DNA from: Acidobacteriota bacterium
GTDB lineage: Bacteria; Acidobacteriota; Terriglobia; Terriglobales; Acidobacteriaceae
DNA length: 58,463 bases
Assembly: GCA_021799405.1 (NCBI GenBank)
Contig: JAJZAL010000008.1
Coordinates: 1-58,463 of the forward strand
Reading direction: 5' to 3'
Under the pieces are notes generated by a model. It had not been told where the DNA came from. It saw only the letters and a list, made by a program, of their open reading frames with translations, and made no database searches. A program made the translations under genes and the position numbers. Positions 1 to 58,463 of the stretch are shown here, piece by piece; the first letter of the stretch is position 1; every line of letters begins with the position of its first letter.

Positions 1-1
1 G

Positions 2-631
2 ATCGAGTTGTTCGGCTCCGTACTCCATGGCTCCGCCCGCCCGCTGATTGTTACAGGTGGCCTCGCAGTGATTGCCCAGGGCCGCCCTGCCACTGAGGAC
101 GATCCCCCGGTCCCCGTGTCCGACTCGCATCCTCGCGCTTCAGAAGCAACGGCCGCTGCACTTGAAGCGCGTGGAGTGAGCACCTCAGTCGTCCGGCTTC
201 CTCAGGTTCACGATACGGTCAAGCAGGGCCTTGTCTCCTACCTGATCGCGGTAGCCCGACAGAAGGGCGTCTCGGCATACGTTGGCGACGGACACAACCG
301 CTGGGCGGCCGCGCACCGGCTTGATGTCGCTCGCCTCTACAGGCTGGCGTTGGAAAAGCATGAGCCCGGCGCTCGATATCACGCTGTGGCCGAAGAGGGT
401 GTGCCGCTCAAAGACATCGCTCAGGCCATCGGCCATGGCCTGAATGTACCCGTCGTTTCCATTTCTCAGGAACAGGCCCAGGAACATTTCGGCTTCCTCG
501 GACTGTTTGCGGGGATGGACCTTCAGGGTTCCAGCGCGAAAACGCGGCAACATCTCGGATGGAATCCAACCGGTCCTTCCCTGCTCACCGATCTTGCCAA
601 CATGCGCTATTCGCAGGACGGAATAAACTAA
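2..631 (+). CDS. SDR-family NAD(P)-dependent epimerase/dehydratase-like protein, C-terminal part (5' truncated by window)
   Basis: The frame is open from the first bases of the window, so the N-terminal Rossmann nucleotide-binding part lies outside. What remains (about 209 residues) resembles the C-terminal substrate-binding half of extended/atypical SDR proteins. Family-like stretches are the strand entering RPLIVTGG, VVRLPQVHD, the GDGHNRWAAAHRLDVARLY block and GARYHAVAEEGVP. Such proteins act on NAD(P)-linked sugar or steroid-like substrates in the cytoplasm, but the substrate cannot be read here. It lies 56 bases before a second, classical SDR on the same strand, so the two may be co-transcribed. 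The family call is good; the reaction is unknown. Confidence 0.8.
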   Translation: MELFGSVLHGSARPLIVTGGLAVIAQGRPATEDDPPVPVSDSHPRASEATAAALEARGVSTSVVRLPQVHDTVKQGLVSYLIAVARQKGVSAYVGDGHNRWAAAHRLDVARLYRLALEKHEPGARYHAVAEEGVPLKDIAQAIGHGLNVPVVSISQEQAQEHFGFLGLFAGMDLQGSSAKTRQHLGWNPTGPSLLTDLANMRYSQDGIN

Positions 632-687
632 CGAACGCATTGGCCAGAAATCAAAGCGGAACACAAACAGTTACAGAGGAGTGAAAT

Positions 688-1563
688 ATGAAGAAGACAT
701 GGTTCATCACCGGCGCATCGCGCGGCTTTGGCCGCATCTGGGCGGAAGCTGCCCTGAAACGCGGCGATCAGGTCACCGCGACTGCCCGTAAACTCGCCGA
801 CGTCAGTGATCTCACAAACCGGTTCGGCGATGCCGTTCTTCCCCTGGCCCTCGACGTGACCGACGCCGAGCGGGTGCAGGAGGTCGTCCATCATGCTTAC
901 ACGCACTTCGGCAAGCTCGATGTTCTCGTCAACAACGCAGGCGCGAGCCTCTTTGCAGCCACTGAAGAAGCGAGTGACGAACAGATTCACGACCTGTTCG
1001 ATGCCAACTACCTCGGCATGGTGCGCGTGCTGCGAGCCGCCCTGCCCCTGCTGCGCAAGCAGGGCAGCGGACACATTCTCGGCATTTCGAGCGGTCTTGG
1101 CATCACGGCGCTTCCGCTCGTCGGCTTCTACTGCGCCACCAAATGGGCCGTCGAAGCGCTGCATGAATCGCTGGCGCAGGAGGTCAAACCCTTCGGCATC
1201 CGTGTGACCATCGTTGAACCAGGCGCCTACGCCACTGACTTCGGCAAGTCCGGAAAGATCGCCGATGCTCTGGAGCCATACGCGGAGTTCCGAAAGCAGT
1301 TTTTGACGCATCTCGTCAACGTGGAGCGTGGTGATCCCGAGGCAACGGCAGAAGCGGTTCTCAAACTTGTGGATGTCAATGATCCACCCTTGCGGCTTGG
1401 CCTGGGCACCTCGATTCTGCCGCGCGCGCGCGCAGCCTATGCTGAGCGCCTGGCCACATGGGAAGCGTGGGAGGCAGTGTCGAATGCCGCGATGGGCGAA
1501 CCAAAGAAAGTTAGAGAGTCATGGGTCGAAGAGCTGATCCAAGGCACTTCGGATCAGGCTTGA
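688..1563 (+). CDS. Classical short-chain dehydrogenase/reductase
   Basis: A complete 291-residue classical SDR. The cofactor glycine motif TGASRGFG sits at residues 8-15, NNAG at 82-85, the catalytic Ser at 134-135 and YCATK (Tyr148, Lys152) follows. These are the full Ser-Tyr-Lys catalytic set. The ATG is preceded by a strong ribosome site (gaggag about six bases upstream), which fixes the start. It is a cytoplasmic NAD(P)(H) oxidoreductase; the substrate cannot be told, as the C-terminal half is that of the broad ketoreductase-like group. It follows another SDR-fold gene by 56 bases, suggesting a small redox operon. Confidence 0.92.
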   Translation: MKKTWFITGASRGFGRIWAEAALKRGDQVTATARKLADVSDLTNRFGDAVLPLALDVTDAERVQEVVHHAYTHFGKLDVLVNNAGASLFAATEEASDEQIHDLFDANYLGMVRVLRAALPLLRKQGSGHILGISSGLGITALPLVGFYCATKWAVEALHESLAQEVKPFGIRVTIVEPGAYATDFGKSGKIADALEPYAEFRKQFLTHLVNVERGDPEATAEAVLKLVDVNDPPLRLGLGTSILPRARAAYAERLATWEAWEAVSNAAMGEPKKVRESWVEELIQGTSDQA

Positions 1564-1775
1564 TGCCCGGGCTTGAACCGCAACATCGCAATCAAACATG
1601 TCCGTGCCGATATGGATCGCGTTCGCCTCAAGCTGGGCGGCTTCGCCCAGTTTGCAGCGAACGGGATAGCGCGCGGCGGTTCTCGCTCGTTGAAGAACAG
1701 CTATTTCGGCTGGCATCCGCTCCGCTGCGCGTGGTGGGGCCCGTCGGTCGATTAGCTACACCTTGCGCAGTTGCG

Positions 1776-2180
1776 CTATGAGTTATTTCGAATTGGAAAT
1801 GCCCCAATCTGCCTCAGCAGCAGAAGCGAATCAGAGTAAGTCCATCGTTCAAAGCAACGTCCCTCCCTGAAATGCAGGATGCTCATTCCAGGTAGCTCGA
1901 TACGCTGTCCGGTGGCAGGCACGCCCATGAATTCCCGTGCTTGTGTTCCTGTCGTCACGTGGCGAACTACCAGCGTGTCAGCCTGCTCCACGGTTTCCAG
2001 GGCCGTGACGCTTCCATCAGGGAACGCATTCCAGAAGCGCCTGTAAAACTGCTTCACAGGATCCAAGCCGGGTCCAACACCCTCATAACCGTACAAAACA
2101 ATGTCCTGCGAATATAGCCGAAAATAGTCTTCTCGCTTTTGAGGATCGCCGAAGCATTGAAGCGCTAGCTCATCACCCAT
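1776..2180 (-). CDS. SnoaL-like / ester cyclase-type protein (NTF2 fold)
   Basis: A 134-residue protein of the SnoaL-like polyketide-cyclase/NTF2-fold superfamily, with the typical blocks (YFRLYSQDIVLYGYEG, VKQFYRRFWNAFPDG, VVRHVTTGTQAREFMGVPATG, and a final region with ILHFREGRCFERW). These small proteins bind hydrophobic ligands or catalyse cyclisation and isomerisation; the role here is unknown. The start is taken at the ATG at 2180, with an in-frame ATG at 2192 as the alternative. Its first codons overlap the stop of the upstream SUMF1-domain gene by eight bases, so the two are probably translationally coupled. Confidence 0.8.
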   Translation of the reverse strand: MGDELALQCFGDPQKREDYFRLYSQDIVLYGYEGVGPGLDPVKQFYRRFWNAFPDGSVTALETVEQADTLVVRHVTTGTQAREFMGVPATGQRIELPGMSILHFREGRCFERWTYSDSLLLLRQIGAFPIRNNS

Positions 2181-2880
2181 CCCCCGCCCCATCACAAACC
2201 ACCCGAAACCCATAATCCGCATACTGAAACTCCGGCGGAATACTGGACCGCGCCGAGCACCGAGCAATCTTGATCTGGTGCCGCCACGAGCCCCCGCGCG
2301 AAGCCTTTCTCTTGCCCTCTTCCGGGCCCTGCGGATTCCGCTTCGGCGACACCGCATAGTAGCCCGCGTCGAACCAGTCGCTGCACCACTCATGCACGTT
2401 CTCGCACATCTCAAATAACCCATACGCATTCGGCTCCGACTTCCCCACTGGCTCCGGCCCCGCCTGCCATCGCGCCGCATACCCCGGCCGCGACATAGGC
2501 TGTTCATCGCCCCACGGAAACAGCTTCCCCTCCACGCCGCCTCGCGCTGCCCGCTCCCATTCCGCCTCCGTCGGCAGCCGATACCGAGAGCCCGTCACCA
2601 ACGAAAGCCACTCGCAATAGGCCACAGCCTCAAACCACGACACCGCCACCACCGGCTGCCGGGGATCGGCAAACTCCGCATCGCCCCACTTGGGTGGAGT
2701 CACATGCCCCGTAGCCTCCAGAAACTGCCCGTACTGCTCCACCGTCACCTGCGTCGCCGCCGTGGCAAAGCCATCCACCCACACCCGATGAACCGGGCGC
2801 TCCACATCCTGGCCGGCCTCCGATCCCATCAGGAACCAGCCGGCAGGTATACGAATCAGGAACGGCTCACGAATCAACAT
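2173..2880 (-). CDS. SUMF1/FGE-type sulfatase-modifying-factor domain protein
   Basis: A 235-residue protein of the formylglycine-generating-enzyme (SUMF1) fold. Recognisable blocks are IPAGWFLMGS near the N-terminus, YRLPTEAEWERAARGG, FPWGDE, ENVHEWCSDW, RGGSW and YGFRVV at the end. The ATG at 2880 is chosen because GGAGGGGGAG lies upstream, whereas longer reading in this frame adds an Arg/Cys-rich stretch unlike the family. True FGEs carry a Cys pair shortly after the GGS motif; here that segment has only one Cys, so copper-dependent formylglycine formation is doubtful. Related non-FGE members include iron-dependent sulfoxide synthases and structural domains. No sulfatase gene is nearby. 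Confidence 0.85.
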   Translation of the reverse strand: MLIREPFLIRIPAGWFLMGSEAGQDVERPVHRVWVDGFATAATQVTVEQYGQFLEATGHVTPPKWGDAEFADPRQPVVAVSWFEAVAYCEWLSLVTGSRYRLPTEAEWERAARGGVEGKLFPWGDEQPMSRPGYAARWQAGPEPVGKSEPNAYGLFEMCENVHEWCSDWFDAGYYAVSPKRNPQGPEEGKRKASRGGSWRHQIKIARCSARSSIPPEFQYADYGFRVVCDGAGDG

Positions 2881-3581
2881 GCGGCAGGCACTCCCCCTCC
2901 ATCCTAACGTTGCGGATTGGAGCTTCCACCGCCGAAGGCGCGTCCGCCTGGACAACCAATCCACCGTGCGGCCAGCACACTGCCGGGAATTACCCCTCAA
3001 ACTGCTAAACTGGAAATAGAGATACAGAAAGAGGCAGCCGCACCCACGGCTGCCTCTTTCCATTTCACATCAGGGAGTCACCCCATATTCCCCTCACTGA
3101 TTCTAAAGAACTTACGAGACTAATCCTTCTGTAACCTCCATCGAATCAGCAACTTCTGCGAGGTTAACATGGGAAATAAAAACATGCTTTCCCCCTTTCA
3201 AAATCCCGACGCTGACACAACGAGCGCCTATGGAAAAGAACCACCCCAGGATTCTCTGTGGCTTTTCTCTGTGCTCCGCGTCCTCTGTGAGGAAGGATTT
3301 TCCCGTCCCGAACCGGGTCAAACACGAGTTCTTCCAATAGAATCAATACCTTCCCTGCAAAAACGTCGAGGGTTTACAAGTTAATTACGGGTACTCGATT
3401 CAATAAAATCAATCACTTACCCACAAAAACAGGGGGGCCTCCAAAGCTTTTGAAATGCACCCCATCATTGCAGGATTGGGTCTAACTCGCTGAAAACAAA
3501 GCAAAGGAGGTCTCGCGCCGAAGGCGAGGTAGCCCGTGCTGGCAGCACCGCCGGAGGCGGGATCGCTGGGATGGCCAGTAC
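2881..3581. other. Intergenic stretch with a hairpin and low-complexity segment, no gene seen
   Basis: About 700 bases between two minus-strand genes. Open frames here have no protein-like composition. It contains a perfect 13-base-pair inverted repeat (listed separately) and, around 3255-3295, a simple-sequence run built on repeats of tctctgtg/cctctgtg. No promoter or RNA gene was recognised. Confidence 0.5.
3028..3059. terminator. Perfect 13-bp hairpin, terminator-like
   Basis: aaagaggcagccg (3028-3040) pairs with cggctgcctcttt (3047-3059) around a six-base loop. The AAA/TTT ends of the stem could serve as the U-rich end in either direction, but no long T tract follows. It lies about 520 bases beyond the end of the dehydrogenase gene and 150 bases before the SUMF1 gene. 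Confidence 0.45.
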
Positions 3582-4547
3582 TCAGTATTCGCCCGTCACA
3601 ATGTTGATCGGCGTCTCGCCCCGCTGCATCCGTCGAATCTGTTCCCCCGCCAGTTCCATCGCCCGCGGCATAAAGCCCGGACTGCTCCCCGCCACATGAG
3701 GCGTAATCAGCGCATTCGGCGCCGACCAAAGCGGATGCCCGTCCGGCAGCGGCTCCGGATCGGTCACGTCCAGCGCCGCGCGAATCCGCCCCGCCTGCAG
3801 CGCGGCCAGCAGCGCGTCCGTATCCACCACAGGGCCACGCGCCGCATTCACCAGCAGCGCCCCCTGCTTCATCTGCGCAAGCTGCTCCGCCCCAATCATC
3901 CCCCGCGTCTCGCCCGTAAGCGGCACAATCAGCACCACCACGTCAGCCTGGGGCAGCAGTTCGGGCAGCGCAGCCAGCGTCTTCACGCCTTCGCGCGCCG
4001 TCCGCGCAATCCGATCCACCCTTACGGAGAACGGCTGCATCATCCGCTCGATCATGCTGCCAATCGACCCGTAGCCCACAATCAGAACCCGCTTCCCATG
4101 CAGGTCTTCCACCAGCACGGGCGGATAAAACTCGCCCGTCGTACCGTGAATCCGGTTGTAAAGGCCGCTCGCCTCAAACCGCCGCTTCCACTCCCCGGCC
4201 CGCTGCACCTCGCCGTAAAACGGAAAGTACTTCATCATTGCCAGCGTCGCCGAAACCACCCACTCCGCGGTCGAGATGTCATGCACTCCGCGCGCATCGC
4301 AAACTGTCACATCACTCGGCACCAGGCGCATCAGCCAGTCCACCCCGGCCAGCGTCGACTGCGCCACGCGCACGCCCCGCAGATGCGGCCACATCGCCTG
4401 CGCCGGCTTCGGCGCTGGCGGAACAATCCAGAAATCCACTTCCACCGGACCCGTCATATCCTTCGACAAAATCTCAATCCGGATATCCTTTGGCAGGTAC
4501 TCATGCAACGAGCGATCGATCGTGTCCGGTATCCCGACTCTCAGCAT
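3582..4547 (-). CDS. D-isomer-specific 2-hydroxyacid dehydrogenase
   Basis: A 321-residue NAD-dependent 2-hydroxyacid dehydrogenase. The Rossmann motif GYGSIGS is followed by the family signature NAARGPVVDTDALL, which carries the substrate-binding Arg. The active-site Glu is in DPEPLPDGHPLW and the catalytic His in ITPHVAGSSPG. These enzymes interconvert 2-oxoacids and D-2-hydroxyacids; the specific substrate is unclear, with the glyoxylate/hydroxypyruvate reductase-like group most similar. The ATG at 4547 is used because GGAGG lies nine bases upstream; a TTG two codons earlier is possible. It follows an aminotransferase on the same strand by 134 bases. Confidence 0.9.
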   Translation of the reverse strand: MLRVGIPDTIDRSLHEYLPKDIRIEILSKDMTGPVEVDFWIVPPAPKPAQAMWPHLRGVRVAQSTLAGVDWLMRLVPSDVTVCDARGVHDISTAEWVVSATLAMMKYFPFYGEVQRAGEWKRRFEASGLYNRIHGTTGEFYPPVLVEDLHGKRVLIVGYGSIGSMIERMMQPFSVRVDRIARTAREGVKTLAALPELLPQADVVVLIVPLTGETRGMIGAEQLAQMKQGALLVNAARGPVVDTDALLAALQAGRIRAALDVTDPEPLPDGHPLWSAPNALITPHVAGSSPGFMPRAMELAGEQIRRMQRGETPINIVTGEY

Positions 4548-4681
4548 TCTCAATCATCCTCCAACCGTCTGATGCTTCTCCCCGCCGAAAAGACCGAAAA
4601 ACTGCCTGGCCGTAAGGGCCCGCCACATGCAGCCATCAGGCGCAGACAGCCCGGTGCGCAGGGCTTCACGCCTTAGAGGCA

Positions 4682-5851
4682 CTACTGGAAGAAACCGCGG
4701 AGCGCATCCAGTCCATCGGAGATAGCCCCCTCAGGCACGGCATAGCCAAACCGCACGCAGCCCTCGCCCTGCGCCCCAAACACCACTCCGGGAATGGTAG
4801 CGACATGAGCCTTCTCCAGCAGAAGTCCTGCCGCCTTCCGGCTGTCCTTGCTGATCTTTGCCACGTTGGCAAAGGCGTAGAACGCACCTTCCGGTGGAGC
4901 ACAGGTCAGTCCCAACTCGTTGAGCCCGGCAACCAAAAGATCGCGCCGCTTCCGATACTCTTCCCTGCGCGCGTCCAGTTCCGACTGAGGCGTCTTCATC
5001 GCCTCCACCGCCGCCCACTGCGTCGGTGTCGAAACACCATTCGTCGAGTACAGTACCAGCTTGCGTAAGCCCGTCATGAAAGGCTCTTTCGCCACAGCAT
5101 AGCCCACGCGCCAGCCGGTCATTCCGTAGCTCTTCGAGAGCGTGTAGGTGCTGATCGTGCGCTGCATCATCCCAGGTAAAGACGCTATGGAGAAATGCTC
5201 TCCTTCGTACACCAGATCCTCGTACGCTTCATCGGCAATCACGATCAGATCCCGCTCCACGGCAAACCGGGCAACCTGCTCAGCCTCCTGACGCGAGAAA
5301 ACCACGCCCGATGGGTTTTGTGGCGTGTTGTAGTAGATCGCTCGCGTGTTCGGAGTAGTCAGCTTCTCGAGCATCGCAAAAATGCCGCTCTGCCGCGCGC
5401 TCGACGTCGGCACCAGCAAAGCCCGTGCCTCTGCGGCTGTGATCATGTCGCGGATCGGCGTCCAGTACGGCGAAAACAACAGCACATCATCGCCGGGATC
5501 GAGCACCGTTTGAAATGCCGCATACAGCGCATGCGCTCCACCGGCAGTCACAATCACGTCGTCAATCGACACATCGAGACCGTTCTTACGCCGGAGCTTT
5601 TCGGCGATGCTTTCGCGCAAGGGACCAATGCCCGATGACGGCGCGTACCGCGTCAGGTTCTCAGACAGTGCCCGCGACATTGCCTGCTTGATGCGATCCG
5701 GTGTCTCAAAGTAAGGCTCCCCGCCGTGAAACGCATGTACCTGTTTGCCGGCTGCACGCAATTCGAGAACCTTGTTGCGAATCTGCACGATATCCGAAAA
5801 GCCGACTTCATCCAGCCGCTTCGCCGTCCGCATTGAACCTTTCCCTGCCAT
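4682..5851 (-). CDS. Class I/II pyridoxal-phosphate aminotransferase (aspartate aminotransferase-like)
   Basis: A 389-residue fold-type I aminotransferase. Visible motifs are GEPYFETP near the N-terminus, TAGGAHALYAAFQ (phosphate-binding region), NTPQNPSG (cofactor/substrate Asn), IADEAYEDLVY (Asp and Tyr contacting PLP) and LSKSYGMTGWRVGY with the Schiff-base Lys. It moves an amino group between an amino acid and a 2-oxoacid in the cytoplasm; the amino acid cannot be assigned. It lies 220 bases beyond hisA on the same strand, so it could be a tail gene of the histidine transcript, but the operon already has its own hisC. Confidence 0.9.
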   Translation of the reverse strand: MAGKGSMRTAKRLDEVGFSDIVQIRNKVLELRAAGKQVHAFHGGEPYFETPDRIKQAMSRALSENLTRYAPSSGIGPLRESIAEKLRRKNGLDVSIDDVIVTAGGAHALYAAFQTVLDPGDDVLLFSPYWTPIRDMITAAEARALLVPTSSARQSGIFAMLEKLTTPNTRAIYYNTPQNPSGVVFSRQEAEQVARFAVERDLIVIADEAYEDLVYEGEHFSIASLPGMMQRTISTYTLSKSYGMTGWRVGYAVAKEPFMTGLRKLVLYSTNGVSTPTQWAAVEAMKTPQSELDARREEYRKRRDLLVAGLNELGLTCAPPEGAFYAFANVAKISKDSRKAAGLLLEKAHVATIPGVVFGAQGEGCVRFGYAVPEGAISDGLDALRGFFQ

Positions 5852-6071
5852 ATGCCCCTCTGCTTCGCTGTCTTATCAAGAGCGAAAAATTTCAAAGCGT
5901 CGCGGAACGCATCAAGACGAACAGCATCGACTACGCTCGTGCGACTTTCCATGTTACCCCATGGTCACGAGGCCTTCTGCGACGGCCTCACAGGCACGAA
6001 ACTCTCCGAGTACAGCTTTGCCTCTACCAGAAGCCCACTACTCCCCATGCCACGGACGCCTGCTGTCCACC

Positions 6072-6755
6072 CTACGCTGGAAGATGCCCCGAATAGACGG
6101 CCATTCCCGCCACTGCATCCACGCCAATGGCGTCAAGAGCATCTATCTCCGCCTGTTCGCGAATTCCTCCGGCAACGATCAGCTTGCGCGAAGTTGCGGC
6201 ACAGAGCGACTCCGCGACGGCAAAGGGGAAACCTGTCATCGTACCTTCTGTGTCGACGTGCGTATAGAGAAAGCTGCCGCAATAAGGCTCTAACTGACGC
6301 ATCGCATCTACTGGCGAAACAGACGTCTGTTCCTGCCACCCACGAATCGCTACCGTTCCTCTCTTAGTATCGATACTGGCGACAAATGCCTCCGAACCAA
6401 TCGTGTCAGTAATTGCAGCGGCCGCTTCCACATTCACCGGATTCTCTGTATCCGCGCGAAAAAGTATCGAGCCAAATATGACGCGCTTCGCTCCAATGCC
6501 CAACAGTGCCTGCGCCTGCTCAGGAGTGCGCACTCCACCGCCAATCTGGCATGGAAGACGCCGAGTAATCCGTTCCATCAGCGCATGGTTATCGCCCTTG
6601 CGCATCGCCGCATCCAGATCAATCAGTTGTACCAGCGGGTAGACCGAAAATCGCTCAATCCAGTATTCGAAATCGTCGAACGCAAGCTTGAGCTTTTCAC
6701 CTTGCACCAGCTGCACAATGCGACCGCCCATCAGGTCAATGGAAGGAATCAGCAT
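6072..6755 (-). CDS. hisA: HisA, phosphoribosylformimino-AICAR-phosphate isomerase
   Basis: A 227-residue beta/alpha-barrel sugar isomerase, step four of histidine synthesis. The catalytic first Asp lies in IPSIDLMGG, the second in ASIDTKRG, and the phosphate sites in IGGGVRT and VAGGIRE. It is slightly shorter than the usual 240-250 residues but has both halves of the barrel. Its ATG overlaps the hisF stop by seven bases (ATGCTGA). It is the last his gene; only a 6-bp hairpin without a T tract (5969-5989) follows. Having hisF before hisA is opposite to the common order. Confidence 0.95.
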
Positions 6756-7510
6756 GGCAGCCTCACAGGAATAGATTCAGCAGCCAGCGCCGACTTCAAC
6801 GCCTTCACATCTGCGATTCCGAAGTGAAAAATGCTCGCTGCCAGAGCAGCATCGGCCCTGCCGCGGCCGAAAACATCCACAAAATGCTGCGCTTTGCCCG
6901 CACCTCCCGATGCAATAACAGGAATCTGCACAGCATCGCTCACAGCAGCCGTCAGTTCGCAGTCGAACCCCTCGCGCGTGCCATCTGCGTCCATCGACGT
7001 CAGCAAAATTTCACCTGCTCCGCGTTGCTCCGCCTCGCGCGCCCATGCCACTGCATCACGCCCCGTTGGCTTGCGTCCGCCGCTCACAAAGACTTCCGCC
7101 CCTTGCGCATTTCGTCGCGCATCAATCGCAACAACAACCGCTTGTGCTCCAAATTTCGTTCCGATCTCATCGATCAACTCCGGCCTGGACAATGCTGCCG
7201 AATTGACGCTGATCTTGTCCGCACCCGCATCAAATACCGCCGCAGCTTCCTCCGCCGTGCGAATCCCCCCGCCTACGGTAAATGGAATGAACAACCGCTC
7301 TGCTGCTTTTCTAACGGTTGCCAACAACGTACCCCGGCCTTCATGCGTGGCCGTGATGTCGAGCAGGACGATTTCGTCCGCGCCCGACTCGGCATGGCGT
7401 ACGGCCAACTCAGCTGGATCACCGGCATCTACCAGGTCGACGAATTGCACGCCCTTCACAACGCGACCATTCTTCACATCGAGGCAGGCAATAATCCGCT
7501 TCGTCAGCAT
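6749..7510 (-). CDS. hisF: HisF, imidazole glycerol phosphate synthase cyclase subunit
   Basis: A 253-residue beta/alpha barrel forming the cyclase half of IGP synthase. It uses ammonia delivered by HisH to close the imidazole ring and release AICAR. The catalytic Asp residues are in [13 protein letters not shown] and in VVVAIDARR; phosphate loops are in VGGGIRT and ASGGAG. The length is standard. The ATG overlaps the hisH stop by seven bases, and its own stop overlaps the hisA start in the same way, so HisH, HisF and HisA are translationally coupled. Confidence 0.97.
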
Positions 7511-8103
7511 GCCAGCCTCACAAAATTTTGGATCACCTGCCGGCCGGCAGCAGCAGACTTCTCAGGGTGAAACTGCACACCCATTATGTTGTCTCGCTCT
7601 ACTGCAGCCGTGAAAGGCTGCCCATACTCCGTAATCGCCACAGTGCTTTTCACCACCGGGGCGCAATAAGAGTGCGTGAAATATACGAATGCCTCCTGCG
7701 AAACTCCGGCCAGCAATCTTGATCCCTCCCGGATTGCGAGTGAATTCCAGCCCACGTGAGGCACTTTCAACTCTGTCGTCCTGAAGCGTTCGCACATGCC
7801 TTCAAACGCTCCCAGGCCCTGCACTTGCGGCGCTTCCGTGCTGCCATCGAAGAGCCACTGCAGGCCCACGCAAATGCCGAGAAACGGAACTCCCGCAGCC
7901 ACGCGCTCGCGGATCGCCTGGTCCAAACCACGATCACGGAGGAATTTCGTCGCTGCAAAATGACCTACACCTGGAAGAATCACCTTGCTCGCCTTTGCGA
8001 CCGCCTCCGGTTCATCCGCGAGTACAGGCTCCGCGCCGACGGCACGCAGTATCTTCATCACTGAGGTCAAGTTTCCTGCCTTGTAATCCACAACTGTAAT
8101 CAC
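7504..8103 (-). CDS. hisH: HisH, imidazole glycerol phosphate synthase glutaminase subunit
   Basis: A 199-residue class I glutamine amidotransferase. The nucleophile Cys is in GICVGLQ and the catalytic His-Glu pair in VQFHPEKS, a complete triad. It hydrolyses glutamine and channels ammonia to HisF. Translation begins at GTG (8103) inside a four-base GTGA overlap with the hisB stop, typical of coupled translation. The length is as expected. Confidence 0.97.
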
Positions 8104-8732
8104 AGCAATCCCTTTGTGCTCGGCAGCATCTCCTTCAGCTGCTGGTCCCGTGAGCAGGCAAAGCGCAGCGCCCGCGCAAACGCCTTGAAAAGAGCTTCGA
8201 CCTTGTGATGATTCGAACGTCCATAGACCGTTTTCAGGTGCACGTTTGCCTTTGCGCCGCGGGCGAATCCTTCAAAGAAATCTTCAACCAGCTCGGCTTG
8301 CAAATCGCCCACGAGCCGTGTCTTCACTTTGGTCTTCACAACCGAAGCGGTGCGTCCGCTCAAATCCACGGCAGCCAACCCCAGCGTCTCATCCATGGTC
8401 ATCAAAAAATATCCCGCGCGTAAAATTCCACGCTTGTCTCCGAGCGCCCTTTCAAAGGCCTCGCCAAGCGCGATCCCGACATCTTCCACCGTGTGATGCT
8501 GATCCACATCAAGGTCGCCCTTGCAGTTCAACTCCAGATCAAATCCGCCGTGTCTCGTGAACAATTCCAGCATGTGATCGAAAAAGCGAATCCCGGTCGA
8601 GATCTTGTATTGCCCCGTGCCTTCGATCGTGAGCCGGAGCGCAATCGCAGTCTCCGCAGTCTTCCGATCAATCGTTGCAGCCCGCTTGGCCGCAACCGCT
8701 CTCGTGGTTTTCTGCACCGCAGTTTTCTTCAT
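8100..8732 (-). CDS. hisB: HisB-type imidazoleglycerol-phosphate dehydratase
   Basis: A 210-residue monofunctional IGP dehydratase without the phosphatase domain found in enteric HisB. It has the metal-binding histidine motifs [29 protein letters not shown] and [17 protein letters not shown]. About 20 residues rich in Lys, Thr, Arg and Ala precede the conserved core, longer than in many homologues. The ATG at 8732 sits in an ATGA overlap with the hisC stop. A separate histidinol-phosphatase must be encoded elsewhere, since none is seen here. Confidence 0.95.
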
Positions 8733-9805
8733 CCTTTTCCCTTCCAGCCAATCTCCGCCAGCGCCGCTTCGAGGGCGTAGATGGCATTCACCGTCTGCTC
8801 GCGCGTTCCAATCGTGATACGCACGCAGCCTTCGCAACCAGGATCACTGGAGCGGTCGCGAACCAGCACGTTCCGTTCCCGCATCTCCTCCACGAACCGG
8901 CGATGCTGCGCGCCGATCCGCGTCAATACAAAATTCGCCGCCGAGGGCCAGCGCTGCACTCCATTCCGATCCAGCGCCGTCTCAAACTCCACGCGAGCCG
9001 CGCGCACCTCAGCCACATACCAGTTCAGATAGTCCATGTCTGCCAAAGCGGGCGGCAGGCAGGCAAGCGCCAGAGAATTCACGCTATACGGAGAAATCAC
9101 GCGCCGCATCCACTGCATCTGCTCTGCGGAAGCAGCCAGCATGCCAAGCCGGAGACCAGCGAGACCGAAGGCTTTTGAAAACGTTCGCGCAACAATCAGA
9201 TTCGGCGTCTTGCCGACCAGATCGATTACGGTCTCGCCAAGAAAGTGAAAATACGCTTCGTCCACCAGCACAGCGGCGTGCGGCGCAGCCTCAAGCACCC
9301 GCAGAATCTGTTCGCGGCGCACCGTTTGCCCGGTCGGGCTGTTAGGGTTTGCAATTGCAATCAACCGGGTCTGGGCAGTAATCGCCCCTAGCAATGCATC
9401 AAGGGGAAAGACGAAGTCATCTCCCGCCGCTATCCGGTCAATACGAGCTTCCGCTCCCGAACCATAGACCTCATACATGGAGTAGGTCGGCACGGGCAAC
9501 AGCAGCGCATCGCCCGGATTCAGATACGTCTGGCAAAGCACATGGATGGCTTCATCCACTCCGTTCGTGAGCAGCACCTGCTCCGGACGCAGTCCATGAT
9601 GTTCCGCAACAAGCGCCTCCACAGGCGCGCGCTCCGGATACTTCGTCAGGTCCGCGCTTGAGATTGCGCCCAGCACCTCACGCACCTTCGGCGAACAGGC
9701 CAGGGTATTTTCGTTGAAATCCAGACGCAGGCCGCTGCGATCGCCCAGTGGCGGATGATACTCCTTCATGCGCAACACTCCGGCGCGCGGTTCAAGCATA
9801 CTCAC
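8729..9805 (-). CDS. hisC: HisC, histidinol-phosphate aminotransferase
   Basis: A 358-residue fold-type I PLP enzyme that transfers an amino group from glutamate to imidazole-acetol phosphate. Motifs are RLDFNENT near the start, [17 protein letters not shown] and [16 protein letters not shown] with the PLP Lys. GTG at 9805 lies five bases after AGGAGG; an ATG two codons later (9799) is the alternative. Either start overlaps the end of hisD, and the stop overlaps hisB by four bases. Confidence 0.95.
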
Positions 9806-11078
9806 GACGCCCTCCTGCCTTGTTCAATCTTTCAAGCACCGCTTGGGCGTGTCCCGTCAGGCCTTCGGCTTCAGCCAGAGCCACTGCGGCCGGCCCAAGC
9901 CGATTTACACCGGCTGCCGTGTATTCCTGCACCGTTACAAGCTTCAGATAATCCATCACGCTCAGCCCGCCCCGCAAGCGCGCGAGACCGCTGGTCGGCA
10001 ATGTGTGATTCGGCCCGGAAACATAATCCCCGAGCGGCTGCGAAGACCATGGGCCGACAAACACAGAGCCGGCATTCCGCACCCAGGTCAGATCTTCGGC
10101 GCTGTCAATCGTCAAATGTTCTGGAGCCAGCCGATTTGTCACCTCTCTGGCCTCGTTCGCTGTTTTTGTAACTATCACAGCTCCGTTTTTTGCCAGAGAC
10201 TTCCGGGCGATGGAATTCGCCTTTCCGCTCCGGCTCACTGCCGCAGCCACGGCCCGTGCCAGATCACTCCGGCTCGTCAGCAATATGGCCACGGAATCCG
10301 GGTCATGCTCGGCCTGTGCAATAAGGTCCGTGGCGATGCCTTCCGGATCTCCCGCTTCGCTGGTGACGACAATCTCAGTGGGGCCGGCCAGCATGTCGAT
10401 CCCGCAGTCAAAACTCACCAGCTTTTTCGCCGCCGTTACATACGCATTGCCCGGACCCACAATCTTGTCCACTTTCGCAATGCTTTCCGTCCCATACGCC
10501 AGCGCGGCAACCGCCTGTGCGCCGCCGATGCGATAAAAGGCCGTCACGCCGCACAGGTAGGCGGCGGCCAGGGTTTCCTTGGCGGGCCTCGGCGAAACCG
10601 CAACGATGCGCCCCACGCCCGCCACCTGCGCTGGAATCACTGTCATGAGCATCGTCGAGGGCAGCGGATAGCGGCCGCTCGGCACATAGCAACCCACTGC
10701 ATCCAGCGGGATCACCTTCTGCCCCACCGTCACGCCCGGAGCCACGTTCATATCGAACTCGCGTGGGCGCTGTCTTTCGGCGAACCGGCGAATATTGTTC
10801 ATTGCCAGCTTCATCGCTGACCGCAACTCCGTCGAAGTCTCCCGCCAGGCTGCTTCCATCTCCTCGAAAGTAATCTCGATCGGCTCACTGGCCGGTATAC
10901 CGTCAAGCTTGGTGCGATGGCGCAGAAGGGCAGCATCGCCGCCCTTCCGCACGCTCTCCACAATGCGCCGGGCCACAGGCATCGCGCGCTCATAGCTAGC
11001 ATCGGTGCGGCTCGTCAGGCGCCCAAGCAGCGCGTAAACTTCTTCCGCCTTGCGCCCCTTCGTGCTCAACACGCGCAT
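9792..11078 (-). CDS. hisD: HisD, histidinol dehydrogenase
   Basis: A 428-residue zinc- and NAD-dependent enzyme that performs the last two oxidations from histidinol to histidine. Visible signatures are VGPGNAYVTAAKK, the catalytic Glu-His pair in NRLAPEHLTI, and the later His in NHTLPTSG. The length is normal for the family. The ATG at 11078 lies two bases after the hisG stop, so it is read by reinitiation or its own ribosome site. Its 3' end overlaps hisC. Confidence 0.97.
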   Translation of the reverse strand: MRVLSTKGRKAEEVYALLGRLTSRTDASYERAMPVARRIVESVRKGGDAALLRHRTKLDGIPASEPIEITFEEMEAAWRETSTELRSAMKLAMNNIRRFAERQRPREFDMNVAPGVTVGQKVIPLDAVGCYVPSGRYPLPSTMLMTVIPAQVAGVGRIVAVSPRPAKETLAAAYLCGVTAFYRIGGAQAVAALAYGTESIAKVDKIVGPGNAYVTAAKKLVSFDCGIDMLAGPTEIVVTSEAGDPEGIATDLIAQAEHDPDSVAILLTSRSDLARAVAAAVSRSGKANSIARKSLAKNGAVIVTKTANEAREVTNRLAPEHLTIDSAEDLTWVRNAGSVFVGPWSSQPLGDYVSGPNHTLPTSGLARLRGGLSVMDYLKLVTVQEYTAAGVNRLGPAAVALAEAEGLTGHAQAVLERLNKAGGRREYA

Positions 11079-11080
11079 GA

Positions 11081-11956
11081 CTAGAGCACCACCTTATTGA
11101 GGGGATATTCCACAATCCCGGTCGCCTCGGCAGCCTTCAGTTTCGGAATTACGTCGCGTACCACGCTCTCTTCGAGAATCGTGTTGACCGCAACCCAATC
11201 GGAGTTGCTGAGTTCGGACACGGTCGGCGAATTCAGTGCCGGCAGCACCGAGAGCACCTGTGCCAGATTCGATTTCAATACATTCAGCATCAGACCAACC
11301 TGCCCCTGAGCCGCGATGGCGCCGCGAAGCATCAGGGCAAGGGTGTCAATCTTGCTGCGCTTCCATTCATCGCTGTATGCCGTGCGATTCGCGATCAGGT
11401 GGGTCTCGCTCTCCATTACCGTATCGATGATGCGCAGGCGATTGGCGCGGAGCGAGCTTCCGGTTTCCGTGACTTCCACGATGGCGTCGGCCAGCGTCGG
11501 CGGCTTGACTTCCGTGGCGCCCCAGCTGAACTCGACATGTACGGGCACATTTTTCTCGGCGAAATAGCGCTTGGTGACTTCCACCAGTTCGGTGGCGATC
11601 GTTTGCCCACCCAGGTCTTCGGCTTTCTGGTAGGGCGAGTCTTCCGGCACCGCCAGCACCCAGCGGACCTTTCTACGGCTCTGCTTGGCATACACAAGGC
11701 TGGTCACGCTTTCCACGTCGAGACCGCTTTCCACCACCCAGTCAATACCCGTCAAACCGGCGTCGAGCACACCGTGATTAACGTAGCGTGCCATCTCCTG
11801 GGCACGAATCAGCATGCATTCGATCTCAGGATCGTCAATGCTCGGAAAGTAGGAACGCCCATTGGCGTAAATGTGCCAGCCTGCACGCTCAAACAAAGCG
11901 ATGGTTGCGTCCTGCAGGCTGCCCTTTGGAATTCCAAGGCGGAGCTTGTTCGCCAT
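11081..11956 (-). CDS. hisG: HisG, ATP phosphoribosyltransferase, long form
   Basis: A 291-residue long-form HisG, the first committed enzyme (ATP + PRPP to phosphoribosyl-ATP). The N-terminal transferase domain starts with [10 protein letters not shown] and includes [10 protein letters not shown] and the PRPP-site region [18 protein letters not shown]. About 80 C-terminal residues match the regulatory ACT-like domain that mediates histidine feedback, so a HisZ partner is not needed. The ATG at 11956 shares one base with the hisI TAA (TAATG) and has a strong AGGAGG upstream; earlier in-frame residues are rejected. Confidence 0.95.
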
Positions 11957-12306
11957 TAGCGGACCTCCTGTGCGACAGGAAATGAAATGGGCCGCGTGAA
12001 GCAGCTCACAGTACCCTCGTGGCAAACCAATCCATCGCCTTCCACCTCGACTCGGAAGAGGAGCGTGTCGTTGTCGCAGTCGGTTGCGGCCTCTAAGACA
12101 CGCAGGCGGTTGCCGCTGCTCTCGCCTTTCATCCACAGCTTTTGCCGTGTACGGCTCCAAAATGTGACATAACCGGTTTCCAGCGTCTTCTGGTAGCTCA
12201 CCTCATTCAGGAAACCAACCATGAGCACCTGCCCGGTTTTGGCGTCCTGGACGATGCCCGGCACCAGGCCGTCCAGCTTTTCGAAATCGATCGTTGCGTC
12301 CGTCAT
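11956..12306 (-). CDS. hisI: HisI, phosphoribosyl-AMP cyclohydrolase (monofunctional)
   Basis: A 116-residue PR-AMP cyclohydrolase. The magnesium site TDCDNDTLL and the zinc/cysteine motif with CHEGTVSCF are intact. There is no fused HisE pyrophosphohydrolase domain, and hisE is not elsewhere in the window, so that step must be encoded at another locus. As first structural gene of the operon it sits 40 bases beyond the attenuator terminator, with AAGGA eight bases before its ATG. Placing hisI first rather than last is unusual. Confidence 0.95.
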
Positions 12307-12345
12307 GTATCAAGTCCTTTTCTTAAGTCACGGTGGATATGACGC

Positions 12346-12380
12346 AAAAAGCCCGCTGGCTCTTGCGCCGGCGGGCTTTC
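12346..12380 (-). terminator. Attenuator terminator of the histidine operon
   Basis: Read on the minus strand, AAAGCCCGC (12379-12371) pairs with GCGGGCTTT (12356-12348) and is followed by a T run (12350-12346). The loop carries CGGC...GCC, extending the stem. It lies between the hisL stop and hisI. Its 5' arm contains CCGCCGGC (12374-12367), an exact complement of a segment in the hisL coding region (12431-12424), giving a mutually exclusive antiterminator pairing. Confidence 0.88.
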
Positions 12381-12403
12381 TCAAAGTCTCGGTCTGGCTT
12401 TAG

Positions 12404-12481
12404 CTATTTCGATCCAGACAGATCCGCCGGCACACTCGTCGCGTGGTGATGATGGTGACGATGATGGTGGCGAATCTTCAT
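12404..12481 (-). CDS. hisL: His operon leader peptide (attenuator), 25 residues with eight His
   Basis: The minus strand encodes MKIRHHHRHHHHH followed by ATSVPADLSGSK and TAG, with eight His codons in a run of nine. It lies upstream of hisI and is followed 24 bases later by a Rho-independent terminator, the classical layout of transcription attenuation by ribosome stalling at His codons. A TTGACA-17-TATGTT promoter ends ten bases before its ATG, so the transcript would start only a few bases ahead of the start codon; no convincing ribosome site fits. His starvation should stall ribosomes at the run and leave 12424-12431 free to pair with the terminator arm. Confidence 0.9.
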   Translation of the reverse strand: MKIRHHHRHHHHHATSVPADLSGSK

Positions 12482-12491
12482 CCTGATATTG

Positions 12492-12520
12492 AACATAATG
12501 GCACGGCTTCGGGCTGTCAA
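12492..12520 (-). promoter_or_regulatory. Sigma70-type promoter of the histidine operon
   Basis: On the minus strand a perfect TTGACA (-35, 12520-12515) is separated by 17 bases from TATGTT (-10, 12497-12492). Expected transcription start is near 12485, three or four bases before the hisL ATG. Confidence 0.75.
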
Positions 12521-12530
12521 CGCCCGAAGC
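12506..12530. promoter_or_regulatory. Operator-like palindrome centred on the his -35 box
   Basis: gcttcgggc (12506-12514) and gcccgaagc (12522-12530) are perfect inverted repeats flanking tgtcaac, which includes the -35 hexamer. A related gggcttcggc lies at 12539-12548. The position suits a repressor site; no regulator is assigned. Confidence 0.5.
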
Positions 12531-12603
12531 AAATCCGGCGGGCTTCGGCACTCGTCCGGGGAAGATGTTTGCGGTTGCCCCTGTGTTTGGCGACCTGAAT
12601 TTT

Positions 12604-12609
12604 TATACT
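12604..12609 (+). promoter_or_regulatory. Candidate -10 box for kdsA
   Basis: tatact lies 20 bases before the kdsA GTG. The matching -35 position (ctgtgt) is poor, so this is a weak prediction. Confidence 0.3.
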
Positions 12610-12628
12610 CTGTGATTCAATACTGGCT

Positions 12629-13465
12629 GTGAACCACACATTTCAGATCGGTCCCGTAACGGTGGGAGATGGCGCGCTTTTCCTCATTGCCGGCCCATGC
12701 GTCATCGAAAGCGAAATGCACGCCCGCAAGATGGCCGACGCCATCCAGCAAATTGCCGCTGATCTCGGCATCCCCTACATTTTCAAGGCCTCTTACGACA
12801 AGGCCAACCGCACCTCGGTTACCAGCTTTCGCGGCCCCGGCCTGAAAGACGGTACTGCGATCCTGGGGCGGATCGCGAGGGAAAATCGACTGCCCGTACT
12901 CACCGACGTCCACGAACCCGGTCATTGCGCCATCGCCGCCGAACACGTGGATGTGCTGCAGATTCCTGCCTTTCTTTGCCGCCAGACGGACCTGCTGCTG
13001 GCCGCGGCCAATTCCGGCCGCGCCGTCAACGTGAAGAAAGGCCAGTTCGTTGCCCCGTGGGACATGCAACACACCGTGGGCAAACTGGAATCTACCGGCA
13101 ACCGGCGCTATTTCCTGACCGAACGCGGTGCCAGCTTCGGCTATAACAACCTGGTCGTGGACATGCGCTCGCTGCCGATCATGCGCAAACTGGCTCCGGT
13201 GGTTTTTGACGGCACACACTCAGTACAGACGCCCTCGGCCGCGAATGGCGTATCAGGCGGCCAGCCGGAGTTCATCCCGGTCCTGGCGCGCGCCGCTGTC
13301 GCCGCCGGCATCGATGGCTTGTTTCTCGAGGTTCACGATAACCCGGCCGCAGCTAAGTCAGACGGCGCCAACGCGCTCCATCTGAACCTGTTGAAGCCCC
13401 TGCTCGAAAACCTGCTGGCGATCCATCGGGCCGCGCATCCGGCCCCCGCACCCGGGAAACGTTGA
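12629..13465 (+). CDS. kdsA: KdsA, 3-deoxy-8-phosphooctulonate synthase
   Basis: A 278-residue Kdo-8-phosphate synthase that condenses arabinose-5-phosphate with PEP for the inner core of lipopolysaccharide. It has IAGPCVIES (residues 20-27), FKASYDKANRTS, TDVHEP, the LQIPAFLCRQTDLL segment, KKGQF and FDGTHSVQ. Cys24 in GPCVIE marks the metal-dependent class (Aquifex-like) as opposed to the Asn-containing Escherichia type. It starts at GTG. The gene is divergent from the his operon and shares its upstream region. It supports a diderm cell envelope with Kdo. Confidence 0.95.
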   Translation: MNHTFQIGPVTVGDGALFLIAGPCVIESEMHARKMADAIQQIAADLGIPYIFKASYDKANRTSVTSFRGPGLKDGTAILGRIARENRLPVLTDVHEPGHCAIAAEHVDVLQIPAFLCRQTDLLLAAANSGRAVNVKKGQFVAPWDMQHTVGKLESTGNRRYFLTERGASFGYNNLVVDMRSLPIMRKLAPVVFDGTHSVQTPSAANGVSGGQPEFIPVLARAAVAAGIDGLFLEVHDNPAAAKSDGANALHLNLLKPLLENLLAIHRAAHPAPAPGKR

Positions 13466-13544
13466 CTGCACGACCTTTGCCGAGGCGCTTCAACCGTGTA
13501 TCGTGAAAGTTTCTAGGCTATTCCGTGAGGTTTGAGAAATTCGC

Positions 13545-14201
13545 GTGAGAATCCGTCGTTCTTTTTTTGCCACTCTGGTTGCTGCGGCACTTGTGCTTTC
13601 TACAGCTTCGTTGCATGCACAGGTTGTTGCCACGGCACCGGTAACCGTCTCACCCGCCTATAACAATCACTTCGATGTGTTCGGCGGATACATGTACTCG
13701 CACTTCAATCCGGCTCGCGGCGATCAAATCCATGCCATCAACATGCTGGGAGTCAACGGCACATTCACTGACTGGGTAAAGCCCAGCTTCGGTTTTGAGT
13801 TCACGACACGCCATGTTTTCGGGACGATTCTCCCGCCGGTAAATGGCTACGGCATCAAGAACTACCGGGCGTCTCAGCATTTTTTCATGGTCGGCGTGGC
13901 GTCGCGCTTTGTCCGTCATCCCAAGTATGACTTCGGCATGCATCTCGACGTTGGAGCCGTCTATGGCATCTTCAACAATGGATACCCTGCCTACGTGCAG
14001 CCAATCGACTTGGGCATCTTCAATACCCAGCCGGCCATTGCCATGGCGATCGGCGCTTTTTACGACTACAACATCAAGCCCAAATGGGCGATACGCCTTT
14101 ACACCGACTGGCAGCCCACCTTTTATGGCAAGACACATCAGGACGAATTTGCCGGCGCACTTGGAATTGTCTACAAATTTGGAAAGCGGAAGATAAAGTA
14201 A
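13545..14201 (+). CDS. Outer-membrane beta-barrel protein
   Basis: A 218-residue exported protein. Residues 1-26 form a signal peptide (RIRR, then a hydrophobic stretch, cleavage after LHAQ or just before). The mature part alternates aromatic and polar residues in strands such as FDVFGGYMYSHF, PSFGFEFTTRHVFG and WAIRLYTDWQPTFYG, and ends with a strand GALGIVYKFG, consistent with a small eight-stranded barrel. The function is unknown; such proteins often act in adhesion or envelope stability. It starts at GTG with only a weak ribosome site. It lies 79 bases after kdsA and a strong hairpin follows. Confidence 0.75.
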   Translation: MRIRRSFFATLVAAALVLSTASLHAQVVATAPVTVSPAYNNHFDVFGGYMYSHFNPARGDQIHAINMLGVNGTFTDWVKPSFGFEFTTRHVFGTILPPVNGYGIKNYRASQHFFMVGVASRFVRHPKYDFGMHLDVGAVYGIFNNGYPAYVQPIDLGIFNTQPAIAMAIGAFYDYNIKPKWAIRLYTDWQPTFYGKTHQDEFAGALGIVYKFGKRKIK

Positions 14202-14215
14202 ATCTATCCCGAAAC

Positions 14216-14248
14216 CGAAAGGCCGCCAGCGATGCTGGCGGTCTTTTT
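14216..14248 (+). terminator. Rho-independent terminator after the barrel gene
   Basis: aaaggccgccagc and gctggcggtcttt form a 13-bp stem (one G.T pair) with a three-base loop, followed by ttttt. It lies between two converging genes and may serve both. Confidence 0.8.
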
Positions 14249-14268
14249 CATGCCCCGAACGGCACGTC

Positions 14269-16137
14269 CTACTGTTTCGTGGGGCGAATATGCAGTTCGC
14301 GCAACTGCGCATCGCTGACCGGCGTAGGAGCATCGACCATCAGATCGATTGCCTTTGCTGTCTTCGGGAAAGCAATTACTTCGCGCAAACTGGTGGCTCC
14401 CGCAAGAATCATGACGAGCCGATCCAGCCCCAGCGCAATGCCGCCGTGGGGCGGAGTGCCGTACTGCAGCGCTTCCAGAAAGAAGCCAAACCGCGTCTTC
14501 GCTTCTTCATCTGACATGCCCAGCGCTCGGAAAATCTCCTGTTGAACATCCTGCCGGTGAATACGGATCGAGCCGGAACCCAACTCCAGTCCGTTCATCG
14601 CCAGATCGTAATACCGCGCGCGCACCGATGCCGGATCGGAGACCAGCCGGTCCATATCCTCGTCATGCGGCGACGTAAATGGGTGGTGCGCCGGCATCCA
14701 CTGCTGCTCCGCCTCGTCGTACTCGAACATGGGAAAATCCGTCACCCAGATCGGGCGAAAAGCCCGCGAACCTTCCACCAGGCCAGTTTCTCGCTCAGGA
14801 TCACCCACAACAGCATCCGTTACCCCAAAGCAACCGTGCCGGTCAGCATACTTCTTGGCCAGTTCCACACGAAGATTGCCCGCCGCGCTCAGGACAGCAA
14901 TTTCCCGCTCAGAAAGCCGTCCCGTCAGCTTCGTGTCGCTCGCGCGAATATGATGCGTGGGGTCGCCCGCCACAATCACCAGCAAGTCATGCTCGTTCGC
15001 GTCCGCCGCTGCACGAACCTTGGCAACGACTTCGGGGAATGTCTTTTCCAGCCGCTTGAGATCGTCAATCAGCTTCGCGCCCTTTCGCATATCAAACAAC
15101 GGGCGGTTGTCCTCACGCTCTTTGCGCGAGAGCTCGCCAACCTTCGGAACACGCACCGCCACGATGGGCAGTGCGGGATCGATTGCCAGCGTCTCCAGCT
15201 GTCCCACGGTAAATGCCTCGCGCACATCGGTCAGTCCCGGCAACCGCAGGTCGGGCTTGTCAATGCCAAATCGCCGCATCGCCTCGTCATAGGTAATCTG
15301 CGGAAATGGCGTCGGTAGCGCGATTCCGACTGCTTTGAAAGCCGCCGCCAGGAAGCCTTCCACGACGCGGAAGACCGTCTCCTGCTGCGGAAAGGTCATC
15401 TCCAGGTCGATCTGCGTGAATTCCGGCTGGCGATCCGCCCGCAGGTCTTCGTCGCGGAAGCAGCGTGCGATCTGGAAATAGCGGTCCATGCCGGAGATCA
15501 TCAAAATCTGCTTGAAGAGCTGCGGCGACTGCGGCAGGGCATAAAATTCGCCCGGATGCACCCGGCTCGGCACCAGATAATCGCGCGCGCCCTCGGGTGT
15601 AGACCGCGTCATGAACGGCGTCTCAATCTCAAAAAAACCCTGGCTTGACAGGTACTTTCGCACCGCCAGCGCCACCTTGTGGCGCACCTCAAAATTGTGC
15701 TGCATCTCCGGGCGGCGCAGATCGATATACCGGTACTTCAGCCGGACCTCTTCGTTTCCGATCGCCTCTTCCGCAGGCGAAAACGGCGGCACTTTGGCAT
15801 CGTTCAGGATCAGCAGTTCGCTGGCCGCAATCTCAATTTCTCCGGTCGGCATCTTCGGATTCACGGCATCCTTGCCGCGCTCGCGCACAGCACCGGTGGC
15901 GCAGATAACGTACTCAGGCCGGGCCTGCTCGGCTTTGGCGTGGCCGTCAGGGCTCAAATCCTTATCGAGCACCACCTGCGTCATGCCGTAGCGGTCGCGC
16001 AGGTCAAGGAAAATCAGGTTACCGTGGTCGCGCCGGCGATTGACCCATCCCATGATGGTGACGGTTTGCCCAGCGTGCGCCGTGCGCAGCTCTCCGCAAG
16101 TATGCGTGCGTTGTTTGGTGCCTAGAAAATCCAGCAA
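14269..16137 (-). CDS. aspS: Aspartyl-tRNA synthetase
   Basis: A 622-residue bacterial-type class IIb aminoacyl-tRNA synthetase. In order it shows the N-terminal OB-fold anticodon-binding domain (VTIMGWVNRRRDHGNLIFLDLRD), class II motif 2 (FRDEDLRADRQPEFTQID), a bacterial GAD insertion domain in the middle, and motif 3 (GIALGLDRLVMILAG). Length matches the bacterial type. A TTG at 16137 is used, seven bases after AAGGAAG; no ATG lies closer. It follows hisS by 67 bases in the same direction, a common hisS-aspS arrangement. Whether it also charges tRNA-Asn cannot be told. Confidence 0.96.
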   Translation of the reverse strand: MLDFLGTKQRTHTCGELRTAHAGQTVTIMGWVNRRRDHGNLIFLDLRDRYGMTQVVLDKDLSPDGHAKAEQARPEYVICATGAVRERGKDAVNPKMPTGEIEIAASELLILNDAKVPPFSPAEEAIGNEEVRLKYRYIDLRRPEMQHNFEVRHKVALAVRKYLSSQGFFEIETPFMTRSTPEGARDYLVPSRVHPGEFYALPQSPQLFKQILMISGMDRYFQIARCFRDEDLRADRQPEFTQIDLEMTFPQQETVFRVVEGFLAAAFKAVGIALPTPFPQITYDEAMRRFGIDKPDLRLPGLTDVREAFTVGQLETLAIDPALPIVAVRVPKVGELSRKEREDNRPLFDMRKGAKLIDDLKRLEKTFPEVVAKVRAAADANEHDLLVIVAGDPTHHIRASDTKLTGRLSEREIAVLSAAGNLRVELAKKYADRHGCFGVTDAVVGDPERETGLVEGSRAFRPIWVTDFPMFEYDEAEQQWMPAHHPFTSPHDEDMDRLVSDPASVRARYYDLAMNGLELGSGSIRIHRQDVQQEIFRALGMSDEEAKTRFGFFLEALQYGTPPHGGIALGLDRLVMILAGATSLREVIAFPKTAKAIDLMVDAPTPVSDAQLRELHIRPTKQ

Positions 16138-16204
16138 TGCAATTCTTCCTTCTGTATCAGCAATGGACTTCGAATTTCAGACGCGGTCCAGCCGGCCGGT
16201 CATC

Positions 16205-17488
16205 CTAGCCCCTGAGATGGTGAATCAAATCTGCTCGCGCCACCTTCACCTGCTCGCCGGTGGCGAAATCTTTTACGGTCAGAATACCGGACTTCTGCTC
16301 GTCTTCTCCGAAGAGCACGATCCTGCTCGCCAGCTTATTCCCCACTTCAAACGACTTCTTAAGCCGGAAGCTCCCGTCGCCCAGTTCAATGCGCAATCCC
16401 GTCCGCCGCAACTCGCGCGCCAGTTCCAGCGCGGGCGCATTCATCGCCTCGCCCAGCGGTGCGACATAAGCGTCTGCCAGCCCCCCTGGTGCGGCCTCGG
16501 CCTGCGCCTGCAGCGTGAGAATCAGCCGGTCTTCCCCTATGGCAAATCCAATGCCCGGCGCCTTTGGCCCTCCGATGGCCTCGCTCAATCCGTCATACCG
16601 TCCACCGCCCAGCAGAGCGTTCTGCGCGCCCAATCCTCCATGGCTGAACTCGAACGTCGTCCGTGTGTAGTAGTCCAATCCGCGCACCAGTCTTGGATTC
16701 ACCTCATAAGGCACCCCGCAGGCATCCAGCGCCGCGCACACAGCGGCAAAGTGCGTCTTCGAATCATCGTCCAGGTACTCCGCAATCTTCGGCAGCGCCT
16801 CGATGATGGGCTGGTCTTCCGGCACCTTGCAGTCCAGCACCCGCAGCGGATTCGTCTCCGCCCGGCGCTGGCAGTCGACGCACATCTTCGGAGCCTTATC
16901 CTTCAGGGCCTCGCGCAAAGCCGCAATGTAGCGCGGCCGGTCGCTGGCCGAGCCGACCGAGTTCAGCGTCAGCTTCCAGTCTTTTATGCCAAGCTCATTC
17001 AAGAAACTGGCCAGCATCTCCAGCACTTCGGCATCCCGCAGCGGCGATTCCGATCCCGCGCTGGGGGGGCCAATCACCTCCGCGCCAATCTGCCAGAACT
17101 GCCGGTAGCGGCCCTTTTGCGGACGCTCCCGCCGGAACTGCGGCCCGATGTAGAAAAGCTTCTGCAGCAGCCCCTTATCGCCCAGCTTGTGCTCGATGTA
17201 CGCCCGCACCACGCCAGCCGTGTTTTCCGGGCGAAGGGTCAGCGATTGTGCCTTTTCCGACTGCGCCCGCGCCCGATCTTCCCACGTGTACATCTCCTTG
17301 GAGACGATATCCGTTTCCTCGCCGACGCTGCGGGCAAATAGCGAGGTATCCTCGAAAATCGGTGTACGAATTTCGCCGAAGTTGTAGCGCGCAAACACGC
17401 GCCGCGCCGTCTCCTCGACGCGGTTCCAAAGCTCTGTTTCCGGAGGCAGCAGATCGCGCGTACCCCGCACCGCCTTTAGTGTGCTCAT
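16205..17488 (-). CDS. hisS: Histidyl-tRNA synthetase
   Basis: A 427-residue class IIa synthetase. It starts with the typical LKAVRGTRDLLP, has motif 2 (LFYIGPQFRRERPQKGRYRQFWQIGAE), the histidine-specific LVRGLDYYTRTTFEF and GGGRYDGL, and a C-terminal anticodon-binding domain ending in the ARADLIHHLRG stretch. It attaches histidine to tRNA-His in the cytoplasm. The ATG at 17488 is followed directly by conserved sequence. It heads a probable hisS-aspS unit and is divergent from mnmG. Confidence 0.97.
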   Translation of the reverse strand: MSTLKAVRGTRDLLPPETELWNRVEETARRVFARYNFGEIRTPIFEDTSLFARSVGEETDIVSKEMYTWEDRARAQSEKAQSLTLRPENTAGVVRAYIEHKLGDKGLLQKLFYIGPQFRRERPQKGRYRQFWQIGAEVIGPPSAGSESPLRDAEVLEMLASFLNELGIKDWKLTLNSVGSASDRPRYIAALREALKDKAPKMCVDCQRRAETNPLRVLDCKVPEDQPIIEALPKIAEYLDDDSKTHFAAVCAALDACGVPYEVNPRLVRGLDYYTRTTFEFSHGGLGAQNALLGGGRYDGLSEAIGGPKAPGIGFAIGEDRLILTLQAQAEAAPGGLADAYVAPLGEAMNAPALELARELRRTGLRIELGDGSFRLKKSFEVGNKLASRIVLFGEDEQKSGILTVKDFATGEQVKVARADLIHHLRG

Positions 17489-17587
17489 AAGCGTAATTCT
17501 CAGATTATCAGGGCCAATCGCGTTGTCCGCCGAGGCAGCCGTCTTCGCGCGGGAAAAACAGCGCGATCCCGCTAAAATAAGAGTTGA

Positions 17588-19549
17588 ATGCCGTTAATCG
17601 AACAATATGACGTCGCGGTCGTAGGAGCAGGCCACGCCGGCTGTGAAGCCGCCACTGCCGCTGCCCGCATGGGGCTGCGCACGGCGCTCTTCACGCTCAA
17701 CCTCGACCTTATTGCCCAGATGTCCTGCAATCCCGCCGTCGGCGGCATCGCCAAGGGCCATCTGGTTCGCGAGGTCGACGCTCTCGGTGGCATCATGGGC
17801 GAGGTTGCGGACGCCGTCGGCATCCAGTTCCGCCTGCTCAACACCTCGCGCGGTCCGGCTGTCTGGTCGCCTCGCGCTCAATGCGACAAGCAGCAGTACC
17901 GCCTCAAAATGCGCGAAATGCTCGAGTCGCAGCCGAATCTCTTCATCAAGCAGGCTGAAGTCGTCGACGTGGTGATCGAAGAGTCCCGCATCACCGGCAT
18001 CCGGCTTCGTGATGGCCGCGTGATTCATGCCGGAGCCACGGTCATCACCACCGGCACGTTCCTCAACGGGCTCATCCATTGCGGCGAACAACGTATTCCC
18101 GCAGGGCGCTCCGGCGAGCCGCCATCGGTTCTGCTGGGCGAATCTCTCAAACACCTTGGCCTGCGCGGCTGCCGCCTCAAAACCGGAACTCCGCCGCGCC
18201 TCGACGGCCGCACCATCGACTGGTCAAAGTTTGAAGAGCAGCCCGGCGACGCCGATCCTACGCCCTTCAGCTTCCGCACAAAGACGCTGCCGATGCGGCA
18301 AATCTCCTGTCACATCGCCTACACGACACCGGAAACCTTGCGGCTCATCCGCGAGAATGTGCATCGTTCGCCCATGTATTCCGGCCAGATCGAGGCCATC
18401 GGCCCACGCTACTGCCCTTCCATTGAAGACAAGGTAGTCAAGTTCCCGGACAAGGACCGCCACCAGTTCTTCCTCGAACCCGAAGGCCTCAACACGCACG
18501 AGGTTTACGTCAACGGCATGTCCACCTCGCTGCCCATGGACGTGCAATTCGCCATTGTCCGCTCCATTCCGGGCCTCGAGGAAGCGGAGATGCTGCGCCC
18601 CGGCTACGCCATCGAATACGACTCCATTGACCCCACCGAACTTGACCGCTCACTCCGCGTCAAGAAGTTCGAGGGGCTGTACCTGGCCGGGCAGATCAAT
18701 GGCACGAGCGGCTACGAGGAAGCAGCGTGCCAGGGCATCATGGCGGGCATCAATGCAGCTCTGCACGTGCGGAACGAGCAGCCCTTCACCCTCAACCGCA
18801 CCGAAGCGTACACCGGCATCCTCATCGATGACCTCATCTCCAAAGGCACCAACGAGCCTTACCGCATGTTCACCTCGCGCGCGGAGTTCCGCCTCCACCT
18901 GCGCATCGACAATGCGGATCGCCGCCTGACCCCCTATGGCCGCCGGCTTGGTCTCATTGACGACCAGGCATGGGCCGACTACGAATCCAAGCAGGCGCGC
19001 GCTGTGGCGCTGGAGAAGCTCCTCGCCACCAGGCGAATCAAGGAAGGCAGCTGCGCAGAGTCTGCCCTGGCAGCCGGAGGCGTCGCCGATACAGGCTCTA
19101 TCGCCGGCCAGAGCTACGCGCAACTCCTCAGGCGGCCTGAAGTCAAGATCGAGACGCTATGGCCGCCGATCCTCGAAGAAATTACCTCCGGAAGCGATGC
19201 CACACTGTTCACCTCATGGCTCAATCAACCGGAAAAGGCATCGGCCCCGCTGCCTGCGCACGTCCGTAACGAGCTCAAAACTGTCGAAACGGAAATCAAG
19301 TACGCGGGCTATCTTGACCAGCAGCGCAAGTCGATGGAGAAGCTCAAGAAGGCCGAATCGCGTGTCATCCCCGACTGGTTTGATTACCAGGCCGTCAGCG
19401 GCCTTTCGCGTGAAATGCAGGAAAAGCTCCTGCGCGTGCGCCCGCAAACCATCGGCCAGGCCAGCCGCATCCCCGGTGTCACCCCGGCTGCGCTTTCGCT
19501 CATCAACGTCTACATTGAAATTCAGGGCCGAAGGCTAGCCGGGAAGTAA
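17588..19549 (+). CDS. mnmG: MnmG (GidA), tRNA uridine-5-carboxymethylaminomethyl modification enzyme
   Basis: A 653-residue FAD protein that with MnmE modifies U34 of certain tRNAs. The FAD motif [10 protein letters not shown] is at residues 13-22, followed by [24 protein letters not shown], the [14 protein letters not shown] region and LKTGTPPRL; the C-terminal helical domain is complete. No clear ribosome site precedes the ATG; a taaaat box ends nine bases before it, which may indicate a very short leader. It is divergent from hisS. Confidence 0.97.
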
Positions 19550-19688
19550 CTGCATTGATTACGCATTCTTCATGTTGTGAATTGCCGCCACCCCCTCCAT
19601 GGCGAGACTTCGCTAATCGCACCGGCGTCTAAAGAGTTGTAGCGCCAGGAAAGCCGATTGCGTTTTCGCTTTCTGGACGAGGTCGATA

Positions 19689-20699
19689 ATGCGCATCTCT
19701 CTACCGCTGCTTCTCGTCATTCCCTTCCTGTTTTGCACCTCCCATGCCTTTTCACAGGATGCCGCGGACCAGGCGTTGCAAGCCTCCCAGCAAGCAGCCC
19801 AGGAGGCGCAGCAGGCCAACATTCAGGCCATGCAAGCCTCTCAGCAGGCGGCCCAGGCGAATATGGCCGCTATGACACAGGCGCAGACAAACGCTGCGAG
19901 CTATAACGGAGACGATTGGACGCCGGCCCCGAAGTTCCTGCTGCGGCCCGGAACGTATCGCGCCGGCACGGTCATACGGCTACGTGACAGCGCCCCGGGA
20001 GCGGCCATTTATTACACGACCGATGGATGGACACCGACCCTTCGCTCTGCCCGCTACACCACACCGATCACGCTGAAGAATGATATGACCCTGCAGGCAA
20101 TTGCCGTCGCAAGCTATTGCCGTCCCAGCCTCGTTGTTGCCAAAACCTATAAAGTTCGTCGCAAAGTGGCGGGCCTGCTTTCCGCGGCGTCGGCCCCGTT
20201 GCCTGCTCCGAAGCCATTATCGGAATCCATCACGCTGCCAAACGGCACTCCGGTCAAACTCGCCTTTGCAAAAGAAGTCAGATCAAGCACGGCTCAGATT
20301 GGCGATCCTCTCCCACTGGTGCTGGCCAATGATCTCGTGATACACGGCTTTCTTGTGGCGCCCAAAGGAACGCCTGCCGATGGCCGCGTGACCGCTGTCA
20401 ACTCCAACGGTGCGTTGGGAAAACCCGGCGAGATCACGTTTCGCGTGACTGCGCTGGTTTTACCCGGTGCAAGAATTCCGCTGTCAGGTCAGGAAACAAA
20501 GGCGGGCTCCATCCCAGTCAAGACGATGCGTTCCCTGCTTTGGATTCCCGCCGTTGGCGTATCTTCTCTGTTGATCCACGGAAAGGAAGCGATCATTCCG
20601 TCGGGAGCGATCCTCACAGCTCATATTTCGCAAGCAAAAACCATCACTCCAGCAGAAACCAGACTTTCGCACTCGGCCAAGTCCGAATCTCCCGAATGA
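19689..20699 (+). CDS. Secreted protein with Ala/Gln-rich repeat and chitobiase-C-like domain
   Basis: A 336-residue exported protein. Residues 1-22 are a signal peptide. Residues of about 25-70 form an Ala/Gln-rich segment with repeats of QASQQAAQ and QANIQAMQ, likely helical or coiled. Next comes a domain like the C-terminal domain of chitobiase/beta-hexosaminidase, with GTVIRLRDSAPGAAIYYTTDG and WTPT. The last 120 residues are beta-rich and unassigned. This could be a cell-surface or periplasmic binding protein; no catalytic residues are evident. The ATG has gaggt five bases upstream. Confidence 0.7.
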   Translation: MRISLPLLLVIPFLFCTSHAFSQDAADQALQASQQAAQEAQQANIQAMQASQQAAQANMAAMTQAQTNAASYNGDDWTPAPKFLLRPGTYRAGTVIRLRDSAPGAAIYYTTDGWTPTLRSARYTTPITLKNDMTLQAIAVASYCRPSLVVAKTYKVRRKVAGLLSAASAPLPAPKPLSESITLPNGTPVKLAFAKEVRSSTAQIGDPLPLVLANDLVIHGFLVAPKGTPADGRVTAVNSNGALGKPGEITFRVTALVLPGARIPLSGQETKAGSIPVKTMRSLLWIPAVGVSSLLIHGKEAIIPSGAILTAHISQAKTITPAETRLSHSAKSESPE

Positions 20700-20800
20700 A
20701 GAGACTGTCCCGGTTCGGGAAATCCGCACAACAAGTCCTGCACCAACTCACGGCATCATCGGCGATAACCCAAAGTCGTGTTATTCTAAAGCTGCTGAGA

Positions 20801-20848
20801 ACCTGCCATCAGACGCAGGTGCCGTTCCGGTCCAGATCTGAACCGGAA
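20801..20848 (+). other. Two hairpins in the leader of the helicase gene
   Basis: acctgc/gcaggt (20801-20806, 20815-20820) and ttccggt/accggaa (20825-20831, 20842-20848) are back-to-back inverted repeats about 110 bases before the DEAD-box gene. Helicase leaders can be structured and temperature-responsive; here that is only a guess. Confidence 0.35.
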
Positions 20849-20958
20849 TCCTTTCCGGGCTCTCACGCCCCGTTTGTCTTCGCAATATTCCCGATTGAGC
20901 AAACAGATCACGTGAACACCTCACGGCTGCCAATCCAAAGAGAGCAGACCGCTTTTTC

Positions 20959-22236
20959 ATGCAATTTTCTGAATTGAATCTTTCTACCCACCTCAAGCAG
21001 CAGCTTGCCCGTAACCAGTTTGTAACTCCCACTCCAGTCCAGGCTGCGGCCATTCCGCCCGCAATGGATGGCAGGGACGTACTCGCCACAGCCGAAACCG
21101 GCACGGGCAAAACGCTCGGCTTTCTGCTGCCAGCCATGGAACGCCTGCTGGCTTCCAAAGGCAAGCACCCCGCGGTGTTGATTCTCACACCTACGCGCGA
21201 GCTGGCGCTTCAGGTGGAAAAGCAATATGCGCAGCTGGCCGGCAAGGCTCTGCCGCGTGCCGCATCGCTGATTGGCGGAGCCAGCGAAAATAATCAGATT
21301 CGCGACCTCCAGGCAGGCGCCCGGCTGATTGTCGCTACACCCGGACGCCTCGAAGACTTCCTCGAGCGCCGCCTCATTGACCTGTCCCGCATCGACGTTC
21401 TCGTCCTCGACGAGGCGGACCGCATGCTTGACATGGGCTTCATTCCGGCCGTTCGCCGCATTGTCGCAAAGCTCCCGAAAGAGCGCCAGACTCTGTGTTT
21501 TTCGGCCACCATCGACCCTGCCGTCGCACACCTGCTCAACGAAATTCTGCGCAACCCCATACGGCTGTCTTTCGGTTCGACTCAGCAAGCATCCAGCAGT
21601 GTTCGCCTCCTGGCCTATGAGGTCGATCCCGACCAGAAGGCCGCTCTGGTGCATCGCGTCGTCACCGAAGAGCAGGGGCAGTCTCTCGTATTCGTCGGAA
21701 CCAAGCGCCGTACCGAGCATGTGGCGCGCCGCCTGGGCAAAGCCGGAATCCCAGTGGCAATGATCCACGGCGATCGGTCACAGTCCCAACGCAATCGCGC
21801 CCTGGAGGACTTCCAGCGCGGGCGCGCCCGTGTACTTGTCGCAACCGACGTCGCCTCACGCGGCATTCATGTCGACAACATCGCACAGGTCATCAACTAC
21901 GACCTGCCCAAAATGACCGAAGACTTCATCCACCGCGCTGGCCGCACGGGGCGCGCCGGAAACACCGGCGTCGCTGCCACTTTCTACACACCCATCGAAC
22001 GCCGCGACTTCCTGCGCTTCGAGAAGGCACTCAATCGCAAGATTGAACGCGTCGTCATCGAGGGAGCAGGCAATCTGGATCGTGAAGAGCGTGGCCACGT
22101 GGTAACCACGGCGCCGGCACTGAAGGTTGCCTCCGTGAAGCCCGCAAAGCGACAGGGCAAGAGCAAAACTCCAGCTCCGCCTCAGCAGCGTGTTTACCTT
22201 GAGGGAGAACGGCTTCAGCGCTACGCAAACGGATGA
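20959..22236 (+). CDS. DEAD-box ATP-dependent RNA helicase (RhlE-like)
   Basis: A 425-residue DEAD-box helicase with all core motifs: Q motif TPTPVQ (Gln28), motif I AETGTGKT (Lys51), TPTRELALQ, TPGRL, motif II DEADRMLDMGF, motif III SAT, and motif VI HRAGRTGRAG. The C-terminus is short and basic (KPAKRQGKSKTP), useful for RNA binding. It unwinds RNA, likely in ribosome assembly or mRNA decay, and is often cold-induced. RhlE is the closest group by motif spelling, but the paralogue cannot be fixed from sequence alone. Confidence 0.92.
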   Translation: MQFSELNLSTHLKQQLARNQFVTPTPVQAAAIPPAMDGRDVLATAETGTGKTLGFLLPAMERLLASKGKHPAVLILTPTRELALQVEKQYAQLAGKALPRAASLIGGASENNQIRDLQAGARLIVATPGRLEDFLERRLIDLSRIDVLVLDEADRMLDMGFIPAVRRIVAKLPKERQTLCFSATIDPAVAHLLNEILRNPIRLSFGSTQQASSSVRLLAYEVDPDQKAALVHRVVTEEQGQSLVFVGTKRRTEHVARRLGKAGIPVAMIHGDRSQSQRNRALEDFQRGRARVLVATDVASRGIHVDNIAQVINYDLPKMTEDFIHRAGRTGRAGNTGVAATFYTPIERRDFLRFEKALNRKIERVVIEGAGNLDREERGHVVTTAPALKVASVKPAKRQGKSKTPAPPQQRVYLEGERLQRYANG

Positions 22237-22277
22237 CCTGGTTCCAGGCACCGGGTCTCTGGTTTTTTCTCAAGACT

Positions 22278-22313
22278 AGGAGCTGTCCCACTCCCGTGAG
22301 AGGGATGGCTCCT
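22278..22313. other. Inverted repeat downstream of the helicase gene
   Basis: aggagc (22278-22283) pairs with gctcct (22308-22313) with further internal tccc/ggga pairing. There is no T tract directly after it. It may end the helicase transcript or flank the tRNA. Confidence 0.35.
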
Positions 22314-22383
22314 CTCAAAATCTCTTCCAGATACAGTTACAATCGTCTTGCGTGACGGCCGCAGCTGCGGTTCGCCCCGGAGA

Positions 22384-22460
<77 letters not shown>

Positions 22461-22473
22461 ACCCGGTTTCCGC

Positions 22474-24090
22474 TTACGCGTCATTCCAACGCACATCCAG
22501 TAAGTCGAGCTCGCGCTCGACCTCCCGCAGGGTGCTATCGCGAATCGTGCCAGCAGCCCGCAGCCGCATCAACTCCTCGCGTTCGGCTTGGCGCAGGCTG
22601 TAGGCAATCTGCTGCATTGTCTGTTGACGTTCCCTCTGAGACGGCTCTTCCGTTGCTTTCTCCTCCGGTTCAAGATCCTGCAGGCGCTCCCTATAAAAAC
22701 GTTCCATGAGCTCGTATGCTGCCCGGTTCGTTTCCAGCTCGTCATCGCTCTCCCGAATCGAGTGCAGTCTCGCCAGACCAGCACGGACGATGGCGGCCTT
22801 TGCCTCAAGCGCCATCCTTCGAACACCCTCAGGTTCAGCCACTTTGAGCCGGCGGATCACCATCGGGAGAGAGAGCCCCTGGCCCACGAGCGTCACCAGG
22901 ATCACGGCGTAGGAGAAGAAGATGATCGCCTGCCGTTCCGGAAATGGCTGGCCAGCCGCAATGAAGCTTGGCAACGAGAGTGCCGCCGCCAGCGTGAGTA
23001 CCCCGCGCATCCCACTCCAGCTCACCACCGCGAGTACGCGGTTCGAAATATGTTCCACTTCTCGACGAAACAGACGGCTGCGAAGCACCTGGACGGCACG
23101 TGCTCCGGCAAAAACCCAGAAGAAACGCAAGGCAATCAGGAGCGCGCAGACCATGGCGGCGTGCAGCAGTTTCTGAGTCCAATTGGAGTCCTTCATGCCA
23201 TGCAGAATCAACGGAAGTTGCAGCCCGATCAGGATGAAGACCAGTCCATTGAAGCTGAAATCAATGGTGTCCCACACCGCTCTGGCTTCAAGCCGGGTCT
23301 GGGACGAAAAGGTTCTCGACTGCATACGCCCAAAGTACAGTCCGCAGGCCACCGTCGCCAGGACGCCGGAGCCGTGAAAGCTCTCGCCCAGGAGATAGGC
23401 AAAATACGGAGTTACGATACTCACGAGCAACTGCAACGCCACCGATCGCAGGCGTCTCTCGAAATGCTCGATCACTACCGCAACCAACAGGCCGGCGACA
23501 ACGCCCGCGACGATGAGCCACAAGAATTGGCCGATGCCTGCAAAAACAGTGGGAGTCGTGCCGGAAACCACCAATGCCGAAGTAAACTGCAGCGCGACCA
23601 GAGCCATCGCGTCGTTGATGAGGCTCTCGCCTTCGATAACCTGCAGGATGCGGTGCGGCAGCCCCACACGTCGCGCAACCGCGCCCACCGCGATTGGATC
23701 CGTCGTCGACACCACTGAGCCCAGCACCGCGCCTGCTCGCCAGTTGAAGCCAGGCACAATGAAATGCATCGCAGCGGCAACGCCGAATATGGTGAAAGCC
23801 ACCAGGCCAAGGCCCAGCATCAGGATGTGCGGCGCATTTGCCCGCAACTCGGTCCAGTCAATGCTGATCGTGCTGGCAAATAGCAGCGGCGGTAGGACCA
23901 CGAGGAAAATAAAGGAAGGGTCGATGGAGACCTTAGGAACCCATGGCAAGAAGCTGAGTGTCAAACCACCCAGCAGCAGAACGATGGGATAGGGTACGCG
24001 CAGCCGCTGCGCCAGTGCGGCCAGCAACGCGATCATCGCGGTCAGCAGCAACAGCGTCACTTCAGCTTCATGTATCCCAGATCCAAACAT
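22474..24090 (-). CDS. CPA1-family Na+/H+ antiporter
   Basis: A 538-residue membrane protein with about twelve hydrophobic helices in the first 420 residues, then a charged cytoplasmic tail of about 115 residues. Family motifs are LPPLLFAS, STTDPIAVGAV (the ion-binding Asp) and EGESLINDAMA, typical of CPA1 exchangers. It would exchange Na+ or K+ for H+ across the inner membrane. ATG at 24090 is preferred (AGAAAG upstream); a GTG at 24102 is also in frame. It converges on the tRNA gene and is divergent from the E2 gene. Confidence 0.9.
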   Translation of the reverse strand: MFGSGIHEAEVTLLLLTAMIALLAALAQRLRVPYPIVLLLGGLTLSFLPWVPKVSIDPSFIFLVVLPPLLFASTISIDWTELRANAPHILMLGLGLVAFTIFGVAAAMHFIVPGFNWRAGAVLGSVVSTTDPIAVGAVARRVGLPHRILQVIEGESLINDAMALVALQFTSALVVSGTTPTVFAGIGQFLWLIVAGVVAGLLVAVVIEHFERRLRSVALQLLVSIVTPYFAYLLGESFHGSGVLATVACGLYFGRMQSRTFSSQTRLEARAVWDTIDFSFNGLVFILIGLQLPLILHGMKDSNWTQKLLHAAMVCALLIALRFFWVFAGARAVQVLRSRLFRREVEHISNRVLAVVSWSGMRGVLTLAAALSLPSFIAAGQPFPERQAIIFFSYAVILVTLVGQGLSLPMVIRRLKVAEPEGVRRMALEAKAAIVRAGLARLHSIRESDDELETNRAAYELMERFYRERLQDLEPEEKATEEPSQRERQQTMQQIAYSLRQAEREELMRLRAAGTIRDSTLREVERELDLLDVRWNDA

Positions 24091-24270
24091 CTTTCTGCAC
24101 ACTCAGATGCGGAATTTGCTCAACTCCCACGCGAGGCCTGCCATGCAGTAAACTGATTCGTTTGGCAGTCACGCGCAGCAGAAAATCAGGCGGCGCCCCG
24201 GCCTCGTAAGCATCACATTTATAATCAAGTTTCTCACGGCTTCCAGCCAGCACCTCGGAAAGGAACATGC

Positions 24271-25881
24271 ATGCCGACCGACGTAGTCATGCCCCAGATG
24301 GGCGAATCGATCTTTGAAGGCACCATTACCAAATGGCTGAAAAAGCCGGGCGAGAGCATCCAACGCGATGAGCCGCTGTTCGAGATCTCGACCGACAAGG
24401 TCGACGCCGAAATTCCTTCGCCAGTTTCGGGCACGGTCGCCGAAATCAAAGTCCCCGAGGGAACGACCGTCCAGATCAACACGGTCGTCGCCACGATCAA
24501 CGAAGAAGGCGCAGCAGCAAAAGCTCCTGCGGCGCCCGCCGAGCCCGCTGCGGCCCCCGCATCCACCGAGAATAAACCTGCACCAGCAACGCCGGCACCC
24601 GGCAATGGCGAACGGCACGAAGTCGTCATGCCCCAGATGGGCGAATCGATTTTCGAAGGCACGATCACCAAGTGGCTCAAGCAGGTGGGTGACAAGGTCG
24701 AGCGCGACGAACCGATCTTTGAGATTTCCACCGACAAAGTCGACGCGGAGATTCCCTCTCCTGTATCCGGAACCCTGACCGAAATCAAGGTTCCGGCCGG
24801 CAACACAGTGCAGATCAACACAGTAGTAGCCGTCATCGGCGGAACTGCGGGAGCCCCCGCAGCGGCCGCTGCCGCCGCACCCGCGCCCCCCGCTCCGGCG
24901 CCAACTCCAGCACCGGCAGAGGAAGAAGTATACGAAGGTGCTGAGGGCGTCCGTTCCTCGCCGCTGGTTCGCAAAATGGCTCGAGAGCACAACGTGGACC
25001 TGCGCAAGGTTTCCGGTACAGGCGCTGGTGGACGCATCACAAAAGACGATCTGCAGGCTTATCTGGCCGGCAAGCCCGCACCAGCGGCAGTTGCGGCCGC
25101 GGCTCCAACAGCGCCCGCACCAGCGGCGCCGGCAGCTCGCGCAACTGCCCCGACACCTGCCGTTGCGACTCCGCAACCCGGTGAACTGGTGCCGATGTCG
25201 AAGATGCGCTCCATCATCGCGCAGCGCATGGTTGACTCTAAACACACTAACGCTCATGTGCACACGGTCTTCAAGGTGGACTTCACGCGTATCGTCAAGC
25301 TACGCGAAAAGGAGAAGAACAAGTACGAGCAGCGCAATGGCGTCAAGCTCACCTATATGCCGTTCATCACGCGGGCGGCGATTGCAACCCTGCGCAAATT
25401 GCCCATCGTGAACGCTCAGATTGAGGGCGACGCAATCCGCTACCCCGCCAACATCAACGTTGGCATCGCGGTGGCTCTGGACTGGGGTCTGATTGTGCCT
25501 GTTATCAAGCAGGCCGAAGAGAAGAGCTTCCTGGGCATTGCACGCAGCATCGCCGATCTGGCCGAGCGCGCGCGCACCAAAAAGCTGAAGCCCGACGAAG
25601 TTGGCTCCGGCACCTTCACCATCACCAACCCCGGCATCTTTGGCGAGCAGTTCGGCACCCCCATCATCAACCAGCCGGAAAGCGCCATCCTCGGCGTCGG
25701 CGGCCTCTTCAAGGAGCCTGCCGTCATCACCGACAAGGACGGCACCGACTCAATCGCCATCCGCCATATGATCCACCTGACGCTTGGCTTTGATCACCGC
25801 ATCATTGACGGCGCTGACGCGGGCAAATTCATGGCGGAGATGAAGAAATATCTCGAAAATTGGAACGAGGACATCGGGTAA
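24271..25881 (+). CDS. Dihydrolipoamide acyltransferase (E2) with two lipoyl domains
   Basis: A 536-residue E2 subunit of a 2-oxoacid dehydrogenase complex. Two lipoyl domains carry STDKVDAEIP with the lipoylated Lys at about 43 and 156; the two are near-identical, showing a recent internal duplication. Ala/Pro-rich linkers follow, then an E3/E1-binding domain (about 227-265) and the catalytic domain with FDHRIIDG (His509, Asp513). Substrate type (2-oxoglutarate, branched-chain or pyruvate) is not clear; no E1 or E3 gene is adjacent. The ATG has GGAAAGGAA upstream. Confidence 0.9.
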   Translation: MPTDVVMPQMGESIFEGTITKWLKKPGESIQRDEPLFEISTDKVDAEIPSPVSGTVAEIKVPEGTTVQINTVVATINEEGAAAKAPAAPAEPAAAPASTENKPAPATPAPGNGERHEVVMPQMGESIFEGTITKWLKQVGDKVERDEPIFEISTDKVDAEIPSPVSGTLTEIKVPAGNTVQINTVVAVIGGTAGAPAAAAAAAPAPPAPAPTPAPAEEEVYEGAEGVRSSPLVRKMAREHNVDLRKVSGTGAGGRITKDDLQAYLAGKPAPAAVAAAAPTAPAPAAPAARATAPTPAVATPQPGELVPMSKMRSIIAQRMVDSKHTNAHVHTVFKVDFTRIVKLREKEKNKYEQRNGVKLTYMPFITRAAIATLRKLPIVNAQIEGDAIRYPANINVGIAVALDWGLIVPVIKQAEEKSFLGIARSIADLAERARTKKLKPDEVGSGTFTITNPGIFGEQFGTPIINQPESAILGVGGLFKEPAVITDKDGTDSIAIRHMIHLTLGFDHRIIDGADAGKFMAEMKKYLENWNEDIG

Positions 25882-25910
25882 GCTCCGGAAATTCTCCAAT
25901 TCCAACAAGA

Positions 25911-25950
25911 CGAAAGGCCGGCATCCGATCCCGGAGGCTGGCCTTTTCCA
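25911..25950 (+). terminator. Rho-independent terminator after the E2 gene
   Basis: aaaggccggc (25913-25922) pairs with gctggccttt (25937-25946) and tt follows. Read on the other strand the A run could also serve purK, which converges here. Confidence 0.65.
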
Positions 25951-25960
25951 TTTCCAACAT

Positions 25961-27136
25961 TTATTGCTGCCGTTTCAGTCGCTCTTCTGCCTCTTGCACT
26001 CGCGCCACCGCCTCTTCGCTGGTAGCACCTACTGCGGAAAGATGCCCCATTTTCCGGCCTTTTCGCGCGGTGTGTTTCTCGTAAAGATGCAGGCGAACCC
26101 CCGGCACGCCAAGCGCCAGATCAAAGCGGGGCACGCGATGGTTGCCCGCCGCATCCAGCCACAGATCACCCAGCAGATTTACGATTGCCGCAGGCTGTAC
26201 GACTGAAACATCTCCCAGAGGCAAGTCACAAACAGCTCGAATTCCCTGCTCGAACTGACTGGTGACACAGGCTCGCTCGCTTGCGTGATAGCTGTTATGC
26301 GGGCGCGGTGCCAGTTCGTTCACCAGCAGTTTTCCATCCGTCGTTACGAACATTTCAATCGCCAGCAATCCTTCCAGCGTGAATTGTCCCCCTATAGCAC
26401 AGGCAAGCTCCTGGGCCTGCCTCTCAAGATCAGGATCGATCCCCGCGGGAATCACGCTCCAGGCAAGGATCTGGTGCACGTGATGGTTACGCGCCGTGGG
26501 AAAGCTGCGTGTCTCCCCGCTTGGGCTGCGCGCAACCATCACCGACACTTCGCAGTCCAGATCAATGGCTTTTTCAACCACCACTGGTTTGCTGCCAAGC
26601 AGATGCCACGCATCCGCCGCCTGCTCTTCCAATGTGGCCTCTGCCGCTGTAAAACCAACCTTGACCTGCCCGCGGCCGTCGTATCCTCCTTGCGCGGCCT
26701 TCACAAAGCACCTGCCCCCCAGCGCCAGCAGTGCTTGTGCAAGTTCCTTCGCGGAAGTTGCAGCCCGGTAATCGCCAACCGGAAATCCGTGATCCCGCAG
26801 CCAGTTCTTCTGCAAAATACGGTCTTGAATGATCCCCAGCATCGCCGCCCCCGGTCTCACCGGGGCGTACTTCGCCGCAGCCTCCAGACAAGCCAGCGAA
26901 AGTTGCTCGATTTCCAGCGTCACTACGTCGGACCCGCGCGCCAGGTCGCCCGCAGCATGTGCGTCGTTCCACTGGCCTTCGAAGCAGGCATCCACCACAA
27001 AGCGCGCTGGACACGAGGGGTCCGGGTCCATCACCTGTACGCGATACCCAAACGACCGCGCGGACATGGCCATCATCCGGCCAAGCTGTCCGCCGCCCAA
27101 AATGCCGATCGTTGAACCGGGAAGAATCGCACTCAT
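25961..27136 (-). CDS. purK: PurK, 5-(carboxyamino)imidazole ribonucleotide synthase
   Basis: A 391-residue ATP-grasp enzyme that converts AIR, ATP and bicarbonate to N5-CAIR in purine synthesis. The N-terminal domain has [12 protein letters not shown]; the ATP-grasp region has [13 protein letters not shown], and the metal site lies in [25 protein letters not shown]. The ATG at 27136 overlaps the purE stop as ATGA, so the two are coupled; more upstream in-frame residues lie inside purE and are rejected. Confidence 0.96.
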
Positions 27137-27648
27137 GCGTGGGGCTCCCGGAACTGCAAAACCGGCAACTCCATCGCCAGCACTTCTTCGCGCCTTGCCT
27201 CTCGCCACTTTTTCAGACGGATGCGCAACCCCGGATCCGTGGTAGCAAGCATCTCCGCTGCAAGCAAAGCGGCGTTCGCGGCTCCAGGCTTGCCGATAGC
27301 CAGCGTCCCCACCGGAACGCCCTTTGGCATCTGGACAATTGAGAGCAGCGAATCGATTCCCTGCAGCGCGGTGGCCGGTACCGGTACACCCAGCACCGGC
27401 ACCAGCGTTTTTGCCGCGAGCATGCCCGGCAGATGCGCCGCGCCTCCGGCGCCTGCGATAATCGCGCGCAACCCGCGTTCTTCCGCCTGCTCTGCGTACG
27501 CAAAAAGCAGGTCAGGCGTACGATGCGCGGAAACCACGCGCGCCTCATGCGCGATACCCAATTCGGTGAGGATTTCTACCGCCGGAGCGAGCACTTCGAA
27601 ATCGCTCCGGGAGCCCATGACGATACCGACCAGCGGACTGTCTGCCAT
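27133..27648 (-). CDS. purE: PurE, N5-carboxyaminoimidazole ribonucleotide mutase (class I)
   Basis: A 171-residue class I PurE that moves the carboxylate of N5-CAIR to carbon 4. The signature GSRSD is at residues 12-16, SAHRTP at 40-45 and [11 protein letters not shown] near residue 65. A partner PurK follows, as expected for class I. No ribosome site precedes the ATG, but a perfect TATAAT ends eight bases before it. The start is 24 bases after the end of the phage-type block on the same strand. Confidence 0.96.
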
Positions 27649-27656
27649 AACAGCCG

Positions 27657-27662
27657 ATTATA
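27657..27662 (-). promoter_or_regulatory. Candidate -10 box (TATAAT) for purEK
   Basis: A perfect minus-strand TATAAT lies eight bases before the purE ATG. The matching -35 region is poor. If used, the mRNA would be leaderless or nearly so. Confidence 0.45.
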
Positions 27663-27672
27663 TCGGGAGTCG

Positions 27673-27903
27673 TCATCGATGCTGGAGAAACTCAATCACC
27701 ATCTGAATTGCCGTAAAAACCCCCGCGGCAGCCAGCAGAAATCCCTTGGCCCGCTGGAAGTCCTGTTCATGAGCGCTGACACGGCGCTCGATCGCCGCAA
27801 TCCGCCCGGTTTCGCCGTCACCGTAAAGCGCAGCCATCTGGTGTTTTAACACGGAGAGATCTGCCAGCACCTGTGCTTCAAATTCAGTCATGAAGGAACT
27901 CAT
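27673..27903 (-). CDS. Small coiled-coil membrane protein, holin/XhlA-like
   Basis: A 76-residue protein with a charged, helical N-terminal half (IAAIERRVSAHEQDFQR) and one C-terminal hydrophobic segment (AKGFLLAAAGVFTAIQMVIEF). This architecture resembles phage XhlA-type membrane proteins and other small lysis-accessory proteins, but there is no diagnostic motif. It is the last gene of the phage-type block, four bases after the stop of the 770-residue protein. An in-frame ATG at 27891 is the alternative start. No endolysin lies beside it, so a lysis role is only an inference. Confidence 0.55.
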   Translation of the reverse strand: MSSFMTEFEAQVLADLSVLKHQMAALYGDGETGRIAAIERRVSAHEQDFQRAKGFLLAAAGVFTAIQMVIEFLQHR

Positions 27904-27907
27904 TTTT

Positions 27908-30220
27908 CTATAACGGCAGATTGACAAAAACCGCCGCGGAAAAGCGCGAATAATTCGGCGGCGTGGAGCCGTCGTACATGCGGATGTAGTACTGTTCCAT
28001 AACCGCCTCGCGCGGGATGATGAAATTGGGCACAGGGCTGCGCAACACCAGGTCCGAATTCGTACCCGGGCCAAAGGACCAGTCTCGTCGTCGAACTTCG
28101 AAACCGCCCCCTGTTGGCGGCGTCACGTTCGCGCTCACATTGATCTGCGAACTCGTCACGCTGGTGACAGCCAGCATGTCCAGATTGGCAAGCGGCGACG
28201 CAATTTGCGGCTGGACCGGCAACCACGCGTCGGCCGGAACCCCTGCGCTCGTTTTGATTGCAAGCGCGTCGGCCCAGTCGTTCGCAAATTGAATGGTGTA
28301 TCTCGCGAGAGACGGCTGCGAGCACAGAAGATCTATTTGCACGCTTCGCACCACCACGCTCACGTCCATATCCGCGGAAGGCGAGTTGATCGCCAGCAGA
28401 TCACCGGGCCAGACATCGCCGTTCTGATCCATGTTCCAGCCCGTATATTTTCCCTTCCAGGCCGCAGACCGGCTGGTGGCAAGCGCAAGCAAAGCATTGG
28501 CGGCATTTTCGCAATCCGCCGAACTCCGCGCTGCCGGCTGATGTGCCGTCCCAATCCAGGCCGCCGATCCTGGAAGCCCTGCCGCACCTTCGCTCGCAAT
28601 GCTGTCGGCGCTCGCCAGGCGGGCGACAGCCACATTACGGGTCCGATATGACACGGCAATGATCTCTCCTGCCTGCGGAACACACGTCGGATAGAACCGT
28701 AACTTGCCGTTGCGCTCAATCCTGCAATTGGCGCCCTGCGCCGTAGTGCCTATCCGCCGAATCACACTGGCGCCGCTGGGCGGTGTGCTCACAACCCATG
28801 CGGGCCCGCCCTGAGTCACTTGAATGCTGGCAATGCTGCACTGTAAGTCCGCACTGTTGAGCGGCGCATAAACAGCGATTGCGGCCGTCTGAGGCAGAGC
28901 CCCTTCATACAAAATCGTCGGAGTTCCAGCCACACCCCCGGTCGTGTCCTGTGCCTCAAGCATGACCGTGACACCGGCATTTAGATACTCGCCTCCGGTT
29001 CCATTCAGCCCGCTATCGCCCATGTAGTAGTAACTCTGCAACACCCTCTGTGCTTCGTTCGAATACACGCGCAACCGCAAGGTGTACATGTGCCCGGCAG
29101 CAGGCGTAAACGATGTCCCGGAAACACTCCCCATTACCAGCGGCGCGATGGATGTCGTTCCGGATGGCTGAGAAATCTGGAAACCGGCGATACAAAGGCC
29201 GCTTTCGACAAAACCGTTATACAGCCCGTTGAGGATACCCACCGTCGTCGCTCCGAACTGAACACCGTTTGTCTCCAGGATCAGCGACCCTGCCAGTTCC
29301 ATCCGCCCTTGCGCGCCAACCCACGACGATCCGTCAACCCCGTTGCCACCGGTGCAGGTAAGCCCGGCTGAAGTAATAGAAACGTATCCACTGTCGATCA
29401 TTTCCCACAGGGCGCGATCCAGCGTAGGCTCCTGGAATAGATCCACCAGAATGTGTTCTTTCGATGGTGGAGGCGTATACGGCAACTCAGTCAAGTCAAA
29501 GAGTGTCGTAACGCCGTCGCCTTCAAAGACCTCGGTCACATACGCGCATGGCTCTGTTTCCCCACAAATCGTCACATCGTTGGCCAGCATTTTGACAAGT
29601 GATGCCTGCAAGTCAGTAAGAGACAGTGAACCATCCGACTCATTCAGCGTGTGCGTCACGCTGCCGATTGGAGTCGCACTTAACACACCGTCAATGACCC
29701 GATAGGAGGCAGCGCCACTGTCTGCCAGCTCGGCCGCGTTACCAGACCATGCCGCACCCGGCTTCATGATGAATTCGCCGACGTTGAACAGAGATGTCGA
29801 AAGATCCGCGGTAATCGCGCTGACTCCTAGGCCTCCGGACAGAGAAGCAAGCGTCTTGTCCGCGGTCTGGCCGTAGCTGAAAAACTCCTTCGCCAGTGCC
29901 GCCCTGTTCAGCAGGATATCGTCGCTGATTGCCGTCACCTCTGATACATACAGGTGCCCGGTGGTGGATTCACCAGCCAGCACCATCTCCGGCTCAACGG
30001 CAAGATAGCCGGTGAAGAGCAGATTCCCCTTGTCGTCGGCGAGAATTACGCGGCCGTTGCGAACAGGGATCGGTAACGACGCTGCGGAAGGCAGCAGCGA
30101 CACATAGAACAGCGAGGGGGCATTCAGGCTTCGCTCAATGCGAAAGGTAGCGCCTTCGACAATGCAGCTTGTGTAGTCGACTGCGCCGTTGCCGTCGAAA
30201 TTGTTAATCGTCAGTTTCAC
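27908..30220 (-). CDS. Large phage-type tail protein, hub/baseplate candidate
   Basis: A 770-residue protein. The first 150 residues (INNFDGNGAVDYTSCI, ADDKGNLLFTGYLA, FFSYGQTADKTLASL) look like the N-terminal region of tail hub or baseplate proteins. The middle holds a beta-rich lectin-like insertion (about 265-480), and the last 120 residues look like a fibronectin-like beta domain. It starts at GTG with AAGG upstream. It follows the tail-tube candidate by ten bases. Assignment is from position and general appearance; no catalytic motif was seen. Confidence 0.55.
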   Translation of the reverse strand: MKLTINNFDGNGAVDYTSCIVEGATFRIERSLNAPSLFYVSLLPSAASLPIPVRNGRVILADDKGNLLFTGYLAVEPEMVLAGESTTGHLYVSEVTAISDDILLNRAALAKEFFSYGQTADKTLASLSGGLGVSAITADLSTSLFNVGEFIMKPGAAWSGNAAELADSGAASYRVIDGVLSATPIGSVTHTLNESDGSLSLTDLQASLVKMLANDVTICGETEPCAYVTEVFEGDGVTTLFDLTELPYTPPPSKEHILVDLFQEPTLDRALWEMIDSGYVSITSAGLTCTGGNGVDGSSWVGAQGRMELAGSLILETNGVQFGATTVGILNGLYNGFVESGLCIAGFQISQPSGTTSIAPLVMGSVSGTSFTPAAGHMYTLRLRVYSNEAQRVLQSYYYMGDSGLNGTGGEYLNAGVTVMLEAQDTTGGVAGTPTILYEGALPQTAAIAVYAPLNSADLQCSIASIQVTQGGPAWVVSTPPSGASVIRRIGTTAQGANCRIERNGKLRFYPTCVPQAGEIIAVSYRTRNVAVARLASADSIASEGAAGLPGSAAWIGTAHQPAARSSADCENAANALLALATSRSAAWKGKYTGWNMDQNGDVWPGDLLAINSPSADMDVSVVVRSVQIDLLCSQPSLARYTIQFANDWADALAIKTSAGVPADAWLPVQPQIASPLANLDMLAVTSVTSSQINVSANVTPPTGGGFEVRRRDWSFGPGTNSDLVLRSPVPNFIIPREAVMEQYYIRMYDGSTPPNYSRFSAAVFVNLPL

Positions 30221-30230
30221 GCTGGATCCC

Positions 30231-31403
30231 TTACACGAGTGCGGAGACGGGTGGAATGAAGGTACGGAAGCACACGACTCGTTCGCCGTCGTTTGTGTCC
30301 GTTACCGGCATCGCGCGAAAGGTCGCGGTCAACGAAACGCGTTTGCTATCGGTCTTCCTGGCCGACGCCGCTTGATGCGGAGCCTTGGTGGAAAGTTGCT
30401 GCACCACGCTCGTCTGCCTGGCCAGAGAGATCTTCGGCCCGCTTCCAGTCGACTTGCTTGAACTGCCATGGGATGACGTACTCGTCCCCTTTTGCGCCGA
30501 CACAGTCGACGAAGCGGTAGCGGACGTGGGCTCAACAGGCGCCGTCAGCGGAATGGCTATCTCTTCAGCTCCAGCAATTGCCTGCAGACGCGGGTAATAA
30601 AAGAAAACACGCTCGCCCTGATCGCCGGGCATCACAAAAAGGGCAGACCACTCTTGAAAAAAGCTGCCGCCTTCGCGATCCACAAAGCCCAGAATCGGCT
30701 GCACACGCATAGACGCGGTAGGCGCACCTGCGATCAGGGGCTGCGCCAGCGTCAGCCCTGTGGAGCTTACGGACTGCACGCGCGCGACGTTGAGCGACAC
30801 GCGACGAATGTAGTCCGCATCGTCATTCACTGCCGCCGCGCTGCTCACATAAGCAGCCGACACGCCGCTTCCCACAAATCCGGTCTGCCCTGTGTAGTCC
30901 ACATCAACCGTGACCAATGAACCTGCTGCAAAATTCGCGGCATCAGTAGAAGCCATCGCCAGGAAGGTAGCCGTCGAACCAGTGGATGCCAGGCTGACTG
31001 CCGTGACGCCCTTGCTGCCAGAACCATTGCCGCTCCCGCTGGCAGGCATGGCCGCGGCAATCACGTTCATATGCTGCGACCCTGTTGCAATCGCCATCGT
31101 GAGTTTGCTCCAGGAAGTGAAACCCAGCATGACTGTCGCGTCCAGCGACTCGCGCACCTGGAATTGGATATTCGCCGGACTGCCAGCGGCGAGCGCACCA
31201 TACTTGCTCTCCGACTTGCGGGCGAATCCCTCGATCCACCCCAGGTCGATCCACGGAGCTGGCGGCGCCGTCAGCGAAAAGTTCGCTGTCAGCGACGGAT
31301 CAAAAACCGTAGGCTGCCCAAGGGCACGATTTACAGGCGCGAAATACGCCCGCATGCGACGCATCGTCGGCGATATCGCCGGAATCATGGAACCGGTGCT
31401 CAT
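30231..31403 (-). CDS. Phage-type structural protein, tail-tube candidate
   Basis: A 390-residue protein rich in Ala, Ser, Thr and Val. The order of the block (after capsid, connector and two completion-type proteins) and a segment with VMPGDQGERVFFYYPRLQ suggest a major tail or tube protein. About 50 residues near 300-350 are Ser/Thr/Lys-rich and probably flexible, which is odd for a tube subunit. The ATG at 31403 is in an ATGA overlap with the preceding gene and has GGAGG upstream. Homology was not tested. Confidence 0.5.
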   Translation of the reverse strand: MSTGSMIPAISPTMRRMRAYFAPVNRALGQPTVFDPSLTANFSLTAPPAPWIDLGWIEGFARKSESKYGALAAGSPANIQFQVRESLDATVMLGFTSWSKLTMAIATGSQHMNVIAAAMPASGSGNGSGSKGVTAVSLASTGSTATFLAMASTDAANFAAGSLVTVDVDYTGQTGFVGSGVSAAYVSSAAAVNDDADYIRRVSLNVARVQSVSSTGLTLAQPLIAGAPTASMRVQPILGFVDREGGSFFQEWSALFVMPGDQGERVFFYYPRLQAIAGAEEIAIPLTAPVEPTSATASSTVSAQKGTSTSSHGSSSKSTGSGPKISLARQTSVVQQLSTKAPHQAASARKTDSKRVSLTATFRAMPVTDTNDGERVVCFRTFIPPVSALV

Positions 31404-31888
31404 TTTTCTCCCGCCTCCTGCCAACTCCAAACAGTCACACTGGTCGCCCGGCTGACCTGATCTCTTAGCGGCACAGTCGAACCAAACTCAGGTTGATCCC
31501 AGAAAATGAATGTCTCCATGGCCGTCGCCGGCGCTGTGGAATAATTCATCTTCTGCGTGGACGCAGGTGAAAGCATTTGCAGCAATTCCGCATCCATCGC
31601 TTCCAACAGGCGCCCGCGATCAAGCCCTCCCAGAGCCTGCGTACCGGCCGTCGAATACTGAATCTCGCAGGTCATCTGGACCAGTGGAAGCGCCAGGTTC
31701 GATTCAACCGCGACGTTCGTCCAGCGCAGCACGAAAACGTCCATGGGCATTAGAGGGACGGGGGACTCAGCCTCTTCCACCAGAATTCCCGGCCGGGTTA
31801 CCGATCTTAAGGTCATCGTGCGCGCCGGATTCACCGTTGCAAGCCGGTCGCGCAGAGTAATGTAAAACGTGTCTTTCGCGTTCTGCAT
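31400..31888 (-). CDS. Phage-type protein, tail-completion candidate
   Basis: A 162-residue protein whose start is at 31888. Mixed alpha/beta composition (FYITLRDRLATVNPART near the start; LPLVQMTCEIQYSTAG; RLLEAMDAELLQML) fits the size and position of tail terminator or head-tail joining proteins. I recognise no family. It is overlapped at its 3' end by the tail-tube candidate (ATGA) and lies nine bases after the upstream gene. Confidence 0.5.
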   Translation of the reverse strand: MQNAKDTFYITLRDRLATVNPARTMTLRSVTRPGILVEEAESPVPLMPMDVFVLRWTNVAVESNLALPLVQMTCEIQYSTAGTQALGGLDRGRLLEAMDAELLQMLSPASTQKMNYSTAPATAMETFIFWDQPEFGSTVPLRDQVSRATSVTVWSWQEAGEK

Positions 31889-31897
31889 GGAAAATCC

Positions 31898-32368
31898 TCA
31901 GCTTTGCGGTCCTGTCTGCGGATTCTGCAATGGCCACCGGCTCGCAGCATCTCGTAACATCAACCGATACAAATACACTTCGCCTTCGTCTTCGAGCGTG
32001 GTCACTCCCTCGATCATGAAAAGCTCGCCGCCAATCACCACGCCGGAGGCCATCGCAAACAGGGCGGAGGCCGATGTAAGCTGCAACCCTGCCACCTGCG
32101 CGGCGACAGCATCGGCGGAGACCCGCAATTCATGACGCTGCTGTTGCCCCTCCAGCATGTAGCTCCGCATTTTTTGAAAGATCGCGGGCGCCAGAGGCAG
32201 CAGTTGCAGATTCGGCGCGTCCAGACCAACCTGCCCGCCATCATTCTGGTCGCCCGTCAGCGGCGGGACCTGCAAGTAAGCGGTGGTACCGCCGCATGCG
32301 CGCAACAGAGACGCGGCGATTCTGCGCGCGCGCCCCGAGGGGATGGATGTACTAAGATCTGCGCACAT
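31898..32368 (-). CDS. Uncharacterised phage-type protein, head-closure candidate
   Basis: A 156-residue protein; I do not recognise its family. The N-terminal half is basic and helical (SGRARRIAASLLRACGG), the C-terminal half mixed (GVVIGGELFMIEGVTTLEDEGEVYLYRLMLRD). Start is the ATG at 32368, two bases before the stop of the connector gene; longer reading is only an overlap with that gene. By position it may be a head-closure or neck protein. Confidence 0.5.
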   Translation of the reverse strand: MCADLSTSIPSGRARRIAASLLRACGGTTAYLQVPPLTGDQNDGGQVGLDAPNLQLLPLAPAIFQKMRSYMLEGQQQRHELRVSADAVAAQVAGLQLTSASALFAMASGVVIGGELFMIEGVTTLEDEGEVYLYRLMLRDAASRWPLQNPQTGPQS

Positions 32369-32370
32369 AA

Positions 32371-32994
32371 TCAGCCCATCCTCGTAGAGACCCACGGCTG
32401 CAGTAACGTCTGCACCGTGGCATCGACGAGCGTGTTTTGGAAATACTGCACGGCCATGTGATCGATGGTTGCGGACTTCACGTTGATGCCAGGCGTGGCC
32501 TGCGCATTTTTCACGATCTGCGCGCATGCCACCAGCACCGCATCCGGAAGAGTCGCGAGACCCGCGGTGTAGGTCACCATCACTTCGTTATAGGGAAGGC
32601 CTAGAATATTCAAAGGAAAGATCAACTCGCCCGTGTCAGCCACAAAGTCCACGGTCGAAGGATCCACGTTGCCCCACACACCGGGCAGTGAGAACGCGAA
32701 CAGCACCTCGTCCTGCAGTGGAAAAATCAGTTGCCCCCGTCTCGGCTTGCCATAGCGCGCTTGCACGTTAATCAGGGGTAGAGTCGCTGGCGCAACGGCC
32801 AGAAGAGGAAGATGGCTCAGACGCACGGTCTGCGATCCTTCCACTACACGCAACCGCTCGGTGTACTGCGTTGGATTGAGGCTCGGGCGCCGGCAGTAGG
32901 CGTCGATCAGAGACGAAGCTAGAGTGATCCAGTCGTCCGTAACATCCGCTGAGAGCCCATAGCTCGCGTATTGAGCCGGCTGTAGATATCCCAT
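32371..32994 (-). CDS. Head-tail connector-like protein
   Basis: A 207-residue protein. The N-terminal block (DVTDDWITLASSLIDAYCRRPSL) is like the helical bundle in gp6/Gp15-type DNA-packaging connectors, and the following VTYTAGLATLPDAVLVACAQIVKNAQ continues that similarity. It would join the portal to the neck in the assembled head. ATG at 32994 has AGAGGAG seven bases upstream. It lies 133 bases after the capsid gene, with a hairpin in the gap. Confidence 0.65.
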   Translation of the reverse strand: MGYLQPAQYASYGLSADVTDDWITLASSLIDAYCRRPSLNPTQYTERLRVVEGSQTVRLSHLPLLAVAPATLPLINVQARYGKPRRGQLIFPLQDEVLFAFSLPGVWGNVDPSTVDFVADTGELIFPLNILGLPYNEVMVTYTAGLATLPDAVLVACAQIVKNAQATPGINVKSATIDHMAVQYFQNTLVDATVQTLLQPWVSTRMG

Positions 32995-33021
32995 GAAACA
33001 CTCCTCTGCTGAAAGAAATGA

Positions 33022-33059
33022 CCGGTGCGCGCTGGCCAGGTTCGACCAGTGCACACCGG
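33022..33059 (-). other. Hairpin between capsid and connector genes
   Basis: ccggtgcgcgctgg (33022-33035) and ccagtgcacaccgg (33046-33059) form a 14-bp stem with two mismatches and a ten-base loop. It may lower read-through after the capsid gene or stabilise its mRNA. Confidence 0.45.
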
Positions 33060-33127
33060 AATTGAGAGCTTTTCACCTGTACGGCCGCTCTTCGTTCTGG
33101 AAAACAAACCAGGAAAAACGCCAGGCT

Positions 33128-34096
33128 CTAGCGATCGACAAGCACCTGGTAGTGGGCATAGTTGGCGCCCTTCACCACCGGTGCACCGAACTTCACCGCC
33201 ACGTACTGTGACGCCAGCGATCCAGGCAGGCCCAGCTGGAAGACCCGTGGATTCGGATCACTCAGCCAGTGATACTCGATCAGGTCTTCAGTGACGATGT
33301 AGGCCGGAAGAACGGCCGTGCCCGATCCAGGCGTGCCGGTGTAGCTCAGCGACCAGTCAGGAATCAGCGGCAGATCACCGGCCTGTGTCGAAAGCATCTT
33401 CACCGTGAAGCCGGCCGTGATTTCCCGCGTGTTCAGCACTACGTTGAATTCGGTCTTCATCTCCCGGTCGATCAGGTCAAGCAGGACTGGATTTCCGTAG
33501 ATTGCCGTAGGACGAACTGCGAAGCTCGAATTCGCCACCATCTGCGCCACCGTCGACTTCAACCCGTCCACGATGCTCGCCGTGGTGCCGATCGTGGTCG
33601 TGTTGCCACCACCGGCAATCTGCGCCGCCGCACCCATGTACTGAGTTGTCGTCGGCGAGGTCAGCGATGTGTCATTGCCATTCCACAGCGCAACATCGTG
33701 AGCGTTCATCACGCCTTCAATCGTGTCAACAAGGTCTTTGGCCTGCAGGTATGCGAACTGCTTCTGCTGCGTGCCAAGCTCCACATCGAAGAGGTTGTAG
33801 TTCAACTGCGCCACAATTGCCTTCAGTGGCACACTACGCTCCACCCGTGTGGGGCTGACAACCGGCGCGACAATGTTCCGCGGATCGACAAAGCCAGCTG
33901 TCCCGGGATTGGGAATGGCAGTCTCTTCAAAGTAGCGCGAAGGGTGCCCCGTCGCGGGGACCTGCTTGATGCGCTGGCCGAACAGGCTGCGCCGACGCAC
34001 AATGTCGGTAATCTCGGTCTGGTAAAACGGGACTTCAATTGCGCCGGGCCCAATGTAGTCAGCTGCCGAATGAATATCGTAAAAGTTTGCCTTCAT
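33128..34096 (-). CDS. Major capsid protein (HK97-fold type)
   Basis: A 322-residue protein with capsid-like features: an N-terminal arm, then QTEITDIVRRRSLFGQRI, FDVELGTQQKQFAYLQAKDLVDTIEGVMNAHD typical of the spine helix, and a C-terminal P/A domain. It stands between a scaffold-like gene and the connector gene, just as in tailed-phage head modules. The ATG at 34096 is used; six codons upstream another ATG is in frame. Function: icosahedral shell. No Lys/Asn crosslink motif was tested. Confidence 0.8.
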   Translation of the reverse strand: MKANFYDIHSAADYIGPGAIEVPFYQTEITDIVRRRSLFGQRIKQVPATGHPSRYFEETAIPNPGTAGFVDPRNIVAPVVSPTRVERSVPLKAIVAQLNYNLFDVELGTQQKQFAYLQAKDLVDTIEGVMNAHDVALWNGNDTSLTSPTTTQYMGAAAQIAGGGNTTTIGTTASIVDGLKSTVAQMVANSSFAVRPTAIYGNPVLLDLIDREMKTEFNVVLNTREITAGFTVKMLSTQAGDLPLIPDWSLSYTGTPGSGTAVLPAYIVTEDLIEYHWLSDPNPRVFQLGLPGSLASQYVAVKFGAPVVKGANYAHYQVLVDR

Positions 34097-34126
34097 CTGT
34101 CTCTCTCTGCCCATCTGGGCGGGTGA

Positions 34127-34160
34127 AAAGAAAAGGACCGACAAACTGCCGGCCTCTTTT
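34127..34160 (-). other. Stem-loop with T tract between scaffold-like and capsid genes
   Basis: On the minus strand AAAAGAGGCCGGC pairs with GTCGGTCCTTTT (one bulge), followed by CTTTT. It looks like a terminator or processing hairpin just before the capsid gene. Confidence 0.4.
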
Positions 34161-34242
34161 GGTGGAGGTTCGTCAACATACCGCGCCATCTTCAGTGCTG
34201 AATTCTGTCTGAGCGCGTCGTATGCCGCCTTGACTCGCTTGG

Positions 34243-34647
34243 CTAGCCCATCAGGCCTGCGCGAAGCAACTGCGCCTTGACCGCAATCCTTTGCTCCAGG
34301 CTCAAACCCACCAGTGCCGCGTCCACAGCGCTGGCGTCAAGTGAGTCCAGTGTCGCGAGCCCTTGCTTGGCGAGCAATTGCGTCGTTGCCGCCGGCAGGG
34401 TCTTGCGAGCTGCAGCCGTACGCTCCGTCAACTGTGCTCCTTGGGCGCGCAGCTCGGCAATCTGCCGTTCGGCGGCCTCCAGTTTGCGCGCAAGCTCCAA
34501 CTCACGCTCATTGTCTGCTGTGGCTACAATCCTTTGCGCCTCGCCGGCCTGCACAATCATTTCGGCCGTGCGCTCCATCAGTGCGGCAGCAGCGCTCATG
34601 CGCTCCGCGCCCTCCTGAATGGCACTCAATACGTCATGGATTTCCAT
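34243..34647 (-). CDS. Coiled-coil protein, capsid scaffold candidate
   Basis: A 134-residue, almost wholly helical protein (EGAERMSAAAALMERTAEMI, ERELELARKLEAAERQIAELRAQG) with heptad-like spacing. It sits between the prohead protease and the major capsid gene, the usual place of a scaffold protein. ATG at 34647 has AGGAAA upstream and overlaps the end of the protease gene by 22 bases. No sequence family is recognised; the role is from position and predicted coiled coil. Confidence 0.6.
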   Translation of the reverse strand: MEIHDVLSAIQEGAERMSAAAALMERTAEMIVQAGEAQRIVATADNERELELARKLEAAERQIAELRAQGAQLTERTAAARKTLPAATTQLLAKQGLATLDSLDASAVDAALVGLSLEQRIAVKAQLLRAGLMG

Positions 34648-35321
34648 CTGGTTTCCTTTCCTGGTTGCAAAACAAAATCTCTCCGAAGCGGCTCGCTGCT
34701 CCGCATACGATGTTCCGGGGGCTTCTCCTCGCACCGCAATGCAGATGCCGCAGCCAACGTGCGGCAACGCTTCGGTGCCAGCGCAAAGTGCGTGTTGCTG
34801 TATGCCGCCTTTTCCCGCAGTAATATGGCCGCCCCGGTGAAGGTCGCGCGCGTCAGCGTCCAGACTGCCGCGTTCATGTCTTCCACGTGAGCGTTGGCGA
34901 GTTCATACGACATTCCCATCTCACCCGGCCCTGACCGTCGCAGTTGCCGCATCACCTCCGGAAAATCCTTGGCGAAGAGATACCCGCTGACCTTGAGTTG
35001 GCTCCCCACAATATCAGCCTCCGTGATGACGCCGCACTTACGCCTCGCATCATGACCATCCCATGCGGGCGTAAAATCCACGCCCATGCCAAGCAGCGAG
35101 GGCAACGCACCCAATGCTGCCGCTCTTGTCAGCACGACGCGATGGCCGCGCGCCCCTGCGGGAGCCCGCGTGCTCGGCTCATCCACCAGGGTCAACACAC
35201 CCTCGAACGCTACCCTGTTGGGGTGCTCCGGAACCTCCGGCAGTCCCACCGCCATGGCTCTTAATCTCATGCGCTCTCCGTTTTCTCCTCCAAATCCATT
35301 GACTGCTAACGCTCTTCTCAT
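34626..35321 (-). CDS. Prohead maturation protease candidate
   Basis: A 231-residue protein with the layout of U35/S78-type prohead proteases: an N-terminal beta region, a His in WDGHDARR (about residue 90), and a catalytic-type Ser in GEMGMSYEL (about 138). It would cleave scaffold and capsid during head maturation. Start at 35321 is the ATG overlapping the portal stop (ATGA). An ATG at 35270 has a better ribosome site (GGAGAG) and removes 17 weakly conserved residues. Confidence 0.72.
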   Translation of the reverse strand: MRRALAVNGFGGENGERMRLRAMAVGLPEVPEHPNRVAFEGVLTLVDEPSTRAPAGARGHRVVLTRAAALGALPSLLGMGVDFTPAWDGHDARRKCGVITEADIVGSQLKVSGYLFAKDFPEVMRQLRRSGPGEMGMSYELANAHVEDMNAAVWTLTRATFTGAAILLREKAAYSNTHFALAPKRCRTLAAASALRCEEKPPEHRMRSSEPLRRDFVLQPGKETRWKSMTY

Positions 35322-36619
35322 TCGTTCTCTGCCTGTTGCAAAACCTCCTTTACATTTGCGATTTCGGTCTGCTGCTGTAGTGACTGATTCACCTGTATGG
35401 CGTTGCCTCCTGGAAGCGGTGCCAGGCCGCGCATCGCGCGCACTTCATTCACCGTCAACACCCCGGCAGCGAGCAGAGCCGTCTGTACTTCCACCCGCTC
35501 CATCTCATCGGTAGCGTCAAGCTGATTGAATACAAACTCAAACTCGGGCCAGCCCAAACGCTTGGCAAACAGGTCGCGAGTGATGTGTTCCGCAACCATC
35601 CTCGCCATCGGCACAATCGCACTGTGGAAGGCCTCATCCGTCAACTCTGAGGCCGTCGTACGATTCACGTCCTGCTCAAGTCCTAACAATAGGGGCGGCA
35701 GCGAGAACGCATTGGCAATCATGCGGATCAGAAACTGCTGCCAGTTCATCCGCATATCTGCATCCGTACCGGCTGCAAAACGCAACACCTCCGGCTTTTC
35801 GGGTGAGCTTAGCAGGGGTACACGACCTGTGCCTTCGATTTCGTCCTGCCACCAGCGGATGAGACGTTCCTGCTGGGAAGGCGTGGAGTCATTCATCCAC
35901 AGCGCATACTGCACCACGGTATTGCTTGCCAATTTTCCGGCAAAGTGGTGGGCAGCCAGAAACGTATTGACCGTCTCGAATGCCACTTCCAGAGGCCCCA
36001 GTCCGAACGGCGTATAGCTCCTCGGATTGGTGCGAAGGTAAATCAACTCGTCATCACGAAGCGCGATCGTAGCGCTCGAGCCAGGAAGACCCGTCTGCTG
36101 CGCATACCGCACAGCATCAGGATTTCCATCCCACTTTGGATCGATCTGAATCGTGGCGCCATCGACGGGCCAAAGCGCAAACGGCCGCTCTGGATTCCCG
36201 GTGGTTTCCATCTCAATGGCGCCAAACCCTCCCACTAAAGCATCTTCAAGCACCTGTTCGATCAATGTGCGAAACGAATCAGAAGCGTTGGGATGTTCGA
36301 GTGTATGCCGCAAGACTCGCAACCGCCGCTTTGCATAACCCACCTGATCGGGGCTGTAATCACGCTTCAGTCGGACCTGCCAATCCAGGCTCGCCACACG
36401 ATCCTTGATGATATTGATCGCTCGCCGGACCACCGGAGTCTCGGCAAATCGGCGTAAATTTGCCGGAGTAGGCTTGGGCATGGCACGAGAAGGGATTTGG
36501 TATGGCGCAAGAATGGAAGGCAGCGCCTTGGTCTTCCGTTCCGCATTCCCAATCTCATTCACCTTCCGTGCGCCGGCCAGCAATTGGCGCGCCTGTTGCA
36601 ATGTATCTCTCAATTTCAC
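35318..36619 (-). CDS. Phage portal protein
   Basis: A 433-residue portal of the lambda/HK97/SPP1 type. Key regions are NLRRFAETPVVRRAINIIKDRVASLDW near the start, EQVLEDALVGGFGAIEM, the wing/stem stretch with DELIYLRTNPRSYTPFGLGPLEVAFETVN, and LPPLLLGLEQDVNRTTASELTDEAF near the C-terminus. It forms the dodecameric ring through which DNA is packaged. It starts at GTG, with GGGAGGGAG upstream. A terminator lies just upstream, separating it from the DUF3037 gene. Confidence 0.88.
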   Translation of the reverse strand: MKLRDTLQQARQLLAGARKVNEIGNAERKTKALPSILAPYQIPSRAMPKPTPANLRRFAETPVVRRAINIIKDRVASLDWQVRLKRDYSPDQVGYAKRRLRVLRHTLEHPNASDSFRTLIEQVLEDALVGGFGAIEMETTGNPERPFALWPVDGATIQIDPKWDGNPDAVRYAQQTGLPGSSATIALRDDELIYLRTNPRSYTPFGLGPLEVAFETVNTFLAAHHFAGKLASNTVVQYALWMNDSTPSQQERLIRWWQDEIEGTGRVPLLSSPEKPEVLRFAAGTDADMRMNWQQFLIRMIANAFSLPPLLLGLEQDVNRTTASELTDEAFHSAIVPMARMVAEHITRDLFAKRLGWPEFEFVFNQLDATDEMERVEVQTALLAAGVLTVNEVRAMRGLAPLPGGNAIQVNQSLQQQTEIANVKEVLQQAENE

Positions 36620-36651
36620 CGCTGCCGCTCCCTCCCTCTCACAAAACAGAA

Positions 36652-36673
36652 AAGCCCGCGGGTTCGCGGGCCT
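36652..36673 (-). terminator. Rho-independent terminator after the DUF3037 gene
   Basis: On the minus strand GCCCGCG pairs with CGCGGGC around a four-base loop and is followed by TTTTCTGTTTT (to about 36642). It lies between DUF3037 and the portal, so transcripts from the kinase pair probably end here. Confidence 0.8.
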
Positions 36674-36731
36674 TCGCTATTGAAACTGGTTGTGTCATTC
36701 TGATCCAGATTCAGGATCAGGTTCTCTGAAT

Positions 36732-37553
36732 CTACAAGTGCAACTCCCGACGGGCAGCTTCTGCCACTCTTTCCAGATCAGAAGTCGTGAGCACGCGGAT
36801 CGCGGCAGACTCCATCGTTTCCACCCCAAACCGGTACTGAGCAATGTCGTCCTCTTCCGTGCTCTTCAGTTCGCGCACCGGCTCCACGATTGCCGTCAGT
36901 TCCAGGGTCGCTCTCTCAATCCGTGTCACTCCTTCCCTCAGACGCGGCATGCTGTAAGCAAGCACTTTTGCAAGGTCCATGTCTCCGTCCAGCGAAACTG
37001 CGTGAAACATCTTGATCACGCCATTCGGGCGATACCCGCAGTCTAGCCGCAGAGAGTCACCCGGCTGCGTGTACTGGGCAGCCGCAATGCGTTTGCTCAT
37101 CAGGTTCCAGACTCCAGCCCGCTCAAATTCCCGCCGCATGGCTCGCGCCACCCTTTGCCGGCCGCTCACACGGCTCGCTGGTTCGCGCTTGTGCGGCTCG
37201 ACATACAGCCGCATCAGCTGCTCCAACTCCGCCGGAAGCGACTCTGCCAGGCACGCCTTGGCCTCCGTGATTTGCAATCCGTTCGAAAGCGAGTCTTCCA
37301 GCGTCTTCATCACGTAGGGCATATCTTCGCGATGCTCCGCCAGGCGCCGCTCTATCTCCTGCTCTAAGGCTTCGAGCATCTCCACATCAACGTCTGGGTC
37401 CGCGCAACGCACGCGAGCCCAGTCACGGGTAAACCTCACATGCGCCGCGCCGCCTCCTGCGTCTCGCAAGAGAACGCCCACGTTCACAAATTCCCCTCGA
37501 ATGGGGTCGGGCACATACCGCACCAGAAAAAATTCACAGGGCCGGCGCTGCAT
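36732..37553 (-). CDS. DUF3037 family protein, partner of HipA-like kinase
   Basis: A 273-residue protein matching the DUF3037 pattern: PCEFFLVRYVPDPIRGEFVNVGVLL at the N-terminus, then a charged helical middle and C-terminal strands. DUF3037 genes are often next to HipA-type kinases in diverse bacteria, as here. The function is unknown; it may neutralise or guide the kinase. Its ATG shares one base with the kinase stop (TAATG), showing coupled translation. A terminator follows. Confidence 0.82.
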   Translation of the reverse strand: MQRRPCEFFLVRYVPDPIRGEFVNVGVLLRDAGGGAAHVRFTRDWARVRCADPDVDVEMLEALEQEIERRLAEHREDMPYVMKTLEDSLSNGLQITEAKACLAESLPAELEQLMRLYVEPHKREPASRVSGRQRVARAMRREFERAGVWNLMSKRIAAAQYTQPGDSLRLDCGYRPNGVIKMFHAVSLDGDMDLAKVLAYSMPRLREGVTRIERATLELTAIVEPVRELKSTEEDDIAQYRFGVETMESAAIRVLTTSDLERVAEAARRELHL

Positions 37554-38446
37554 TACACACCCCTCCCTTGACCTTCATCGACCGCAACCACCCCCTCAGA
37601 CACCCTCTCCACGCCAGGCGCACTCACACTCTTCCATTTCGGAAAAGGTTCACGCGAAGATTCCCGAAACGCACGGATCCACTCCGGAATCCTCTCTCGC
37701 CGCGCGTAGACCCGCTCCACCAGCTCTTCGAGAGCCTCTACATCAGCCCGGTACCACTCTGGTGGAATCTGTTCTGTAACTTGCCAGATTCGGTCAATAG
37801 CCATCTCCCGAATGCGCGTCATCCACGGTTCAAAACATTCCCATCCAGTAATTCCTTCATACACCACGTTCCGCGCAAATACTCCGCGCAGCGGAGCATC
37901 GTGAAAACTCCACTCTCCTGCGCCAAAGCAGAACCCATGGTCAATAAACGTGGCCGTATACCTCCGCTCCCGCTTCTTGCGATGAAATACGGCCTGTCGC
38001 CCATTTGAGTTACAGGTCCACTTGTCGAATGCCAGCATCCCCGCAAAGTCTCTCAGGTTTCGCACCTCTGCAAGCTGCGGTTCGGGTAGGTAATCAAAGC
38101 TATTCCCCGGCAAGAGTCCACCAACGAACTGCGACCCGAAATGCAGACCCGGCATGCACTGCTCGGTACGTTCTCCCACGCTTATATTCAGCTCAGATGA
38201 GTTGTCCACCAACCATGGCGTCACCTCCACCACTTCGCACGGCGGGGACGGTAACCCGATGATCCTTGCTAGATGCGTCGCCAGCCACTCATTCACCAGC
38301 ACCCGCAGATCCTGCGGGTTGTTCTGGAATTTCACAACATAAGGAACCCCGTCTTCGCCCAGCATCAAATGGCTCTGCGCGCCGCCGCGCATCTTCCGAA
38401 TCTGTTGGGTCGCCAGGACTGCCACTCTTCCTCCGCAATTCAACAT
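37553..38446 (-). CDS. HipA-like serine/threonine kinase (HipA_2 type)
   Basis: A 297-residue protein with a HipA-like kinase fold. From the ATG at 38446 the ATP-binding Lys is at 39 (YVVKF), the catalytic loop is D141-KWTC-N146, matching the DxxxxN of HipA, and the metal-binding Asp is at 169 (FIDHGF). All key residues are present, so the kinase is probably active. HipA phosphorylates a glutamyl-tRNA synthetase to arrest growth, but the target of this subfamily is unknown. Earlier starts at 38473 (ATG) and 38476 (TTG) are possible. It lies between terminase and portal genes, an unusual location. Confidence 0.82.
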   Translation of the reverse strand: MLNCGGRVAVLATQQIRKMRGGAQSHLMLGEDGVPYVVKFQNNPQDLRVLVNEWLATHLARIIGLPSPPCEVVEVTPWLVDNSSELNISVGERTEQCMPGLHFGSQFVGGLLPGNSFDYLPEPQLAEVRNLRDFAGMLAFDKWTCNSNGRQAVFHRKKRERRYTATFIDHGFCFGAGEWSFHDAPLRGVFARNVVYEGITGWECFEPWMTRIREMAIDRIWQVTEQIPPEWYRADVEALEELVERVYARRERIPEWIRAFRESSREPFPKWKSVSAPGVERVSEGVVAVDEGQGRGV

Positions 38447-38533
38447 CCTAACCTGTCCTGCACACTCTGCCATCAACCCGAATCCGCGATAAAACCAATC
38501 CCCGCCCCAACCAGCGTCATATCTGACACCGGT

Positions 38534-40075
38534 CTACCAGCTCGCGCGCACGGCAAGGGCAATCGCCATCGCCAGAACGCAATCATCATGCTCTCCCGTC
38601 TGGGCTTCGATGCGTCCGTTCTCCTTCCGCACAAAACTCCGGCACTCCGTCAACAGTCGCCGGCTCGAAAAGATGATTGGCGTCTCGACAAGCGCACACG
38701 CCAGGGACGCCAGCATTTGCGGGCGCGAAATTACCGTCGTCAGCCATCCATCCTGCCCTCCCTGCTGAAAAAGATGATCATAACGACAGACACTGCGCAG
38801 GAAGGCAATCACCGCGCTGCCGTGATTATTGCGCTCCACCGCAATCAGAGCGTTTCCATATTCACGCCCCAGTCTTGCCACTTCCTCGGCCGCTTCCAGC
38901 ACAGTGCAGCGCGTCTGCAGTTCAGCACATTGCAGGCCTGTTTCGCCATCAATCACCTGCGCCGCGGTATAGTCTCCCTGAACACCCCCTCCAGCGGGAT
39001 CAACAGCTACTACGTAGCGCCTCCCGGGCTGCGGCGGAAACCAGATCTGCAGCTTTCCTCCGAGCCGCGTATCAACCGGATCCACCGTTTCGGCGATTCT
39101 CCGGTCAATCGCTGTCGTATCGAAGTAACAATCGCCGCTTGCCAGAAAGCACTCATGCGCGGTTTCAGCAAATTCCTGCTTGGCAAGACCACGATATCTC
39201 GTCTGCATAAGCCGCCGATATCCAATCTGCTCCAGCCCAAGCCTGTGCTGCTCCATCAGCCCGCGCTCTTCCTCAGACAACGACGACTCGGCAACTGCCT
39301 TCCCTGCATATGCCTCCTCCCACCACCACGGGAAAAAGTGCCGTACCACTCCCGCGTCCTGGGCATCCTGCCATTCCCTCCAGAAGCATCCGGAGGCTCC
39401 CATCGGCGTCGACTCCAGCACAAGCTCACCCTCCGGAATCAGGGCAGCGCGCAATCCCTGAAGTATTTCCGAAGCATCCCCCGGCCAGCGTGCCACCTCC
39501 GAACAATGCAGATTACTAATCGTAAGACCCCGCCCGGCATTGCGATCTCCTGCTGTCTCCACTCGATATTCACTGTCGATAGCGGAAAATGCCAGTTGCC
39601 TCACATTTGCTCGCACCGCCCCCAGCGATGCACGGACGTCTGTCGGAAGCAGCCGATAGAAACGATGCACCATCTTGAATAAACTCTCGGCAGCCTCCTG
39701 CGTATGCGCTACTTGAACAGTAAGACTTCCGGGAACGAGCGCCGTTTTCAGAAAGAACCGCGCGGCAATCCAGGTACTCACTCCCAGTTGCCGCGCCTTC
39801 AGGACAATATTCTGCTGGCCACGCCTTCGCTCATACTCCCGCTGTACGCGGTTCGGAACCAGCGGCATATTCCTTCCGCTGCGGCTCCTTATCTGCAAAG
39901 CAGAACGAGCCACAAAGTGAGCCAGAATGCCTTCGATGCCGGACACGGGCGTATCCAGCTCGTGCCCCAGCATGATCAGATCCCGACGCGTGGTCTTGTT
40001 GTATGTGGCTGTCACCTGTCGGCCCTGACGAGATGGGCCAACCCCTCCATGCTCAGTATGCGTACCAGTCGTCAT
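38534..40075 (-). CDS. Terminase large subunit
   Basis: A 513-residue terminase with an N-terminal ATPase and C-terminal nuclease. The adenine/Walker A region is VLKARQLGVSTW (about 91-102), a deviant Walker A as in T4-like and HK97-like TerL, followed by VAHTQEAAE and an acidic box in HCSEVARW. The nuclease has the first Asp in VAVDPAGGG and another in EHDDCVLAMAIA. It packages DNA into the prohead. The start overlaps the end of the beta-helix gene by 23 bases; ATG at 39973 is an alternative. No small terminase is seen. Confidence 0.9.
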   Translation of the reverse strand: MTTGTHTEHGGVGPSRQGRQVTATYNKTTRRDLIMLGHELDTPVSGIEGILAHFVARSALQIRSRSGRNMPLVPNRVQREYERRRGQQNIVLKARQLGVSTWIAARFFLKTALVPGSLTVQVAHTQEAAESLFKMVHRFYRLLPTDVRASLGAVRANVRQLAFSAIDSEYRVETAGDRNAGRGLTISNLHCSEVARWPGDASEILQGLRAALIPEGELVLESTPMGASGCFWREWQDAQDAGVVRHFFPWWWEEAYAGKAVAESSLSEEERGLMEQHRLGLEQIGYRRLMQTRYRGLAKQEFAETAHECFLASGDCYFDTTAIDRRIAETVDPVDTRLGGKLQIWFPPQPGRRYVVAVDPAGGGVQGDYTAAQVIDGETGLQCAELQTRCTVLEAAEEVARLGREYGNALIAVERNNHGSAVIAFLRSVCRYDHLFQQGGQDGWLTTVISRPQMLASLACALVETPIIFSSRRLLTECRSFVRKENGRIEAQTGEHDDCVLAMAIALAVRASW

Positions 40076-43000
40076 CAGGCCCGCAGATCAGGGTCCTCGC
40101 ACCCGGCGATGAAATCGTCAGAGTCTGTGCCGCGGTACCCCGATAGTTGATCGTTTGCGATGACACCGTCTGAAGCGTCACTGAGTTGGTGCTCGTGTCA
40201 GACTTCACAATCGTCAACTCCAGACCGGTGGGTGTCATTCGATCCGCCATTGGGGTGTAACAACTGGGTAATGTGAGCGTTTGGGGTCCGCTTGCTGCAT
40301 TTGCGATCACATTCTTGTTCGCAGTCGTCAGGGTCAAACTCGAAGCCGTGTTGATTACGGTGCTGACTGCCAATCCACCGTTCGTTCTCACCGTGCCCTG
40401 ATACGTAACATTGAAGAACGGATTCACTCCTGAAAAGTGGGCCTGGAAAACATCTCCCTGATAGCCGCTGTACATTTGCGCCGAGTAGGCCACTTCGTTT
40501 GCAGACGCAGACAGCGGCGTCGCCCACACTCTCGGCACCGCTCCGCTTGGGTCGTTGATGTTTGCACCTCCGCTTGAAAACCCTGTCGTGACCGCTGGCT
40601 CGAGGGCCTGGTAATAGTTCCCACAACCGGTTAGGTGGTGCACACTTGAAAATGTCGGTGGATTCCCGGACGCTCCTCCATAAGTAATCCAGTTCGCAGA
40701 GGGGCTCATCCCGAGACAGCTGACATCAGCAATAAGCAGGTCATTGGTCACTCCAGATGCAACGTAGGCTAGATTCGCCGAAGGGAAACTTGTCAGGTCC
40801 GGCCACTGAATATGGCCGCCGCGAATCGAAATTCCATTCGCCCCGATATAGAAACCAGCGACGGCCGGACTGTCAATATAAGTGTCATCCCACACTGACC
40901 CTCCACCGCCCGTATCATAAACCACATAACTGGTGGCGTAAGATGCATTCGGAGCAGTCGCACTGGCAGCATTGTTGACACAGGGCGCGGTTGTACAGGA
41001 GTACGGATACCCAAAGCCGTGGATCATGTTTCCAGTATTTCCGGTACCCTCGTTATACACCGAGGCTGTCAGCGCATTGCGCACGAGAATGTCATCCATG
41101 TAGCTATCAATCGCGGTTTTCAGCAGGTGTATGCCATAAGCCGGCCGATTCGCCGGTGTAAACTTTGCGCTGCTGTAGCTCACTGTCACATTCCGCATGA
41201 TGAAATTGGACTGATGCCCGCCTGCCGTTGACTCCTCACCTAGAAGAATGGCCTCGTCATTCGTATCGTTTACTGTCACCGTGTCCATCATCAACCCGCG
41301 GAACCACTCCATCTGAAATCCATAAGTCGCGTCCTGATTCCCGAGGATATTCAGATTCCTGAACGTGCAGCCCTGCGCCTGAGCCGTATTGCCCGCGTAG
41401 AAAATCGGTCCGCTCAGACTTGTGGACACATTCAGCGTCGTCGAAGCCGTAGTTACATCGGCAGCTGTCGCCGCGCCTGCCGATCCAATCAAACTGATGC
41501 AAGCACCATTGGATGGCTCCGTGAGCGTTGCAGTGATGTTGAATTCACCCGGACCGAGCCGAATCGTCTGATTTTGCCCCGAATCGTTGGCGGCAGTAAG
41601 CGCCCCGCTCCACGCGCTGTTCAGCGATGTGTACGTGGTTCCATCCACGGTTATCTCACCGTTGATCGCCGCAGCCGACAGATTTCCCGCAACATTGGCA
41701 TTCCCTGAAACATTCAGGTTCACTGCACCCCCGGACGAAGGCGCGAGCCGAAATTGATTGACCCACGATGTTCCACTCCAGGTATCGTACTCAAAGCCAC
41801 TGGAGGCTCCCAAGGCCGTTGGCCCTCCCTTGAAACACCAGCGACTCGTCGCATGTCCGCCAGTGGCCGAAGAAGTATCCCAGTAACAATAAGAGTTTTC
41901 GAATTGGAGACCAATAATGCTTCCTGCAGGCGAGCCGGTCAAGGGATCTCCCGCCGACCACGTATTGATCGGATTGACTGTCTCTCCGCCATTTGAGGTG
42001 TTGAAAGCCACACCAGAATCAATATCCGTATAGGATGCATATGGATAAGAACCATCCGCACCCTGGACATTGACATAACCATCCGCCAGAAGCCTCCCGG
42101 TCGATGCTTCGTTCCCATATCCCAAGTGAGCGTCGGACCCTCCCCACGCCGCAAACACTGAACCCCCGCCGCCAACCGTCTTGACAAAACCTTGACCAAG
42201 CGGCTCGCCTGATGCATTCCATTCTGCTCCCCAGCGCTCGTTGGCCAGTAAGAATACATCGGCCCCCGAAATCCCCGCCTGGCCAGCGGCTTGTCCAGTC
42301 GTAAAAGTGCTTATCCCATTGGGAATGGATCCAATAATATAACTCCCACAGATATTCTCCGTCTGATCATTACAACCGTCTGACCAGTTCGAAGACGGGC
42401 TATTGATGACGTTGACATGGTTGTCCGCAAACAACAACGGCCCATACCCTGCAGACGCTTGCGGATATTCCGCCACCTGCGATCCAGCCGGCCAGATGGT
42501 CCCGGCCGGCGCGGTTGACCCGTAATCGTTCCGAGCCAGAATAATCATCTGATTATTCCGGCTCATCACCACGGTTACAAGTTCAAACTGGTCTCGCAGG
42601 ACACCGGACACATATGCCGAAGGACTGGTATTTCCATACAAATAATCCTGGGGAACAATCTTTACAATCTCGCCGGCATCGGTCTCCAGCACGTCCTGTG
42701 GATCATTGATGTAAGCCTGAAACCAGGAGTTATCCACCACGGAAACGCTCGTGAACTGGCCTGCGCTCCCCCCCAACGCTGAAACCAATGAAGTGACCGG
42801 AGGATCACCACTATATTGCAGAGCCGAATTCACGGTTGGCTGCCCGCCAAGTGGGTAGCCCTCACAGTAGAAATGAGAAATGCTGCTGCCGAATGTGGCC
42901 GCATGAAAGCATCCAGCGTAGGTAAGGGGTTTGATTGATCCATCATCGATCGCTCCCGCTGCGCTGGCAAATGTTACTGCCGCATTGTGATCCGGCATGA

Positions 43001-45062
43001 TCGCTGGCTTCCACACCGGTGTAAGGCTCACGCCTGAATTCGTCTCTGCCGCTACAGTTGTCTGACTCAAAGTCACTGACGTACCAGATACAGCCACCAC
43101 CCATGTATTGCTGGGAATTCCTGCCCCGGAGATGGGCGCCCACGGCGCAAAGCCCGTGTTAGAAGCAACTGTAATCACGCTCGAGTTCGCTGGGAACGTT
43201 GCGGTACTCGTAGTCGAGGTAATCGTCGCAATGCCCGATACAGTCGACTTCGCCTGCACTTCAAAACACTCACTTGACGCCGTGCAACTACCCGACGGGT
43301 CGGATGTCACATTGTTGGTAACACTGGTAGCCGCATACAGGCCGTCAAGATCGGTCCCTGTCGTTCCCGCTACCGTGAAGTGCTGCCCGGCAATGATCGG
43401 GGATGTAGAGACCAGTGGGGCATTTCCGCGAACATAGAACGTTGCCGTCGTTCCATTACTGACGGCATAAATCAAACTTCCTCCATTCCATTCGTGACTT
43501 GGATACTTGCCATCCACACAATTGCCCGTCCCGAAACAATAAAACCCCGCGGTGCCATCCGGCTCTGTGACCGTATCTCCGGATACTCCGGGAGCAGCGA
43601 TATTCAATTTCTTGATATGTTGCTCATTTCCTGTCCATATGAGCGGCCATCGAACTGTGTCAATTTCGATATCGGCGCCATAGGTGCGCTCTGTACCTGC
43701 CTCTGTGCTAATCCCTCTTCCGCCCCCTCCCGAAACGTTGATATTCCGGAGAGTAAATCCAGCTGCTCCAATTATGGACAGTTCCGTGGCTGTATAGTTA
43801 TGACCGCCAGGAGCGTACACTTGCAGATCCGAAATCAGGCCGCGGCAGTCCCACCCGTCGGGGTGCTGGAAGAGTCCGTACACTGTAATGCCATCATCAT
43901 TGTTAACCGTGGGCTCGAGGATAGTCGCGGCCATTCCATCGCCCTTTAACGTAATGTCACAAGGCATACGCAATGTCCCGTCTAAGTCATAAATGCCTTG
44001 TGGAATATACACTTGAGCAAAATTCTCGGGCGTTGCCGAGTGTGCATAAGCATAGTCCACGGCATTTTCAATCGCCGCTAGGGAGGGACTTTTGCCTGTG
44101 GGATCGGCCGGGCCGGCAGTACCAGCTAGAATCAAGGTTGCGGTAGCCCCTGACGTGCCCCCTCCTGTTATTGTTGGAAGCTGGGAGGTTGTATATCCGC
44201 CTCCAGGGAAATTTATGGAAATCTGAACCTGCCCATTCACACAATAGGCAGTTGCACTAGCCTTGCTGCCGTCCTGTTGATATTGCGGCGCTGGAATCGC
44301 GACTGTCGGAGCCGAGGTGCAGTTCCCATTTGTAACAGCAATGCCTTCCACGGGCTGCCCTTGGCTGAAGTCGGAATCCTCAACGTTGATCCGCGGTCCT
44401 TTCGCAATCAGCTCAGGCACCTGTAATGATCCTTGTAGACTCCCCCCGGTCAAGGGAAGATCGGCGGATGCAAGACTGTCCACATAGCGCTTGGTAGCTG
44501 CCTGTAACGCAGATGTAGGATCTCCCGCGAGCGTCAACGGGCCTGTCATTGTCCCGCCACCGATGGGGACATAAGTGCTGCTCAGCGACGCTATGGAGCT
44601 GTCCACATAACTCTTACTGACCGATTGCACGGCAACTGTAGCGGGTTCGATCTGTGTCCGTACCGATCCAATACTTGCCGTTCCCGCTGCCGGCACGACC
44701 CAGTATTCCTGATTTACCGTTCCATCGCTCAAATGGTAGACCACCGTGTAGTATGTCCCGGCAGGGTATGCATTCTGGTTTGGCGCCAGATTCACACTGA
44801 CAAATCCATCGGCTCCGATCGTCACGCTTGTGCTCCCCGCTGCCACGGCCTGATCACTCGCGGTAGTGAAAGCTGGCCAGCTGATCAACATAGTTCCAGA
44901 CGCAGCCTGTCCGCTCGCCTCATAAACGGTACCCTGCACCGTCGTCGTTGCAACTTGCGCAATTGCCGCCAAAGGTAGGACTACCAGCAAGAATAGAAAT
45001 AGGTACGTTGCTGACCACCTTGCGCTCATCACAGTCGAGGCTAACCCCTCTTTTCGCAACAT
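40053..45062 (-). CDS. Giant exported beta-helix (pectate-lyase-like, tail-spike-like) protein
   Basis: A 1669-residue protein. Residues 1-35 form a clear signal peptide (charged RKE/R, hydrophobic core, AIA cleavage site before Gln36). Near 165-195 it has the GGTMTGPLTLAGDPTSALQA-type motif ending in KRYVD known from phage tail fibres. Pectate-lyase-like beta-helices are visible around 335-500 and about 1190-1500, with long Gly/Ser/Thr-rich beta stretches between. ATG at 45062 is chosen because AAAGGG lies seven bases upstream; an earlier ATG at 45080 lacks one. Its stop overlaps the terminase start. The gene looks more AT-rich than its neighbours. A secretory signal on a tail-spike-like protein is unusual. 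Confidence 0.8.
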   Translation of the reverse strand: MLRKEGLASTVMSARWSATYLFLFLLVVLPLAAIAQVATTTVQGTVYEASGQAASGTMLISWPAFTTASDQAVAAGSTSVTIGADGFVSVNLAPNQNAYPAGTYYTVVYHLSDGTVNQEYWVVPAAGTASIGSVRTQIEPATVAVQSVSKSYVDSSIASLSSTYVPIGGGTMTGPLTLAGDPTSALQAATKRYVDSLASADLPLTGGSLQGSLQVPELIAKGPRINVEDSDFSQGQPVEGIAVTNGNCTSAPTVAIPAPQYQQDGSKASATAYCVNGQVQISINFPGGGYTTSQLPTITGGGTSGATATLILAGTAGPADPTGKSPSLAAIENAVDYAYAHSATPENFAQVYIPQGIYDLDGTLRMPCDITLKGDGMAATILEPTVNNDDGITVYGLFQHPDGWDCRGLISDLQVYAPGGHNYTATELSIIGAAGFTLRNINVSGGGGRGISTEAGTERTYGADIEIDTVRWPLIWTGNEQHIKKLNIAAPGVSGDTVTEPDGTAGFYCFGTGNCVDGKYPSHEWNGGSLIYAVSNGTTATFYVRGNAPLVSTSPIIAGQHFTVAGTTGTDLDGLYAATSVTNNVTSDPSGSCTASSECFEVQAKSTVSGIATITSTTSTATFPANSSVITVASNTGFAPWAPISGAGIPSNTWVVAVSGTSVTLSQTTVAAETNSGVSLTPVWKPAIMPDHNAAVTFASAAGAIDDGSIKPLTYAGCFHAATFGSSISHFYCEGYPLGGQPTVNSALQYSGDPPVTSLVSALGGSAGQFTSVSVVDNSWFQAYINDPQDVLETDAGEIVKIVPQDYLYGNTSPSAYVSGVLRDQFELVTVVMSRNNQMIILARNDYGSTAPAGTIWPAGSQVAEYPQASAGYGPLLFADNHVNVINSPSSNWSDGCNDQTENICGSYIIGSIPNGISTFTTGQAAGQAGISGADVFLLANERWGAEWNASGEPLGQGFVKTVGGGGSVFAAWGGSDAHLGYGNEASTGRLLADGYVNVQGADGSYPYASYTDIDSGVAFNTSNGGETVNPINTWSAGDPLTGSPAGSIIGLQFENSYCYWDTSSATGGHATSRWCFKGGPTALGASSGFEYDTWSGTSWVNQFRLAPSSGGAVNLNVSGNANVAGNLSAAAINGEITVDGTTYTSLNSAWSGALTAANDSGQNQTIRLGPGEFNITATLTEPSNGACISLIGSAGAATAADVTTASTTLNVSTSLSGPIFYAGNTAQAQGCTFRNLNILGNQDATYGFQMEWFRGLMMDTVTVNDTNDEAILLGEESTAGGHQSNFIMRNVTVSYSSAKFTPANRPAYGIHLLKTAIDSYMDDILVRNALTASVYNEGTGNTGNMIHGFGYPYSCTTAPCVNNAASATAPNASYATSYVVYDTGGGGSVWDDTYIDSPAVAGFYIGANGISIRGGHIQWPDLTSFPSANLAYVASGVTNDLLIADVSCLGMSPSANWITYGGASGNPPTFSSVHHLTGCGNYYQALEPAVTTGFSSGGANINDPSGAVPRVWATPLSASANEVAYSAQMYSGYQGDVFQAHFSGVNPFFNVTYQGTVRTNGGLAVSTVINTASSLTLTTANKNVIANAASGPQTLTLPSCYTPMADRMTPTGLELTIVKSDTSTNSVTLQTVSSQTINYRGTAAQTLTISSPGARTLICGPDDDWYAY

Positions 45063-45554
45063 GAAATTCCCTTTCGTCATAAGTGCCGGCGATTTAGCAT
45101 CACCCGCGAGAAGCTCTTGCAATAGCCGGCACGGTCACGGGGCATCGTCAAAGAGCAGTTTTCCTTAAAATGGGGCTAACTATGGCCTTCTTGTTACATC
45201 CGAACGATTACGCACAAATACAACAGAAGCCTGCTAACATCTTGCTCGCACTTTTCGAGTCACATTTACCTATTCCTAAGAACATGCTGCGCGTCCTCAC
45301 ACGTGCATTTATGGCTCTCTACGCCTTCCGGCGGACCGCACATCTCTTGTCAGCTACAGGTCGAAGGTCCGTCTGGAAACCCGTTCAACGATTTCCGGCA
45401 ACAAATAAAACAGGGACGCCACTTGGCGTCCCCCTGAAATGTCATCTATAGGTTCAGAATATCAGGTTCCCCGATAATTCCCGGCACATTTCTTGTCGAT
45501 TTCTTATGTTATTGATTTCATAGGCGATTACAAAGGGCCAGACTGCGATGTGAG
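45063..45554. other. Intergenic region upstream of the beta-helix gene
   Basis: About 490 bases. It contains a terminator for the sigma-like gene (45410-45435) and presumably the promoter of the beta-helix/terminase transcript; TTGACG read on the minus strand near 45150 is the only -35-like hexamer noted and its -10 is weak. A 93-codon frame on the plus strand lacks protein character. Confidence 0.4.
45403..45434 (-). terminator. Rho-independent terminator after the sigma-like gene
   Basis: On the minus strand GGGACGCC (45432-45425) pairs with GGCGTCCC (45420-45413) around AAGT and is followed by TGTTTTATTTG. It closes the zinc-ribbon/sigma-like operon. Confidence 0.85.
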
Positions 45555-46016
45555 TCAACAGATAGAGACGTCCAGAATCTCTGCCTCGATCAGAAGGCCC
45601 GTCAGGCAATCGAGCGCCAGCGCGTATTTGCGCCCTACACTCCGCTCGCTTTGCTGCGTCAGCTTTGCTGTTTCTTCGTATGTGTACTCTTGCAGTGCTA
45701 TACGGGCAATCAGGTCCTGAGATTCGATATCCAGGCGCTTGAGGCACTTCTCCACATCGAATATGAAGATGATGCAGTCCTCAAAGGTGCGCAAGCGATA
45801 GCTCGATGCACGGCCACGAAAGATACCTGTGCCCAGCAATGACGGTGTTCTTCCCATCTCCATGGAGGCACGCATGTATCGCCTCAAGAGACCCTCCGTC
45901 CGCTTGCGATAAAATGCTGTTCCGCCAAGCTCATTGGACGGATGCCTATGTGCAAATGGCCGCTCTATGCCCGCATCGCTCGCCCGTATCAGAGGAACCG
46001 TCAAAGCTGCGCTCAT
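45555..46016 (-). CDS. Sigma-70 region 4-like regulatory protein
   Basis: A 153-residue protein. The last 60 residues read as a sigma-factor region 4 helix-turn-helix (CLKRLDIESQDLIARIALQE, then YTYEETAKLTQQSERSVGRKYALALDCL), like ArpU and other phage late-gene activators; there is no region 2. The ATG overlaps the zinc-ribbon gene stop (ATGA) and has GGGAGGTGA upstream. It is a good candidate for driving the nearby phage-type block, which it precedes on the same strand. The N-terminal 90 residues are of unknown fold. Confidence 0.65.
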   Translation of the reverse strand: MSAALTVPLIRASDAGIERPFAHRHPSNELGGTAFYRKRTEGLLRRYMRASMEMGRTPSLLGTGIFRGRASSYRLRTFEDCIIFIFDVEKCLKRLDIESQDLIARIALQEYTYEETAKLTQQSERSVGRKYALALDCLTGLLIEAEILDVSIC

Positions 46017-46207
46017 CGCTCACCTCCCGCGCAAACGACAGATCGGACTTTTCGCGACCGCCTGCCCCGCGTCCTCATAGTGGGCTTCGGAAAATCTTTC
46101 ATCCGACGCGCGCAATCCGAGCAATAGACGTTGCTGCTGCTCTGACTGCGAATCCAAAGGCAACCACAGCCTTCGCACACTTTTAAAGAGACCTTCAGAT
46201 ACATCAT
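46013..46207 (-). CDS. Small zinc-ribbon protein
   Basis: A 64-residue basic protein with a zinc-ribbon motif: VCEGCGCLW, a 12-residue knuckle gap, then YCSDCARR. Its C-terminus is Arg/Lys-rich (TRGRRSRKVR), suiting nucleic-acid binding. The start at 46207 is chosen for GGAGAAG eight bases upstream. It forms a coupled two-gene operon with the sigma-like gene. Role unknown; DNA or RNA polymerase binding are likely. Confidence 0.6.
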   Translation of the reverse strand: MMYLKVSLKVCEGCGCLWIRSQSSSNVYCSDCARRMKDFPKPTMRTRGRRSRKVRSVVCAGGER

Positions 46208-46286
46208 GATTCGCTTCTCCGCGGCAATGACGGTCACTCGGGGCTCGATCTTGCCGATTCCTCAGAAAAAGGGAAAGAGTCCTCCG

Positions 46287-46316
46287 CTTATATGCCGGTT
46301 CTAGGTTTCGGCGCAA
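46287..46316 (-). promoter_or_regulatory. Candidate promoter of the zinc-ribbon/sigma-like operon
   Basis: Minus strand TTGCGC (46316-46311), 18-base spacer, TATAAG (46292-46287). It ends 80 bases before the zinc-ribbon start. Confidence 0.4.
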
Positions 46317-46371
46317 TCTTCGGATCACTTTCCGGAAAATCAGTTGGGGGAAAACGCAGACTTGCAACATC

Positions 46372-46384
46372 GATCGTCACGATC
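46372..46384. promoter_or_regulatory. Palindrome GATCGT-C-ACGATC, operator candidate
   Basis: A perfect 6+1+6 inverted repeat in the divergent regulatory region, 56 bases upstream of the minus-strand promoter candidate. Confidence 0.4.
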
Positions 46385-46404
46385 TCCGGGGAATGATGCG
46401 CACA

Positions 46405-46417
46405 GTGGAATTTCCAC
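46405..46417. promoter_or_regulatory. Palindrome GTGGAA-T-TTCCAC, operator candidate
   Basis: A second perfect 6+1+6 inverted repeat, 33 bases centre to centre from the first. Its different sequence implies another protein or chance. Confidence 0.4.
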
Positions 46418-46642
46418 CGGCAGCTTTGCTAGCTGCTGTTTCTACTCATTTGTGCGGATCAGAAAGTGAGCTGACTTTATCGGCATGGAACCTAGTGGTC
46501 AATAAGACAAAGGTCATGTTCTATGGCAGCCGCAAATCGCACATTTAGTGTTACTTATAAAAGTACAGAAGCTTGCGAGTTGCGGCTTTTCTCGCGGCTA
46601 ATGAAACAGCAGCCCTGCGTGACTCATTGAAAATCATTCACA

Positions 46643-47353
46643 ATGACCTTTTCGCAGCTCCATGAGCGACTGCGCCTTGAAATGTGGCGGCGCATCCAAC
46701 GCGGAGTCGTGACAGGAAAGCTTCTCGCTGCACAAACAGGCCTGCGCCCTTCACATATCTCGAACTTCCTGCATCGCAAGCGAAAGCTCAGTCTTGCCGC
46801 GCTTGACAGACTGCTTGCTGCTCAGCAGATCACCATCCAGGAACTAGCTGGTTTTCCGCCAGAGGGGGACGATCAACCCGACGGCAACACGGCAGATACG
46901 CTGCGCATCCCGCTCATCGTGCAAACCGCCGCCGTCGCACTCCCGCTGATTCCCGCTCGCTCCATCCAGTCGTATATCGCCCTTCCCTCTGCGGAACTGG
47001 ACCGGTTCGCACCTCATTATTCAACCGGGCGCCGTTCATGGGAACGCTTCATCGCCGTCCGTGTCACAGGCGATCAGGCAACCGCGATGGAGCCCCTCCT
47101 GCAGGAATTGTCGATCGTCATCGTCGACCGCCATTACAACTCGCTCGTGCCGTTCGCTCCGCCACACCCCAACCTCTACGCATTGCGGGTCGGCAACAGA
47201 CTTCTGCTCCGATACGTTACTTTTGATTCTGATCGGCTGCTGCTGTGTCCACACCGCCTCGATTTCCCGCTCGAGGCCATGGAAATCCCACCTAACGACT
47301 TGCCCTCCGATCTCCTCATCGGTCGAGTATGCCTCTGCATCAGCGAAGTCTGA
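46643..47353 (+). CDS. XRE-family regulator with degenerate S24-like C-terminal domain
   Basis: A 236-residue protein. The N-terminal helix-turn-helix (about residues 24-46, LLAAQTGLRPSHISNFLHRKRKLS) is of the Cro/CI class. The C-terminal 100 residues resemble the LexA/CI S24 fold (FIAVRVTGDQATAMEPLLQELSIVIVDR), but the catalytic Ser of the GDSM motif is replaced and no Lys follows at the usual place, so self-cleavage is unlikely. It is divergent from the zinc-ribbon operon, and is followed by a small gene and an oxidoreductase. It may be a host regulator or a stranded phage repressor. Confidence 0.78.
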   Translation: MTFSQLHERLRLEMWRRIQRGVVTGKLLAAQTGLRPSHISNFLHRKRKLSLAALDRLLAAQQITIQELAGFPPEGDDQPDGNTADTLRIPLIVQTAAVALPLIPARSIQSYIALPSAELDRFAPHYSTGRRSWERFIAVRVTGDQATAMEPLLQELSIVIVDRHYNSLVPFAPPHPNLYALRVGNRLLLRYVTFDSDRLLLCPHRLDFPLEAMEIPPNDLPSDLLIGRVCLCISEV

Positions 47354-47406
47354 AGAGCGCGATGCCGCTCAATTTTGCTAGTATCGGCCCCAGAGGAGTC
47401 TCACTT

Positions 47407-47631
47407 ATGGAACAGGCGTTTCCAATCGCCAGCCTTTCTCGTCGAAACGAAGATATCGCCCTCGATCTGCTCAAGTTTGTCGTCACAACCACCGGTGCTG
47501 GCCGCTCCGGCGTCGCAGCCCCCGGTTTCGTCAGCTCTGCCACGTCAAAACCTGAAGACCACATCGAGCAACTACTTGAGCTCTATTCGCGTTGCCTCAA
47601 GGCCGTAGAAGGCAAAGGAGACGTCCGCTGA
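47407..47631 (+). CDS. Small conserved hypothetical protein
   Basis: A 74-residue protein with no recognised family: a polar N-terminus, DIALDLLKFVVTTTGAG, then a helical C-terminus HIEQLLELYSRCLKAVEG. The ATG at 47407 has GAGGAG nine bases upstream, which makes it a real gene. It lies 53 bases after the XRE gene, and its TGA overlaps the oxidoreductase start as CTGA. Confidence 0.65.
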   Translation: MEQAFPIASLSRRNEDIALDLLKFVVTTTGAGRSGVAAPGFVSSATSKPEDHIEQLLELYSRCLKAVEGKGDVR

Positions 47632-48698
47632 ACATCGCCGTAGTCGGTGCCGGAGCTTTCGGACGCAATCATCTGCGGGTCTACCGTGAACTGGCCTCCT
47701 CAAGGCCAATCACGGATCCCCCCGTACGCGTAACGGCCATCGTCGAGCCCAATCTAAGCCAGGCCGCCTCGTCGCTTTGGCCAGCAGAGCATCTCCTTCC
47801 ACCACCAACAACCTTCGACTCCGTGGATGCGTTGCTCGCAGCCCGCGAGCGCGGAGACATCGCCGTCGATGCAGCCTCGGTCTGTGTCCCTACCACCGCT
47901 CACTGCGACGTTACATCCTCCCTCCTTTCGGCCGGTATCGATGTTCTCGTCGAAAAGCCAATCGCCTCCACAGTTGCAGAGGCCGATCAAATGGTCGCTC
48001 TGGCGCTGCACCATTCACGCATACTCCAGGTCGGCCATCTCGAGCGCTTCAATCCTGCCGTTTTGGCTGCGAGTTCCATGCGCCATCAGCCCATGTTCTT
48101 TGAGGCCCACCGGCTCAGCATTTTCAGTCCCCGCGCCTTGGATGTCGATGTAGTCCTGGATCTGATGATTCACGATCTCGATATCGTGCTCGATCTGGCA
48201 CAATCACCGGTTCGCGAAGTTCACGCCGTTGGCCTCCCGATCGTCTCGCCCCAGGTCGATATTTCCAATGTTCGAATCGAATTCGACTCCGGTTGTGTGG
48301 CGAATTTTACCGCCAGCCGCGTCAGCACCGAGCGAGTCCGCAAGCTCCGCTTCTTCCAACCCCACCAGTACATCTCAATCGACTACGCCCGCAAAGACCT
48401 CTTGGTGATTGACGTCGCACCAGACACATTCCTCGCCGAAGCTGCCTTCTCAGCCAACCATCCTGTAAGCCCCGCGGCTTCGGCACTTCCTCCCGGTCTT
48501 CGCATGCACAAACCCCACGTTCAGGAGGACGAGCCACTCCGCCTGGAAATCGAGTCTTTTCTGGAATGCGTTCGTACGCGCCGGACGCCGCTCGTAACCG
48601 GCGACGACGGCCGCCGTGCTCTTGCTCTTGCCACCCGGATTCATGAGGCAATGTCGGCCCATGCCCGTCGCGCCGGTCTCGAGCGTTTCATGCTTTAG
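47628..48698 (+). CDS. Gfo/Idh/MocA-family oxidoreductase, apparent CTG start
   Basis: A 356-residue NAD(P)-dependent sugar oxidoreductase. The Rossmann motif VVGAGAFGRNHLRVY starts at residue 4, EKPIA follows near residue 105, and GHLERFNPAV near 140 resembles UDP-GlcNAc 3-dehydrogenases of lipid A diaminosugar synthesis, though that is tentative because no aminotransferase partner is adjacent. Conserved sequence starts at once after a CTG at 47628, preceded by GGAG (seven bases) and overlapping the previous stop as CTGA. A TTG at 47592 gives only an Arg-rich extension. The stop lies inside a repeat. Confidence 0.88.
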   Translation: MNIAVVGAGAFGRNHLRVYRELASSRPITDPPVRVTAIVEPNLSQAASSLWPAEHLLPPPTTFDSVDALLAARERGDIAVDAASVCVPTTAHCDVTSSLLSAGIDVLVEKPIASTVAEADQMVALALHHSRILQVGHLERFNPAVLAASSMRHQPMFFEAHRLSIFSPRALDVDVVLDLMIHDLDIVLDLAQSPVREVHAVGLPIVSPQVDISNVRIEFDSGCVANFTASRVSTERVRKLRFFQPHQYISIDYARKDLLVIDVAPDTFLAEAAFSANHPVSPAASALPPGLRMHKPHVQEDEPLRLEIESFLECVRTRRTPLVTGDDGRRALALATRIHEAMSAHARRAGLERFML

Positions 48699-48813
48699 AG
48701 CATTTCCCCTATTGGTATAGACCGAAGAGAAAATCTCAACGCAGCTTTTCCGTTATGAAAAAGCTGCGCTTGGTTGAATTCAGAAAGTTCACAGGAATAG
48801 GGGAATGCTCTAA
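48695..48813. repeat. Nested palindromic repeat (REP/MITE-like), about 119 bases
   Basis: Outer arms ttagagcatttcccctatt (48695-48713) and aataggggaatgctctaa (48796-48813) are inverted repeats with one bulged base. Inner arms cgcagctttt (48740-48749) and aaaagctgcg (48759-48768) are perfect. No frame inside. The left end includes the stop codon of the oxidoreductase. Only one copy is in this window. Confidence 0.7.
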
Positions 48814-48855
48814 GAACTATCTGCGCGACCAAATCAAAGTCCTAACCTCGTTCGC

Positions 48856-49749
48856 CTAGCACTTCTCTCCACGCTCGGCCGCCACAGCCGCTCCAACCAG
48901 GGTTCGCAGGCGGTCCTCCGGCAGTATCTCCACGGTGTAGCCTTGCAAGGGGCTCATCTTGACCATCTCGTAGAGGTAATGCCGCAGCGTGTTCAGGTCT
49001 AACCGGTCAATGTCGCGTCCCGTGTAGCAGAATCGGCCAGGCCCCTCCAGATGTATCTGAGACGCAGTCGCCGCCGCTAGGGCGCGGTGCCACAGGTCCA
49101 CAAAATCTGCGCATCGACGATCCCCGTTCTTCGCCGCCTCAAACACTTCGTCGGGTTCCATATCGAGGAATCGCAGACGCATTGCTCGATTCCCCATAAT
49201 CCCTTCCAGATGCCCCTTGCCCCCGCATCCGCAATAGCGTTCCTTCGGGTCAAGCGACACCACCATATGACCGCCCTCCCAGGCCCCTTCCGTATATGGA
49301 TAGCGCCCGAACCCAATACCGTTCCCGATCGTCCAGACCCGGATCAGCTTATTGAATTCCTTGCGCGCCGCAGCCACGCCGGCTGCCGATGCGTCGGCGT
49401 CGTTACAGAGACCTACCGGGAAGTCGAATCCGCGTTCCCGCAGTTCAGCGCCCACGTCATTGCAAATGTGCGTGCCTTTGAGCTGTGGCAAATTAGGAGA
49501 ATCCTCCAGCACTCCCTGGATTACGATGCCTGGCACAGCCACACCCACGGCCACAATATCGGCGTCCCTCGGAACCAATTCCACCACCGCATCGCAGATC
49601 AAATGACACAGTTGTTCCTTCGGGATTTCAATAAGGCCGTTTTCATCAAACTCCCTGGGAAGATGAATCGGTTCTCCCACCAGTTCGTGATGCTCCACCA
49701 GCCCCGCGGTGATCTGGTCCGTCAGCACTATCCCTATGGATTTCGCCAT
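48856..49749 (-). CDS. ROK-family protein (glucokinase-like)
   Basis: A 297-residue ROK protein without an N-terminal DNA-binding domain, so a sugar kinase and not a repressor. Features are VGVAVPGIV, the catalytic Asp in GLCNDADASAAGVAA, a glycine-rich loop in GNGIGFG, and the zinc-like ERYCGCGGKGHLEGIMG region, where the motif is C-x-C-x2-G-x-G-x2-E. Substrate is likely a hexose or N-acetylhexosamine but not determinable. It stands alone, followed by sthA upstream on the same strand by 56 bases. Confidence 0.85.
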   Translation of the reverse strand: MAKSIGIVLTDQITAGLVEHHELVGEPIHLPREFDENGLIEIPKEQLCHLICDAVVELVPRDADIVAVGVAVPGIVIQGVLEDSPNLPQLKGTHICNDVGAELRERGFDFPVGLCNDADASAAGVAAARKEFNKLIRVWTIGNGIGFGRYPYTEGAWEGGHMVVSLDPKERYCGCGGKGHLEGIMGNRAMRLRFLDMEPDEVFEAAKNGDRRCADFVDLWHRALAAATASQIHLEGPGRFCYTGRDIDRLDLNTLRHYLYEMVKMSPLQGYTVEILPEDRLRTLVGAAVAAERGEKC

Positions 49750-49805
49750 GCCCTTGTCCCTCTTCCTGCCTGAACTGCTTGTAGATCTTTCGCCGTATTT
49801 CGTAG

Positions 49806-51203
49806 CTACGTATCGAATCGAGCCAGCCGGTTCATCCCATTAAACGCCGCCGCTTTATAACATTCGGCCAGCGTAGGATAGTTAAATACCGTATCGACAA
49901 AGTAGTCTAGCGCGCCGCTCAGGGCCATGACCGCCTGGCCAATGTGGATCAGCTCTGAAGCCCCTTCTCCGATGATGTGCACGCCTAAAATCTGCTTGCT
50001 GTCACGGTGGAAAATCAGCTTCAGCCGCCCGGTTGTATCGCCGCGTATCTGGCCTCGTGCGATCTCCCGGTAATAGGCCACACCTACCTCGTAGGGAACA
50101 TCTTCTTCGGTCAGCTGTTCCTCGGTTTTTCCTATGAACGAAATTTCGGGAATCGTATAGATCCCGTATGGGTAAAAGCTGGGATTGGACTGCAGAGCCT
50201 CATTACCGTATGCCCGCTCCACCGCAATCCGCCCCTGCTCCATGGAAACGGAAGCAAGGCTCGGAAATCCAATAACATCACCGGCTGCATAAATGTGCGG
50301 CACTTTGGTGCGGAAATCCTTATCCACGGGGATGCGCCCGCGCTTGTCCGCGTCAATGCCTGCCGCCGCCAGATTCAATTCATCCACGTTCCCTTGCCTT
50401 CCAACCGCGTAGAGAAGCGCATCCCCGGAAATCCTCTTCTTGCTCTCCAAATTAGCGACTACAGTCCCGTCTGGCATTTCCTCCACGCTCTCCACTTCCT
50501 CATTCAGCCGCATGGTCACGCGGCTGTCGCGCAGGTGGTAGCTCAGCGCTTCCACAATCTCCTGATCGGCAAACTCCAGCAGCCTCGGCCGCTTTTCCAC
50601 CAGGGTCACCCGGATCCCCAGGGCTGCGAACATACACGTATATTCCACCCCAATTACGCCGCCGCCCACGACAATCATCGTTCTCGGCAACTGATTCAGC
50701 TCCAGAATCTGGTCACTGTTAATGATCGTTTTGCCGTTGATCGGAACCTTTGGGGTGCAGGCGGGCTTGGTACCGACGGCAATCAAAATATTGTCCGCTT
50801 CGTAGATCGACTCCCCCTGGGGCCCCGCCACCTTGACTCGATTTGGACTCTCGAAGCTGGCAATTCCGTGAATCACATCGATCAGGTTGCGCGACAGTTG
50901 CGCTTCCGTCACATCGATCTCGGTCTTGATCACATGCTGAACTCGAAATGCAAGGTCCGCCATCGTGATCTTTTCCTTTACCCGGTAATTCATCCCATAG
51001 ATCGAGCGATAGTTGTATCCAGAAAGGTGCAACACCGCTTCCCGCATTGTTTTGCTTGGAATGGTTCCCGTGTTGATGCAAACGCCGCCAACCACGCTCC
51101 GCATTTCAACCAGAGCGACACGTTTGCCCTTCTTCACCGCGGAAACCGCGGCCCTCTGCCCGGAAGGTCCCGAACCGATGACCAGTAGATCGTATTTCGC
51201 CAT
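49806..51203 (-). CDS. sthA: SthA, soluble pyridine nucleotide transhydrogenase
   Basis: A 465-residue flavoprotein of the dihydrolipoamide dehydrogenase superfamily. FAD motif GSGPSG is at 10-15; the redox site reads C42-INTG-T47, so the second redox Cys of dihydrolipoamide or glutathione reductase is absent, as in SthA. The NAD(P) motif GGGVIGVEY and the second FAD motif HIYAAGDVIG follow, with the C-terminal dimer domain. It re-balances NADPH and NADH. The ATG at 51203 has AAGGA upstream; 466 residues is the Escherichia length. Confidence 0.9.
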   Translation of the reverse strand: MAKYDLLVIGSGPSGQRAAVSAVKKGKRVALVEMRSVVGGVCINTGTIPSKTMREAVLHLSGYNYRSIYGMNYRVKEKITMADLAFRVQHVIKTEIDVTEAQLSRNLIDVIHGIASFESPNRVKVAGPQGESIYEADNILIAVGTKPACTPKVPINGKTIINSDQILELNQLPRTMIVVGGGVIGVEYTCMFAALGIRVTLVEKRPRLLEFADQEIVEALSYHLRDSRVTMRLNEEVESVEEMPDGTVVANLESKKRISGDALLYAVGRQGNVDELNLAAAGIDADKRGRIPVDKDFRTKVPHIYAAGDVIGFPSLASVSMEQGRIAVERAYGNEALQSNPSFYPYGIYTIPEISFIGKTEEQLTEEDVPYEVGVAYYREIARGQIRGDTTGRLKLIFHRDSKQILGVHIIGEGASELIHIGQAVMALSGALDYFVDTVFNYPTLAECYKAAAFNGMNRLARFDT

Positions 51204-51423
51204 AGAATTCCTTGCGTTCAGCGCCCATCTTCTAGCCGAAGCGGCCGGCCCACCATGAAACCCCGGATGCTCCGTACCCAGATTTTCATTCCGGGAGGTA
51301 CCCTCCTCGGAAGGAGATTTGCAAAGCTTCTGGCAAACCCCATACGGCATGGACTCGCTCCACGAAGAATATCAGCGTAGCCAGACCGCTTGCTCTCTCA
51401 GATTTTTGCTAATTTGCTCTTAG

Positions 51424-52077
51424 ATGCTGCTCTATGCCATCACCCAACGCTCCCTCTTCTCCGGAACCGAGGAAGATCGTGCGAAGTCGCTCCTCGCTCA
51501 GGCAAGCAAGCTGGCTGCAGGTGGAGTTCACTACCTCCAGATTCGCGAAAAAGACCTGTCGCTTTCCGCTCTTGGTGCCCTCGCAGCCTCTATCGTCACA
51601 GCAGTTCACTCAGAAGGCTCCTCTATGCGGGTACTCCTGAACGGTCCGGCGGCCGTCGCTATGGAGACGAATTGTGATGGAATTCATCTGAGCAGTGATT
51701 CCCCAGAGAATGCAGCGCTCGCCGCGCGGCGACTCTATCGTCAGCGTGGGCGCGACTGCACGATCAGCGCAGCCTGCCATACTCTAAACGAAGTCCGCGA
51801 ACGTCGCGGCTATGCGGATCTCCTGCTCTTTTCGCCTGTCTTCGAAAAAATCGAGCCCCAACGCATCATCCATGGTGTCGGACTCTCTGCTTTGTCACAG
51901 GCGGTGACAACCGCGCAGGGAGTACCCGTGTTCGCTCTGGGCGGCGTGACGGTGCAAAATGCGCACGCATGCACGGCCGCCGGCGCTGCGGGGATTGCGG
52001 CCATTCGCCTCTTTTACGGCGAAGGTTGGAAAGCCATCGCCCCTCATCTACCAACTTCGCGCAGGAGTTCCGACTAG
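51424..52077 (+). CDS. thiE: ThiE, thiamine-phosphate synthase
   Basis: A 217-residue TIM barrel of the ThiE/TenI family. Motifs: YAITQRS, the phosphate loop-adjacent YLQIREKDLS, VLLNGPAAVAMETNCDGIHL, LFSPVFEK and FALGGVT. It couples HMP-PP with thiazole phosphate. TenI-like members share the fold, but QIREKD and the LN-x3 region favour ThiE. No TPP riboswitch was recognised upstream. The stop codon is in the first unit of a tandem repeat. It is divergent from sthA. Confidence 0.85.
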   Translation: MLLYAITQRSLFSGTEEDRAKSLLAQASKLAAGGVHYLQIREKDLSLSALGALAASIVTAVHSEGSSMRVLLNGPAAVAMETNCDGIHLSSDSPENAALAARRLYRQRGRDCTISAACHTLNEVRERRGYADLLLFSPVFEKIEPQRIIHGVGLSALSQAVTTAQGVPVFALGGVTVQNAHACTAAGAAGIAAIRLFYGEGWKAIAPHLPTSRRSSD

Positions 52078-52169
52078 AGCAGGTGCTGCTTCCTAGAGCA
52101 GGTGCTGCTTCCTAGAGCAGGTGCTGCTTCCTAGAGCAGGTGCCGCTTCCTAGAGCAGGTGCCGCTTCC
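52075..52169. repeat. Tandem array of five 19-base units
   Basis: The unit tagagcaggtgctgcttcc occurs three times exactly (52075, 52094, 52113) and twice with ctg changed to ccg (52132, 52151). Each unit includes agcag-gtg-ctgct, a small hairpin. Both flanking genes end inside the array: thiE at the first TAG and the minus-strand gene at the TAG spanning 52150-52152. Confidence 0.95.
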
Positions 52170-52677
52170 GCTTCTTCGCCTTTTCCACCGGCTTCGGCAT
52201 CGGGATATTCGTCTGCTGTGCATTCACGCAGCGCCACCCTGCGGGCGTCTTCTCAAAGACGTGTGTGAACACGCCCTGCTCCGCATGCGGCATCCCGTCC
52301 ACTGACACCTTGATCGCGTAAGTGCCGTTCACGATGGCCGTATCGCCAAACTCACGCAGGCTTGTTACCCGCTGCAGCATGCTGTACGGTTCGGCATCTC
52401 CCTTCGCAAACAGGAACGCGATGTACTCGTCTCGCGTCTCCACATCGCCCGAAGGGGTAATGTCCACAAAAGAGGGTGCCAGCAGCAGGTCCATGGTGTA
52501 CTGGTCTGGGTTGACCACCGCGGCACTCCACTTGTCTTCCATCGTCTGAAAGGCCTTGATCCCATTCGCCTGCTGGACAATATTGGACTGCGCCTGGGCA
52601 AAGCCTGGGGCAATGAACATACCCGCAGCGAGGGCCAAGCCAACCGGTGCAGCCTGTAAGGTTTTCCAAAGCTTCAT
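52150..52677 (-). CDS. Exported SnoaL/DUF4440-like protein
   Basis: A 175-residue protein with a signal peptide (residues 1-29, ending AQAQS) and an NTF2-like fold: ALEDK-type start IKAFQTMEDKWSAAVV, then LLAPSFVDITPSGDVETRDEYIAFL, TAIVNGTYAIKVS and GVFTHVFEKTPAGWRCVNAQQT. The final 15 residues are Lys/Arg-rich. Likely periplasmic; role unknown. Its stop is in the 19-base tandem array. Confidence 0.8.
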   Translation of the reverse strand: MKLWKTLQAAPVGLALAAGMFIAPGFAQAQSNIVQQANGIKAFQTMEDKWSAAVVNPDQYTMDLLLAPSFVDITPSGDVETRDEYIAFLFAKGDAEPYSMLQRVTSLREFGDTAIVNGTYAIKVSVDGMPHAEQGVFTHVFEKTPAGWRCVNAQQTNIPMPKPVEKAKKRKRHLL

Positions 52678-52711
52678 ATTTTACTTTCCTTGCTTCCCTG
52701 TTCCCGGCGCA

Positions 52712-53740
52712 CTACGACCGAATCTTCACGAGTTCAGAATTCTGCCCCGGTGAAATCGAACTGGTCTGCGGAGCGCGCCAGTGATCAATGTAAGAAATCT
52801 GGTGCACGCAACTGATCGTGCAGTGCGGTGCGCATGTCTTTTCCGTCTTAAACTCCCGCCGCACGTCGTGGACACTGTATTCCGCCAGTGGTACACCCGG
52901 ATATCCTCGCTGCTGCGAGCAGTAATGCACCAGCCCGTTCTCGCAGATGTACAGATAGCGTGAACCCGCGCGGCACCGCCATTCGTTTGGCTGCCCGTTC
53001 GCAATAGCCTCCTGGAACTGGTTAAACCGCGAATAGTTCTTCTTCTTCCACCCGCGCATTTCGTCCCAGACCTTCCGCTCGGCATCGCCCAGCGGTTTCA
53101 GTTGGCCTTCCCCGTCGTGAATGATCCCGATCGTCGACGTAAATCCCAATGCAATGGCCCTGCGTCCTATCGTCAGCGCGTCCTGCGGACTCTTGATGCC
53201 TCCGCCAACTACAGAGTTGATATTGACGTGAAATTCCGCGTACTCGGCCAGATTTTGCAGTTTCTTGTCCAGAACCTTCAGACTCTTCTTTGACACATCG
53301 TCCGGCTGCACATTGTCAATCGAGATCTGCAAATGATCCAGACCGGCCCGATTCAGCCGCACGATCCGCTCCGGAACCAGGTAGTAGCCGTTCGTAATCA
53401 TGCCCGCGATACACCCGTGAGAACGAATCCGCGCAATGATCTCATCTAGATCCGGGTGCAGTGTGGGTTCTCCGCCTGAAAGCGTAATAATGCTCGTCCC
53501 CAGCCGCGCCAGATGATCGATCCTTCGCAACATTTCTTCAATTGGCACTGGCTTTGAGAAATCGTCGTATTCGTTGCAGTAGGTGCAGGACAGGTTACAG
53601 CGCCGCATCGGCACAATCTGCGCCATTACGGGATGACGCGTCGACGCCAGCGCATGCGCCACCGTTGCCAGCTCCCTGACCTTGCGCTCAGCGGCTTTGG
53701 CGCGGCGCACCGCCTGACTTGGTTTTGCAACTTCCGGCAT
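52712..53740 (-). CDS. Radical SAM protein with SPASM-like C-terminus
   Basis: A 342-residue radical SAM enzyme. The cluster Cys triad is C48-NLS-C52-TY-C55, and GGEPTLHPD with later INSVVGGG fit the barrel. The C-terminus has extra cysteines ([19 protein letters not shown] and CAPHCTISC), suggesting an auxiliary iron-sulfur cluster of the SPASM/Twitch type. Such enzymes modify peptides or other substrates; nothing nearby indicates a peptide precursor. The target is unknown. ATG at 53740, weak ribosome site. Confidence 0.85.
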
Positions 53741-53998
53741 GCTCTATTTATTGAATCACAACTGCGTGCTTCAGCACGTGCTGCGGAAACCGGAAAGTTT
53801 CGCGAAAACAGCACTTTCCATCCAGTCACTATACGCTTCTCGGTCCGCACGAACTGACGGTCCGGGCTGAATTCCCGTCCGGCTCAGGGGGGTCGCTATC
53901 TTGGTCAAACGAGGATGCAGTCCAGGACCAGCTCATTTCGGTACCCCATTCGTCGAATGCCAGGTCATTGCCAGCCTCCTGAAACACTCGTAGTTCCC

Positions 53999-54853
53999 CT
54001 AGCCTGCTCTGTTGCTGCGCCCTCCGGGGGTGTATTGGATCATCTTCAACTTGTGATTTCGGATTACCTGCAGCTTCACCGATTTGCCTTGATTCTGCGA
54101 CACCACCATGAGCCAGCCGCGCAACGTCCCAGACGGCATACCATTAGCAGCCGTAATCACATCGCCTGCTTCCAGGCCGGCGGCAGCAGCGACACTGTGT
54201 GGTTCTACAGCTCGCACCAGTAATCCCATTCCGTGAGGAACGCCGAAGTAACTGGCAAGCTGCTGCCCGATCGGTTCCACTTCGAGCCCATCACAACCCA
54301 CCATCGCAAACTCCCGCAACGTCACGTTGGGTCCGAGATTCCGCCCAAAGGGAATGCCCTCCGTAGTACCCGCAGACGGAAATCCGTCTGTGAATATCAC
54401 CCCTGCAGGCCACGCGTCAGCCTCCACTTCGGCGCGGCTTGCCAGCTTCACCGTCACATTTTTCGGCTTCCCATCTCGAATGATCTGCAAATGAATCGTG
54501 CGGCCCGCCGGCATGCTGCGCAGGATCTCCCGCAATTGCAAACCAGTCGCAACGGATTTCCCATCCACGCCCACAATCACGTCGTGCGGCCTCAATCCCA
54601 CTTTTCCGGCAGGCGCATCGCGATCTACGCCCAGAATCTCGGCGCCCATGGCGCGCTTCAACTGCAGCTTCGCTGCCGTCTGCGCATTCACCCCGCGAAG
54701 ATATACACCTAAATATCCTGGAGTAAAAGGCTTGGCGGAAACAGGATGGGAAGAGCCCTTCTGCACCGCACATGCTGGAACGCCGCCCAGCAACAGGCAT
54801 CCCAGGGCCGTTCCAAACACCAGCCTCGCCAGAATCTTCATAGTTTGCGCCAT
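53999..54853 (-). CDS. Exported protein with PDZ domains
   Basis: A 284-residue exported protein. Residues 5-27 are hydrophobic and end with VPAC, possibly a lipobox though with an odd residue. The first PDZ domain (about 40-120) has GYLGVYLRG, GKVGLRPHDVIVGVDG and ILRSMPAGRTI. A second PDZ-like stretch is near 210-275 (GLLVRAVEPHSVAAAAGLEAGDVITAANG). No protease catalytic residues are seen. The start at 54853 (GAAGGG upstream) is preferred; a GTG at 54922 overlaps the anti-sigma stop. It is third in the sigma operon. Confidence 0.78.
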   Translation of the reverse strand: MAQTMKILARLVFGTALGCLLLGGVPACAVQKGSSHPVSAKPFTPGYLGVYLRGVNAQTAAKLQLKRAMGAEILGVDRDAPAGKVGLRPHDVIVGVDGKSVATGLQLREILRSMPAGRTIHLQIIRDGKPKNVTVKLASRAEVEADAWPAGVIFTDGFPSAGTTEGIPFGRNLGPNVTLREFAMVGCDGLEVEPIGQQLASYFGVPHGMGLLVRAVEPHSVAAAAGLEAGDVITAANGMPSGTLRGWLMVVSQNQGKSVKLQVIRNHKLKMIQYTPGGRSNRAG

Positions 54854-54918
54854 TCGCCCTTCGCTCTGAAAGACGAACCGGCAGACCGAAACGTTATCCG
54901 CGTCGCACCGTCTTTGGG

Positions 54919-55971
54919 TCACTGCACAGGAGGCTCCTGCTCGAGGAGCTGCTCTGACACATCTCGTATCTGCGGATTCTCGTCCTGTGCTGCAACCGTG
55001 TGCAGCACCTGGCGAACGCTCGAGTCAGCTTCGATCGGAGCCACAAGTTCTATCGCCTGCACTCGGACAATCGGATCTGCGTCGTGAAGCATCGCGTCCA
55101 GCACAGCATTGCGCACATGTACGTCGCTCGCAATATATGGCTGCAAACCCGCCAGCGCGTTCAAGCGGACCCCGGGATCATTGTCATAACGCAGCGCATC
55201 CATCAACGCGCGCCGGTCTGGCCCCTCGTTGCATCGGCCCGTGGCACATTCGCGCGCAATCAGATCCACTGAAATATCCTTCACCATCGGATTCTGAGGG
55301 GCGACAACGCCCAGCAGCAGCAACCTCCGGATGTAGGGATCGTTAATGGACCCTGAAATAGACTCCGGCACCAGGCGGTTAAACCGGATTTCCACCCGAT
55401 TGGAATTCGGTGCATTCAGAATCTGACTCACATTGGCAATCTGCGCCGCCGCCGTATCAATCATGAGCGAATCGTTCGGCCCATCTGCTACCGGCTTCAC
55501 GTTGGCGGCTTCGACGCTTCCGTTGGAAATAGCCACAGATGCTGGTCGAATCGGCAGCGCCTTCAATATCATCTCCGACTGCTGGACATGCAGCTTGTGC
55601 GCGCCCAATCGAAACCCGCCATACCCACCGGCGGCCAATCCAAATACCAGCAGAGCAGAGGCCATCACGGGAGCGCTGCTCAAGCGCACAAGGCCGAGCC
55701 TGAAGCGCCGCCCCAGGCGCACCAGCAGGCCCCCTTGCGGAACCGCATCCAGCGCCTCTTCCAGGCGCAACCGCGCCTGCGCAAGCAGATTCGCCGAAGG
55801 CTCTTCCTGCGGAGAAAGTGACATCGCCTTCCGCAATCCCTCAACGGCTTCATACTCCGCACGGCACGACTCGCACACCACAAGGTGCTGGGCCAGGAGG
55901 TGGCGATCCTCGTCCGGCAACTCCCCATAGACTGCCAGCGCAATGCTTTCCTGTGCCTGTTCACACGTCAT
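54919..55971 (-). CDS. Anti-sigma factor with zinc finger and HEAT-like repeats
   Basis: A 350-residue protein. The N-terminus is a zinc-associated anti-sigma domain (C3, H29-like HLVVCESC motif with its Cys pair), a transmembrane helix follows (APVMASALLVFGLAAGGYGG, about 101-120), and the C-terminal, probably periplasmic, third has HEAT-like helical repeats (NDPGVRLNALAGL, ADPIVRVQAIELV). It follows an ECF sigma gene and should hold that sigma at the membrane. The HEAT part may sense an envelope signal, but this is inference. Confidence 0.82.
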   Translation of the reverse strand: MTCEQAQESIALAVYGELPDEDRHLLAQHLVVCESCRAEYEAVEGLRKAMSLSPQEEPSANLLAQARLRLEEALDAVPQGGLLVRLGRRFRLGLVRLSSAPVMASALLVFGLAAGGYGGFRLGAHKLHVQQSEMILKALPIRPASVAISNGSVEAANVKPVADGPNDSLMIDTAAAQIANVSQILNAPNSNRVEIRFNRLVPESISGSINDPYIRRLLLLGVVAPQNPMVKDISVDLIARECATGRCNEGPDRRALMDALRYDNDPGVRLNALAGLQPYIASDVHVRNAVLDAMLHDADPIVRVQAIELVAPIEADSSVRQVLHTVAAQDENPQIRDVSEQLLEQEPPVQ

Positions 55972-56005
55972 ACAGAGTTCCTAAATGCAGAATCTCCGGC
56001 CGGGC

Positions 56006-56659
56006 TCAGCGCACTCCCGCCAGGTTGGCGCGTAGTTTCTTTGTCGCCCGGAAGAGCGTGTTCTTTGCCGTCTCCTCCGTCGTGTTCAGCATTTCACCGA
56101 TCGTTCTCAGCCGCAGCCCTTGGAAATGCTTTAGCTCAAACACCATTCGCTCCCGGGGTGTCAGCTTTTCCAGCGCATCCATAATGTGCCGCCCAAGCTG
56201 CTTGCGCTCGAGCTCCCGATCTGGATTGGCACCCGCACGGTCATCCGATACGTTCACCAGTAGATCCATCTCACCGCCTGCGGCGTCAATCATCACGGCC
56301 TGCTCCTCCCGCCGCGCCTTTCTGCGGCGCATCAGGTCCAGGCACAGATTCGTCACAATGCGGTAAATCCACGTATAGAACGAGCATTCGAACCGGAAAT
56401 TCGCCAGCGACTTATAGGCCTTCAGAAAAGCCTCCTGGTGAATATCCTGGGCATCCTGTTCCGAGCCGGTCAGGTGCAAAGCCAGCCGCAGCACCGCCTG
56501 ATCATGTTGACGCACCAGGGCGTCAAAGGCTGCGCGTGATCCAGCCTGCGCCTCCCGAATCAGCTCCGTTTCAGAGGTGATTTCTCCAGCCCGCACGGAT
56601 TTCCGTGGCGAAGGACTTAAAACCGCTTCTCGCGAAACAATGCTCAACGCGTCTGACAT
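56006..56659 (-). CDS. ECF-type RNA polymerase sigma factor
   Basis: A 217-residue RpoE-like sigma factor. Region 2 starts with SETELIREAQAGSRAAFDALV and has DAQDIHQEAFLKAYKSLANFRFE and FYTWIYRIVTNLCLDLMRR; region 4 has LTPRERMVFELKHFQGLRLRTIGEMLN. The ATG at 56659 has AAGGAG upstream; another ATG at 56764 gives 35 more residues, with no ribosome site. Anti-sigma and PDZ genes follow. It likely governs envelope-stress genes. Confidence 0.9.
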   Translation of the reverse strand: MSDALSIVSREAVLSPSPRKSVRAGEITSETELIREAQAGSRAAFDALVRQHDQAVLRLALHLTGSEQDAQDIHQEAFLKAYKSLANFRFECSFYTWIYRIVTNLCLDLMRRRKARREEQAVMIDAAGGEMDLLVNVSDDRAGANPDRELERKQLGRHIMDALEKLTPRERMVFELKHFQGLRLRTIGEMLNTTEETAKNTLFRATKKLRANLAGVR

Positions 56660-56913
56660 CGGCCCTACGTCTCCTTGAACGATGGACGAATTGGGAGGCG
56701 AAATGTGAGCCGATTGCGGGCGTAGCGGGTGCCGGATTTCCGGCCCCCCGGGATGATCATTCATAGCGCAAACACTCGATGCACAAAGTGTACGCCTCAC
56801 ATGTGACTTTCCCGTCATTTTGAGCCGCCCTTGCCAATGTGCCCGACCCGAAAAGCACCAGCATCGGGGCATACTGACCGGCTTTCCACCACGAGCTCGG
56901 CTAGACTCAGTGC

Positions 56914-57576
56914 ATGCCCTCTGCACCCGAACCCGGCTCCCCATCCTCCTCATGGATCACGGCTTACTGCGACGGCGGCTCGCGAGGCAATCCCGGTCCC
57001 GCCGGCTATGGCGTCCGTCTGGAAGACGCCCACGGCAACAAAATTGAGGAACTTTACGAATTTCTGGGAGTAAAAACCAATAATTTCGCGGAATACTCCG
57101 GCCTGCTTGCCGCCCTTGGGTTCGCGCTCGCCAAAGGCTATACCCACCTCCGCGTCGTCGCCGATTCCGAGCTCATGGTCAAGCAGATGCAGGGCAAGTA
57201 CCGCGTTAACAGCCCTGATCTGCGCCCGCTCTACGAAGAAGCGAAGCGCCGCGCCGCCAGACTCGATGCCTTTCGCATCGAACACGTCCTGCGCGGAAAG
57301 AACAAGCATGCCGACCGACTGGCCAATCTAGCCATGGACAAAGGCACCCACCGAACCGTCGGTGACCTGCTGCCCGGAGGTCCCGCTTCCGGTCCCATTA
57401 CCGCCCGCCAGCCTCCTGCACGCGTTTCCGGCTCGCTCTTCGCCGAGGAACCACCTTCCGAACCAGCCCCGCCGCTCAAGCCCGCACTCGGTTTCGTCAA
57501 GAACGGCGTCGTGCATTTTGTCGAGGGCGAACTACCTGACGGCACCTTCGTCACCATCACCCCGACGCGCAAATAG
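56914..57576 (+). CDS. Ribonuclease HI family protein
   Basis: A 220-residue protein whose first 150 residues are an RNase HI domain: D20-GGSRGNPG, E60 in NNFAEYSGL, D84 in VVADSELM and D134 in NKHADRLAN, a complete DEDD catalytic set. It would cut RNA in RNA-DNA hybrids. The last 70 residues are Pro-rich and unrelated, with GFVKNGVVHFVEGELPDG at the end. No usual ribosome site is seen, but TAGACT sits six bases before the ATG. Confidence 0.88.
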   Translation: MPSAPEPGSPSSSWITAYCDGGSRGNPGPAGYGVRLEDAHGNKIEELYEFLGVKTNNFAEYSGLLAALGFALAKGYTHLRVVADSELMVKQMQGKYRVNSPDLRPLYEEAKRRAARLDAFRIEHVLRGKNKHADRLANLAMDKGTHRTVGDLLPGGPASGPITARQPPARVSGSLFAEEPPSEPAPPLKPALGFVKNGVVHFVEGELPDGTFVTITPTRK

Positions 57577-57593
57577 ATGGCCCACAATAGCAA

Positions 57594-57613
57594 ACGGGGC
57601 GCTCACGCCCCGT
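57594..57613. terminator. Bidirectional hairpin between convergent genes
   Basis: acggggcg (57594-57601), loop ctca, cgccccgt (57606-57613): perfect 8-bp stem. On the minus strand TTT follows. It stands between the ribonuclease and YqeY genes. Confidence 0.55.
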
Positions 57614-57651
57614 CCATGCCCTGACGCGAAATTACTCGCTGACCCTGTAAC

Positions 57652-58119
57652 CTACTTCGCCAGCCGCGCCTTCACGATCTCGCTCACCAGTCGGCCATCC
57701 GCGCGCAGTCCCTTCTGCTGGATGCTCGCCTGGACCGCCTTCATCGCCATCCCCATATCCTTTGGGCCCAGATCATCGCCACTCATCGCAAGATCTGCGA
57801 TGGTCTGCTCCACCAGATCGCGAATCTCATCTTCGCTGGCAGCCTTCGGCATATAGCTTTCGATCACCGTGATCTCGTAAGCCTCTTTTTCAGCCAGATC
57901 TGAGCGGTTTCCCTTGGTGAATTGCTCAATCGACTCGCGCCGCTGCTTGATCATCGTTGTCAGCACCTGCAGCGCTTCGGCGTCTGTCAGCGGCGCACGC
58001 TTATCGATTTCCTTGCTCTTCAGCGCTGCCTTCACCAGTCGCAGCACACTTGTGCGTTCGGCGTCATGCGCTTTCATCGCAGCTATGGTGTCGTGATCAA
58101 TCTTCTTCGCCAGGCTCAA
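57652..58119 (-). CDS. GatB/YqeY domain protein
   Basis: A 155-residue YqeY-type protein: HDTIAAMKAHDAERTSVLRLVKAALKSKEIDK at the start, MIKQRRESIEQF, EITVIESYMPK, and the C-terminal QQKGLRADGRLVSEIVKARL similar to the GatB tail. It may influence tRNA amidotransferase or translation; the function is not proven in any organism I can name. It starts at TTG (58119) with GAGAGG five bases upstream. Confidence 0.88.
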   Translation of the reverse strand: MSLAKKIDHDTIAAMKAHDAERTSVLRLVKAALKSKEIDKRAPLTDAEALQVLTTMIKQRRESIEQFTKGNRSDLAEKEAYEITVIESYMPKAASEDEIRDLVEQTIADLAMSGDDLGPKDMGMAMKAVQASIQQKGLRADGRLVSEIVKARLAK

Positions 58120-58214
58120 TCTTGCCTCTCCGAAATCAGGCCAACTTTTAAGTATAGAGCCCCTGCGTCAAATTTACAGGTGCGTGAAAATATCCGCAGA
58201 GAGGATACTCCCAT

Positions 58215-58463
58215 ATGATTCGGAAGACCCGACTCTTCACTCCTGGCCCGACTCCGCTGCTTCCCGCAGCCCAGTTCGCAATGGCCGCTGCTGACATCCA
58301 TCACCGCACTCCCGAGTTCCGTGCTCTCTACCAACGCGTTCTCGAGCAGCTCAAAACCTTCGTCGGCACACAGAACGACGTACTGCTCATGGCCTGCTCC
58401 GGCACTGGCGCCATGGAAGCCTCCGTTTCGAATCTCACTTCGCCCGGCGACCGTGTGCCCAGA
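58215..58463 (+). CDS. Class V aminotransferase, N-terminal part (3' truncated by window)
   Basis: The first 83 residues of a class V PLP aminotransferase in the alanine-glyoxylate / serine-pyruvate group: LFTPGPTPLLPAA, HHRTPEF and LMACSGTGAMEASVSNL. The frame runs through the window end. GAGAGGA lies upstream of the ATG. In this family the enzyme usually makes glycine or pyruvate from serine or alanine; which applies here cannot be seen. Confidence 0.85.
   Translation, partial: MIRKTRLFTPGPTPLLPAAQFAMAAADIHHRTPEFRALYQRVLEQLKTFVGTQNDVLLMACSGTGAMEASVSNLTSPGDRVPR

Follow-up and report, generated by a model that had tools for sequence, protein, structure and literature searches.

The histidine biosynthesis operon of an acidobacterium, hisI-G-D-C-B-H-F-A, is most probably controlled by a classical, ribosome-mediated transcription attenuator that would sense charged histidyl-tRNA, a reading to which we assign a probability of about 0.93. 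The window analysed comprises 58,463 nucleotides (positions 1 to 58,463 of contig JAJZAL010000008.1, assembly GCA_021799405.1) from an organism whose nearest named relatives are Acidobacteriaceae, a family placed by NCBI in the Terriglobia, Acidobacteriota. The operon lies on the minus strand, its gene order being based on NCBIfam models (with a match below cut-off for hisA), and the divergent neighbour of the leader is kdsA, from 12629 on the plus strand. The leader elements and the genes are the following:

12515 to 12520, minus strand: -35 hexamer TTGACA, matched at 5/6 positions or more ahead of the leader start in 101/103 family loci
12492 to 12497, minus strand: -10 hexamer TATGTT, spacer of 17 nt
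12482 to 12486, minus strand: probable transcription start region, 1-5 nt 5' of the ATG, placed from the 10-nt gap between -10 and ATG and from the family distribution
12404 to 12481, minus strand: leader ORF MKIRHHHRHHHHHATSVPADLSGSK, ATG at 12481, stop codon TAG at 12406-12404
12443 to 12469, minus strand: presumed regulatory codons HHHRHHHHH, eight His and one Arg
12469 to 12476, minus strand: segment 1 GAUUCGCC, potential protector partner of 12428-12421, with duplex energy rather than aligned covariation as its basis in the family
12424 to 12433, minus strand: segment 2 GUGCCGGCGG, antiterminator 5' strand
12414 to 12419, minus strand: GTCTGG, antiterminator inner helix, partner 12397-12392, not conserved across the family
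12392 to 12397, minus strand: CCAGAC, partner of 12419-12414
12365 to 12378, minus strand: segment 3, terminator 5' arm and antiterminator 3' strand
12349 to 12360, minus strand: segment 4, terminator 3' arm
12346 to 12350, minus strand: T tract TTTTT of the intrinsic terminator
12315 to 12319, minus strand: Shine-Dalgarno-like AAGGA of hisI
11956 to 12306, minus strand: hisI, phosphoribosyl-AMP cyclohydrolase, first structural gene, ATG at 12306 (NF000768, above cut-off)
11081 to 11956, minus strand: hisG (TIGR00070), with a probable ATG start overlapping the hisI stop by 1 nt (TAATG)
9792 to 11078, minus strand: hisD (TIGR00069)
8729 to 9805, minus strand: hisC (TIGR01141)
8100 to 8837, minus strand: hisB frame, the true start being internal (NF002111)
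7504 to 8103, minus strand: hisH (TIGR01855)
6749 to 7510, minus strand: hisF (TIGR00735)
6072 to 6755, minus strand: hisA (best family TIGR00007, 155.6 bits, below the cut-off of 228.95)

All the elements named in a preliminary description of this region were found at the positions it had given, including a leader frame of 25 codons with a HHHRHHHHH run containing eight His codons. The exact complementarity it had reported between GCCGGCGG (12431-12424) and CCGCCGGC (12374-12367) extends to 10 bp if one G-U pair is allowed, and segment 2 (12433-12424) may instead pair with 12374-12365 of the terminator 5' arm, in a structure that encloses the GTCTGG/CCAGAC helix. The mutual exclusion of antiterminator and terminator which it had deduced holds, as both helices use a common arm and segment 2 is blocked while this arm sits in the terminator. 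The terminator hairpin (12378-12349) is GC-rich and located between the leader ORF and hisI; it contains one C-A mismatch, presumably the reason why a simple terminator scan of the window did not list it. The 145-nt leader RNA has a folding energy of -57.3 kcal/mol, that of shuffles being -41.3 (z -4.4); its minimum-energy fold comprises, besides the terminator, a 1:2 hairpin (GAUUCGCC/GGCGGAUC) and a small inner one. The pattern CAYCAYCAYNNNCAYCAYCAYCAY occurs only once in the 4.17-Mb genome, at the his leader.

This organisation is shared by the whole family, as far as its hisI loci could be tested. PF01502 was detected in 110 of 150 family genomes, and loci from 106 of these were examined (105 including the window, plus locus L327 of genome G018), the genomes G051, G052, G132 and G148 being left out for matches at contig edges. 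Two loci, L002 and L096, were treated as untestable because their upstream sequence is limited to 115 and 48 nt, respectively, in which no leader is seen. The His run and the terminator noticed in the window are both present upstream of hisI in 104/104 testable family loci (103 first analysed and L327). Six further family genomes are positive (L220, L223, L229, L230, L233, L234), as are 80/80 loci from 80 public contigs of the closest relatives, a set overlapping the family loci and including Acidipila rosea, Terriglobus roseus, Granulicella aggregans and Terracidiphilus gabretensis.

Within the 300 nt upstream of hisI, the 103 loci display 5-8 His codons per 9-codon window, whereas the reverse strand and shuffled sequences never exceed four (four being reached in 2/103 and 29/2060 cases, respectively). 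The leaders contain 5-10 His codons in total, not always consecutive, and Arg or Gly is often found inside the run. Both codons are used (CAT 439, CAC 308), a mixture predicted by selection on codon meaning. In 70/103 loci, 9 nt lie between the last His codon and segment 2. A terminator was called in 103/103 loci (median -22.9 kcal/mol) and also in L327; the finder is not very selective, as 160/309 shuffled regions also received a call, but a hairpin of -15 kcal/mol or better followed by a T-rich tail is found in 103/103 real against 6/309 shuffled regions.

The leader appears to be (near-)leaderless, a feature going beyond the preliminary description. Taking as start the last in-frame ATG 5' of the His run (L095 has no ATG), a TTGACA-like box (at least 5/6) begins 26-60 nt upstream in 101/103 family leaders and is exact in 76. 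The same search retrieved 12/103 hisI starts, none exact, and 15.2% of shuffled upstream regions, 0.9% exact. The first base of the box is at a median of 38 nt from the leader start, within 34-43 nt in 93 of the 101 cases, and a Shine-Dalgarno-like 4-mer precedes only 5/103 leaders vs 76/103 hisI starts. From this distance and the rarity of the motif, the leader probably starts at or near the 5' end of its RNA without a Shine-Dalgarno site, with a 5' UTR that would measure roughly 0-6 nt. Outside the family, a TANNNT motif ends 3-16 nt, often 8-10 nt, before the leader start in 26/27 loci of the family coded f2, 9/9 of f68, 21/21 of f71, 22/23 of f72 and 6/7 of f73. According to the available excerpt of PMC3160421, TANNNT about 12 bp 5' of the start codon is a mark of leaderless genes, which average 13.3% in three Acidobacteria.

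The same His-sensing leader could nevertheless be an ordinary led ORF, if transcription started farther upstream and TTGACA/TANNNT were not the main promoter. The f2 loci, of which only 2/27 have a recognisable -35, and a few loci without a good -10 at the right place (L049, L250, L265, L291) are in line with such a start, but the frequency and position of the box in the family and the scarcity of Shine-Dalgarno motifs before the leaders make it rather unlikely. A genome search for other leaderless amino-acid leaders returned 11 exact-TTGACA promoter-ATG sites, of which only the his one qualifies. By eye, the ten other exact TTGACA-TANNNT-ATG sites of genome G000 (L347-L356) include a GntR-type start and two PadR-type regulator starts, as well as a short ORF 73 nt before a MraZ-like ORF (L353); the genes at these sites are possibly leaderless.

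The leader, the terminator and the arm that serves both helices are observed directly, as is their covariation in an alignment of the 103 family leaders. In the antiterminator helix 2:3, 91.0% of cells are paired, and sliding by 1-3 columns lowers this to 28-44%; for the terminator helix 3:4 the values are 88.5% and 28-50%. These comparisons are biased in favour of the unslid helices, since the reference structure was drawn from one aligned sequence. Two-sided changes, the stronger point, affect 5/10 pairs of helix 2:3, with 39 such cells vs 7.3 in shuffles, and reach 93 cells vs 41 for helix 3:4, these shuffle counts on related sequences not being equivalent to probabilities. Some columns of the shared arm co-vary with both partners, as seen in the segment 2-3-4 triples (U-A-U 30, C-G-C 12; G-U-A 37, G-C-G 30), and helix-breaking triples are also present, such as U-A-C in 16. 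Conservation in the family and covariation of both alternative helices support the ribosome-stalling attenuator proposed from the window. The longest uninterrupted Watson-Crick helix proved too crude for assessing 2:3 (5.9 on average for own, 5.3 when swapped and 4.6 when shuffled; at least 7 bp in 33/103), and column-wise counts were preferred because it is blind to G-U pairs. A 1:2 protector pairing, absent from the preliminary description, is possible: the duplex energy is -26.4 vs -21.0 with a codon-permuted segment 1, the own sequence beating the control mean in 89%, and the alignment of the 103 leaders contains no conserved columns for it.

The reading frame of the conserved tail differs between families. 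In f1, GTGTCGGCGG or a close variant is mostly in frame V-S-A, the frame being also shifted in three members (L019, L073, L105), while f71 and f73 read TGTCAGCGG, or something close to it, as C-Q-R. The nucleotides remain constant while the amino acids change, which points to RNA pairing as the feature maintained in the tail, rather than the peptide. Loci in which the complementarity of segment 2 to the arm stands out from shuffles, below the 5% level, amount to 19/21 in f71, 4/7 in f73, 8/23 in f72, 9/27 in f2, 1/8 in f68 and 0/1 in f69; complementarity beyond shuffles thus seems clear in f71, partial in f73 and weak in f72, f2 and f68.

Short His-rich peptides can bind metals, and the ORF, which has its own promoter-like sequence and terminator, could encode a functional small peptide of this type, the terminator merely ending its own short transcript without attenuation. 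We consider this very improbable in view of its location directly before hisI in 104/104 testable family loci, of a tail conserved as RNA in frames that differ between families, and of the covariation of segment 2 with the terminator arm.

The attenuator reading was also evaluated by equilibrium folding with an assumed ribosome footprint from A-18 to A+14. In this model, with a ribosome on the third His codon, segment 2 occupies the terminator arm (P>0.5) in 91/103 loci. The corresponding figure for helix 2:3 is 58/103 with no ribosome and 34/103 with the ribosome on the stop codon, dropping to 0 when no pairs may span the ribosome; at the stop codon, segment 2 is within the footprint in 78/103 family loci. 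In the window, the truncated transcript without ribosome favours 2:3 (P 0.997), hence an untranslated RNA might read through. With the ribosome at the stop codon P(2:3) stays at 0.90, unless pairing across the ribosome is forbidden, because 20 nt separate segment 2 from this codon, which places the segment just beyond the assumed footprint. Termination in the window when histidine is plentiful would consequently need steric exclusion, or helix 1:2 formed behind the ribosome. The equilibrium fold alone does not settle what follows in the window once the ribosome is at the stop codon.

From these sequences, we infer that transcription, translation, stalling and the regulatory response would proceed as follows. 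Transcription would begin a few nt 5' of the leader ATG, and the first ribosome, having no Shine-Dalgarno site to bind, would load at the 5' end or close to it. If His-tRNA is scarce, the ribosome would stall within HHHRHHHHH and cover segment 1, so that segment 2 (GUGCCGGCGG) could engage the terminator 5' arm (CCGCCGGCGC); with 2:3 formed, no terminator would appear and RNA polymerase would proceed into hisI. If His-tRNA is plentiful, the ribosome would reach the stop codon, and segment 2 would be either covered or taken by segment 1 behind the ribosome. Segment 2 being unavailable, the hairpin 12378-12349 and the T tract would form and transcription would end before hisI.

At gathering scores, the only Rfam match in the whole window was a tRNA, with neither His_leader (RF00514) nor T-box. 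Of the six weak matches listed for the leader region at E values up to 10, none is relevant (Thr_leader at 14.8 bits vs a gathering score of 55). Translation-independent control, with a T-box or another riboswitch sensing tRNA-His or histidine and the ORF being incidental, has precedents in the T-boxes of Firmicutes his genes and in one proposed in Corynebacterium (excerpts of PMC9413887 and PMC3896937), but in the absence of any T-box or riboswitch match in these searches, and with a His run of mixed CAC/CAT left unexplained, it is the least credible explanation and extremely improbable.

The leader also extends across the class and into further classes, which the preliminary description had not addressed. 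In the class outside the family, 108 of the 113 genomes with a hisI match were examined, as were all 9 with a match in the order-level family f68, a locus being scored positive on a raw count of at least four His codons in nine upstream of hisI. Positive loci were found in f68 (9/9), f2 (27/28), f69 (1/1), f71 (21/25, L339 being too short for testing), f72 (23/23), f73 (7/7) and f76 (1/1). Upstream of hisI in f70 (0/10), f74 (0/8), f75 (0/3) and f78 (0/1), no leader was found. A terminator was called in each of the 89 class positives and reaches -15 kcal/mol or better in 84 of them; two f71 positives, L308 and L345, differ in look from the rest.

Most of the f70, f74 and f75 hisI matches are in long open frames (at least 220 aa), suggesting HisIE fusions. 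A strict tie of the leader to stand-alone hisI fails, as several short-frame loci have no leader (L344 in f70, L325 in f78, L343 in f71, and loci of f28, f36 and f49) and some positives are in long frames; the two tend to occur together, but with exceptions. Of the 104 genomes outside the class with a hisI match, 50 were tested, 30 for their best scores and 20 mostly picked for short hisI frames, and the resulting figures do not represent a random sample. One of the 30 best-scoring loci is positive (f14), as are 13/20 of the short-frame-biased loci (f14 1/1, f23 6/6, f32 1/1, f43 1/1, f45 3/3, f57 1/1); within the latter set, no leader was found in f20, f28 (2 loci), f36, f49, f54 and f63. The terminator is at -15 or better in 12/13 of these positives, L358 being the exception, and the leader-positive f14 locus L130 has no terminator call. 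Overall, most families tested within the class have the leader, as do six families belonging to other classes.

Other histidine-related genes were observed in the window. The histidyl-tRNA synthetase gene hisS (16205-17488, minus strand) shares its strand with the his leader and lies about 4 kb upstream of it, the intervening gene (14269-16137) being aspS-like by eye. The spacer between hisS and the divergent gene at 17588 measures only about 100 nt, which leaves hisS little space for a leader of its own. HisE (PRA-PH, PF01503) was not found in the his operon of the window (6072-12306) or in the whole 93%-complete genome G000, the control search detecting PF01503 in 14/14 genomes. Matches to PF01503 exist in 10/60 family genomes, all partial and weak (E 3e-7 to 5e-4) and in frames of 280-839 aa, which makes this an apparent pathway gap common to the family. 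A MazG protein is present in G000 and might carry out the HisE step.

The mechanism itself is classical; as far as open-licence PMC text shows, the phylum and the leaderless start are new. No description of a his leader or attenuator in Acidobacteriota was found in that text. The excerpted texts report His-leader attenuators in Gammaproteobacteria and some Firmicutes (PMC9413887), none before the his operons of Actinobacteria in a 2005 survey (PMC1262725), almost no predicted attenuator of Acidobacteriota with an assigned function in 2010 (PMC2965389), and short leader genes in Acidobacteria noted generally, by distance to the next gene (PMC4833913). On balance we favour, with some reserve, the broader view that Acidobacteriota carry an old His attenuator over several classes, whose leader peptide would be translated from a leaderless 5' end, so that the ribosome must load on the end of the nascent RNA, and whose RNA switch was kept while the reading frame changed between families. 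If true, this would tie attenuation to a 70S-type initiation and not to a Shine-Dalgarno site. The attenuator as such would extend His-codon leader-peptide attenuation to a major soil phylum, and the named genera Terriglobus, Granulicella, Edaphobacter and Acidipila provide a system for studying transcription-translation coupling at a leader apparently devoid of a Shine-Dalgarno site. It also suggests an annotation rule: short ORFs with a His run before hisI in Acidobacteriota are probably leader peptides.

T-box (His) riboswitches act by antitermination before his genes in response to uncharged tRNA-His, whereas no T-box was found in the acidobacterial leader, where a translated His-codon run would sense instead. 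The his operon of E. coli has hisG as its first gene, the acidobacterial one hisI. The his attenuator of E. coli and Salmonella (RF00514), as presented in the excerpt of PMC3896937, has in common with the acidobacterial leader an intrinsic terminator, a mutually exclusive antiterminator and a biosynthetic operon downstream. It belongs to another phylum, and the acidobacterial leader differs by the absence of a match to RF00514, by the Arg or Gly often present in the run and by its probably leaderless start. His-leader attenuators of Firmicutes are reported in the Bacillus cereus group, some Eubacteriales and Erysipelotrichales (excerpt of PMC9413887), and before hisS/hisZ (excerpt of PMC2965389). 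They are alike in having a His-rich leader peptide, a terminator and an antiterminator before his genes; by their published descriptions, they contain 3-5 consecutive His codons, against a total of 5-10, not always consecutive, in the acidobacterial leaders.

For the start of the leader, the closest parallels come from systems for other amino acids in other phyla. Polycysteine leaderless ORFs of mycobacteria are reportedly leaderless leaders of cysteine attenuators. In Sinorhizobium meliloti, the attenuator RNA of trpL/peTrpL begins with the start codon of the leader, or very close to it, and lacks a Shine-Dalgarno site; the excerpt of PMC7298713 gives the ATG itself as the 5' end of rnTrpL, whereas the acidobacterial 5' end is deduced from the position of the promoter.
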